The notes under the pieces are model-generated. The model was given only the letters and a program-made list of their open reading frames with translations, ran no database searches and had not been told where the DNA came from. Positions 1 through 64,000 of a stretch of 64,000 nucleotides of DNA are shown here, in pieces. This DNA comes from Diprion similis (Eukaryota > Arthropoda > Insecta > Hymenoptera > Diprionidae). The stretch is from assembly GCF_021155765.1 (NCBI RefSeq), contig NC_060112.1:11036001-11100000 (forward strand), in the 5' to 3' direction. Both the position numbers and the translations under genes were made by a program. How positions within the stretch are numbered: position 1 is the stretch's first letter; each line of letters opens with the position of its first letter.

Positions 1-1076
1 CCTGCATTTTGGTAACTAAGAGTACATTTTATAAATTGTTTACGTGACGATAATTCTGTTATGTAATTTATAGCCTGACCTCTTGTCACTATTGCGAAAA
101 TTTTGTTCAATTTAATTGACATACCATTTGTTCGTTGAACTCCTTTGGTTTCCCCACTCAGGATAAAATGTTGCCCATATTCTACGACCAGGTGCAAAAG
201 CAAAAAATCTTGGTAATTGTAGGTATTATGATGTCAGCGAAACTGTAACACCTATGTAATACACGTACATCGCATAAACGGATCGAATGGAAAGTATGCG
301 TGTATACGTAATATAAGGAATATATTATGACGCAAGATTCCGCCTTATACCAGATCAGATTCGGAGGCAATGCGGTGCATTGTTACGAAAGTTTCACTTT
401 AAAAAAATACGCTCCTTAATGACGAATTTTCATCATCTTCTGATGTTCATTCAACTTCGTTCTCTGAGGTTGCTGCAAAACCTTTTGAACTTGATTCGAG
501 GTTAAGAAATACACAGATTTGAAAGAATTTCATTTTTGTTCGGAGTTCAATTTCTGAACTCACGTTTTTTTTTTTTTTTTTTGCTAAATTGAAGCTTGCC
601 TCCAAATTTTAATCGATGTGACGCAGTATTCATATAGATACAGCACATAATACTCCCAAATATGGACATTTTCAAGATGTTTGGATCGTATAGATATGTT
701 TTCTTAGGCAGGTATGTAAGCCTCAAGATATTTCGCTATTGAGAAAATTTTGCATACTTGATAAATCTTGTGGCATCTTGATTAATGCAGGTGAAACAGC
801 AGAGTCAATTCTGTCAGATCGATATGATTTGATGATTTTCAACCCTAAAATCACGAGCAATTTGTCTCTTCCTAGTTTTGTAGCTTGATTATTTAAGAGA
901 ATTGTCGCGCTTAAGGATTTGAAAATAGTAAAACCAATTTTCAGTGGCAATGGTAATTGAAAATTTTCAGTCTGAACATATATGTTATAAAAGTTTTGTA
1001 AAATAATTTAATAACAGGGTAAAACAAAGACATTATTCGACCAATCACAAATTGCAATATTTAGCTGAAACTTACA

Positions 1077-1114
<38 letters not shown>

Positions 1115-1740
1115 AACAATTTTCTACACTTTCACAGTGCCACTCTCTTTTATTTGTGAAGACATTCAGAATTCCGAAATGTGAAAATCTTCTTCCAAGT
1201 GGCAATAAACTTTACGTAATTTGAAATTTGTAGTTTTGGAATTAATTATTGATACGACCCTCATGTTTATTAAACATATATTCTGCAGCGCCGCGGCAAC
1301 ATTCGACTTAACACCGACTGTACGCCAGTTTCCAGATTTGCCTTTTCAACTCTTGGAACTTGCCTTTTTATAGAGCAGCATTTGAGCTTGACCAAGACTG
1401 TGCAAACCTGTTTCTCGCTGGAAAAATTTCTCTTCGAAGTCTGATGATACATAATAATTTTCACTACGAACTACATAAAAACTTCTCGGCAAATCTTCTG
1501 CAATACTTTACAACAACTCGTTCACATTTCCGTACCTACAGTTAATTTTTAACCAGACCTTGACAGACAATTATCTCCGCAAATATCGTTCGCGACTGAT
1601 GACGGAGTAATTTGTATCTGTTTTTAGCTGAAAACCCGTCGCAAAAAAAGTGTGCGGAGAAATTTGCGCGTCAATTTTTTTGCCACTTAAATTTCGCACA
1701 CGCATAGAGATCGTGATTATCCTCTTGTCAGAATCAACAG
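1..1740. other. Non-coding, left flank
   Basis: AT-rich, with a poly-T run near 565-582 and the AT microsatellite. No coding exon recognised on either strand; the short open frames have no family signature or splice context. Confidence 0.6.
1078..1112. repeat. (AT)n microsatellite
   Basis: Uninterrupted AT dinucleotide run in the AT-rich region upstream of TO1. Confidence 0.95.
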
Positions 1741-1749
1741 TGAGCCGAA

Positions 1750-1771
1750 CACGTGTTTGACTTTATATAAA
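1750..1771 (+). promoter_or_regulatory. Candidate TO1 core promoter: E-box plus TATA box
   Basis: A perfect palindrome AACACGTGTT (E-box CACGTG at 1750-1755) sits just upstream of TATATAAAG (1764-1772). No clear initiator is seen 30-32 bp downstream, and the implied 5' leader is about 510 nt, so a 5' UTR intron or another promoter nearer the ATG is possible. Confidence 0.45.
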
Positions 1772-2308
1772 GCCTAGGACTTTCTCGTGTCGTTTTTGTC
1801 CGCTCCCAGAAGGATTGCATCTGATTGGCCTGTTCGGCGGTCTGATTCGTCTACGCCTTTCAGTCTGTCCCGAGTCGCTATTCGACAACACCAGCGGCTA
1901 GGATGAAAATTTTCCCACCTCTTCTAGAGGGTGCATGCAGGGAAAATTTAGTCTGAATTTGGTTTTCGGTACCTCGTTTCCGTCAACCGGTCCTTGACGA
2001 CGACTGGTTGTTACTCAACGGCGAAAGATTCTCTTTGAGTTATGTAATGGCAGAAACTAGAATTCTAGCATGGGATAAACTTGGTTTAGTGTGTGTGTAT
2101 GTGTGTGGCATCGCGGCCTAGGCCAGCCCCACTGAGATGCAATGCGAGGAGTGAAAGTACACTGGCAAACACCACGCGTGGTGGTGACTACTGGCTAAAC
2201 TTGAGGCTAAAGTTTTATTTACCTGGTACAACACGCCGGAGGCTTCCGAAGGGATCATTTGGCCAAAGAACGCGGCAATCCACGGGCAAGGCGTAACGCG
2301 GCGACACC

Positions 2309-5300
2309 ATGCAGCTTCAGATATTGATAATCGGTGGGCTTTTGCCCTTTTGGGCGGTGAGCCAAGCCCAGAAGTTCGGTGAGTACGATACAAAAAGTGC
2401 AATAATCGTTCATCCTGGTCGGACGTCTTCGCGATGATCTTTCTCTCCGTCGAGTAAAAGTGATTACGGGAAAAATGTTGAAGATCGTAATGGTTGCTAC
2501 TTGGATCGCGAGTCGTGATGCAATAGTATCGGACAAGTGTTTGTACATTTATAGTCTTGTGAAACAAATGCATGAAAGGTCGTGGGTATGAGCGTAATTG
2601 TGTCGTGCTAAAACAGTTACCACAAATTAGTATATTTTTTTTTGGTCAAGAGATATTTTTACCCTCGGTAATCACTTTCGTAGATAACTTACAGCTTCGT
2701 TTATCATTCTTTCGTACAAGTTTCTTTTCGACTACAATTACGAACTACTAATATATTGCAAATCACATTTTGTATCTTACTTTTATCTCTTTACTAAATG
2801 AGGGAGATACTTTCAATTCACCCGCGTGTGTAACACTGATTTTGAGATATGAGAATGCAGCACTTTTAGACCTTTGGGCTTTACTGTTTACCAGAAACAC
2901 GTTGATCAATTCTGTCACGTTTTCGAAACGAACTTTGTCTTCGAAATGTTAGGAACTCCTATCGCCGGAAAAATCATATAAATAATAAGAAATTGTTACC
3001 CCAAACAGCTGACAGAGGATGGTGAATCAACCCACATACATATAGAGCTGAAATATAGATGAGTTCATTGTCTTAATTAAGGTTTAAAGTTGTTCATTGG
3101 TCTGATTACAATTTTTGGTATGCGAAAAGGTGTCTATTGCGTATGAACTGCAGCATTTATTACAAAGGATACGTGAATTTTGTTTAATAAATTAGTATTC
3201 GTTCCGAGTAACTCTGTCGGTAAGGGTTTTAAGAATGTTTATTTTGTTTGTACGGTAGTGTGAATAATGTTTGAGCAATATTTAAAATACGCCAGATAAG
3301 TTTCAGAAAGTTTGAACCTTGATTCGCGCCAGCAATACTTGTTTCATAATACGAAAAAATGGTGTTTCTTAAACATTAATTACAAAATGATTGATAGCTC
3401 TCTTAATTGTCAAAGCTAACTTATACTCGCTACTTCTACCTGCAAAGAAGACAGTGAATCGTGAATGTCTAGGATAAAATCTACGGTATATCGTTTCTGT
3501 TACACATAAAATGAACCAGAACTTTTCTTTATCAATGAATCATCTTCGTTTTCAATGATTTACTAGTTCGTAACTCGATTTGATGAATTTCCGAAGAAGA
3601 TACAAATTTATTTAAAAAATTTGTCTGCCTCAAGCATTCGCCAGTCGAATGGAATTACCTGCGACTATTATTCAAGAATGCAAATTATTATGAACCGATC
3701 ACATGATATTTGTTTGACTCGTTGAAAAATATACCGGCTTACGATATTTGGTCAAGTTAAATAAATATCAGTTGCATCAACAAAAATTTTCACTTTGTGG
3801 ATTTTTACATCTCAGAAGAACGTGTCATCTTCATTATTTACAGCAAAATGATTATACAGCTGTCTGGTCAAAAATATTTCCTAATATTTCATTAGCGCGT
3901 CTAGATCATTTCTTTTGGACTTTATACAAGGTCTTCGAATCAAATAAGACACACCTGAGATTAAGTAGTCAAAAAATTAGGGTTCTCTTCTGATAATTCC
4001 AGGTCAATCCGACGTAATCCAAGCACTGATAATTTATATTCGGACTGAAAATGATTTATGAAACTTTATTCCACTGTCTCGTTAATGTCTTTTCAAGGTT
4101 TTTTTTTAACTTTGTACGAATGTTGCGTACCTTTGTTTTGCTTTACCTATTTGCCGAACTACGTAATACATCGCAAGTGGCGAAGATGTATTTTCACGTT
4201 TATGAATCAGAGAGGATGAGTTTATATTCACGAGTAATCCATCATATTTAACACTGAACCGTCTATTTCGGATAGCGTTCAATGATAATATCGTAAAATA
4301 TATGTAAGCCTCTAAAAAATGATTCAAAGTTTTCGATCATGAACTTTTCGAGGCTACTTGTTGATGCAGACATGAATTTTGCGACGGTTATCCGTGCCTC
4401 GATATCCATAATCAATGCGGGATTCTGCTAATACGTGAAAAAGATTAAAGCAACAAACACGCGGAAAGTTCCCATTGAAATAACTTTGCCACCGACAAAA
4501 CAACGTTGTTTTGGACTTGAATATTGTTTTGCCAATGACGAAATTATTTTTGCTGGAATTTTCCTCACGTGTTATTTTCATCCTTTTTCCGCGTTAACGG
4601 GTCACTTCGTTAAAGGATGTTTATGCAAAAGTTCTGAGTCATAAGCGCGGCAATGAGTGGTTTCGTTTTAGCCAGATTGGGAATCTGAATATTTGGACCC
4701 ATGTGATCATGGGTCGCTAATTCTTTATACCTACGTCTATCCTGCCATTTGTCAGTTTTGATTTATATGATCAGAACTAATATTTACGCTTGCAGTCAGA
4801 GAATTAATAGTACATTGTGTAACAAGAAGGCAAACTTCACTTACGACTCATATTGCAAATTTACGCTCGACCCGAAAAGGCCGCAAGTTTGCCTCTTTGT
4901 TACGCAATGTACTATTCAATCACATTCCGTAGACCGAAGTGAAACTCTGCATGCTAAACCGATAAGTAATTAAAAATTGTTATTTATTCAAAAACTGCGC
5001 GATAAAATGTCAAATTCAAAATTCACACCGTACGTTTCCAGATTGTAAACGACTTCCTTACATGCGACCCTTCGACAAGTTGCTCCTTAGCATTTCGTGT
5101 ACAATCATCGAGTATCAAAGCAGTTACATCAAGCAAATTGCATCGTCAAAGTTACGAAACAAGCAAATAACCATACTAGTATCGTCGAAATTGCAGCCGT
5201 CAGTTTTGTGAAGTGTTTTTTTTTTTTATTTATTGATTTACTTTTCACTTTTTTTTAGCTAAAGGTGAAACGAAGTCTAACCAAGTATCAAATAAGTGAA

Positions 5301-8145
5301 TAAAATAGGGGGCCCTTAGATTTTGCGTACATACTTATCGGTCATCATTATCGCATATCACGTCATACTTCATTTGCGGTTCGTTGCTAGGACTGAATTA
5401 TACATTATACTTGTTTATATCTATATTAGCTTAGAAAGTCAACCAACTCTGCTTCGCTCGATTGATGAAGAATGGCACAACAGCCTCGTGTTGCTAATTT
5501 ATATGCCGTCTCAATATTGCCCTTATCTTTTATCATCTGATGATGGCCTCCATTTTTCGATCGTAATGCCTTTTCGGCGGGGTATTTATCGCCAGAACGA
5601 ACCACCGAACACGTTACGGTGCTCTCTGCCATTCTTGGCGTCACAAAATTTTGACCTACCGGTTCCTCCGAGGAGAAAGTCGTTCATAAGTTATTACGTA
5701 TATATTCATCCAGGCCTGAGTTTCGCCCAATATATTTATTCAGGTATTAATTTTGTTTTTTTATTCACAAATCCAACGTAACCCAAGGGCCAAATTTCTG
5801 CCCTCACTTCACCGGCTAGTCTTTGCTATAAAACCCAACCCGACTCAAAGATGGCTTCACTTTTATTCGAAAGTTGCAGATTGAATTGAAATTCAGCACA
5901 TGAAGTACACAGAGAAAAAGGGCTTCTTTGATTTATTGAATGTGGCGGAAGAAATGTGGTTTAATTGAATCGAACACGTGATCAAAACAACAATTTGGAT
6001 TAGGTATTATTTAATAAGGAAATATTTTTTTAATGCATTTTTTTTTCATACTTTGTCAACTTGCAGCATTTGAGTAAATTCAAATAAAACCACAATGATT
6101 CGGTACAAGGGTTAATTTGCGATTGTTGAATGAATTTACGCTATTCGCCCATATCAATTAAGAACCCGTTATCCCTGACTCAAGCACAGAATTCTGATTA
6201 AATTTGGTACTTTAGATACACGTCAATCATCCATTCATCGGAAATTATTAAAATAGAAAAATGAATTTTGATAAACGTTTTAATTCGGCTTTTAGAGGAC
6301 AACTTCGCAAATTGCAGAGTTGGACAGGCGGGATTCGACGCCTGCGTAAGAGAAGGTTTGAACGCGGTGAGACCCTTCTTCAAGACTGGACTTCCTCAGT
6401 ACAACGTCGCGCCCTTCGATCCCTTCTTCGCGCGGGAAATCACAGCCAGCAGAGGTCTCCCGGCCCTTGGATTCACCCTCACCCTCAGGAACATCACCGA
6501 AACCGGTTGGACGGCGAGCAAAGTCACGCGATTCGTTAGCGATTTGTCCAACTACAGGGTGAGTGTAAAAGCGGCTGGTTGAATAAAAAAGCTTAGCGGA
6601 AGATCTTGTCAACGGGTGTTGCAAAGTTTCGTAAAATACCTCTAGCAGTTCAACAACAATTTCAATGTATTTACAGACGCATAAATTAGAAAGGAAAGTG
6701 TACGTAAGTATTATCTGATTAAATCTGGGGCACACGCCAGGACTTGGCCTGATTGTTTTTAAGTCGATTAAAGATTTTTTTTCTTTTATAAATATTCTGC
6801 GATTAGATGGTCTTCGTTTGCAGCGTGAAAGAAAAGTTGTTACGTGTAATAAGTTGCGTCTTATCTTCTCCTTGCACGCGACACAGAATACATGTGTGTT
6901 TCAGAAAGATTGCAGTAACATTACTTGCAGTTATAATCTTGCGCTTGAATGTGGAATATTCCATCAAGATTGCTGCAATAGTGTTATGCCTTATACCCAC
7001 AATATACATATATAATTATGTGGGCGGTTCTACGTAAGAAGAATTAGTAGATCTTGGAAATTTTTTTAACACCCCTCTATCGTTAATAAAATCTTCTGGG
7101 AACAAGATATTGCTGCAGTAAAATTGCAATTGACCGACTATTAAAAATGTTTTGGCAACTTCTTTGAACAATGTTAATCTCGTGAAATATATTTTTCCAA
7201 AAATCGCAACTTCGTTAATAATAACTCTACAGTAAGTGGATTGATTCTCTCATTTCACCCTGGCAAAACAGATACATTAGATCTTGATAACATGTACGTT
7301 GCTTTATCGAATGTGTGAATATTCGCCACTTTTCAATTCCGAAATATGTTATAACATGCCTAATGCTTTTAATTTTCAGGTTCAATACACGCAAAGTTTT
7401 CCCGAAAAATACTTGTCCGGTGATTACGAATTCAAGGCACAGATTCTTGGTACTAAAATAGCCAACAAAGGGAAATTTACACTGACATTGTGTAAGTATT
7501 TTAGACTCACCATCAATTTGGATACTAAGAAGACATAGTTTGGAAAAATTATGAATCTAGAAGTTGCGTTAGAAGTTTGACAATGAGTAGCATTTTTTTA
7601 ATATTTCATAGCCATTAAAATGGTGTATGTATTATTTGTACAAAGTTAAATTACGTCAAATCCATCCGATCCAATCAGCTTAGTCAAATTTGCCATTGAA
7701 ATTCATCGGCAATCATAGAATTTAGTAATGTCACTACTTTGCGAAGTCTGATTCATGTCACAATGGTCGGCCAAACTTGATTACACGAAATCGTTGAATC
7801 CGTAAGCAATAATTGGTAGAATCATTTCATTTATTTCTATTCCTTCTAGACGACCTGGTGCAGACGACGATGATTACCAGAAATCCGAATTCCAAGCTAA
7901 CGGCGAGCATCGACGTCGAGAAGATAAGCAATCTCGAGCTCCACATCACGAACCTGTTGCAAGGTCGGCGATTGATCGAAACGATGCTGGACAGGATTAT
8001 AAACACGATGTGGCAGCCAGGCTTTGTGGTGACGAGAGGTTTGATAAACGAGCTGGTATCCACCGGCTTTACGGAGATCTTCGGCAAGGCCTTCCAAAAT
8101 TTCCCATTCGAAAAACTTTTCGAGTCCAAATCGAACGACGTTTGA
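2309..8145 (+). CDS. TO1: takeout/JHBP-like secreted protein, 4 exons, 246 aa
   Basis: Exons joined by me: 2309-2378, 6296-6558, 7380-7491 and 7850-8145, all with GT-AG borders (donors gtgagt, gtgagt, gtaagt) and consistent phases 1, 0 and 1. Residues 1-20 (MQLQILIIGGLLPFW...) are a signal peptide. The conserved JHBP-family cysteine pair is C30 and C40 with nine residues between. The last exon has the amphipathic C-terminal helix region ending in the FPFEKLF motif that matches the family's usual YxxLFP-like end. The family consists of extracellular carriers of hydrophobic ligands, such as juvenile hormone and other terpenoids or fatty acids, found in haemolymph and around sensilla; the ligand here is unknown. 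It lacks the NLFGG-type turn seen in TO3, TO4, TO5 and TO7. Intron 1 is long (3.9 kb). Exon structure and family assignment are firm; the start is the only ATG giving a signal peptide in phase with exon 2. Confidence 0.93.
2379..6295. other. TO1 intron 1
   Basis: Contains the 4806-4916 inverted repeat and E-boxes at 4566 and 5975. An open frame of about 150 codons at 5323-5781 shows no recognisable domain and is treated as chance. Confidence 0.7.
4806..4916. repeat. Inverted repeat, 32-bp arms, TO1 intron 1
   Basis: Arms 4806-4837 and 4885-4916 are inverse copies with three differences (AAGTTTGCC...TTGTTAC...CAATGTACTATT), separated by 47 bp. As RNA it would fold into a long hairpin. It could be a small MITE remnant or a structured RNA; nothing decides between these. 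Confidence 0.7.
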
Positions 8146-10910
8146 TATTCGCAATTCTCTGTCCAACAAGTCAGATGTTTCTAATTGAAAAGGACAATTA
8201 AAAAAGGCTGTGTTTGTTATTTACAGAAAGTATCTGTAAGCCAAGGCTAATGTATTCTGAGAAAAAATATTATTTTGAAAACAAAAACGGCATTAACACC
8301 TTTTTTTAATTCTCCTTTTCAATTGTGAATAACACGTGTACCTGTAAGTATAAATATAACGTCTATTACAAAATCAAACACCACGCGACAACTCGTGAAT
8401 GCTAAAGTTTTTTCCTAATTTTTGAAAAATTAATCGCTGTAAAACGCACGTAGAATGCCATCTAAAGTGAATCCTTCACTTTCGTCGTTTTACAGAATCA
8501 GATCAAGACACAGTTTTTCCGCTAACAATGTGCTATTTCACATCGTGTCCTCTTTTAATAGTACTGTGTAATTGTAAATCGTCGCTACTTAAGCACATCG
8601 CTTTTTGTCGCAGGCTTATTTTAAGAATCGATAATCGATATAAGCTCAGTTAAACAATGTAATTATTTAAAGCTGTAGGTCGTTAATTGTTTAAGTGGTA
8701 ACAGTTTGATGAAGAAAGTGGTGTAACAATAGTTGATTGAGATCAAGAAAAAATGTTTAAATCTCCGTAAAATTATGGAAAAAAAGAAACACTGTGAATC
8801 TGAATTACGAAGTCCAGCAGAACTAATTAGCTGTTTTACGAACTACGATTTCGAACTAAATTTTTCAATTCTATCTTCTTTTTCCAATTGAAAGCATTGA
8901 GAAAAAATCAGTGCGAAACAGCAACGTATTAATTTTCACTTCATTACCTAACGTGATATATGGTGTCCACAGTTCGTAATTTTTCGCATTCCTTCACGTA
9001 AATTTTTCCTGTAATCGATGCCTTCTTTTGAATAATACCTCCGAATTTCCGCATTGAATTGTTACTATATTGTTTTGTATAATAATTGTATAAAATATTG
9101 AGAGAAATATAATCTACGGTTTCACCTAGTTCTATTTTTATTTCTGTTGTGCTCCTCTCCTTCCGAAATCCACACAGAAGAAGTTTATTTACTATTGCTT
9201 ATTCGTTATGTGATCAATAAAAAAATAGATAACTAAAAGTAAAAGTGAGGAATAAAAATTTGTAGATCATACACATTCAATTTTCGACCGAATTTTGCAG
9301 CTATTGATTCAGGTGTGCTGATGAATGAACCCAGTTTGGACATCGCCCGATAGGCACCAGCGTTATTGCAATGGACAGGGAAAAAACCGGAAGCTGTATT
9401 CGACACTAGATTAATCGAGCATAGACCGATTGGCCACGAATGGTGGTGTCCTAGCGGGTCGTGTTCAAACAGGCATTTTTCCCGCGCAAATTGCCAGTAG
9501 CGATCAGCGCCTGAGTGCTGAAATTACGCATGACACGCGTGCCTCGTGTGCTGCCTATTTCCAGGATCCAGCGTACCTCATTGTTAGTGTTAACATTTTT
9601 TAACGAATTTTCGAGGATATTCAGTATCATGTAGCTCTCAATTTTTATTCAGATTAGCCGAGGATTACTTATGATGTAACGAAATGATATTTCTTAGAGA
9701 AAATAATTTCAGTAATGAATTATTGGTTGCTGTAATTGAAAATCATATAGGTAGAAAATGAAAGGGTCTTGCCTTGAGGATAATGGAAAATAATCGCCAG
9801 ATAAATCGTGATAGAAAATCTTCCAAGATAATTAATACTGTTATGAATGATGAAATTTTCATAAAAAAGTACTATTCAATGCTGCCATTATTTTCACGTT
9901 TTGACGATGTCATTGTTAAATAGCCGATGAAAATAAAATGTTAATTCGAAAGTAGCGGCAAAACGATAATGATTGTGAAGAGGGGGGCACAACATGTTAG
10001 GATTTAATAAGTAAATGAACACTTTTTCATTAAATAAATGAATTCATGTTTCGAGAAAAAAAAATGGTGACTTACCGAAACGTTTGCCAGATGTCGGAAG
10101 CTTGTAACTTGCAGTCTGAGAGAACAGGAGTCGTTGCAATAGGTATTGGGATATAATCGTAACTGTTGTTAAGTAAAATTTTACACAAAATACACATTAA
10201 TGCGCAAAACGTATTCTTCGGATTATTTAATTTAATATTCTGCTGATTCAAAATTTTCAGTGATTTACTCGATATATAATGGGGGTACCCAAACTTACTG
10301 TTTAATATGTCGAGGCTTAAATCAAACATGTGTTTATAGTTTATGTTTAATTATCGTCACTACCAATTGCGTTGATTCGAGACTTGAAATTACACTCATC
10401 CTTAGTGTGTGATGGCCACAGTAGCAACTCATTTTGGGGTTAACTCTGCCTCTGCTTAACTTCCCAGCTGACTAGGCGGTATTAAAGTATCTCTGAGGCT
10501 ATTTCTGTAGCGAGCAAGTTCGCTGCCTAGTGGCCATTTACAGTACTAGTATACTGATATTTACGATGAATATATTCTCTACTTGTTTCGAAGCGTATAT
10601 GCGGCTTGGAGGAACAATACATAATCTTTAAACGAAATGATATTTAGTAGACTCGATTACTGAAACACTTCAAAAAGTTCACTAGAATCAATACTTCACG
10701 TCGAATTTGCGACAAGAAAGCTTTGAGTCGAATCAATGAATTCGCTTGACTAAATCATTTTGATAAACTGACTAAATCGAAATTGTTGAACTGAAGTTAT
10801 CGTATTTGGAACTAGAAATCTATTTTGTTGGTTCAAAAATTCTATATCCCCTGTTTAGGAAATAAAAAATGGTTGAATTGAGAGTTCAATATAAACCTGC
10901 CATTCACACG

Positions 10911-10930
10911 ATTATTATTATTATTATTAT
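10911..10930. repeat. (ATT)n microsatellite
   Basis: Short ATT trinucleotide run in the TO1-TO2 spacer. Confidence 0.9.
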
Positions 10931-13900
10931 ATTTTTCCTGACAGACTTTTCAGGTCTTTTGAAGGGACACTTGGACTAGTGATTTCGACAATCTTATAAA
11001 ACTGCAAAAGAACAGAGCTGTATAACTAAATTTTGAATCGATTGTTGTACGGTATCGTTCATAGCTGGTTGTGGGTTCACGAATGGACCGAAATCGTGAA
11101 CGTCATAGTTTTAAAGTTCGACTCTGTGAATGAGGGGAAAATTGCCATCATTCGGACGGTCACACATCTTTTGCAGTAGCAAATTGACTCGACAGTATGG
11201 TGAAAATTAGTCGTCTGATCAATCAGAAAAATCGTTATCAATCAGTATTCCGATCAATCGGGTTACGCGTTAAGTGAATTAGCGATATGGCAACGGGTAC
11301 TGAATTTTATAAGAGCGCACAAATTCACAGCAAGATATTTGATTTGCCAATACGTATCCCACCTGTAAGAATAGATTTAATCGAAGAGTTACAGCCATGA
11401 AATCATCTCGTCATTCGTTTTTTGAGATGGTCAATGGTTTTCCCGGACTTTTTTATAGTTCAAATTAGAACTTAATAAAATCTATTTGAGTTTATTTAAG
11501 GCGCGGGGGTGATAATTGAAAGTCAAGCCGAATACCGTAAGTTCGATGGCCACATAATTTGCATAACTCCAAAGTCGAGGTCGGATTAGCGCATTGCACG
11601 ATGAAACCTGATTAGTCGTATAAGTTAAATTCTGAACATAAGAATTGTCTACTCTTTACTATTCTGACAGTGATTTTCATGGGCAAATTATTCGGCCTGA
11701 GGATACTTGTAAAACGATAGAGCATTTATGGACGCAGATGCGATTTGGTAAAGATAACACGATCATCTGCAGGACATTCAAAATCACCTTCCAAACGATG
11801 TGATGGTTATTGTAAACTCCACTCTATTATTCTGGGCCTTGATTCGAAATTTTATGACTTGTATTATAGTGAAGCGGTTGCATAAGCGATAGACATCATT
11901 TTTATTTTACTAGATAATATCTTTAATCGTGATATAACTCGGTAATCCGAAACTGAAATGAGTTAACAACTAAAAGTGTGATAAATTGACTTATCAGTTC
12001 TACGGACTGGTAGAAAATCTTTCATAGGATAAGGTGTGATTGCTAAAATAACGTAATAAAATATTCATAGGGTTAAAGGATCTCTATGGTTAAAGGTGTG
12101 GCCACTACTGAATATTTTATGGAGATTATATGAAAAAGATTGTTCACATTTACAAAACTATTTTGATTCTCCAAAAATAATGATCATCGAGTTTTCGTCT
12201 TTGGAACAGTTGAAAATTAATGCCAATGTTCGAGGTTATATTACCGTAGCCGAAAAGGTGCCTAAACACATAAAGATATTGAAAGATTTCGAAAACTTGC
12301 GAGTCAAAGTTGGGAGAATTGCTGGTTTTTGAAACTACGTCGAATAGGTCAGAATTTTTTTTCAATCTCATCCAATGATCTTTGAGATCCAGCACATGTA
12401 TGTGCGATTTTGTGTCATATTATAAAGTCAGTGAATACACGTTTCTGAATGCCAGCATATTTTATTTATGTTAAAAGAAAAAACAGGCGCAAAACTTATA
12501 GAGAAAAGTCAATTCAATCGATGTGAATCCTTCATGCATGACTCGGCCTGAAGTGCGTCAGTCGCACCTGATGAGAATAGAATTTTGCAGAGTATGAGGT
12601 GGTGTTTTGTTCAAATTAACACGCAGCAATCTCCCGACGCGTTACTTGGATTACTGATCATCATCTGCGACAGCGAAATGCGAATGTGCTAAATTTAAAT
12701 AATCAATTTTACGAGTAACTCTTTGTGCAAAACAACGGAGTCATCATTATGGTCAGAACAATGAAATTCAATTTCACTCAAACTTTTTTTGACGCCACCA
12801 AAATGTTTCTTCAAATTGATAGAAATAGTTACAATAGATAATAAATGGCGATCCTTGAAGGTTGTGTTTCCCTAATGAAATTTTGGTTCCTCATACCCAA
12901 AGTATCTTGTTAATAGTAGAATTTTATATTTCAGACTTGTAATATATTTATTTATGCACGAAGGTTTTAATGATTTATACAGACACGAAAGTACACAATA
13001 ATTATGAAATGCGATATGATTTATTAGAGTAATGAGCTCTCAGAAGCGGAGTGACAAAGGAAAAATGCGTCAATAATCGAGATTTCTAACACAGATTAAC
13101 AAATTTAAATGCGAAAATATATAAACTGCTTAACAAAGCGCCGGAATAACAATGAACAACACCACAGGTGCGAAAATATAACAAGATGACTCGAGTACGA
13201 GTCGACAAGTTTAAAATTGTACAACGAAGAACATATAATACAGTAAACGATTGAAAATAACACTGGTGATCACCTCAGAGATGCATTAAGACACATAAAT
13301 AGATAGGTAATTGTAAAATAACGACTTGACAAAATATAAAACAATGAACAAATAGAGAAAACTAGGCGGTTCGACAGGAGACTGTAATGTGAAGGTGACT
13401 TTTCAGCTCCGCAGATTATTCAATAAATAAGCAAACGTTGATCCAATCGTCGATGAATAATAATAATCATCTTGCAACTCACATTCGGCATATAATTATT
13501 CTATGATGTTGGCGACAAAACAGCGATGACCAGAAAGTTGATGTGTAGCTGATTGGGATGAATGAAACGGCGGTATTGAGAGGTGCTGTATGCGCGATAT
13601 GCAATGGCTCAACAAGTCCTCCACGGTAATTGAAACGCTAATTAGAGAAGTGCAATAAAAGAACAAATGTTCAGAATAGGTCAACGCCTCGAGAGATATA
13701 TACTAAATGAAACTTACCCCTTTCGGGCTATGTGAAGAGGTAGACCAAGAGCGATAAGGTGACGACTAGAACACGTATAGATGAATCGAAATTAATATAT
13801 TAATTTAACACGTGGTGCCTTATAGTCAGACATCGAACGGGTCTCGCCTAGTTCTGCGGTATGATGACGACGCTACGCACCTACAGTTTAGAAATCGAAG

Positions 13901-16900
13901 AAGGGGAACTTCGTGACGACACATCTCGTGAAATTGTGAGATTAAGGGGAATCAAAATCCGTTACAGACTGTTTGAGTAATCGTTTAAAAAAAAGAGAGT
14001 ATGGTAAAATATAAATGACAGAAACTGATTTGAAATGCAACCAGGTTGACGGTTGAATGCAATGGATGTACCGATTTTTGCTTGCTGTAGGTATTTGTTA
14101 GATGCAGGTTCAAAAATGACTGATTATGTGTATGCTCGATTATGCACGGATCTTTTTGCCTTATTAGTCCGATATTTCAGTGAAGTTGTAGTTCCTTCAA
14201 TAAATGAAAATCAATTGGAGTGTACGAAGTATTCTTCGTTCTTTGAAAAAAAATCTTTCTCTTTTACGTTTTCGTTTGAAAAATTACATGGAACGTGTTC
14301 CCAAGTCGTAGAAAAGTTTGAATGATTGCAGTTTCCTCGATCACCGATTGCACATTAGCGTACGAGTTCGATCATAAATTTCAGTTAAAGTGAAAAAATG
14401 AGAGCGTAGTTCCCCAGATTCAACCTACATGTTTTCCTTCTGGAACCGGTATTTTTTATTACTTGGAATCATTGTAACTGTATCTCTTGGCACTCGATTA
14501 AAATTGGTTCCGCCTCAAGTTCGGCTCACATCAAATCCCAGTTTTTGCCAACTTCTGGGCTATAATGCGAAACTCTGTTATCCGCATTACAACTGCACTT
14601 TTTAAGATGGCTTTTTGAATCGAGACTCTGAAGCTAAGAATCAGGCAGTGAGTTTTTCAAAATATTCGTATAAAAATTCTGCCAAATTTTGACAGTATTT
14701 CGTACAAGATCTTGTTCTAGTCAGGACTAGGATCTAGTTACTTTATTTTTAAAAACGAAAATCTGAATCTCTTCTTCATTTAACCGTGGAAGAAAATATC
14801 AGAGAAATTAAAAAACAGATAAAAATTCTGTACAGAGAGTAACGATATTTGAGTCAAGAGATATTCGAAGAATTTAGAAATGAAGTTTTTCTGGGATTTA
14901 GTCACAGGTTTCACAGAAAACTCTGAAATATTTAAATTCAGAATGAGAGAATCAAGCAGGATGATTCAGATAATTTGGGAAACTTATAAAAATGATAATA
15001 TTGTTATAAATTTGGATACTGGTCGAGGCGAATCAGCCTGTAGGCCAGACCTGAGTGTTTGAAACCGAGTCAACTCTCGGCACCCAGTAGCTGTGGATAG
15101 ATAAAATAATAGAAAACTTCTCGTTTTTCGATTGCTGAGGTATAAGGAAAAAGTTGTGGTCCCGGCCTCCGTTTCTTATGTCAGGATGCTGTTCGCCTTG
15201 AGGCTCTGTCCTCAGGGTCATTGACTCTGGATTCTTACACTCGCTGGATAGTCGGGCGTCTCTCTTTATACGGAGTGTCAGGAGTTGTGACAAGCGACTT
15301 GAGCCATCCAAATGGAACTTTTTGCTTCGGTAAAATATTGTATGATAAATGGCAGGTGACATTCACACAAATATCTAGAACGCGTAGAATTTGCGCGTGA
15401 AGAGTTCTTTCGTCCTAACAAGAAGCCCCTTTTTCTTAGATCTCGCTCGTCAAGAAACTTTCCGCTCTGCATTTAGATGGAATGGTTCCAATTTTTCTGG
15501 CTCATTTAGACGAGACATCGCGATATTTGGAGCGATTGTGATGGAAGATTAGGCCAGTGGTATTTGGTTACACATTTTCTGTATCAATTTTATGATCCAG
15601 ATTTCTTAGGTGCTCTTCGGGTTAATCCTGCATGAAAAATTTTTCTACAAGCTTGTGTGCGTCAGTTGGCAAAATTCATGTACAATCTCTTTGTAGTCTT
15701 GGTTTACGGATTTTGCAAACTTTTTACGGAGTCATGAGTGCAAATTTACAGCGAAAAATTTCATCCGAGAATGATGAAATTAAACAATTAAAAAAAAAAA
15801 AACAATATCGAGAAATGAATTTTTTCAGATTATTGTGCAACGAGAATTAAAGCTCAAGGTTTTCGACAAAAGCCTCGAACATTGAGGAAACTGTTTTCCA
15901 AGTCAAAGTTATTCTTGAGATGAACTCAAAGTCATCTGTCAACTTGTTTTTCTGTATAATGTCAGATGCACTCGGGATAAATAACTGTGTTTGTTATTCT
16001 CTACATGAAAATATGGATTTATCTTTGTTATGAACGAAAAATTTAACTTTGTACTAATATAATTATTGATAATTAGATAATTTTCGACGAAATTTTTTTC
16101 GAAAAACTTACGAATGCTGTGCCAATAATTATAAAACAATTAGAACCGCGAGGTAGCTTCATTTTCGTACGTCTTGCAATTTCTCTGCCTTACGCAGCCG
16201 CTTCGTTCCGGCATTTCGAATCGATAAATTTTCATCCGATTGCCAACGGTACCTTTAGTAAAACTCTGTCTGAGAAGGGGGCAATTTCATAACGTGATAA
16301 AGCAATAACAGTCAATGAGATATGAACGGAATATTAAACATTGAAATAAGCTTTGCATTATGCTTTTGATCGCCAGTTCTTAAATCGATTTATCACACAA
16401 GACTGACGACTGAACTGTGCCTACTTATGCGTATAGAAAGGTTGGAAACTCCGGTACAAAGTCTGTCGCAAAGTTGTTGCGAGAGTTCAAATCTTCGAAG
16501 ATTACTGTTAAAAATGATGTTCAACACTCTTAGAAAATTATTTTGGTTTATTTGTCATCAGTAATTTATGGTAGTTGTATTGTAATGAATAAGTTAACGT
16601 TTTTTTTCTGTTACAGTAGGTGGGTTATCATAAGGTTTCATATTGATCGTTGCACTAGTACATCAATCTTTAGAATCTACAATTTTTCACTTAAACACAT
16701 TTATCTTGCAAGGGGATCGTAATTTCATTAGCAGATTCTTGTGGCGAAGATAATTGTTAAATAATTAGATATTACGGTAAACCTTCGTGTTTCAGGAATA
16801 ATTAAAATATCGTTTTTCGATGATTTCTACTTACCCTGTAATCAGCTGCCAATATAGAGTGAATTAAAATAAGTTTCCAAAGGTCTGAACAGTCCGATTC

Positions 16901-18634
16901 ATACGAATGACTCCATCATTACATACGAGTGACATTTTTCGTTGTTCCGAAGGAATTGACTTTCTCAGCGTGACTGACATACTTTATCTACATTTGTCAA
17001 AGTCAAACTCATTATATACTGGTTGCTATAAATTTCCATCCTTGATATAAACTCTGAATTATGGAATATGTGTAGAAAAGAAAACTTTATCCGAATTCGA
17101 ATTTCTGAATAAAGTAGTTTGAAAACTTCGTTACCATTAACATACTTGTTATTATCACCCTTTTCAATAAGTTACAAAATATGATATCATCGGCTGTAAA
17201 AAATAGTAGAGACTGGTCAAAATTTTTGCGAGTAATCACTTTCGCCAAAAATGATCGATTATCCTGCGAAAGAATTCTTATATCGATTTCATCACTTGTT
17301 CCACTAATTTTCATGCAATATCTTATGTACATATAATGGACTTTGCAGAGTCGGATCAATGCCTTGTGTCCAACCGTTTCTTCCATGGCTAATCGGGGTA
17401 CGTCAAACTCTGAATTGTGTTTCGTGTTGGATACCGCTACTGTCCAAAATTGGGTGTCGATTATTTGGAACTCATTGTGACTAAACATTATACTGCCTCA
17501 TAACGTAAGTTTTTTTTAATTCCCCCTCAAGTGAGGATAACAACATCGTATCGGTTGAAAACGTCAAGGATATGATGAAAATTCTTCTTCAGTTAGGAAA
17601 AACCCTGTTTTTGGCAGATTTTTTTTTCCATTTTATACGTGCGTATAATCAATCATATAAAGAATTTCACGAGGAGCCAATAAAAATTTTCCCCATGTTT
17701 CTCACTAATATAGAGTAGATTGTCGTGATTGTCAGATTATTTAAATGTCTCTGGGAGTTGAAAAAAATTGGAAAGCAAAACATGCCAAAATCCCATGTTA
17801 TTCTAATAGTCAAAAACTGATGCTTACAGGCACCCCCTCTCCTTGGAATACAGGGCTCCGGTTGAGCTAATAATTTTTATGTATTTATTAGTAACCATAC
17901 TAGAGGGTGAATGTAAAAAAAAGCTGTGTTAAGGGGCAATCTACTAAACAAGTATATGAAAATTGGCGCAGAATGGTTTGGCTTTTCGAATAATACAATA
18001 ATATCGATATATAAGCACCATTCCGGAGTTGCGTGATAGCGGTACATTAGCGCATTCTGCAAATTCGCCGTCTAGTCATAGTTTGGTGTAAACGGGGTCT
18101 ACGACATTATATAGTCAGCTCGTATATCGGGCCCGTATGACAGGTAGAAGAAGGTGCCCGAAAGCCTGATTTCTTGGGACTTGCGGGTAATAACGGTAAC
18201 AAAACGAGACCGCGACGCTGTTTAATAATTAATTAATTGTAAAGTCAACCGCGTCGCTGGCGTAGCTTATGACGTCCGTCGAGGCATCGCTTTCTTCTGC
18301 TGGCTAGTGTCCATACTTATTGCTCATTATACCCGGTTATGGCTCTAATTTGCCGCGCCTGTTTCCATTGTCTAATCGTCGATGGAGATTGAAAAATCTC
18401 TTATGCTTAGCCAGGCCGATGATGATCGAAGATAAGATCGTGCTGAGGTTACGATGAGTGAAATTTTTACCTGTAGTCACAATTGGATCACGGGTTACTT
18501 TAATGTCTAAAACTGGTTCCGGAATAGTATTTTTCTCTGGTTCTGAATCGCCGCGGTTTTAGTTCTGTTTCCTTTTTTTCTCGCAAATGAACCGCGGTCA
18601 TATCGACATTTCTGTAAAGTTTATGTACATACAT

Positions 18635-18640
<6 letters not shown>

Positions 18641-18665
<25 letters not shown>

Positions 18666-18668
18666 TCT
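18641..18668. repeat. (CT)n microsatellite
   Basis: Uninterrupted CT run about 1.1 kb upstream of TO2; CT/GA tracts of this type can be bound by GAGA-like factors, but no function is shown here. Confidence 0.95.
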
Positions 18669-19533
18669 ACGCTCTAAAGATACATCATCACAATGTGATT
18701 AAAGTAGAGAGTTCTGACTTTCCTTGGGAAGACGCTGAGTACTCGAAGGAAGTATGGATTTGACGTCAAAGACGTAACTGGAGGGGAATAAAAAACTGTC
18801 TACGCTGGTCACTCTCACAGCCCGAAGAAAGGTTCTCTATTTAATTGGCGCATATATTTGGCCGATGCATAGTCAAAAGCAAAACATATGAAACTTTGGA
18901 TCTTTCTGGCGAGACACTTCTGCAAAATCACAAGCTCATGTCTCGTTACGATTGGAAAAGAATTCATTACTCCTTTGCCTGAAGGATATTTCGGACAAAT
19001 GTTTTTATCAAAATTTCTAACGATTGGTAAAACCAGCAGAATTCGGAAAGTTTCATGAAATTTGAACATTTCTCATTATATTTTGATTATTTTCAGAGAT
19101 TGATGAGGATAATTAGTTACGTAAAACTTTCTGGGAAATAGAAACTCTTCTCAGAATCTTTGAAATATTTTGTTCCTCTGTCAATCTTGTCTGATAAATT
19201 CGAATTGATTTTCGATTTCTCGATTGATACTCCGAAGACGTTTTAAGAATATTGATAAAATCTATGATCAAATCACTGAAAGTGTTATTTTTGAAAGTAC
19301 GTGAAAAAATTAATTAGTATAAAATCAGAGATAAAAATTATCACGTACGTTTGTAAAAATAATGAAAAAAATATTTTTCCACCAAGTAATCGGTTGACAA
19401 AAAGATATTTCGTAACTATCGTGCACGTCGAACAACAAAGCCGTCTCAAAAGTCAGCGGTTATAAATTATTAATGTTAGGAAGAAAGTCCTCGCCCCACT
19501 CTCCCTCCTCCACCGAGGGCAATGTCAAGGCGA

Positions 19534-19570
19534 TATAAGTCGGTGCCCGTCTCCTACCGGTCGACATTCT
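19534..19570 (+). promoter_or_regulatory. Candidate TO2 core promoter
   Basis: TATAAGT at 19534 is followed by GACATTC with its A at 19566, exactly 32 bp from the TATA T, the same spacing as in TO3-TO6. The leader would be about 156 nt. The initiator match is weaker than in TO3-TO6. Confidence 0.5.
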
Positions 19571-19721
19571 TCGCGGAGGAACCAGGAGGTGAAAACCTCG
19601 TCACCCTGATTCGACGCGGCCCGAGTGACACGAATCGCAATTTTTCAACGTCTGAATTCCGCAGACGCTGTGGAGTTTGGGGCAGAAACTGACAATTAAG
19701 TGCTGAAATACGTCGACGACG

Positions 19722-22700
19722 ATGAAGGGTGCTTTAGTTCTTTTGTGCGCGAGTTTGGTGATCTACTTCGCAGGGGTCGAGGCGATGGGCAAGTACAGAG
19801 GACTCGAATTCCTCGAGCCCTGTTCCAGGCGGAACTCGCACTTGGAAGCCTGCTTGGCTCATTCGGCCAACATCCTTACGGAACACTTCAAACGTGGTAA
19901 GTCGACCTGCAGAGAAGTTCTACCGCGGTATTCAGTATCCGAAAAAACTCTTAGGTCATTCAACCGTTGACTCTAGATTCAAAGAAGTTCTACCGCGGTA
20001 TTTAAAATTTGAAACACTTCTTTCGATGATTCGACCGTTGCTTGAAGATTCAAAGAAGTTCTACCGCGGTATTAAAAAATGGAACAATTCGTTCGATCAT
20101 TCAACCGTTGGCTGGAGGATATGCAGATGCGTCACGAGTACTACGCGGGTAATCCGGTAGTTTCTTTATCGTCGAGATTAACATGTAAACGATTAAATCT
20201 TCAACCTGAATTTGCGTTGAAGCCTCAGGCGGTATTTGAACAGCGGTTAATATTTCCGCCAGTGTGTTAATTGGGAATATCGGTAACCCGAATCGTCGCC
20301 GCAGCGACCGACGAAATAATGTCTGTACTTGTGCGCTCCGGCTCCGGACATGAGAATAAAAAACAGGTTGTAACGGTACTTATTTAATGGTCACCCACTG
20401 TCCCACATTCGAACAGGCCAAGGTACAATCACCTCTAGACGACGCTGCAGGACCGATATCTCGTCAGCTTCGCCGGTCGTACACGTTATATTGAATATAT
20501 AATAACGACGTGCAATGCAATATCCGGTGTCATGTACGTTATGTAGATAATTTCACCTCATATAGATTATTTTATCTTATAGAGATAATGTGAGTCAAGT
20601 TCATCTCGCATCTTCATCTTTTTTACGGCACAAAAGTAAAATAAACTGCTCAGTGAAACATAAGAGACGTCATTCTGGGTCAAGAATCTCGTATAATTTT
20701 GCGACAATGAATAATTCAATGAAAATATCTTTTTGAAAGAAACTCTTCGCATATTATACTAAGAAAAGAGATTGTTTGAGCTAAAAGAATGTTTTGTTGT
20801 TTGAACTCAATTTTTCTTACTCTCATGAAATATTTACTTGTTTCAAAAAATCTTCACCGTTAGGTAGATCCCGTAAAATCTTTCGTCATTTCAACAAACA
20901 TTATTCGCACTAATTTTGCATAATTTTTTTACCACTCACCGTTAAATAAAATAAAATTATACTTTGTTGAATCAACAATGCTATTTTTTCTCATCGTATT
21001 AGAAATCTCCCCTTTCCTCTTATCTTCCGCAAAGTTAATTGCATGAGATAATATCTTTCATCTGATCTAGATGAGTTTTTGCATGAATAATCTTATCGTC
21101 TCATCTATAGGTATAATTATAACAATTATATTCACCATCATGTATAATACCGATTGAGATTAATAATTGCTTCTTGATGCTCAGGACTTCCTCAACTCGG
21201 ATTCGACGAGGTTGAACCCATCATTCTCGACGAACTTCACATCGCTCTTGGCGGTGGTCCGGATGGGTACAGGGCGCAATTCAGGGACGTGGAAGCCCAG
21301 GGCGTCTCGGCGCTACGCGTAACAGGCCTCAGGGCGCGACTCACCGATGACGAAGTTCAGGTCCAGCTCGCTCTGAGCATCCCCAGGATCAGGGCCAAGG
21401 CCAATTACCGATCCAGCGGGAAGTTGATTTTGGTTCAGGCCAGCGGCGCCGGCGATTACTGGGGCGAATACGGTAAATTCCAAATTCCACTTTTCTTTTC
21501 TCGAGTAAGTCTTCGAGTTCACGCGATAACGCCGGGATTTAACGGAACGGTGAATAGAATTTGTATTAATGCAAATTCGTAACACCTAGAATCCAAATCC
21601 GATGGTTCTCTATGCCTGAGGAAGTATAAGTGCCATTTTGTAGTGACTCATTGATTGCGTTATTTTACTTTTGAAGTATATTTTTGCAATACGGTATTTT
21701 ATTTTCACAGAGAATTTTTTTTTATTGCACTAGAGAACGGGATTTCTCAATCTCATTATAGTCCGCGAGTCTATTCAATTTTGCGTCCTTGTTCTAGATA
21801 GTTTAGTTTTTCATCTCGAATTGTTTAATATGCATTATAATTGCAGTTGGAATTCACGCATTACGTGAAGATGTGCTCGGGATTATTCTCAACCAGACCT
21901 TTTGTATATGTAAAACTGAAAATACCTTAACTTCAAACTACAAAGTTGAGCAGCTATTGAATTTTCAAAGTATTCAAATTGAAAAATGAAGTACACAGAA
22001 TTCTAAGAAATTAAATATTTTCACATAATGCTCAAAAGATTTTATAAAGCAGTTCTCGGGTACTTAGTCCAAGTGAGCAATTTACATTTACTTTACCTTT
22101 TTTGGTGCTCCTGTTTATCGTATCTTTGATTGATTCGATGATTAGTGTTATGCAATTTGCGCGAAGCGATGAAAGCAGACAATCATGCCCTCCCAAAATA
22201 GTTGTTGAAAGTTTCACTGATATCCGGAAAATGTTACGATATATTTTTCTAACAAGTAATTATTCAAATGGAATGCTCTCACATACTTTTAAAAATGTTT
22301 ATCTCTTATCAGAACAAATTTTTTACAGTTAATAATGAATAGGTGTCACTCGAAAATGAGAAAAAATATTACTACTTAGAAGCAAAGTTGAAAACATTTC
22401 ATTTTTCTACTGTTTGTGCGCACACAATTACCTAAATATATATAATTTGACAGAACTGTTTGTCGACCGTATGAAATGTTGCAGAATTGCCTCTGAGAAA
22501 ATTAATCGTATCACATTATTTCACCGCTACTCCTGACCAAAGTTCGCCGTTTTTTCTCAAGTGGTACTGCAGCTGACGGTTGTAGATTTATACGATAATT
22601 TCGAAGGTAAAAGTAAAAGTCAACGTTCCTGGAACGGAAACAGTGTCCTGATTTGCAAAGTAATCGAGAGGCTCGCTAATGTCTTTCAACTTTCTCCGGG

Positions 22701-23384
22701 AATATGCTAGTTTGTTCACGGTGAAATTTTGCATTAATTAGCGCACGGATGATGATTGTAAGGAATGATTTGCGCCTAAGTGCTCGATCAACGCATCACG
22801 CACAAGCGACGCTTGCTGTTTGCTTACAGGCGCAACTAACGTCTTCTCCAAGAAATTAACGTCACTCCGATTATACGATGTGTGTAATGCCATGAACAGA
22901 TTAAATAATGTCCAAAACTTTTGGTTTTTTTTCCAAGCATCACCTTATTCACAAGCTTTTAATATCTGAAAATATTCCTTTCTTTTCCCGCAGAGGGTGT
23001 AAAAGCCAAGGTGTTCATCAGAGCCAAGCCTACGCCAATCGGTGGCAGACAGTACCTTCATCTTCAGCAGCTCAAGATGGACTTTAGCGTACAAAACATT
23101 AAAATGGGCGTAGAAAACGTTCATGATGGAAACACGATTCTTCGTAAGTATAATCGCGAACAAAAGGTTTCTCAAATATCTGCAAGCGCTGTTTGTGCGA
23201 AAGTATTGATCCCCTCATTTTTCAACTTGCAGAAGCTGCCCTGAACTTGTTCATCAACAGTAACAGTCAGGAACTGCTCAAAGAGATGAAACCGGACCTT
23301 AGACGGAAACTGGTCCAGGTGATGACGGCATTCGTCGAAAAGTTATTCGCTCAGGTACCGTACGACGCGTGGATCGAGGACTAG
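19722..23384 (+). CDS. TO2: takeout/JHBP-like secreted protein, 4 exons, 254 aa
   Basis: Exons are 19722-19896, 21185-21472, 22994-23143 and 23233-23384; every junction is phase 1. The product starts with MKGALVLLCASLVIYFAG, a signal peptide, and carries the family cysteine pair at C34 and C44. Unlike its neighbours there is no intron just after the signal peptide; exon 1 instead runs on into the first helix (ILTEHFKR) and the intron falls before GLPQLGF. The third exon is exactly 150 nt, the same as in TO7 and TO8, which marks an older architecture. The C-terminus (VPYDAWIED) departs from the family's LFP ending. Exon 2 is clearly GC-richer than the flanking introns. The likely role is an extracellular carrier of a small hydrophobic ligand, by family. 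Intron 1 begins with a triplicated 70-bp repeat, described separately. Confidence 0.93.
19911..20122 (+). repeat. Three tandem copies of a 70-71-bp module in TO2 intron 1
   Basis: Copies are 19911-19980, 19981-20051 and 20052-20122. Each begins AGAAGTTCTACCGCGGTAT, containing the 10-bp palindrome TACCGCGGTA, and each has a second conserved block, TTCAACCGTTG or TTCGACCGTTG, about 45 bp after the start of the unit. The middle of the unit is more variable. The array starts 14 nt after the exon-1 donor. The frame is open across it, but it is intronic by the splice phases. Confidence 0.92.
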
Positions 23385-25734
23385 ACCCATCACTACACTT
23401 GGAAATCATACAAACATAGATATGTAGGATCGAGGCTCCTCGCTTCGAAGGACAGCCAGTTCCCCTAGACTCAGGCACAACATAAAATTGGTGGTGTCAT
23501 TTTGACAATCAGAATTCGGACGTATCTGGTATTACATTCAACGAAGAAGATTTGCCAACTCCCGTGCCTCTGTGGCTAATCGGTAAGAACCAGTTCAAGG
23601 CTGCTGTAGTTGCAGGTGTCTTTTTGAGTGTTCTTCACCTGTAAATTGAAGAAAGCCACGAAACACGTCTTTTGGCGATTAGAAAGGCGTGTGAGTATCC
23701 GATGTTCCAGGCTGCACGATCAGATAGATTCCGCCTGTGTGGCGAGTAGCGAAACCCGTTGTAAATGCACATAGCCTTGCCAAAATTTTTTATCGCAAGA
23801 ATTAGCGACCTCCTATAATCAGGGAATCAGGGCAATGTTAAATTTCTAATTCAATCCTTCTGTACTTCACCTCCGCGATTATATTATCCAGTGCAGCTAT
23901 AGTTCACCGTGTGATTTCCGTATTACTATATACTTAGATAATAGTACATTATTACTTAGTTTGACAATGCAAATTTAAGGTTTATTGTTACTTTTAAGGT
24001 TCAAGTACGTGTATTCTCATTAATTTTTTTACTCACGCGGCGAAAGTTGAACAGGTTAGCAAGAAAATTCCAAGCACGTCAGTTTTGGCATTTGATTGTC
24101 TCTCCAGTTGCTAGATAGCATTATCGAAACTCGCGAATATCGACGAGCGTAACTTCTACTCACGCATTGATCAACGCATCAAAGCATCTATAAATCTTCG
24201 TTTCATCATTAATTAAACAATCATAATCCATCATCGCACGTAATCTAATTGTTTAAGTTGATTTGTTGTTGTTGTTTTTTTTTTTTTTTATGTAGAGTTA
24301 GCGCTTGACTGCTGCCCGTTATTTGCTACATTTACTCGGTAATAATAACTGCGATTTGATATTTTCCTTTCATTATTGATAGTATGATGACTTTGTTTTG
24401 TCTGTATTTATTGAATATATTTTACAATTGTAATGAAATATATCGTATTTTATTTTTCCCAATACCTTGTGCAGCCAATTGCCATTCAAGACATGCAAAC
24501 TCGTCATACCTACGTGACATTATTTCCAATCGATTCTTGATATATTCCATCTTTTTTTTTTATGTCTCTTCGAAATTTAGTTACCTAAGGTCGATTACAC
24601 GATTAAAAACCATTTTCGTAGTTCAGTATAATATTACTGACAATTGACGAGCAATTTGAAGTAAATCTGACCAATAAATTTCACACAAAGTTGCAAGCCA
24701 TAAAATATGGAGATCAAAAACTGTGTCAGTTACTATCAAGCGAGCATTTAGTCACCGTATTATTGGCCTCAATTCAAACCTCACTTCATTGTGGAAGAGA
24801 TGAAAAAAAAATCAATAAAGATTTTGTAGTTTCATTTTAGCGTAATTTTTGACATTATCCAAATCGAAAAGCTGTAAAATCCGTCGGATTTTCTGCTTAC
24901 TGCTTTGTATAGTGATTGTACAATACTAGAGGCAAAAAATGAATTTTCAAACATCGCAAGGGAAGAATGTCACGCTACTACCCGTCACTGTAAAATCGAA
25001 ATGGCTGGATTTCTGTTGGCGTAATAATTATTAGCGCAAAGATGACATAAATTGTTGAGACTACATAGTCGATGATAGCAGGAAATCTTCGCTTATTGTC
25101 GTTCCGCGGCGTTATATCAGCGACAGCTGGTATAACAGTTGCGTAATAGGGATCACAGCGCAGGCAGCTCAAAGAGACTATTACGGCTTAAATGGCATGT
25201 TCGCAACCCTATTATAGCACCGTCATTCGGCTGCGACATTATCTCAAACGTGAAAATTGCCGGACGTAATCATGCGATGTTTAGGTCTTGTTTTTCCTTA
25301 TGTATTTACCTGCTCTTGAATAAATCAGAGCATTCGATCAGCTGGTGATGGTTTAAATTTCTCCATGGGTCCAAGAATTATGGGTGATAAGTTACAATCG
25401 AGATTACAGTTTCAGAGGGTATGATCAATTCTTATCGATATGAACGAATTGAAAATGGCGGAACCTAGATTCTTCTTCACGTAAGAGGGACGTGGAATAT
25501 CACGTTGATTATGTGTCTAAATGACAGAATTTCTGTAGTGTTTGTATCCTGAAATCAACGGTACGCCACTAATTGAATCCGGATCAATTATCCGCGGTCG
25601 CTGGAGGTGGAAGAGTCTCGATGATGGAACTGTCCAGTTACATGGTTAGTTCCATTGGCGTCGATAAATGGAGTCCTTGTCTCACGCATGTCATGAAGAA
25701 ACTGCGCGGTAGAAAATGACAGTTTGACTTAGAC
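23385..25734. other. TO2-TO3 spacer
   Basis: Holds the TO2 3' region and TO3 upstream sequence. AATAAA near 24674 and 24814 could end a long TO2 3' UTR. No other gene seen. Confidence 0.5.
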
Positions 25735-25796
25735 GCGGCGAGAGGAGTGAGGGTTCTATAAGGTCTTTGGTCAGGCGAAATTTTCTTCATTTGCAA
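25735..25796 (+). promoter_or_regulatory. TO3 core promoter (shared TO3/4/5 module)
   Basis: TCTATAAGGTCTT with TATA T at 25757, then TCATTTGC with its A at 25789 (32 bp), giving a predicted 214-nt leader. The block from the TATA element to TCATTTGC is nearly the same in TO4 and TO5, while the sequence around it has diverged. Confidence 0.8.
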
Positions 25797-26002
25797 CCAG
25801 ACCAGTCCCTTGGAACACATCTTCGAGTAGGAGAAAGTAGCCAATAAAAAAAGAAGAAGAAGAACCATACCATTCGAAACCATTGTGGTTTTCGGTGGTT
25901 AAATTTGGTTCAACCGAGATTTCATCTAAACGAGATTCCTTCGCTCTCGTTGCTGATCAGTTATTGATCCAATAAAGTTCTTCACTTCGTCGGCTATTGA
26001 AA

Positions 26003-27225
26003 ATGGTACCCCTAATGATAGCCGTATTGTTAGTGATGGTGGCACTCATCTCAGCTCGTGAAGTCCGTAAGTACTATGTTTTAAGAAAATACGTTAATCA
26101 ATTAATTTCAATTTTTTATGATTGGTGTTTTTCACTTGTGCATAAAGTCGAATCTATACAATCGCACTGACAATACTTTTCAGTGTAACGAATTCCCTTT
26201 TACATTACTATGAATACTATAGTAACAAGAGCCTCGCAACCATTTTAAACAATTTCAGCAAGCTAATTGAAAATATATTACGTGTTTCAAATATTGCTAT
26301 GAATAAGACCCAGATAAATTCATCCAAACTGACGTCCTCGTAAAACCTAGCCCGATCAAATATACGCGAATCGTAAAGATATTTGACACAAATTTGAGTA
26401 CTGTGCTTAAAATTAGTAAATTAAAAATCTGTCTACCCGCAGCTGACTTTCTCAAGGTGTGCAAGCGGCAGGATCCAGACTTGCCAAATTGCGTATCCGA
26501 AAGCATAGATCACCTTCGGCCACTTCTTGTGGACGGAGTTGCCGAATACGGAATACCTTCTTTGGAACCCTTGTTGCTGCATGAAATAGTCGTTTCCCAA
26601 ACAAGTGGGCTGAGAATTGCGGGGAAAAACATCAAAGTACACGGCTGCAGTAACTTCGCCGTAACCCATTTGAGGTAAGTCTTATCTACATTTTACCCTC
26701 CGTGCAAAATGCGGAGAAATATTCGGTCAAGTGTGGATTCGCGATCAATGCAAGGTACCAGAAATACGGTTTCACTGTTTCAGCATCGAACTCTCCACGA
26801 TAGACGTCGAGGTGACGATTGAGTTGCCGAACTTGTGGATCGACGGAACCTATTCCGTGGAGGGTAAATTGTTGCTGTTGCCTGTGGTGGGGTCGGGACC
26901 ATTGGAACTTAATCTCACCACGTGTAAGGGTGAAGTGAAAATGCGGGGAAACGTGTTCAAGGATGATAACGGCGTGGAGCATCTGAGCTGCGCCGAAATG
27001 GACTTGAAGATTTCTGTCGGCACTGGCGTCGTGCGTCTTGATAATCTTCTGGGAAAGGAGGATGCGATCGGTGTCCTCGTAAATTCCGCTATCAATAAAC
27101 ACTTCGACCTTTTCTTGAAAGAAATCCAGCCCTTGCTGGAAGAAGCTTTGTCGCAAGCTTTCAAGGATATCGCTAATAAAATCGTCGAGCCCTTCGATTA
27201 CTCACAGCTTTTGCTGAATGATTAG
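26003..27225 (+). CDS. TO3: takeout/JHBP-like secreted protein, 3 exons, 245 aa
   Basis: Exons are 26003-26066, 26443-26674 and 26784-27225, with phases 1 and 2. Signal peptide MVPLMIAVLLVMVALISA is followed by the cysteine pair C28/C38 in the family motif CKRxDPxxPxC. The middle exon has IPSLEPLLL, the conserved strand and turn found in takeout proteins. The last exon carries IDGTYSVEGKLLLLP, GSGP, a NLLG turn, and the C-terminal helix ending FDYSQLLLND. Three further cysteines (C90, C146, C168) have equivalents in TO4; only C146 has one in TO5. It is the first of three head-to-tail genes with the same exon sizes and the same core promoter, so it is a recent tandem duplicate of TO4 and TO5. 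Its introns are very short (376 and 109 nt). Function is inferred from the family only: secreted carrier of a hydrophobic ligand. Confidence 0.95.
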
Positions 27226-27403
27226 ATCCGCGAGAAAAGTTGATAACACACGAAATTACGAAACGTGCTAAACTGAACTCATTGCTATAGATAACAAACA
27301 ACTTATTTGTACAAATCGAAGTCGTATGCTCGAATAGGTGTGAAAGTATACTCATGTGACCACATACGTTTGTATTAATTGAAACTTGTACGATTACAAG
27401 TAT

Positions 27404-27446
27404 AATAAATGTTTCAGGTCAACAAGCATATCATGTAAACAATAAA
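27404..27446 (+). terminator. TO3 polyadenylation signals
   Basis: AATAAA at 27404-27409 and again at 27441-27446, about 180-220 nt after the stop. Confidence 0.65.
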
Positions 27447-29111
27447 TCATGTAGAACTCGTTTATCACAGAAAAGCTTATGTAGTCGTATAATATTCTGA
27501 ATTTAAATTACCTTCCATCGCTCTTTTCTGTAATTCCAAACATTCTCCATATTCCAGTGGTTTGCAGTCGTTGAATCTCTAAAAGAGACGTAATATTGTC
27601 TCTATTTTGTTATCATTTCTAGTCAAAGATGGTTATTCCAAAGTTTCAAGCCTCAAATAGTAAACATCTTATACTGTTACGCAACATGGGGATTGCGTTA
27701 GGTAATGAAAACAGCTGCTTACAGTTCTTCGAATTACATGTTTGGACTGAGAAGTTCTCTTAGACATGAAAATTGTCCGGTAGAAGCGTCAACGAAACAC
27801 ACAATCTCGAACTGCAGGCGTATCATGCCCTTGTTGGTTTTAAACTGCGTCATCAGATGTAAGGAAATCAAAGTCAGTGAATCAAGTATACAAGCCAGGC
27901 CTTCAGTTTTTGTACACGTGTCATAATTTCAGTTGCACCTCTTCACTTATGGGCCATGAAACTTGTCAGAATTTTTTGAGGTAGTTGCAAAAATTCTGTA
28001 GAATGGAATTGCTTACAACTATAGTTGAGCAGGTATGAAACCCGATCTTCTGAAATTGAGGCTTGTGACATATTTTCCCTATGGCAATCGCTAAAAATAT
28101 GCTAACACAATCGAGGTACTTTTGAATACGAGTATCCTGCGACCTATTTCGTGCGATACAAAATTTTTGCAGCATCTTTTGTGGGTATATTATACCTGTT
28201 TCACATGGTGCGTTGGAATTCTTCGATCTAATCGTAAGCTAAAAGATATGCGTTGTTTTTTAACACGATTCAAGATGTGTGAGACATAAAAGTCCAGATA
28301 ATAATGGCAAACAAAACAGAATAAGCAAGAGGTTCAAACTTTGTGATTGAAATCAATTGGATTGAATTTATCTGGAAAAACATTTCACGAATGTGAAAGC
28401 AATCGGAGTCTCTACTATTATTAAGTCTATCGTTTTAAACAATTTTTTCAATGGATGTTCCTGAAACCCGGAATCCTTGCCTCCTAATTACTCTTCTCCT
28501 CGCTTATCGCACCCCTTCGAAGAGTATAATAAATAGTATCAGGATGCTAAAACACTGGAGGAATAGTTATCTTTTTACAACAATCACTACAAATTTCTGC
28601 TATTCATATATTTGACTAGTAAATATTGTTCAAAAGCGAGGAAACTTTTGTTCAAATATCTATCGATGAACCGTTACGGAAAAAACACTTCTGGTGCAAA
28701 AATAAATTTGCCACGTAGTACTTTGTCAACCAGCAGTATGTATAATTTTATTTACGATCCATATTTATAAAAGTGGGGATCTATCAAAGGGGGCCACGAC
28801 CGATGATTCGATGATCTCACTTCAAGAAATCATTGACTTGTCAGTACCTACGTATTATTGAGTTGATTTTGCCGATTCATGAAATCATTAGGTAATTCAA
28901 TCATTTTTGTCTCAGTTATGATGACAATTAAATAAAATTAGCGATGGTCGAGATGAAACGCAACGATCTCTGGGTTGAAAGAAAAGTGTTTTCAAGGCAT
29001 GTCGTATTGGAGAAAATTATGGGTGGTGGTCAACGTCATCTGGACAAATTCGTTATTCGCATATGATATATATCGATAACCTTCGAGACTTATGCTTGTA
29101 CGTAGTAGGAA
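27447..29111. other. TO3-TO4 spacer
   Basis: No gene recognised; one E-box at 27915. Confidence 0.55.
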
Positions 29112-29192
29112 AACAATTGTTATTACCAAGATGTGGTGGGAGGTAGGGAGCCCTATAAGGTCTTCGGGCAGGCGTCATACTCTTCATTTGCG
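29112..29192 (+). promoter_or_regulatory. TO4 core promoter (shared TO3/4/5 module)
   Basis: CCTATAAGGTCTTCGGGCAGG with TATA T at 29154 and TCATTTGC with A at 29186 (32 bp). Upstream it shares ACAATTGT and GTGGTGGGAGG with TO5. The predicted leader is 160 nt. Confidence 0.82.
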
Positions 29193-29345
29193 ACGAGGCT
29201 ATTCCGAACTATCGTGGCTATCGTCAGTACGCATTGATCAAGAATCGCTTCCTTCACAAAACTTCGGTTCGATTTTACCATTCTACCGGCCATTGATACC
29301 ATTGGAGAAAAAATTTTGTTCCTTCGTTCTGCTTAATCGTTGAAC

Positions 29346-31387
29346 ATGACACTTCTGACGACAGTTGGAGTGCTTATGGTGCTGGCAACAGTATCTTCGG
29401 CTGCCACTATTCGTAAGTGACTTCATACACAAGGTTCTTAATTTTCGAAAATTCATTTTTTTTTTGGGTACCTATATTTTTTTTAAGATCTAGTATAAGT
29501 AAAAGTAACTTGTATCCATTTGACTTGATTATGCACTGTTGGAACGATATATATAAATTTGACTGAATGACAAAAAGATTCTGTTTCAACCCGTCTGAAG
29601 TAATAACGTTGATGAGCTACTGTTGGTGTTTACACAGCGAAATTCATCACCACCTGTAACCGGAAGGACCCTGACATGCCGAATTGTGTAATCGGAATGA
29701 TAAGCCGCCTTCGGCCGCTTTTGGCAACAGGAATTCCGGAGTTTCGGATCCCCGCTCTAGAACCATTGCACTTGAGGGAGCTGGTAGCTGTCGAAGGAAC
29801 GGGAATCAAAATTTCTGCCAAAGAAATTGACACCTATGGCTGCAGCGATTTCGAAATCAAAAGACTAAAGTAAGCAAGAACAGTTCATCAGGTGTTACCC
29901 AATAACAACATGCATGTAAATTAATCAACATTTTTTAACTATACATGACAAATTTTGTCAATTTGGCAAAACAATAAGGCGTTCAAGTCAGATAGTAGAT
30001 ATTGGTTTGGGCATTAGCTTCCAAGAGAGCAAGAATAAAAATGGTTACATGATGTTTTCGATCGTGATTTTGTCTGCGGTTGCATATATTTGTGTACGCG
30101 ATATTTCCTCGCGAGACATTCTTGGAATGTTTATAACAGACAATTGTACCGGCATTCGACCCTCGAGTCAATCGCAAGGGGTAATTGTTCGCTAAAGCTT
30201 CTACGATAACGGGAATTATGATAGCAATGGTATACTGCATGAAGTCAGGAATCAGTCTGATACCACAGGCATAGGATAAAAGTAGTTCCTAGAATCTGGT
30301 AATTAGTGTAACGTTAACAGCGTAATCATACACCGATGAGTAGTGTAGGAAGTATAGCGTGGTCGCGGCGATCATCACGATTCGTATAATTTTCATAATG
30401 GCGCGTGACAGTGAAATGCAATTCACCAATTGCAGTATTTAGGATAGCAGAGATTATCACTGAAGCGGTATGTACGGTTAATAAAAAAACAATCTTTCGA
30501 AATTCATGTTGCTCGTATATAAAACTCTTTCATGCCATTTGAAATCGGAGGATTGTAGCTTTTGCGAAGACTAGAGTAGCCTTCACTGCAGAACTTCGAG
30601 ATATAAAATGGATCTAATTGAGTATATGCATAACTTCACATGTTGCAATGTGACTTGAAGGAAATATTTCAACGTGACTTTGACCGAGGGTTCAACCACG
30701 CTTGCAATTAAGTCTGCTGTTTATTCATCGCAGTATCTTCTATAGTGTTTCGGACCCGTGAAGTTACTTGCATTTCTGGAGTCTCAACGTTTTTTGTTCA
30801 CCCTTTGGTATAGCCACTTGGGAAATTCTGCGCTCAAGGTTTGCCAAGCAGACCGAATGGCTTAAGTCTTGCCGTAGCCTTCATCCACTAAATCCCTTAT
30901 TCAAATTCAAGTTTGCATTAATTTCAGACTCGACATGGACAATTTGTACGCTGAAGCAGACCTCGACCTTCCACATCTGTTCATCGATGGTCTGTACTCT
31001 GTCGAGGGTAGGGTGTTGACGCTGCCCGTCACTGCGAGGGGCACGCTGAGGGGCAACTTCACTAGATGTAAAGGGTACCTCAAAATGCGGGGAGAGAGAG
31101 TGAAAGACGAAATGGGCGAGGACCATTTGCGCTGCACGTATTTCGACGTAAAGCTTTCCGTGGGCAACGGACATCTCCGTCTAGAAAATCTATTCGGGAC
31201 CGAGCAGTTGCTTGGCGACCTGGTCAATCAAGTGATAAACAATAATTTAGACACTATAATTAACGAACTGAAACCAGCGATAGAAAAAACTTTGTCCTCA
31301 GCTTTCAAAAGAACGGCGAACAATATCGTTGAACCTTTCACCTACCAGCAATTATTTCCTGACGGTGAAACTGATACGTCGGGATAG
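29346..31387 (+). CDS. TO4: takeout/JHBP-like secreted protein, 3 exons, 252 aa
   Basis: Exons are 29346-29412, 29638-29869 and 30928-31387, with phases 1 and 2. The signal peptide is MTLLTTVGVLMVLATVSSA. The cysteine pair is C29/C39, followed by IPALEPLHL, a strongly TO5-like EGTGIKISA stretch, LFIDGLYSVEGRVLTLP, and HLRLENLFG. The C-terminal helix ends in FTYQQLFPD and then adds seven residues (GETDTSG) that TO3 and TO5 lack. Extra cysteines C91, C147 and C169 match TO3 position for position. Exon 2 is exactly the length of that in TO3 and TO5 (232 nt). The 1.06-kb second intron contains no coding sequence that I recognise. Secreted ligand carrier by family; ligand unknown. Confidence 0.95.
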
Positions 31388-31772
31388 TTTACACGACTTG
31401 AAATTCCAGGATAAGTCTCATTGCCTTTGGGATAGATTGAAAAACTTAGACGTAAGATCTAAATATACAGAAAAATATTTTTAGATTGGGTGTACGGAAG
31501 AAGTACACGATAAATAATTTTTTCCATTTTTTTCATTATCGATCATTTTGTAAGATGGGAGAAAGGGAGCTCCGTTGATTCCGTGATATCGATTTTTGAT
31601 TATATACAGTACCTGTAGAATATAAGATATTCAGAAATAATTGTCATATTTTCGGAGATTTAACTATTTAATACACAACATTTATATTGTACTTCTCAAA
31701 GAATTGATTTTTATTATCATTTATTTTAAAATAAGTTCTAGATAAATATCATAATGTATCATCGAATGTACA

Positions 31773-31778
31773 AATAAA
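31773..31778 (+). terminator. TO4 polyadenylation signal
   Basis: AATAAA about 390 nt after the stop; closer variants are weaker. Confidence 0.5.
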
Positions 31779-34069
31779 TAATAACAGTCATGGCCTTTAA
31801 TACCTCTTCATTTTTCTCGATCGTAGTATTTAAAAGCAAAGGTTCAACGCACAAGATCGTTAAATTGCTAAAAGAACAATGTAATCCAATTTGTCAGTGT
31901 GTTGTGAACGAAATACTTATGTTTCATCGATTTTGAAGAAGTCTCTTACACGAATTGAACCCTTCAAAATTAAAAGAAGCCGCAGCAGAGCCCAATCTAG
32001 TAGAACCTCTTTTTCTTCACTTAGGGAACATTCCTCAAAACTGAACGTATAAAAAAAATCATTTCAACTTGCTGTTAGTGCCTCTCCAAAAACCACGTAA
32101 AAATCTGAGTCTAAAATTTTAGGGAATTCATTAAATTGACGGAAAGTTAATGGAGAATAAATTGATGGGAACACCTGTGGAATTTCGTCTTTTTCATTGA
32201 CATTCGATTTCCTCGAAATGTTTAGCAATCCTCCAATTATAACATAATACGACGGGAAGCTTTTCGAAGACGTTAAAAATGCTAAGCCAGCAATCAAGGA
32301 AGTCAATGAAGTCTTCCTCGTTCGAATATGGGTCTAAGTTATGTTGCTCATTCGAACAACGTGCGGAGTTTTTATAAGTTTTATATCAATGCAATGATAA
32401 TTATTCTGTTCGTAGAATCGCGAGAAACGCGTCTTTTGCGTTGCGACATGTAAACGTAATATGTGCTTAAGTTATGCAGGTTATAGAAAAATTAATGGAG
32501 GAATCATGAATTGTGTAGTAGAATTTCAATTTTATGGAACAAGATTAAAATCACGAAACACGTTTATCAATTATAATTTTATTCGTATAATTTGTAAAAT
32601 TTGATTGAATCAAATAATTAATTAACAGGGTGACTTGAAATCGTCATTTTTTCCCCTCCTGGGTTCGAAAAAATTTCACTCTAGTTAAATAAAATTATTA
32701 TTTTATGTTTCTAATACGTTGAATTTTCGTAATGAATCGTCTGTTAATTCACTAGTCAATTGAATAAACATTGACAGTGATGTAGACTCAAAAAGAAATT
32801 CTTCCGAGTTTTTTTTTTTTGAAACAAAAGAATTGTATTTAAATATGAAGCTATTGAATAATTTACTTCATTCGGATGAGAGGATTTTATTTAATTCCAT
32901 GAACATTTATCTCGACCGATTAAAGTTTTATTTCGAACAAGCAACTTAGGTAAAAAATTTACAACAAAAATAAGTTGTGACGAGATGTAAAAAGTTTTGC
33001 GGAAGATTTTTGGTAAAATTTTACCAAATTTTTCTTATTTTACCCACCACTCTAAATGAAAAATTTTCCCGGATATGAAAAGTAACAGTGAAACGATCAT
33101 GCACGTCAGAAGATGTTTGTACTTTGTACAAGCGATTCTCCTCAACAGAAATAAACAAATATTCAACCTGCATCCTTAGTCATGGTTTTGGGCAGCGTTT
33201 TGAACTAAACCAATAATACTTGATGGATTTACGAATGACCGGGGCTGGTTTATCATATATACAACGTACGATTGTTATGCAATAGGAATCACGTCGAAGA
33301 ACTTGGGGAAATCATTACGACAGCTACAATGACAGGGTTAGACCAGGAAATTATGTCAGACGCGGAAATTGCCTGCTCGGTAATTTCAAATAGCGGACAC
33401 GTACTAGACACGATATCACCTTGGCCTTAGGAGGAAAACTTGTTATACTTGGAAAATTGCGTCACTCGTATGTGCAGATGAATTTTAAAACCTAGGTGTG
33501 TCGAAATTCTTCCCAAACTGAAGAATTGTGTATATCGATGACCTGGTCTTCGTAATTATGGTTCGTTTTTTTTATTTTTTTTATTTCATACTTTCCTACA
33601 GATTGTTCGTCGATGTTCGTTCAATAGGTTTTATGTTACAGTAAAGTTTTTTTAATTTAAACTTGGTAGTTTTCTAAAAATCGGAATTTCACGGGGCCCC
33701 GTTTTTGACTATTCAAAAATAGAAATTCATTTTTTATGCGTGATTTGAATATATCTCCGATTTTGATGGATTTTCTGCACTCCCAAGGTACTTCTCTTCA
33801 GCTTGACGGCTAGCTTGTGAGTTTCGTAACCACGGTTTTCATTCACGAATCCAGAAACTCAGAAACTCATTGAAGAAAATTAAGCTGCATACTAAAGGAG
33901 TAGAGCTGTTGGTTATTGTGCGTCATGGATGTAATTGATTGACCGTCAATTTGTGAAGGTAAGTATTCATGATTCGAGTTCACAATTCCGATTAAGGGGG
34001 AAAGCCACTGTGATGGCCGAAGAAATAATCAACTTTTAAGAATTGCTTTCACAGGGATAACTAATTAGT

Positions 34070-34623
34070 AAAGGGATCGGATTGTTGGTATTGTATTAAC
34101 TGTATATTAAACTTGTTTTTTATAAATTTTTATTAAAAAATATTTCAAATCAACCAAAATATGGGCCTTGACATAATGACTATTAAAAAGAATTTTCCTC
34201 CATCGTGGCATTGATATCTCAAAATAAAAAACAAATTTTTATGAATATCTATACAAATGTAGCTAACTTTTTGAGTGGTTGTTTTTTTCTGATTATCCAC
34301 AGAATGGCCACGGATAAAAAATTTTCTTATTTTTCGGGCCATTTATTTAATTCAAGTCATCGCCACTTCGTGAACAATAAAAAATAAAAAACGGCCACGT
34401 ACAACAATAGCTACATTTGTACAGATATTGATGAAATGTTGTTTTTTATTTTTAAATAACTTTTCACCTATATGTATATCAATGCCACGATAGAGGGAAA
34501 GTTTTTTTATTAGTCATTAATTCAAGGCCCACATTTTTGTTGATTTTGAATATTTCCTACCAGAAATTTCTATAAAACAAGTTTAACATACACTTAATGA
34601 AATAACAACAATTCGATCCCTTT
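34070..34623. mobile_element. Foldback (MITE-like) element with arms over 200 bp
   Basis: The left part, beginning AAAGGGATCGGATTGTTG, is repeated in inverse orientation to the end ACAATTCGATCCCTTT. Shared blocks in order include TTAAACTTGTTTT, GGGCCTTGA, ATCGTGGCATTGATAT and ACAAATGTAGCTA. The arms meet around 34310-34390. No transposase is encoded, so it is non-autonomous. A target-site duplication is not clear. It lies between TO4 and TO5. Confidence 0.85.
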
Positions 34624-34802
34624 GTAACACCAAAATGTCCCTTGCATTTGATAAACGTGAGCTGTGAAAATGAAATTTGTCTGGAATTTAAATTGCTGAT
34701 GCTGATGACTTTCAATTTGAGGTGATCAAAGTACAACTGCGTTAAAATTCTACAGGAATATATGTTATCTCAAGAAAACTTGGGTATCAAAAATATAAAT
34801 CG

Positions 34803-34865
34803 GTCAGGATTCGAACTCGTGAGATTTTCATTCCGAACGTATGTCAACAACTCCATTCGCTAGTT
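34803..34865 (-). repeat. tRNA-like pseudo-element (possible tRNA-derived SINE head)
   Basis: The minus strand carries an A-box-like TAGCGAATGG (34862-34853) and a B-box GTTCGAATCC (34816-34807) at tRNA-like spacing. The 7-nt acceptor arms do not pair, so it is not a functional tRNA. Confidence 0.45.
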
Positions 34866-36997
34866 CCGAGACTGCTTGGGGTCATAAAAGTTTGCAAATA
34901 ACTCGCACATCGGTTGCAAAGTCACGTTTCGAAGAGTAATCTTCCTAGGTTGGCATATGGTGCATAGTTCAACTAAACTCGTTCTTGCAAACTGTATAGC
35001 AACTTGATTTATCGTCTGTTCTATCGTTGATGATATCAGTGTCTGCGTCAAGTTCAAGTCAAAAGTGAAAAGGGCGCACATTCATAGACTTTTGTTTTCT
35101 TGATCTCTTCTAGGTGATTCATATCTCCATGCCGTATATTATACTGTATTCGTATTTCGTCTAAATACTAGATTCCCCAAGTTTTCTAAAGAATGAAAAA
35201 ACACGAATAAGCTAATTTGAAAAAATATTTTATCAAATTTTATTCAACTACATACCTGTCATATGTTCGTGATTGAACGTCTCGTTTGTATCTGATCTGA
35301 CGTTGATGATCAGAGTAAAGAATTTTCAAAGAACAAAGTAGTTAAATTGTGTTACTTGACGTGCAATTGAAACGTACAATTCCACTCATTATCAAGGATG
35401 ATAATTGACGGTTGTGGAGGACTATTGCTGTAATTCAGAAGCGAAGGTTGACAAAGTATCACGTATGTGTTGAATGTTTTTCTCGTGCACCCTAATAACA
35501 CGCACATTATGTACGCAGAAAAATTCGGTGTGGATCTTTGGTCAATTTTTATAGTTGCATTTTTACGCAAACATACTGCAACATCAGAGGTTTTTCTGAA
35601 GATTAAGAAATTGAGTGAAATTTAATGAGCAGTACATAGATTTTTGATAATGAAAATTAATGTCAAAAAAGTGTAATAATATCCGTACAGCGTTCTTCTT
35701 TTGCATTCTTAAATATAATTTCCTTGGCGATGACGAATAATATTTTTTTTATCCATAAAGGTATTTATTTACATTTTGATTTGATTTTTTTAATCGTTTT
35801 TATCAATTTAGAAAAAATTTTTAGCCGTGAAAAACACTGTTATAAAAAGAAGTAGAGCTGGCTCTGTACGTGACAGAGTTTAAGTCTTCAGTTAGGTAAT
35901 GAATTACCGAAACACAGTCTGCATTGATTAATTTTTTTGTGTGCTATACAAGTAAAAAAAATTCAGCGCGCATGATTTTCACTTGGCTATTCACCACCTC
36001 AAGATAAATCTCTCTGGCGTTATTCGGCTGTTAGGATTAGGTGTGCCTTGACTTCGTACAATTTGACACGCGATTGAAACACAATCACTGTTCCGAATGA
36101 GCGAATTCAAGACGTGGCCCCCGTAACATTGAGGGCCCCCGACGAAAATGTGAATCGCGTGAATTTCCAGATCATGTAAATAACCCAATTACTTAAGGTC
36201 GCCGAGAGAAACGAAACCAAGAAAAACCAGGAAGGCCTAGTCAATCGGGCATTCGCTTTTCCATTTTCTGTTCAAACCCTTGCCGACAGCCACAATTCTG
36301 CCAAATATTGTGACTGGAACTCCGAATTTAAAGGCGTGAAACAAATTCAGCATTGGTTAGAAAAAAGGATCTTTTAAGTTTTATGGAGGATTTTTTATTT
36401 ATATTATTATTAAGTTAATATTGTACTTTTGTTATTTATCTTGTTTTAATTCACAACTTACTTCTTTTTATCCGAATATCATTAATTACAAGAGTTTATT
36501 CTATGCTGATAAACCTGATTGTAATTGATTTTGTTTTAATTAAAAAATACTTGTGTAACGCACGCAGTCACACATTGGAAATGTAAACCGAGAATCCATC
36601 AATCGAATATCTAGATAATTAATTTAAAACAAGAAGTCAATTACCCTCAAAGTCATTTGAAACTGATCTTTTTTTCAATCCCAATTTAAAGTTATAATTC
36701 CCGACTTGTAATCAATTAATCGTCTAATTACAAGTCTGCCAAACACCGATCAAAAATAGATGTCAAATACTGTAATCTTCAGGATTTCCTGCCTTCAGAT
36801 ACCACAAAAATAAAGATAAAAATGTAAAAAACAGCCAGTCAGGCACTGCTGATAGTCACCCAGGGAATATCGTCATCCTTCAGGGATGCTTCAGTCTCCC
36901 GATTTTCACGTGGACTGGAATCGTCTCGTTTCATCGCCACTGTCCGGAGGCTTCGGTTTCTCGCGTGCATCATTGACCGGTGCTTGGGGCAGGAGAC

Positions 36998-37075
36998 AAT
37001 TGTACTATTTACAGGTGGTGGGAGGCAGGGAGGTCCTATAAGGTCTTCGAGCAGGCTTCAAGTTTCTCATTTGCA
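36998..37075 (+). promoter_or_regulatory. TO5 core promoter (shared TO3/4/5 module)
   Basis: CCTATAAGGTCTTCGAGCAGG with TATA T at 37037 and TCATTTGC with A at 37069 (32 bp). ACAATTGT and GGTGGGAGGCAGGGAG lie directly upstream as in TO4. The predicted leader is 178 nt. A CACGTG E-box is at 36907-36912. Confidence 0.82.
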
Positions 37076-37246
37076 ATAAGACTATAATGCTCTAAACTAT
37101 TGTGACGATCGTTGGTCAGCGTTGTTAGTCCCAAAAGTCTGCCTAAGGAGGTTGCATTGTTTCGACTTCTGGTTTTTTTCCAATTTTGTTAAATTGCTGA
37201 CTCTTTCGAACAAGTTTGACTTCATTTTTTCACTCGAACATCGACG

Positions 37247-40200
37247 ATGATACCTTTGACGATCGCTTTGCTTCTCGCAGTGGTGACGAGAGCTTCTGCT
37301 GTTGATCTTCGTAAGTAAACGCTCACCTGATACTTTCAGTCTCGGGTATATTTTCGCCTTGTTTTTCAAGCCGCGAATTACGTGCAGCCTACGTGGAAAA
37401 GTACCGCTGCTGGTCTCTTTGAGTTTGTGAAATCCCTTGGCTAAATTTAGACAGCGATAGCTGGGTAAACTGTGAATTTGAAAGTTTGAAAGTGTGTTGT
37501 GACTATTCACAAATTGATAAATTGAACTTTCGGCGATTTGTTTTATCGAAATAATAACAACAAATGACTCTCCGTTGCAATTTTTTCCTCCAAGTCTCTT
37601 TGCGTTATAATTCTGCAAAATGTAGTTGTGAGAATTTCAGAATTCGTCACTTTTATCCTCAGAGTTTGAATTGCTTCAAGGAAACTGGATATTTGATTTC
37701 TCTGTATTCTTCGACGCAGTTAGTTTATTCGTTTCGAATTTTTAACACTTCTGCGTATTATATTCCTATATATTTTTATACTAACCACGCAGATTTTATT
37801 CTTCTTTTACGTTGTCAATTTACTTTTTCCGTCTCTCACACTGGCGCTCCCTTGCGACAATGCAAAACAGTAATTCAGAAAAAAAATCAGGTCGACTTTC
37901 TCACAGAAAATAATTTTTCACGAGGTTAGAATTAAACTTAGAATTACGAAAGGATATATACGAAACGACAGGTTAAGTGGTTTCGAAAAAAATATCAAAG
38001 AAATTGTGTAGGAAAAAAAAAAAAAAAAAAAAAAAATAGAGACATTGATAAGAAAACTATATAGAAAACATGGCATGAATTCAACTCAACGACTAATTAT
38101 TTTTTCTAAGAAATATAAAATTTCATGGCCCTGGCAAAAGACATGGAGAAACTTGACTATGCAGTTATTATTAGCACATCATAACGCGTGACAACGAAAC
38201 TTGGACGTGAAACTACTTGCAATGAAGGCTCATTGACGGGCAGTCCTGATGAGAAATCATGCACACTGTAGTCAGCGTTGAGAAAAAATATGAAACTTCT
38301 TTCACCATTTAACCAGGATTTTTACCAGTATGGATATGGAGGATGAATGGGCTCCGTACCGTCCGAATCGAAAGTTAGGAAGAGAGAAAAAATTGCAAAA
38401 AAATTATCCTGAAATGTTATATGAAATAAGTTTAATAATTTTTAACGTTTCAATTATAAAACCTTTTTCCATATTCTCGAAATATTACCCTGCGTTATTA
38501 AAATTTGATCAGAATCATGTCTTTCACACGATAAGGATGTTATTTCGCGCGTGTCGACGTCATCATTAGCGCAAGTAAGACTGCTCGAAATATTTTCAAC
38601 GGTTTTTCCCTTTCCCTAAGCTTTGATCGGGACGGTACAACCCATTAATTCTCAACACACACGACACACTGACAAACTTTCTGCACTCCTGTTTCAGCGG
38701 AGTACATTCATGTATGCAAACGAAGGGATCCGAACGTGGAGAACTGCATATCCCAAAGCGTGGAGTACCTTCGGCCATATTTGGTGAAGGGAGTTCCAGA
38801 GCACAACATCCCATCTCTGGAGCCTCTGCTCCTGAAGGAATTGGTCGCCGCTGAAGGAACGGGAATCAGAATCTCCGCGCGGGATGTCCACGCTTACGGA
38901 GCCAGCGATTTCACAGTCAGAAGGCTCAAGTAAGAATCAGTGTGTTGTTCTAATTTTATGATGATTTTCAGAAATTTCATTTATGCAATTCAAGTTTGTT
39001 GCCTATCGACGACGACGCTGCAGATCCGACGCAAACTGTCCGATTCATGATTGTACTATTTTTGTTCGGATCAGTAGTAAATCGTCGCAAATTATAGCCA
39101 CTAGCCATCGTCCAGAGCACACAATCGCAGTGATCGTTGTTTGCATTCATCTTCAAGGTCGAAATAAATTCGCGAAGATTACGGAAACGAATAACGAATG
39201 ATAAATTGACAATTGGACGCGTAATTTAAGGACGCTCGGGCTTACAGTGTGCTCGCAAAAATGTCCTGATAACAGGAAACGATGACTATTCTATACTTTC
39301 ATCGAGGCAGCCAACCTAAATCTAGTCATACATTTTATAGATATTAACAAGAACAAAGATTCTATAATGTTGAATGCAATAAATTACCGTCATGGCAATT
39401 TAGTGCATTACATCAATAGCTACCATTTTGAGGAAATGAAGTCTCAATGAATCGTCCAAATCACAACAGAACAATTTTTCTGATAAAAGATCATTCAACG
39501 TTTTAGAGCCTCGAATCATTTCATCTGAAACAAATTTTTTGTTCCTAAAGAGACAGAACCCGAAATGTGTCTGAGAGAACCAGTAGAAAATTTACTCAAT
39601 AACAATGAAATGACCTATGAAATATGAAAACGAGATGAAAGATGCGTACTTTTGTATCCGATGCGATTAGTGTCGAGTCTTGAAAATCTGTTCTTTTTCA
39701 ATTTGAAATATTGCTATGATAAATGTTCTGATATACTAAGGTGTTACCACCGTTGTCGTCAGTATTTGACAATGATTACAAGTGTAAGCTTACCTGAAAG
39801 ACGCACAATATCGTTGCAAATATATAACATTGTGCAGCGTGGTATCCATGCGGTCATCAATGATTCACACCCATAGGTAGTCAAGAGGTTTGCATGCTGA
39901 ATACTCGTATGTGGCAGTATACGAGGGGTAAACATCTCGTTTATATTCTTGCCGTAGTATCACGCGCGTGCCGTGTCCCTGACACAACATTAAAATGCTC
40001 AGAAAACAATCGAACATCGCGTATAAGACGTGCAAAAGAGAAATAATGAAAATGATGGTACAAGACAATGGCATATTAGCATCGAGCCATTAAGCAATAA
40101 GACCTCGAACCCCGCAGCATGCGCGCCGATTAAAAATTAAATAAATTTATTCGTTCGTTTTTGTCCCGCTTAAATATGTTATTTTCAAATGGAACATTTA

Positions 40201-41573
40201 TCTCTAATGGATGTACCATGGAAATCCATGACGGATATGAAATACTTCTGTCAGACATTCATTTCAACCGTAATAGATATTCACACATGCCTCTATTAGA
40301 GATTTCATGGATTTACGTTCCGGACGACATCCGCAGTTGACCAAAGTTCCGAATTTACTGAGGGTTTGTATAATTTGGAGCTGTCCTTTATGGTGTGAGA
40401 GGAGAGCGACCATTCGCCACCTGGTGGTTCTCTATGGTACTTCCACTTATGTGCATGAATATTCACAGACCAATGGATATAGATCCAATGGATATCCATC
40501 GCCGGTTTTAATGTAACCGTAGATATTGTGGATTTCTGTAAACGTCTATTAGAGATCCACTTAGAATTGGCTGGACTGGACGGCCTGAATAAAAGGAACC
40601 GTTGAAAAATTTTCAAAAATGCTATTCGTGCATTCAATGATAGTGAAAACTAATGAAATCTAAGATATCAACAATTAGAGAAATTGTACGGTAATTGGAA
40701 TGTTCAATATGATTAAACTCTTGTGTTTTTGATCTGATTCTAATAATTTGAGCTCATTTTGCTCACTGACCAGATGCACAAAAATAATTTGAAAACCATT
40801 CAAATCTTAAATTGAATCTAATTCTTGACGATTTAGTTGTTTTTCTGTATCATATTTATACAAATTTATATTTACCCACTCCAAAGTTAATTACTTATGT
40901 GAAATTGTTTCAAGTGATCTCTGGAGATCTTTGCAGTGAGCAAAATGAGTCCAAAGACGTAAGAATCGAAGTAACAACATGAGTTTAATAATTTCCACCG
41001 TCTTACCTGCATGTAAAACCTTTTTCAAATCGTTGATGCATTATCTTGTCTTATTTTAATGTGCTCAGATTCATTTTTATTATTCGTCGTAATAAATTCG
41101 TCAACAGTTTGAAGGTATAATTTTTTTGCAGAATCGACCTGGACAAGCTGCGGTTTGAGGTGGACATCAATCTGCCGCACTTGTACATCGACGGGATGTA
41201 CGAAATCGCAGGAAGAGTGTTGCTGCTTCCGATATCGGGATCGGGGCCGATGCGGGGTAACTTCACCGAGTGTACCGGAGCAGTTCGTATGCAGGGGGAG
41301 CTCCGGAAGGACAAAGATGGCGAGGATCACCTGCACTATTCCGATTTCCGGATGAAGATCTCGATCGGCAAGGGGAACCTCCGCCTGGAGAACCTTTTCG
41401 GAGGGGAGCGAGCCCTCGGCGACGTCGTAAACGCGGCGATAAACAACAACTTCGACGCCTTCATCAGGGAACTGAAGCCTCTGATAGAGAAGGCTTTGTC
41501 GGATGCCTTCCTGGAAATCGCGAACAACATCGTCGATCCTTTTACGTACAAACAATTGTTCCCGGTTGATTAA
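37247..41573 (+). CDS. TO5: takeout/JHBP-like secreted protein, 3 exons, 245 aa
   Basis: Exons are 37247-37310, 38698-38929 and 41132-41573, with phases 1 and 2 as in TO3 and TO4. Signal peptide MIPLTIALLLAVVTRASA precedes the cysteine pair C28/C38 (CKRRDPNVENC). Family signatures follow: IPSLEPLLL, YIDGMYEIAGRVLLLP, GSGPMRGNF, LRLENLFGG, and the end FTYKQLFPVD, which is the textbook takeout C-terminus. Of the three extra cysteines shared by TO3 and TO4, two are replaced (A90, Y168) and only C146 remains. The introns have grown to 1.4 and 2.2 kb compared with TO3. The first exon is placed by its promoter module and by a signal peptide in the right phase. It is convergent with TO6, whose stop lies 1.1 kb downstream. 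Confidence 0.94.
38013..38036. repeat. Poly-A tract in TO5 intron 1
   Basis: Run of A residues; could be a retroposon tail but no recognisable element precedes it. Confidence 0.85.
40416..40427 (-). promoter_or_regulatory. CTCF-like motif in TO5 intron 2
   Basis: The minus strand reads CCACCAGGTGGC, which fits the CTCF core CCACNAGGTGGC. It is a motif match only; short motifs occur by chance. Confidence 0.3.
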
Positions 41574-41860
41574 AAATCGGTGGGATAATAGAGTAGATAG
41601 TGAGGGAAATTTTTAATGTATCAATAGATCAGCGTCGTTTAATGTGGGAGATCAAATTTTTGATTTTTGAAACCCTAGACGATTACACTTGACATACAGG
41701 CTCGTTCGAGCGAGTATCAATCCTCGTAAGTTAGTTAATGATAAATCGATGAACTGACGATATTCACTGAAATATATAATATATAAATCTGTAATTAATT
41801 ATACGTACCTGTAACATATCGATACGTACAATGTAAAATTGGGTTAAGAATTCTTCGTGA

Positions 41861-41866
41861 AATAAA
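41861..41866 (+). terminator. TO5 polyadenylation signal
   Basis: AATAAA followed by a T-rich stretch, about 290 nt after the stop. Confidence 0.65.
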
Positions 41867-42331
41867 TTTTTCCATTAACATTTACCGAGTCAAATGACTG
41901 CGTGAACTTTGTGGTCAAAGTTCTCCAAGTATCAGCTGCACGTTAAATCCAACACTGAAATTCAATGATTGATTTGACGCAACATTTTTGCGGCAAGAAA
42001 AAGATGAAGAAATAATTGCATCGACGTCGGGTGATATGAGTAATCATAAGCATTCTCTTTGAAAGTGTTAACCGGCAGTGCAAGTGCAGAGAAATAACAA
42101 GTCGATGCATAGATATAAGGAGATTATCAATCTGATGGAGACCCGCCGAGCACGAGAGATCAACGGGTGATTACGCGTAATAATCTTGAACCGAAGCAAC
42201 AGAGAAGAAATAAAAAACGACCCGTGAAGCGAGGAGAACAGGTTTGGTTACATAATAATAATTACCGGATAATAAATGCGGGTGGGACGTAAAACGATAA
42301 ATTTTTTTCGAACGCGTTCATTTTTCTCCAC

Positions 42332-42367
42332 TTTATTTGTTGGACCGTAGCTCGGCGCATATTTATT
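42332..42367 (-). terminator. TO6 polyadenylation signals
   Basis: AATAAA on the minus strand at 42367-42362 and 42337-42332, 320-355 nt after the stop. With the TO5 signal at 41861 this leaves about 470 bp between the two convergent transcripts. Confidence 0.55.
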
Positions 42368-42686
42368 ATACAAATCAACAAGTGCAGTACGTGGATACAG
42401 CTCTATCTCTAATTTAAATCTATAATGGCATTAAACAGCGTGAATCTTACGTAAGGAGGAACGAATTTTTCGATACCTAAATAATAATTTGAGTAATGCA
42501 TTAGTGAGGCGTAGGTTTCTTATAAAAACTAACGAGTTCGAAAATCTGTCGTCCGAATGAATGAAAACGCAGAAAGTGCAGGTTATCAATAATTATTATA
42601 CAATTTTCCTGTCGATCACTGAACATTTTTCGGTCAATCCTTGCGAGCCAACGTCTTTCGATGCCCTCCGTGAATCAACTCGTCTC

Positions 42687-45600
42687 CTATTCTCGGTCGG
42701 GGAAAAGCTCGTCGAAGGTGAAGTGTTTGCAAATTCTGTTGGCCAACTGAAGCACACGCTCGCTGATTACTTGCTCGAGGTTTGGCTTGATCGTCGCGAT
42801 TATTTCCTGTCGGTTGTCCTGCAGAGCCGCGTTTATGCCTTCAGCCAAGGCTCCGTCGGGACCCTCACGAGGCGTGAAATGCGACGTGTAGTCCTTGATA
42901 TCCAGGTTCGTCGTCATGCTACTGAAGATGAGGTACTCTGCCCCCTTATGTTGGACCAGTCGGAACTTCATGTTCACCTTGGCCCCGACAGCGTCTGCAA
43001 TAAATCAAACTTGTCACATTTTTATTAATACTAATACCGATACTAACTTTATGTAAAAGGGTTAGTTTCTTCGTTTGTTTGTTGCCGATAAATTCATTAA
43101 CGAATAGACCCATTTGCGTGAAACTTGTACCAATGTCTTGCTAATTTTTGCAGGAGTGACACAGACTGCAAAGTCAGACACCGTTTGAACGCAGCTGATT
43201 TTACCTACTTCACGAGCAGACGACAAGCTTGGGGCAAATTATACAAATTTATTGGTGAAATCACATGATTTTTCCTATGCTTATTTAGTCTTCTATACTT
43301 TATGCAAGATTGGTCACTTTGGGGGATAAAGTGTTGGAAATGTGATAAATACTGCAGCGACGAGCTGTTGATTTAGCTGGTTCATTATATTCGAGATAGT
43401 CATCGGGTAGAAGAAAAAGAAGAAAAATTGGAAATGGCGATGATCAATGCATGAACATTTCCATGTATGGCATTTCCAGTAATGTACACGAGTTGGAAAA
43501 AGTCGTCAGATAATAACTATATCGAGTTTTACTATGCAGTATGGCAAGGTTGCGTTGAGATCCATGCGATCACTATCAAACGCGTACTAAATTGCCTTGA
43601 CAGTTGACCTGAATTGTTAAAGGATCATTTTATCTCATTCCTCTCTTTTTGCCAGCGATATAATTTATCGACTACTTGACAAGCTTTGGTTGACAGAACC
43701 TTTTTCCAGGGCCACAACGAGAGTCTCAATCAGGATCCATGAAGGTGGATACAGTTTTAGAGAGAATTACAAAGTGGATACCACCGCTGTACAAAATGCA
43801 ATTTTTAAAGGAATCAAATTAGTTCAAACGTCTCTCGTTACGTTAATTTTCAAAGATTTTCTGACCTCAGACGACATTACTGAAGTTCCCTCGCATCCTG
43901 ATAATAGAATTGCGGCAAACTGAATGTTTCAAAGAATACTTCTGCACTGTTTGCTCTTTTCTATATGTAAGAAACGAAAAATTTCCACTGCGAGATAGAT
44001 CTTCGAATATTGACGGTCAACGTGGGAATTTGAGTGGCCGAAAGGCTACGCAAGACACAGTTGCCTGCGGTGAAATTGATAATAGTGTGTTTTGGTGCCG
44101 GAGCTGCTTGACATTCAGCATAATGTTTATTGCGTCAATCACAGGCGAGACTGACGAAATTATCTGTTTCGATAAAAAAAAAATTATGTATATGTATGTA
44201 TATAATATGAATATTTATACGGGTGGTGTTTCTGGTCTGACACACTTTTTCGCTTCAAACCTGCAGCGGCTGACTTCTTTGCAATTTTAGAACGTTTTAA
44301 CATGTATCAAAATATATTCCGCGCAATATTTTCAGATTTGTATACTCGCCCGATTCACTGCCATTCTCGCATAATTTTCATAAGATATAGTAAGACAGCG
44401 TATCACTGATATTTAGTTTACGCTGAAATAAAAAAAAAAAAATATCCAGGATAACGCAGCGATCAACTTCAATGAAAGTGTTAAAAATTTAAACTGCGGC
44501 AAAAGAACTGCAAGTAATGGCATCGAAATACTTTTTTGTTGCATGAGTCTGTGTTCTGGTATTGTACCAAATATTTTCATTGAATTTGTTTCACGTCATT
44601 TACGTGATATATGAAATTTTCAGACTGACTTCACTGTGCGTTCAATCGCAATTAAATAACTAATATATTCAACGTTGTTATTATTGTTTTGGTTACTCGA
44701 ATATAATTTGATGTTTTTAAGCCGGTTTTCGTTCTTTGTCATGTCAAACTCGTCAAATATTCCAGAGGAAATTTTTCCGCTCAACAACACCGAAATAAAC
44801 TCTTGTTTTTACGTATTAGAGAATGTATCGAGCATTCTAAGATACTTTATATGTAATATTATGGGATTCAACATAGTTCGACACGTTGGAAACAATAATT
44901 AGTTAATAATATGACTAGAAGTGCTCAGTAGAAATTTCTTTGAAACAGTCAAGGAATTTGTGAGCGTTACGAACACTGACATCACAAATTGAGAATAATC
45001 AAGTTTTAGATTATATTCCTTGCGATTTATACTCGCATTTAATCCTACTACCTCATTCTATATTTTGATTGAAGATCTGAGAATTTTTCACGGAAGAATG
45101 GCTTATTTGCTTGTTTTCCTGCCAATTTGACTTGATGGGAAAAAAGAAAGAATAAAAAAAAAAAGAAAAAAAACAATCATCACCAAAGGGATTTTGAAAA
45201 ATTTTCCAAAACGAAGACGAAGAACTTGAAAAAGTGTCTCGCGTTTGAGGAGATACTTTTTTGTGCATTTAGATGCGTCTTATCTGCAATATAGCGATCA
45301 CGCGTTATACGGTTGAAAGTTGGGACGCGCAACGATTTCCCGAACGAGACGAAACACGGATTAATTGCACAATTGCAAATGTCGTATCCGAGGCTCAAGG
45401 CCTTCGTGCATCGAGATCTCGATTTCATACGCAGAGGAACAGCCGCTTATAATTTCGTCATGCTGTCACAATCCCGAAACAGATGCAGATAAGCCATGAG
45501 AATAAATATCGAAGGAACACTCTACCGGTAATGATTTTCATCGGTCCTATTCCGTTGATGGGCACGTTGACGATCCTCGTCGTCACGTTGTACTCGGCTT

Positions 45601-48296
45601 CCAGCTTGATCTGAGGAAACGTCAGTTGCATGTCGATTGTGTGCTTTTCCAAGTCGACATGGAGGAAGTTGCATTTGAAATTGGATAAGTTGTAGAGCTT
45701 GACGTTCGTCGCGATCGCTCGTAAGCTGTTGTCGTCCGCAAGCTTGATGATGGCAAGAAGCAAGGGTTCGAGAGGTGGGACATCCAGTTCTTTGATTCCC
45801 TTTCCCAGCATTTCTTTCAGCGATTCCGCGGAATTCACAACGCATTCGTCCATCTTAGGGTTTCTACGCCCGCAAACTTTCATGTAAGACGCTGTGAAAA
45901 GAAACATTCCTCGGGTTACCTTAACTGGATTAAACATACTTGCTGATTCGATTACTAAGCTGTGATGTTTTCATGCCAACCGATTTATAGTAGAGTGTGT
46001 AGTGAAATCTGCAATAACGATCTCAGTCGGACACGTGATATTGACCTATAAGAAATACGCGGGAAAAGTTTCGTCAAGGCGGTGAAAAGAGGTTCGCATA
46101 TTCTCGAATTCAAGTTACGTGTTACTCTAGGACCAAAATTTTATAACCAATTCTGTCTCCCCATATGTACCGTTGAATCACGATGATTTTTTTTAATCTA
46201 GCAAACCAAAGTCTTGCGTAATTGCTTATTCACCAAACAATTTATACTCATGTTTCGTGACACGTCCGATTGGCAGAATGTCTGCGAAATTAAGAGTTTT
46301 TTTAGTTTTTTTTGTGAATTTTGCATCTTTCTGAAAATCTTGGTGAATTTCTGCACATTTTACGATATTTTGTCTTTCTTGAAACCCCTTTAGATATGAG
46401 ATCCCGAAAAAAAATTACTTCAAAGGTAATCCACTTACTTAAATTAGAACATATTTAATCGGGTTCATTCGAATTCATTCTTTTAAGAAAAAAAAATTGT
46501 TAGATTTGTCCAAAGTTTAGTTCATTTAGGTGAGAAGAAATTGAATAAAGAAAAGCATGTAACCTGATTTTTGTTAATTCCTTTTATCGATTACCATGGG
46601 AATGGAATTACTTTTTTACGCTTCAATAGGAATTTAATTACGGATTCTTAACTATTGTACGACTAGAAGCTACTGTGCTACAATATCGCAAGCTGATGAG
46701 ATTTTGTTCAAGAAAAGAAATTAACCAATTTTGAAAGTCCAGAAGTGATAATTTCAAAGATAGAATTGATTACGATCCTCTCAGCCAAACAGAATTTTCT
46801 ATCGTTCCTAATTCGTGCGGTACGGATATTAATGAAAGCTTCGATAATTTCTAACAAGTGAAAAAAAAAGCACGTGGCTGCAAAATCCTGATCAAAAAAT
46901 AAAGCTCAAGCTGGTATATCGCAGAAATGTATTCAAACTGGCGTGACTAAACCTCGTCTTGCAGCATCACTGACTACAAAGTGCACCTGAAGGTACACAA
47001 GATGAGATCGGTTGCAAAATTTATAGCGGAAAAAAGAATTCCAAACGAGCCTTGAGAACGTCTGAACACAGCATGCTCTTTGAATATTAATCAGTGACGT
47101 TCACCGAGTATAGTAACTCGCGTTTTCCCGTTTATACGAGTATAGTATATATTATACGACGAGAAAAATAACTGCACGCACATCAGTGACGGTGACTTTC
47201 CACGGAATTTACAGAGATTAACGTGCCTTGTACCTACCGATTTACAGCACGGTGAAGAGGATCGAATAGTTGACGGTGTGTGTTCGATATCAAAATCACT
47301 GAGAAAAGTAATTTCGGAAAACTCACTATTCAAATATAGTCAAATTTTTCTCTGTTCTCGTAGTGGATTTGACCGTATATTTTGCACAGACGAGTTCGCT
47401 ACTTCGTATTTTGAATTTTGTGTTTTTTCGGTGCATACAAGGGTAAATACTATTCACGTAGTTGATCCACTTCGTTAGATGGTTATCGTAAAATGTGATC
47501 GAAATTTTCAGCTAAAATATAATTATTTTAAGGGGGTATATATCGAGTATGAACGTTTGAAACTTTGTGTGAATGTTGATAATTTATATCCCGATATTCA
47601 GCTATTCAATTCGATTGAGTTTCGTCTTTTTCAAAAAAACGTAAATCGAGCTTCATTGAAATATTTCTTTTTATCAGAATCAATTAACGGGATGCATTAT
47701 TACTGACTTTAATGCCACTCATTTTGCTTGGCGACACGTTTTGCGGTGCTCGCGATATCTCAACAACAGTTTAAAAAGATTTACGTTAAATTTTGCGACA
47801 ATGTTCTTGGAAAGTTTACCGTCTTTGCCGCAACTTGACTTTTTTTTTATAACAAAAAAGGTGACCGTCTGAAGTTGTAATTCGATCTCTCGTCCAAAAT
47901 TTACCAGCCTTTTTTTTTTATTAAATTAATAAATCAAGTAAAATCGTGACGAAAAAGTCAAACTGGCCGAGAATATTGTCTCTAAATTCGAAGTAATCGG
48001 TTGAGCTCTTTTTAAGATATATTTGACAGTGCAAAATATGCCTCCAAGCGAAATTATTGACGTTTTGTCATGCATGTATGTATAAATAAAGCTGTTTTCA
48101 CAAACTTTTTAATCAAAGAAACTTAAATCGAATTAAACTGATTGCCAAGGGTATATTATGAAATTGGAAAACTCGTGTGTCCCTTAACTATGAGAGGATG
48201 AATTGCGAATTGCAGAGATGTTCGAGGGCTCTACTTACGAACTGCCGCGAGTGCATATCCCGCGAAAAGGGTGAAGAGGACAAAGCGGAGCATCAT
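42687..48296 (-). CDS. TO6: takeout/JHBP-like secreted protein on the minus strand, 3 exons, 243 aa
   Basis: On the minus strand the exons are 48296-48239, 45891-45526 and 42994-42687, both junctions phase 1 (donors gtaagt and a weaker gtagag). The start is MMLRFVLFTLFAGYALA, a signal peptide; the second ATG, one codon later, is equally possible. The cysteine pair is C26/C36 (CGRRNPKMDEC). Exon 2 holds VPPLEPLLL and LSNFKCNFLHVDL, and exon 3 ends HFTFDELFPDRE. Where the paralogs have a LFGGE turn this one has TPREGPDGALAEG. The intron that separates the helix exon from the strand exon in TO1 and TO7 is absent here, as is the 150-nt exon border. The orientation is opposite to TO5 and TO7, so an inversion has occurred inside the array. 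Secreted ligand carrier by family. Confidence 0.92.
42995..45525. other. TO6 intron 2
   Basis: AT-rich intron with no recognisable exon on either strand. Confidence 0.6.
47719..48056. mobile_element. Diverged foldback element in TO6 intron 1
   Basis: The left arm (GCTTGGCGACACGTTTTGC ... GACAATGTTCTTGG ... AACTTGACTTTTT) resembles the reverse complement of the right arm (GCTTGGAGGCATATTTTGC ... GACAATATTCTCGG ... AGTTTGACTTTTT). The arms are about 130 bp with many substitutions, so this is an old insertion. Confidence 0.5.
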
Positions 48297-48423
48297 CTCG
48301 CTGCAGACACTGCACGACGACGGGGTGAAAAATCCAAACGTTGCTTGAGAGTGAGGTGGTGAGTTTGAAAAGTAAACTAAAGGTTTGAGTCGGGTTCTGC
48401 AATCTGTTGCAGCGGAACACTGG

Positions 48424-48458
48424 ACTGACGGCTGCCAATTGGGGATGGCTCATTTATA
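48424..48458 (-). promoter_or_regulatory. TO6 core promoter
   Basis: On the minus strand TATAAATG starts at 48458 and the arthropod initiator TCAGTC has its A at 48426, exactly 32 bp downstream. The predicted leader to the ATG at 48296 is 130 nt. The sequence is otherwise unrelated to the TO3/4/5 module. Confidence 0.75.
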
Positions 48459-48611
48459 CATTCTAGACCCGAGCCGGCCTTAGGATTATTCCCATTCCAG
48501 TAAGTTCAGGGCCACGGCCGATCGCGTTTTGCGTCCCCGTTCTCCCCCCACTCTTGTGGTTATCGACGCACAACCGTTGCACCTAGCAATTACCTATAGA
48601 TTGATAATTAA

Positions 48612-48994
48612 CACGTGAATCATAACACCAGCAGAAGAAGAATAATTATTGGACGAGTGAAAGGAGTCGATCCGCCGATCGACGGTTCGAATTTGCCGCG
48701 GTGTCTCCGTACATTTTTGACAACACGGTCTTTGGGTGAAAATAAAAAATTAGTGAATATATTTATTTAAATGAAACAGAAAAAAAAAAGAAAAGAAAAG
48801 GAAAAAAAAAGAAAGAAAAAACATACACCAACCATGTTGGCCTTCGCAACCACTACAGTGAGACAGACGTCTCGGCCTTCTTACAGTCCTCTTTCACGTG
48901 TAACGTGTGTGAAGTTGCAAACCGATCACACTTGTAAAATTCCGAAATCACGTTTTTCAATTCCAAGTCGCAATAGTTTGGGTCATGCCACGTG
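48612..48994. promoter_or_regulatory. Three E-boxes upstream of TO6
   Basis: CACGTG occurs at 48612-48617, 48895-48900 and 48989-48994, 150 to 540 bp upstream of the TO6 TATA box. Canonical E-boxes bind bHLH-PAS factors; the Drosophila takeout gene is clock-controlled, but use here is inference. Confidence 0.35.
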
Positions 48995-49221
48995 GGCTGT
49001 GAAGGGTTCGCACGAAATCTGCAGGGAATTCGATATACCTACGTCATCGGTGTCAACAGTCGTGTAACAATTGATCGTCTGACAACTACTTTTGTTACAG
49101 AAATTTAGCTAGGGACTGATTGGAATTATAATTCCGATACCTGGTATCAAAGGGTCTTATCACCTGTCGGTGAAAATCGCGAAAACGCAAACTCTTTGGT
49201 AAAAAGCTGTACAGAAAAAAA

Positions 49222-49257
49222 TGAAAATAAAAATAAAAATAAAAATAAAAATAAAAA
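49222..49257. repeat. (AAAAT)n pentanucleotide tract
   Basis: About seven copies of a pentamer of the form AAAAT, upstream of TO6; it produces the artificial run of FYFYF-type residues on the other strand. Confidence 0.9.
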
Positions 49258-49870
49258 ACGGCGATTCCTTCACCTGTCGGTTTGTCATATGTAATATACA
49301 CGGCAGCACACTTCGTCCGAATGTGCCGCGTCTGAATCGCGTCAAAGCTCGTGGTCCAAGACCTTGGTCTAACCCTCAGCACAAACAGATTTCAAAATAA
49401 AGAATCCCTCCTTCCATATTACGACTATGTTAATCAGTGTACGAAGAGAGACGAAATATTACTCGAACTCGTGGTGCTTGATTTTTTCGACTTCTCTTTT
49501 TCCTCTTTCGTCAATTCGTCTCGTTGCAAACGTGACCTCTGCAGCAAAGCAAAGGACCAGACAAAATGTTGACAAGAGTCTGAGTTACGGAAGAAAAATA
49601 AGGAGAGTGATAAACATTACTTGAAAAAAAATATCAACGAGTTACAACAAAGAAAATTATTTTACCGTCTCGGTCAAATGGCAAATAAGTCTCTGAATCT
49701 GTATATGGAATCGGATAAAAACATTTCGCTAAGAATACGCGGTGCGCAATCATAATTTGGTTTCTCATTACTTCGAGCCCTTAATTGACCGCTCGAACCG
49801 TTAAACGCATAACTCCGTAGAGTTGGAATCTCTGTGGCCTTGCGTCTTGAAGTATATATATACATATATA

Positions 49871-49873
<3 letters not shown>

Positions 49874-49906
<33 letters not shown>
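49874..49906. repeat. (TA)n microsatellite
   Basis: Uninterrupted TA run in the TO6-TO7 spacer, with a shorter TA run directly to its left. Confidence 0.95.
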
Positions 49907-49909
<3 letters not shown>

Positions 49910-50641
49910 CATAATGCATCAATTACCATAGGGAATGAACTAGCTATCGACAAGGACAGAGTAGTTCTAATGGAAAATAAATCACAGGTGGAAGTAGGAA
50001 CTTACAAAAATGTTTATTGTACGACGGAATGAGTGATCACGACGTGTTCAACATTTCCTCTCGTGTTTTGATCTCACACGGATGAAAGATTGATAATAAC
50101 ATCCATGGCTGCTCGAGACTAGAGACGATTGCGATGGACGGACAAAGAAGTAGAAAACAATAATTCTATCTCGTATAATAATAGAGTCTTGCAAAATGTG
50201 GTGATTAAATAAAATGTAAAGGTTCGTGATTAGAAATTTGTTACGATCATCCGTGCGCAAAGACCAGGATTCAGTGCTAAAATCAATCGTAGAAACGCCG
50301 CTGACATTGGATATGATTCATTGGTCTATAATTATTCGGATTACACGATTGACCGAATGATTAAATTTATGTAACTTGTATATATAGAAGTTGGCAATAA
50401 AATCATATAAACTTCTAGTAACCTATTAATTTACGTCCCAACGTTATTTGCAGCATTTGTAATTGTGAATGTGTAGGAGAAATAAACGGAAGAAAATCAA
50501 GCAAAAATATGGACTCTACGTACAACCTATTAATCTAAGCTCCAATAATTATTACCACTTCACTGTTGTTGTTATATCGAATCGTTTAATAATCGACGAA
50601 AAAAGCTGGCAAAACTCGTCGTATAATGCCATTCGCTGCTA

Positions 50642-50668
50642 GGGGGAGGGGGGGGGGGGGGGGGGGGG
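50642..50668. repeat. Poly-G tract
   Basis: G run interrupted once by A, in AT-rich intergenic DNA. It could form a quadruplex; the true length may be uncertain because such runs are hard to sequence. Confidence 0.9.
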
Positions 50669-53600
50669 TTGAACGATCGGCAATTATACACGCTTCTGCG
50701 ATGTGGAATTACGCAGGTAACGAAAAAAATAAATCATAAAAGAGAGAGGGAAGTACAGTCAGTGGACTTAGAATTGCGGCAAACTCAGGAGTTGGCGGTT
50801 TGGCGTCTTTAAATATGAAATCGAGCTGCGGGTTTTGGAAAGAAAACATCGAATTTAGATTTTTGGCAACTTATCGAACTGCAGTTTCTTAGCTTCCAGT
50901 CTCTCAGCTCGACCTTGATAACCAACACGAGATAACGAGTTGAAATGCGGCATTGCATATGTCGCAGATTCATTGCGTCGTTTTCGCTTTCACCGATTTA
51001 CCTTCGTAGAATCATGGTGTTTCGATTGATTAATATTTAATCCGGTCCAATGATGTTCCAACGTCTCGTAAAAGGATTTACCGATTCCAAATATGCCCAA
51101 ACACTCTGCGTTAATTTTTCTATAATTATTATACACCTACTACTTTATACACAGTTTTCTTCTAAACTAATTATTACAACGTCTTATACATTTATGTAAA
51201 TTTTGTGATAGATAAACTTTTATAGGAATTTGAAAATCTTGACACGATTAATGTGGTCAGTGATTGTCACGTGAGACTGAAACATGCCACGTTTTTGTGA
51301 TTTTGATTCTTGAGAAACGTTCTAAATGAGCGTCTCTACCTGTTTGGTTATCAGATGTCATTGAAAGCGTGACGTTTTTCTGGTAAGAATACATGGGAAC
51401 CTTAATATCAGGTCCTAAAATCACTATGGATAAAAGATTTAGGATAATCGACCCTTTATCGAACATGCCTGTCACCCGTTTACTCTATACATGACATTAT
51501 GACATGGCCTTGTATGGATTGAATAGTTTCAACCATGTCAACCTTACCCGCCGTTATCAACTTCGCAATTGCTAAGATGGATTGTAGTTTATATCCAAAT
51601 AAGAGTAAGTTGACATTGAGACGCCAATGAACGTTTAATCGGATTTATAATCGACGGTATAAATATTATTGGAGTGTCTATAACTTCATTCTCAACCTTT
51701 GAAACCTATGACGGAGCAGTATTCACTCCCGTTTAAACTCTTGTTTATTTTATTTATATTATTATATAATCAACCATACAGCAGAGTAGAATCCGATTGA
51801 TAGAGATTAATACGCAAATTTTAATTCAGCGTTTTTTTTTTTTGTTTTGCCATCACTCATAACTTATGCTGTTTTGAACCGCAGCTGAAGAGCCTCAACT
51901 TAGGTTTTTACTGAATCAGTATTGCCTTATTAACGTCCTCGAGATAATCGAAAATGAAATCGGGGCAACCGGATAAGAACGTAGGTGCAAGAAAAACGGA
52001 CTCTGCAAATTAGAAATCTGTTCAAGCATCGTCCGATCGCCTTAAAATGATGTTCGTAAATGAGCACGAATTTCAATCGAAGAATAAACCGAGGCTAAAT
52101 TAAATTTTACGATATTTTTTAAGTTTATGTTATTGATTATGTATATTACACACTTGCAAAAGTATATGAAATTCCACGCTTGGATCCAGTTGTCGCAATA
52201 ATACTTGACGCTCGTTCGTCACTCCCGAATATCGTCGGTAATAAGAAATCGCTTTTTCTTCAATAATCTGATATAAAACAGAAAATTGAGTAATAATCAT
52301 TGAAACGCAACGTTGATACATGATAGTCGGTTTGCGATCACGATGGGACGGTTATGAAATAAATGAATCTTTTTTTTCATCACATTTTTTACACTTTTTA
52401 CCGTTTAATAACGCTTTTCCAAAAGGAAAAATTCGATTCCCATTCATCGATTAATATTACTTTTTTTTTCTTGTTTATTTATCTTAAGACAAATCTCACT
52501 TCTAGATAAATTAGACTGGGAATGGAAGAACTTCAGTGATGTGACGTCGTTAAATCGTCTCATTCCCAAAACTAGTTGTTGGGATTTCTGAATGAATAAT
52601 TTCAGATCTCCTGCAGAGAGAGAATTTATTTAATTCCTTTCAGTAAAATGCGAGTAACATGCTTTTAAAAGAATCACAAAAATCTGTCATACCATACTCG
52701 ACTATTGGTATAAATTATTTCCCGCCGTCAGAAATTCTAATTACATACTATTATTGTCAAAATTAATGGTCTCATAACGAAAATTAGGGTAAGGCTGAAA
52801 AAATTTTTAAATTAGGAAAAATGGAGTAATGATTATGAACAAAGTTAATTCGAAAATAAATATTCACTGCGGAAGTCGGTTGGAGCGATTAAAAAAGAAT
52901 TAGGAAGAGTCCGAGTGACCTCGAGAAAAACATCAATCATCAATCCGAATGACAAGATATATTAGGAGAGGAGAATGTAGGCATGCAAAAAAGCGAGGAT
53001 ATTTATCACTCGGAACTAAAGGTGCAGGTCTACTAAAATATATTGCATAGTATTATTTCATATCCGATAATAAGTCAATCCTCTCACTAAGGAACAAGGA
53101 TCAACGGTTACGTAAAGCAGTGTATGACTTTGTGAGGACGCAACGCGTTCGAGAAACTTTGAACCAATTTTGCAATAACGTTAGCCTAAAAATTATCTCA
53201 GATGTAATATTTATCTTGTTGGAACCCCTGAAAACAGACCAGTTTAGCCAATTAATTTAATAGAGCAAAACACTGTGATGGAAAAAATTGAGGTGAAGAA
53301 AAAAAAATTCATTCTCTATTTTATTACTCGACATACATAACAGATGATTCTCATTAAGGGAAATAATATTCATTGTGCGTCGGTTGTAGCTGCATTACTT
53401 AATTCGTACCGGAGGAAAAAAAAAACTTGTTCATGTAATATCGCAGTCACTGATTGCGTAGGCAATAGATTTTTGAATAGGTTAATTATTATAGATTACT
53501 GACTCGAATTCCATTAAACGACCAGTGGAATACACGAGTATTTTTATAGCAATGACGACCAGGCATGAAGCATGTTTTTCTCTGTGCACTTGAGGGGAAA

Positions 53601-54752
53601 TATAAATGGTTAAATTTCTCAATGAGAAATTTACTCCACTTTGAAATGCGACTTTTCTCATAATGATGATAACCCGCGTTTTCAGAGTTACTTGTTACAA
53701 GAATAAATCTCTAAATTGCAAGAATAAAATTCCAGGTTTACATAATTCAAATATATTAGCGTCATGTGTGATGTCATTTTAAACTAGACTTCAGCGGTAC
53801 GAGATCAATTTACCTCCACATCGATTTTTCAACTAGCTTGGCCGATTTATTTTTTTCTGAATCGATTCGACGACGTTTCAGGTCAAGCAATAATTGGTTA
53901 TTATCTTTTAAATCGGGAAAATCGCATCCAGTTGAACAATAGCATATTTATAATTGCTTCGGCTTTGAATAACTTGTCTATTGAAGAAAAAAAAAACTGT
54001 GATAGTATAAGAATAAAGAGAATTTTATTTCCTTCCAACAGATTTGAAAACCCCTCTTGTTACCAACTGACCTTGTATTTTCTGGTTTCCTGACATGAAT
54101 GATTTTTTACACGTTTCATACTTGTATCCTGTATGAGTTTAATTAAAGATGCAGCGATAATTCGTTGCACGTCGAGACATTAATATTTTTCGTTATTTCA
54201 ACGAAGTAACAGAAAAACTTGACATTTTTAATTTCTAAAAACCTTGCGACCCTACAATTGCGTTCAAATTTCCCCAAACTCTTGCAATTATATGACTTTC
54301 ACAGGAATAATTGAAACAAAATTAAGAACGTCGATTTCAATGCAAAGTTGATTCCTGGACGGCATTTTGTATCATTCACGATTCAATAATGCAGTCGAAT
54401 AAAAAAAAATATGACAGGTTGAGTCATATTCTTCTTCCGACGATACAGGAAGTGCTGAGAACTAAACGTAAAAATAGGCTGTAAAAGTTAATAAACAGCG
54501 TACAGGGTTTCGGTTAAAAGTCCATAAGAGCTGCTGTGCGTAATAGATCAACCATTGATACCTTAACATAAGACGGAATGGCGAAAGGCTGCGACTATAG
54601 TCCAACTGTGATGTGTGAAACTCAGCGAAAAGTCCAGGTCACCGACGTTCTCTGACCAGTGAAAGAGTCAGAAATACGAGGAAAACTCACGAGCCAATGG
54701 CTGCCAAGTGGAACGAGGCAATCAACCGATCGCCTGGTCTAAAATACGAGAG

Positions 54753-54760
54753 TATATAAC
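54753..54760 (+). promoter_or_regulatory. Candidate TO7 TATA box
   Basis: TATATAAC lies about 97 bp before the proposed TO7 ATG. A loose initiator (GGCAGTG, A at 54793) follows. It supports placing the first exon at 54850 but is weak on its own. Confidence 0.4.
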
Positions 54761-54849
54761 TGCAGTATCCAGGGTGTATGTACTTTGTTGGCAGTGAATT
54801 GGGTTCATCTCGAACTATCCAGTGATCATAGGCGCGACGCGTCGAGGGT

Positions 54850-57800
54850 ATGGCTTCTCCTGTCTTCATTCGGGCTTGGTAGGCCATTTTCGTTATCAGT
54901 TTAACCACCGTATGCTTGGAAACCGGAAAACGTTAGATCCGTGATCAAACTTCGTATGATTCTGAATTTTCACTGCAGTCGGATTTTAGTCAGGTCATTA
55001 AATCGTCAAGTCAGTGTAGATTTTGCAGTGAGTGAGTGACAGTCAGCGGAGTGACTTGTGATTCCGTTAATGCGCGTCCATCTTTTTTCAATTTCAATAG
55101 TCCAATAAGTGACCCGCGAGTACTATTCAGATTTTCACGGGAACAAACACACAGATTTTTTTCGTTCTTAGCCAATTTATTTGCAAATCAGGCTTCGCTA
55201 GTTCTGGACAAATTTTTGCAAATAAAAGTGGTGTAAATACCTTGTGATAATTAATCTGCAGTTAAAGGGATATCGGATGTTTGATGTTCACCTAGAAAAC
55301 AATGCAAATCGTATTTTGCATTTTCTTCTTCTGAGCGATAAAATCGCTCCAAACTTTCGGATATAACGCGGCTTCATGATCGCGAGGCTGTGTTTACTGT
55401 GAAAAGTTCGGCAACTTGATGAAGATATGCGTACATTATTTGGGATAAGGCTATGAATTAGCAAGTCAAGACCTCAAAAGGAGTGAAAACCAGTTACGAT
55501 TAAACTGTTTTTATCAACGTTTTTAAAAATTTTTTGGATGAACACATAAGCACTAAAGCACCAATTCTGTAATTTCCCAAAGTTTGGAAAGATTTTATTA
55601 CCAGGGAAGTTAAAACAAGCGTAAAATACGATTTGATCGATCGGTCGGTAATAATATAAATGACAATTTGGCGTTCAGCATTGGTCACTGCAGACAGGAA
55701 CGTAAATTAAATTTACGACCACGCATGCATCAGGAATTTGTTTTGATGTATTGGTGATCAGAAGTCGACGATTTTCCAGTAGAAATTAAAAATTGATCAT
55801 TCCTAATAAAGTGACTTACCCGAGGATCGTCGTCAGGTTCTTTATTCTTTTGATACAAGCTTCTAAATTTTAATCATCATTGAGAATCGTGAAATTCTCG
55901 AAAAAAGCACCATTTATTTTTTAAGAATAATTTTGTGGCAAGAAATTGTGTCAAGTTTCATACTTAGTAACTAGATTCAAACTATAAAGCAACTAAAATC
56001 AAAGCTTCATCGTTTAGGAAATTAAAAATTCGATCATACCATACAAAAATCTATTGTTCGTGATTCATGATCGTGGAATTGAAACGAGTTTCGATTTAAA
56101 TATCGCTGGTTTGATGCTGGTCAGCAGAAACTGCATTCTTCTTAGAACGATTAGAACTTCAATGAATATTTATTTTTCAACTTGCACCAACTCCCTCGAC
56201 TCATCCCTAACTTTACCACATAAAAATTGAGCTGCAAGCAAGCCTGCATCGTGAAATGCAAAAAAGCAACCGTACGCTGAATAGTCGTATTTACCTGTTT
56301 CAGGCTGGCCGCATGGCTTCTGGGGGCGACAATGGCGGTTTTACGTGAGTAGTTACAGCATAGAGAAAAAGATAGAGAAAGAGAGAGAGATTGATATGTA
56401 TCTAGGGCCAAGTATGCCACGTTAGCTGTATAACGAAAGCGCAGAAGTGGTTTTGAAATACCCGATATCAGCCTGTTCCAACGAACGCAAGCTACAATCT
56501 ATAGAATCCACCAGAAATATCCAACCTGCAATGGAGTTCGTTACATAACACGCGTCGATACCGGTGATTATGTAAATTTCCAGCATATTCCCTGGGGTAT
56601 TGCGCTCGATACGGCGGTTTTAAATGCTCGTGTGAATCTGTTCATGAATCGGTTCATAAATAGTGTGCCGCAAAGCTACCACGTGGGCTTATAAATAATC
56701 GATGTTCCATCTGCTCGTGACATTTTTTGGGTAAATCAATTGTGCTCTTTCAGCTTCCTATATCGTGCCGTGCAGAAGATCTAACCCGACTTTGGACCAA
56801 TGCATCACTGACACCATTGAAAGCCTCAGGGAGCGGCTTGCTGATGGGATTCCCGAACTTGGAGCACCGGCATTGGAACCTCTTCAGTTGGAGAATGTTC
56901 GATTGTTACGGGGTCCCGTAGGCGCGAGGCTCGATGTTAATTTAACTAACATGGAGGTGGGCCGGAAGTTTGGGCATTTTTTTACTTTGACCATCTCGTC
57001 TCAGAATCATCTTTTTTATTTTCCAAGGAAATCAGTATATATTAGGACTCTTTCAAACCAGGCCAATATTTTTTCAAATACTGGAACAAGGTCTAAGCCC
57101 TTGTTTTTGCTGAAAATAAATCCAACCTAAGTATGGGATTCTTAGCTCAAGTCTTGTAGGTGCCTCATAATTCCACGTGACTCTTTCCCATATAAATATT
57201 CCATAAATCGGCCCTCCCGAAAAACGTGTGGTGTGGTCTGACGGTTCAACTGCCTTCAGTTTAATATAAATAATAACATGACTGATTTCGTAAGGTACTA
57301 AAAGTCTTTCATTTGCTAATATCATATCATATTAGGAAAAAAGTTGTTATCATTTACGAAGGTAACTTTATTACTTACACAGTTTTATAAAATCCGCGAT
57401 ACAACTGGAATAAGTGTTTATTTTTTACAGGTATTTTTTTTATTGGAAAAAAGTCACTAGCTGTGAGGCACCTTTCAGCATTGTTTCCAATGATAATGAT
57501 AAATCTAATAATCTATTGACAGCGACGAACCTTATTCATTAATAAAAAGACGAAGTTCGATCGGTTAATTCAAGAAACGTAAGTAGGTTACTGACTACTC
57601 GTGAGCATCCTTGACTTGTTGGCCTCCTAGTAATGCTATATATTTTCACTCACAATTATTAGAGGTTTGGTAAAATTAACTACATTGATGGCCAAAGTAG
57701 GTGAACAAAATTCAACTACACGTGTCGTAACAGTCATATAATCATCGACGTCTCTCGTATTATCCTAGACCTCGTTCATTATCACGGTATAAATAGGGCT

Positions 57801-60800
57801 TCGTCTTGTTCGAAGGTGAGAGGCCCTTCGACGTTCAAGGTTCACAACCTTAAGTCGAATTTGGACAAGAACAGTTTTACCTTCAGGGTCGCGTTCGACA
57901 GGCTCACTTTTCGGGGTAAATACCAAATGGATGCAAGGGTGCTGCTTCTCAGGTTGGCAGGGAAAGGAGATGTCACTGGAAACTTTAGTAAGTCATAGTC
58001 TGTTTCTTTGGCTGAGATAAACTCTGAGTACAGAAACAATGTCAATTGAAACACCATGGTCCGTAAAATGGAACAATTTTACAGCATTGTTGCGGGCAAA
58101 TGGTTATATGAAAATATTTAGAAATTTTTGTGGTGTTATTCTTCATCGAAAAGAAGATGTCAGACGATCAGGAGTGGGAATTACTCTCCTCGGTTCTAGA
58201 AAAATGACCAAAATATTATTTAAATCATTACAAAGTCTCGTATACTTATTAACAATACAAATTCGGAGCATTTTTGTCTAATTAAAAAACTTCATCCGTA
58301 TAATGCGGATACAGAAAAACAGTTCAAATATTTTTTCTCTCTAGTTATTAACAGCGAAGATTTCATGGATAAAAAAAAAAAAACATCACTGTACAAGTTT
58401 CATAAATTTTGTAGGTAATACGATCGCATTGAATATCCGTAAGTCATCCAAGCTAATGAATAAACTAAGCGAGAGTAAATTAACGTGAGATTAACTTTTT
58501 AATACTTTTATTATGAATTGCGTAATGCTTCCGAGTCAAGTGTTTGGTTGAAATGTCATGAAAACATGTTTAGCTCTTTTATTACTTCAATTCACACATA
58601 CTTAATCCTTATCTTTTATATGGTAGCCGGTTACTCATCGGACGTCGTGCTACGAGGGCACAAAGTCGTGCGGGACGAAGTTGAATATTTGAATTTCGAG
58701 AGAATGAAGCTAAAAATCAAAATTGGGGATGCCAAAATACATCTGAGCAACTTATTCGGAGGAGATCCGATACTGGGTGAGTATCAGGATGTTTTAAATA
58801 TTTTTCCCTGAGCTCCCGTCGTTGAAAAAATAAGTTTCAATCACTCAGCGAAATCAAGTCAAGAAATGGGTAATTTTGGATCTGTTATCCAGATGAAATA
58901 ATAAATTTTACCAGTAACTTCGATGTATCAAAACATCTGGGCAACTGTGGCGTTGTTGAAAAATTTCAACTCTGTGACCTAAATCTGAGACCTAAAGAGA
59001 TAATAGAATTGTTATGACACTGAAAACAAGTGATATTCAAGAATAATTTATTGACCATTAATTTAATTTTCTCAACAATAAGCCTCACTCGTAGGAAATA
59101 GACGAGTGCTATTTCAGATGTTGAGAATTACGAAGTCTGGAGTTTAATTTAAATTAATAATATGAAGATTACTTGGTTATTCATTTAGACCTCGCAGGAG
59201 CCAAATTAATCAGAGAAGGCAGAATTCCAGGGATTTGTTGAAACGTTAAAGTTAGACTCGATGTTAATAACGTGGCTTCTCTGGGTAATCAAAGCTTACC
59301 TACTTTTTTACGCCGACTACTTTGATGAAAAAGAAAATTAAAATAAAATTTTTAAGCAACCTACCGAATATATTAATCGCAAATGAGTAGTGGGTGGTTG
59401 AAATTTCGTTTTGCAATCAAGGCACGGCGAGGCACGATAAAAAGACCGATTATCCGTGTCGGCATCTGGTGTCAAAAATAGCTCCTCGTATTCTCCTGCA
59501 ACTGGCTGGGGGGTCTCGATGAGTTTGATAAACAATTAAACAGCACCTCTACCTAAACGAGTAATGATGGCATTAAACTGAGCCGCCACAACTGGGTAAT
59601 CGAAACATTAAACTCGCCGTTTAATCACCAATCGTTGGATAGACGTTCCAATTATTGAGCTACTTATGTTCCATGATTATCAGTAATCGATGCAGAGTGT
59701 ACAATTATCTGTGATGTAACTGACCAAATATTTCTTAGGTCATAGAATGTTTGATTCAACGAAACGATTTATTTTTAATTGGCTATATATATGTACTTCA
59801 TTACTTCCATTAAGCAGAAAGTAACATGATCGAATTGGAAAAGGTTCGATTATTTCGATAGAACACATTCATTCAATGGCGCGAAAAATTTCATCAATCA
59901 AAAAAAAAAAAACATTCTATGCTCGCTAAAAGTGACGAAAGATTTCTATTTCTTAAAATCAGTAACAACATCAGAAGTGAATTATTCTATTCCATCAAAG
60001 ATTCAGAGAGTAAGGAATACTTTTCGCAGTACATATAGAAGTCTCAAGAAGAATTATCGAAGACATCATTTTTCGACTTTCGCGCTGCAGAATTAAATAA
60101 GTCGATGACAGAACGGCGGATCATTGGGATTAGAGATGAATCAGAATAAGAATATTGTTCAGTCTTTGCATGGGTATAATAGAGCTCTGACGTCTAATAC
60201 GATTTTTACAACCTTGGGCATGTTTGCCCGAATATTTGAACGACTAAAGTGAAGTCTTTAAGTGTCTGAGTCAGAAGATTGTTTACTTTAAATGCCGAAA
60301 TAGTCGCGTTTGCGATTTCATTAATTTTCACGATACATATTGGACATAAACGTAAAAGCCTTGAAACGTCAGATAGGAGTGCAAATACTGCATATATGCA
60401 TGAACGCCATTTCTTCCTTCAATATTAAGAAACTACTTTAGCCCTAATAATCACTGGGGGTGAATTTCACCCCAAACATTTCTCAAACTCCTTGTAGAGT
60501 CCTGTAATCGTGGAAATGGATCTCTTGGCGTCATTTTTCATGCGAAATAAAGACATTTTTTGATATTTTTGGCACTTTCTTGAAATTTGACGATGTTTTA
60601 CAATATTTAAACAATCAATTTTGGTTGGGAAAACTGATAGAGCTTTTTTTGCGATCCTTAAACAATACCTAGATATTTTTTTTAGATTTTCAGAAATCAT
60701 TTTTTAAGCAAAATATCACGTTTGGGGTGAATTTCACTCCGTATGACTGAGATGTGACCTGTTAGGATTAAACTTTGTACTCATAGATTGCCATCGTAAT

Positions 60801-61779
60801 GAACATCTGTAAAAATTTTGTATAATTCTAAACATAAATGCACGGCTTTTTACAAATTTATCATTTGACTCGGATCTGAGGTTTGATTATTTATTGACAA
60901 TTTTTTGCAGCGCTTATTAGCATATGGTCATTCAATGTATCGACCGATGTACCCTGCCATGAAAAAACCTGTCGGCATCGTGATTACTGTCACGCAAGAA
61001 AACTTAATAGTCGATATATAAACGCTTTATCTTCTCTAGGCGTGGCTGAATTTGCATTTTTACTATTCAATAAAGTTTGTTTATACTGGTTTTATTTTTC
61101 AAGGATCAGATCTTTGCACCGGTCAATTATTTTTTTCCTTACATTTGCAATATGTTCAACAATATCGATTTCTGTATACAAATGTATGTTTAAATTTTTT
61201 TTTCAGGCCCCGTTTTACGAAAAATCACGAAAAAATTCAAGATCCTAATCCTTCGAATATATTCGATTCGGGACGCGAAAATTTCCGAAATGATGGTAAA
61301 AATCATCGCAGGATCATTCGAAAAATCAAAACAAGTTGTTAACAGCCAAAAATATTCAGAGATAACTAATCCAATTCTTTGTAGATAAATCAGTGGTTAG
61401 TTCACAGTTAAATTAAACCAAAATAGAATCATAATTTTTAGACACACCGTGACGGTGTTGACAATTTGTTTCGAAGCGAATTCTTATTTGTCTACGTGAT
61501 TTCGACGATGTTAAAAATCGTCATACTTTCTTGCTGGCGTTGATCTCAAGCTCGACATTTTCCTTTCGCGTAGATCAAACGAGTTCAAATCATGACTATA
61601 CATTAGAAAATTTCTTCGTTACAGGTCCAGCGACCAACGAAATATTGAACACAAACAGTGCGGTGTTCGTTGAAGAATTGAAGCCAGTTTTAGAGTCTTC
61701 ATTGGCCGACCTGTTCACTGATGTCGCCAACACGGTTACAACATCATTCACGTACAAAGAACTATTCCCCGAAGACTAG
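54850..61779 (+). CDS. TO7: takeout/JHBP-like secreted protein, 6 exons, 249 aa
   Basis: Exons are 54850-54878, 56304-56344, 56754-56956, 57816-57987, 58627-58776 and 61625-61779. Exons 3 to 6 are certain: cysteine pair C30/C40 (CRRSNPTLDQC), LGAPALEPLQL, FRGKYQMDARVLLLR, IHLSNLFGGDPILG, and the end FTYKELFPED. Exon 2 encodes most of a signal peptide (LAAWLLGATMAVLP) but has no usable ATG in frame, and a good acceptor (ttacctgtttcag) precedes it. I therefore place the start in 54850-54878 (MASPVFIRA), which joins in phase 2 to give one continuous signal peptide. Its donor (gtaggc) is weak, as is that of exon 3 (gtgggc). Exons 1 plus 2 total 70 nt, the same as the single signal exon of TO1. 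The 150-nt fifth exon matches TO2 and TO8. Convergent with TO8. Confidence 0.88.
58777..61624. other. TO7 intron 5
   Basis: The largest intron of TO7 (2.85 kb); it contains the 60456-60740 MITE-like element and otherwise nothing recognised. Confidence 0.7.
60456..60740. mobile_element. MITE-like element with about 21-bp terminal inverted repeats, TO7 intron 5
   Basis: The left end is GGGGTGAATTTCACCCCAAAC. The right end, read inversely, is GGAGTGAAATTCACCCCAAAC. Each end is itself nearly palindromic. The interior is AT-rich with no coding content; a target-site duplication was not identified. Confidence 0.6.
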
Positions 61780-62046
61780 CATAAATAATAATGAGCAAAG
61801 AAAATACCAATGTTTAAACTAACCTGACTTTTCCCCATTAAAATTGTTTCTATAGTTTTAAATTTTTCGTGCTAAAAATTAATAGTAAGAGATATCTATT
61901 AACTACTCTTTCTGAAATAAGACTGTATAATTTCAATCCCCAATGCATCGAATGATTGATCACTTTTATCGATGTCATCAATTACCTTGAAATTGGAGGT
62001 GAGGGTGAAAAATCGAGTTGGAAAACGCGAGCGTGTAAAAAAATCA

Positions 62047-62052
62047 TTTATT
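62047..62052 (-). terminator. TO8 polyadenylation signal
   Basis: AATAAA on the minus strand about 140 nt after the TO8 stop, inside the short gap between convergent TO7 and TO8. Confidence 0.5.
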
Positions 62053-62189
62053 TGGGATATGAAACCCCGACCTGTTGCATCTGGGTCCTGGACACATACA
62101 GTCTCTACTGTTTGTGAAACCGCCAAGATGGGTCGAGGTTGCATGCGAGATTAGTACGTCCGTTAGCTGATCGTGACTCGGCTGTATCT

Positions 62190-63258
62190 TCAAGGCAGTA
62201 TCTCTTCTTTGGTCAGAGCACCAAGAGCTCTGGTTACCAAGGCTCTGCTGATGGTAGCCGCGGTGTCTTCGATGATGGGACTGGCAATGTCAAGCACCAA
62301 TCTAGGGTTCGAGTTGAAGAATGCCTCGGCTGCGTTGGCTGTAATCGAGCATAAACGCTCGTCATCATCAGTAATTCAAAAATTATTTAAACAGTATGGA
62401 GATGAAGGTAAGCATGCTCGAGGACCTGTTTTGCAAACCACCTTGATCAAATTCGCTGCAACGTTACTTACAATTAGGGATAAGGTTCATCGTTACTCAT
62501 TGTCAGTGTCTAATCTGTTTTTAGGTTCAACCCTTCAACGGTGTTATAGAGGTTGATTATAACACAGGTTTCTTTTTTTTTTAACCTGACGTGATTTCTT
62601 ATCGAACGTTCTTATAATCAGCTACGATTTACCGAAATCAGAATAGCTGAATTTTTTTGCGTGGTAAGAACAATGACACTATAATGTGATTGCTTTTAAA
62701 TGCCTCGATAAATTCGTCGTTTTAAAATTACAGTTGAATTAAAATTAATCGACTTCTATCACAGCTTCCAAAGCTTTGTACTAGCAGTTTCTTTTCCTTT
62801 TGTTCAGACACATTTTGGTCGCAACTGTACTCCTAAAACATGTATAAAAATGAACAAATTTCGCAACCGGAAGCAAATTTAAATAAAAAATTCGAACTTG
62901 TCCCCGAACGTCAAGACGAGAATAAAGGTCGCTAATTTGTAAGAAGATTACGCTGTCAATATAGGTCGGCATAATATGGCATTGGCCGAAGAATTGGAGG
63001 TCAGAGTTTCAGGAAATAGTAGTTTTCAGATGACCGTTGAGCGAGCATGGATGGGAGTTTGAATTGCGAGATGAATTCCTTATAACAAGAAAAGTGTGGC
63101 ATACTGACCTGCCAAATTGTTCCTCACGGGAGACTTCAGCTTGATGTTACCGTCACCGACGCGTATTTTCAGGGCGATTTGGTCCATCTCGATTCTCTGC
63201 ACGCCGTTTTTGTCGGCAACTTCTTTGCCGTTGGCGATAACTTGAGTCTTGGTATTGG
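62190..63258 (-). CDS. TO8: takeout/JHBP-like protein, minus strand, last two exons only (partial)
   Basis: Minus-strand exons 63258-63109 (150 nt, donor gtcagt) and 62338-62190 (ending TGA). The first encodes NTKTQVIANGKEVADKNG..., then the family's amphipathic strand (IALKIRVGDGNIKLKSPV), which aligns with exon 5 of TO7. The second encodes NAAEAFFNSNPRLVLDIASP and a C-terminal helix ending ALTKEEILP. Both borders are phase 1 and the 150-nt exon equals those of TO2 and TO7, which supports the call despite the divergent sequence. The signal peptide, cysteine pair and upstream exons would lie beyond position 64000; I found no further exon in 63259-64000. The ending KEEILP replaces the usual KELFP. 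Confidence 0.85.
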
Positions 63259-64000
63259 CTGGAGGAAAAAAAGGAATAGTGCCGATGAATAATTAATTCA
63301 AGGACTCTTGAACGATGCGTTGTAAAGGCGAGTCTCGCGGTGCATCCGTTCACTGCATCACTGCAAGCATTATGGGTTTGCATCTTATTAAAATATCATA
63401 AGAATGATACGCGTATGAGCAGCGCCTGTGACCCGCAGACTTATAAATCCTCTGGATAATAACAAAGTGATACATCAAGATGTCTTCACGTGTAGTCAAC
63501 CAAGCGGATTACGTAAATGCGGTTTCTCGTCTGTGACTGGTCTGTTATCAGTCAGTACCTACTGTACTTCTGCTGCGCATGCAACGGATTGACAAATTGT
63601 TTGAAGGATAATTGGCTGCTGAGACAATTGCGAGTGGCGCAACGCTTGCATCCTACTTTTACGAATAAAACGTGTTATTTTCGTAGACTTAAATCCATAT
63701 TCTTGGTTCAAATGCATTGGAACATGCCCAAGATTTCTCTAAAATTTCTTTAAATACTCTTAAAAACGCGGGCAATTGAAATTTTCTAAGACTTAATTTA
63801 CTTGTTTAATTTCCGTAAAATTTTAACAGAAGCTTTTGAACCATCCTTAGTGTATCACAGAAGCTACGAAGGGAATTTCTGTCTTCAAAAAGTCAAGAAA
63901 AAAGAGGCAGGACTCATTTTTAATAGGGAAGGCGTTTTGCAGCAGCCATGTCTCAGTTTGGGATTCCCCGCTAAATGACATGAGCTCAAAACTTGTTCCT
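63259..64000. other. TO8 intron reaching the right edge
   Basis: No further TO8 exon found on the minus strand, so the next exon upstream lies beyond the window. Confidence 0.55.

Follow-up and report, generated by a model that had tools for sequence, protein, structure and literature searches.

Three adjacent takeout genes of the sawfly Diprion similis carry the same TATA-like and initiator-like words upstream of their coding regions, which raises the question whether these words belong to a core promoter maintained by selection, reflect a recent duplication, or mark a regulon that extends beyond the three genes. The locus was analyzed in a window of 64,000 nucleotides (bases 11,036,001-11,100,000 of contig C8; the genome comprises 269 Mb in 60 contigs). 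In tblastn searches of the window and its flanks with three predicted proteins, a takeout/JHBP cluster of about 12 genes, most of them counted from partial tblastn matches, was detected on both strands, beginning roughly 8.5 kb ahead of the window and ending at about 84.3 kb in its coordinates. The genes TO3, TO4 and TO5 are adjacent, all located on the plus strand, and each is predicted to contain three coding exons with GT/AG bounds (Table 1). Their predicted products score 210.9, 224.2 and 256 bits against the Pfam family PF06585 (JHBP/takeout), for which the gathering score is 29.2; TO3 also matches AAA_9 in Pfam, but under the cut-off of that family, and this match was ignored. Takeout-like genes are also listed in a paper on mating in a pine sawfly (PMC8396567).

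Several other features were observed in the same region. A further takeout gene at 73009-74022 (window coordinates) resembles TO3-TO5 in having a single long exon as its last match. Between TO4 and TO5 (34070-34623), there is a long imperfect inverted repeat, with arms of 148 nt (84% complementary) and inner arms of 82 nt (77%), that resembles elements of the foldback or MITE type. A 63-nt unit with a GAAGTTCTACCGCGGTATT core is present in three direct copies, with a spacing of 70-71 bp, downstream of the first coding exon predicted for TO2 (19910-20113).

The original prediction placed a TATA word and an initiator word upstream of TO3, TO4 and TO5, with 32 bp from the TATA T to the initiator A, and every coordinate proved to be right. 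The window contains exactly three copies of the TATA word CTATAAGGTCTT, at 25756, 29153 and 37036, and each copy is followed by TCATTTGC, a word that is found at 4 other sites in the window, on both strands; the 32-bp distance holds in all three genes. Two additional words that had been reported just upstream in TO4 and TO5 are indeed present there, namely ACAATTGT, a palindrome with 5 occurrences in the window and hence not rare, and GTGGTGGGAGG, which is found at 29133 in TO4 and 37015 in TO5 and nowhere else in the window. However, the G-rich block is not restricted to this pair, because a drifted version is aligned in TO3. Furthermore, directly 3' of TATAAG, there is a run, GTCTTNGNNCAGGC, with 11 of its 14 bases invariant, that was absent from the original prediction, so conservation extends beyond the two words originally named.

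Table 1. Predicted coding regions and promoter features of TO3, TO4 and TO5 (window coordinates).
Feature	Position	Strand	Remarks
TO3 proximal promoter, conserved block	25709..25802	+	about -80 to +13; local alignments with TO4 (-80..+19) and TO5 (to +13)
TO3 drifted G-rich block GCGGCGAGAGGAGTGAGGG	25735..25753	+	MAFFT alignment
TO3 TATA half CTATAAGGTCTTTGGTCAGGC	25756..25776	+	
TO3 initiator TCATTTGC	25787..25794	+	predicted start A 25789
TO3 predicted coding region	26003..27225 (26003-26066, 26443-26674, 26784-27225)	+	245 aa, JHBP/takeout
TO4 proximal promoter, conserved block	29107..29236	+	about -79 to +50, against TO5
TO4 ACAATTGT	29113..29120	+	
TO4 G-rich block GTGGTGGGAGGTAGGGAG	29133..29150	+	
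TO4 TATA half CTATAAGGTCTTCGGGCAGGC	29153..29173	+	
TO4 initiator TCATTTGC	29184..29191	+	predicted start A 29186
TO4 predicted coding region	29346..31387 (29346-29412, 29638-29869, 30928-31387)	+	252 aa, JHBP/takeout
TO5 proximal promoter, conserved block	36991..37124	+	about -78 to +55, against TO4
TO5 ACAATTGT	36996..37003	+	
TO5 G-rich block GTGGTGGGAGGCAGGGAG	37015..37032	+	
TO5 TATA half CTATAAGGTCTTCGAGCAGGC	37036..37056	+	
TO5 initiator TCATTTGC	37067..37074	+	predicted start A 37069
TO5 predicted coding region	37247..41573 (37247-37310, 38698-38929, 41132-41573)	+	245 aa, JHBP/takeout

We consider it very likely, from the comparison of three paralogues of one genome, that these words are parts of a TATA/initiator proximal promoter that was inherited from one ancestral takeout gene and has been kept by purifying selection. 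An old tandem duplication of a single takeout gene would have given rise to TO3, TO4 and TO5, each retaining the proximal promoter, and purifying selection would have held the protein contacts while the surrounding DNA turned over.

The extent of the similarity is limited. Between -34 and +9, the three pairs of genes are identical at 35/44, 31/44 and 34/44 positions (70-80%). In the ungapped alignment from the initiator A, the columns that are identical in all three genes include 7/7 in C+TATAAG, 11/14 in GTCTTNGNNCAGGC, 2/10 at -12 to -3, 8/8 in TCATTTGC and 5/15 at +6 to +20; farther out, they include 6/27 at -60 to -34, 10/90 at +61 to +150 and 59/901 in the upstream flank. The best local alignment of TO3 and TO4 extends from about -80 to +19 (score 75 vs a maximum of 61 among 100 random pairs, the number used for each gene pair, and 56 elsewhere in the regions), and that of TO4 and TO5 begins at -79 and ends at +50 on the TO4 side and +55 on the TO5 side (score 112 vs a random maximum of 74, and 37 elsewhere). 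The alignment of TO3 and TO5 contains many gaps and extends from -173 in TO3 and -163 in TO5 to +13 (score 72 vs a random maximum of 55, and 44 elsewhere). In two of the three pairs, the similarity decays within about 80 bp on the upstream side and within 15-50 bp on the downstream side, whereas the upstream edge of the TO3-TO5 pair is not sharp because the gapped alignment continues to -173. When the three gene regions were compared by blastn at E 0.01, 9 matches were obtained, of which 3 are in the promoters (one per pair, 74-79%; in particular, 25756-25808 of TO3 matches TO4 at 79%) and 6 in coding exons (65-73%); no match was detected in introns or distal DNA.

The main rival explanation is gene conversion that re-copied a short promoter tract, in which case the similarity of the tract would be younger than the genes; we regard this as quite improbable. 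Gene conversion would account for a short block that begins near -80 in both the TO3-TO4 and the TO4-TO5 comparisons, and TO3, TO4 and TO5 are neighbors on one strand. It would also account for an apparent conflict, namely, that the TO5-anchored protein tree, weak evidence given that the other cluster genes were entered as partial matches, joins TO3 and TO4 with a support of 0.978, yet the longest promoter similarity is shared by TO4 and TO5, which counts against simple inheritance from an ancestral gene. However, TO4-TO5 is also the pair with the highest plain amino-acid identity (135/245). A recent conversion should result in even, high identity, whereas the block consists of invariant islands beside diverged stretches (at -12 to -3 and at +6 to +20), and blastn shows no converted tract elsewhere, the introns giving no match and none of the exon matches exceeding 73%.

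It is decidedly unlikely that the block has been kept for a role other than initiation, for example, as an enhancer or as a 5'-end RNA element. The run that follows the TATA box is presumably longer than the standard elements, and the TO4-TO5 similarity continues to about +50, both of which could indicate such a role, but the location 160-214 bp before the predicted ATG, the strand, the TATA-initiator order and the 32-bp spacing all fit a promoter. The same spacing is found in TO6, on the minus strand, where a consensus TATA box, TATAAATG, at 48458 is 32 bp apart from the A (48426) of a TCAGTC initiator, and in TO2, where TATAAG at 19534 lies 32 bp from the A (19566) of a weak initiator, CATTC, that was found by eye; the promoters of TO6 and TO2 are otherwise unrelated in sequence to the TO3-TO5 module. 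A regular expression for TATA-initiator combinations identified one pair less than 300 bp from the start codon in each of TO3, TO4, TO5 and TO6 and nothing for TO2, TO7 and K; for A, B, TO1, TO8 and L, the pairs precede the first detected exon by 1.0-2.5 kb. The 32-bp spacing was considered as a sign of joint control of TO3-TO5 and rejected because it recurs in TO6 and, less clearly, in TO2. Not being private to the three genes, the spacing supports both the predicted starts and the interpretation as a promoter but is silent on joint control.

Recent duplication, under which the similarity would simply be young, is a very improbable explanation even though the genes are tandem copies, given that four-fold sites are identical in only 16/50, 26/59 and 17/58 cases in the three pairs (29-44%), that dS between the genes is 1.4-3.3 (NG86), and that the gene regions lack intron and distal matches. 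The amino-acid sequences are identical at 114/245, 122/245 and 135/245 positions (47-55%). In partial TO5-anchored alignments, the mutual identity of TO3-TO5 is 48-57%, compared to at most 40% identity with the other nine cluster genes. In all probability, TO3, TO4 and TO5 are old tandem duplicates of one takeout gene. The promoter block is more conserved than the four-fold sites in all three pairs (Fisher P of 3e-6, 0.007 and 1e-6, TO3-TO5 being the weakest at 0.007), these probabilities serving as guides because the 44-bp span, the 14-bp run and the other spans were picked after viewing the alignment. Because the promoters exceed the coding exons in the blastn comparison and the four-fold sites in identity, the promoter is kept better than coding DNA, and recent duplication is rejected. 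The proposal that the core promoter is under constraint is well supported by a block that surpasses four-fold coding sites and sits in diverged DNA; the pattern that had been named as the signature of recent duplication, even similarity through all flanks, is not what is seen, the similarity fading around the block.

Several tests address the specificity of the module. A matrix derived from two of the genes ranked the third as the best other site in all three leave-one-out combinations (about 528,000 positions in 264 kb), with scores of 38.8-49.4 vs 11.0-13.2 for the next best; weaker sites in the 264 kb, such as that near -99624, were judged to be chance matches, and no copy of the module was detected by the matrix scan near the takeout gene at 73009-74022. 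The best ungapped 43-mer identities are 35, 32 and 34, vs maxima of 29, 30 and 29 among 200 first-order Markov random pairs per gene pair. Across the genome, where the counts from pattern searches are lower bounds for repeats, the exact TATA-half pattern has three hits (reversed control, 0), and a pattern extended to the initiator, allowing at most 3 mismatches among 35 places, likewise has three hits in 269 Mb (reversed control, 0). When 2 mismatches are allowed, the TATA half yields 12 hits beyond the three exact ones, compared to 36 for the reversed control; these were rejected as copies of the module, TCATT being correctly placed in none of the 12. The 12-mer alone with 2 mismatches is not significant in the window (4 found vs 5.35 expected), so the evidence draws its strength from the exact matches together with the remainder of the block. 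That generic TATA and initiator words merely resemble one another by chance, which would fit the unremarkable frequency of the 12-mer, has a negligible probability in view of the combined pattern with its empty reversed control and the leave-one-out ranks.

The same searches bear on the extent of the regulon. The original prediction suggested that a genome search could reveal other members, and, with 3 or fewer mismatches allowed, no additional copy was found genome-wide. These results do not support a wider regulon, as it is undetectable in the genome by the TO3-TO5 motif, takeout promoters beyond the cluster having been reached through DNA patterns only, and the module seems to have been handed down in the three genes as a family heirloom. 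No title among the matches listed in one open literature library refers to a shared takeout promoter module.

If, as we favor, the promoter was inherited from the ancestral takeout gene and kept by selection, TFIID would make contact both with TATAAG, which lies 32 bp upstream of the start, and with the initiator, TCATTT, fixing the start at 25789, 29186 and 37069, which are reasonable predictions that fit the TATA-initiator geometry. In all three genes, three of the nine positions of CTATAAGGT disagree with STATAWAWR, and the TATA contact may therefore be weak. The run GTCTTNGNNCAGGC and the upstream G-rich block are probably further protein contacts that may compensate for a TATA box off the full consensus; an added contact over GTCTTNGNNCAGGC would be the most economical reason for its preservation. 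The downstream TFIIB recognition element (BREd) is located directly 3' of TATA and has the consensus RTDKKKK. The run occupies what we take to be the BREd place but is longer and only partly matches this presumed consensus. The BREd is named in PMC8461331. A more specific and rather improbable possibility is that GTCTTNGNNCAGGC is an undescribed core element specific to this gene family that is bound by TFIIB or a dedicated factor and aids the sub-optimal TATA box, whereby the three old takeout copies would answer the same signal. Any shared expression of TO3-TO5, and likewise the joint regulation that was originally proposed, is hypothetical. In practical terms, the module provides three testable transcription starts, and TO3-TO5 represent a small natural experiment on which promoter bases survive once silent coding sites are nearly saturated, the claim being limited in that the motif marks no wider regulon detectable in the genome.

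With respect to known systems, the TO3-TO5 proteins match the takeout/haemolymph juvenile hormone binding protein family (PF06585) over nearly the whole length and above the curated cut-off, and no unusual features were seen in them. The module itself looks like an ordinary conserved promoter and is most similar to the focused TATA/initiator Pol II promoters of the Drosophila TATA class. According to PMC6483594, TBP binds the TATA box of flies some 30 bp upstream, TCAKTY is the initiator consensus, and G at +2 is absent from most TATA promoters; strict TATA and initiator positions are described in PMC8842121, and minimal pausing of TATA effector promoters in PMC7863008. Likewise, TATAAG starts 32 bp upstream of the initiator A in all three takeout genes, with strict spacing, and TCATTT fits TCAKTY in each of them, with T rather than G at +2. 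In contrast to this class, as defined by at most one mismatch to STATAWAWR in PMC6483594, the TO3-TO5 boxes deviate at three places, and because of this the promoters are expected to work like a TATA promoter but are not filed as strict ones. The second difference is the 14-bp run after TATA (11 bases invariant), which is found only at these three genes.
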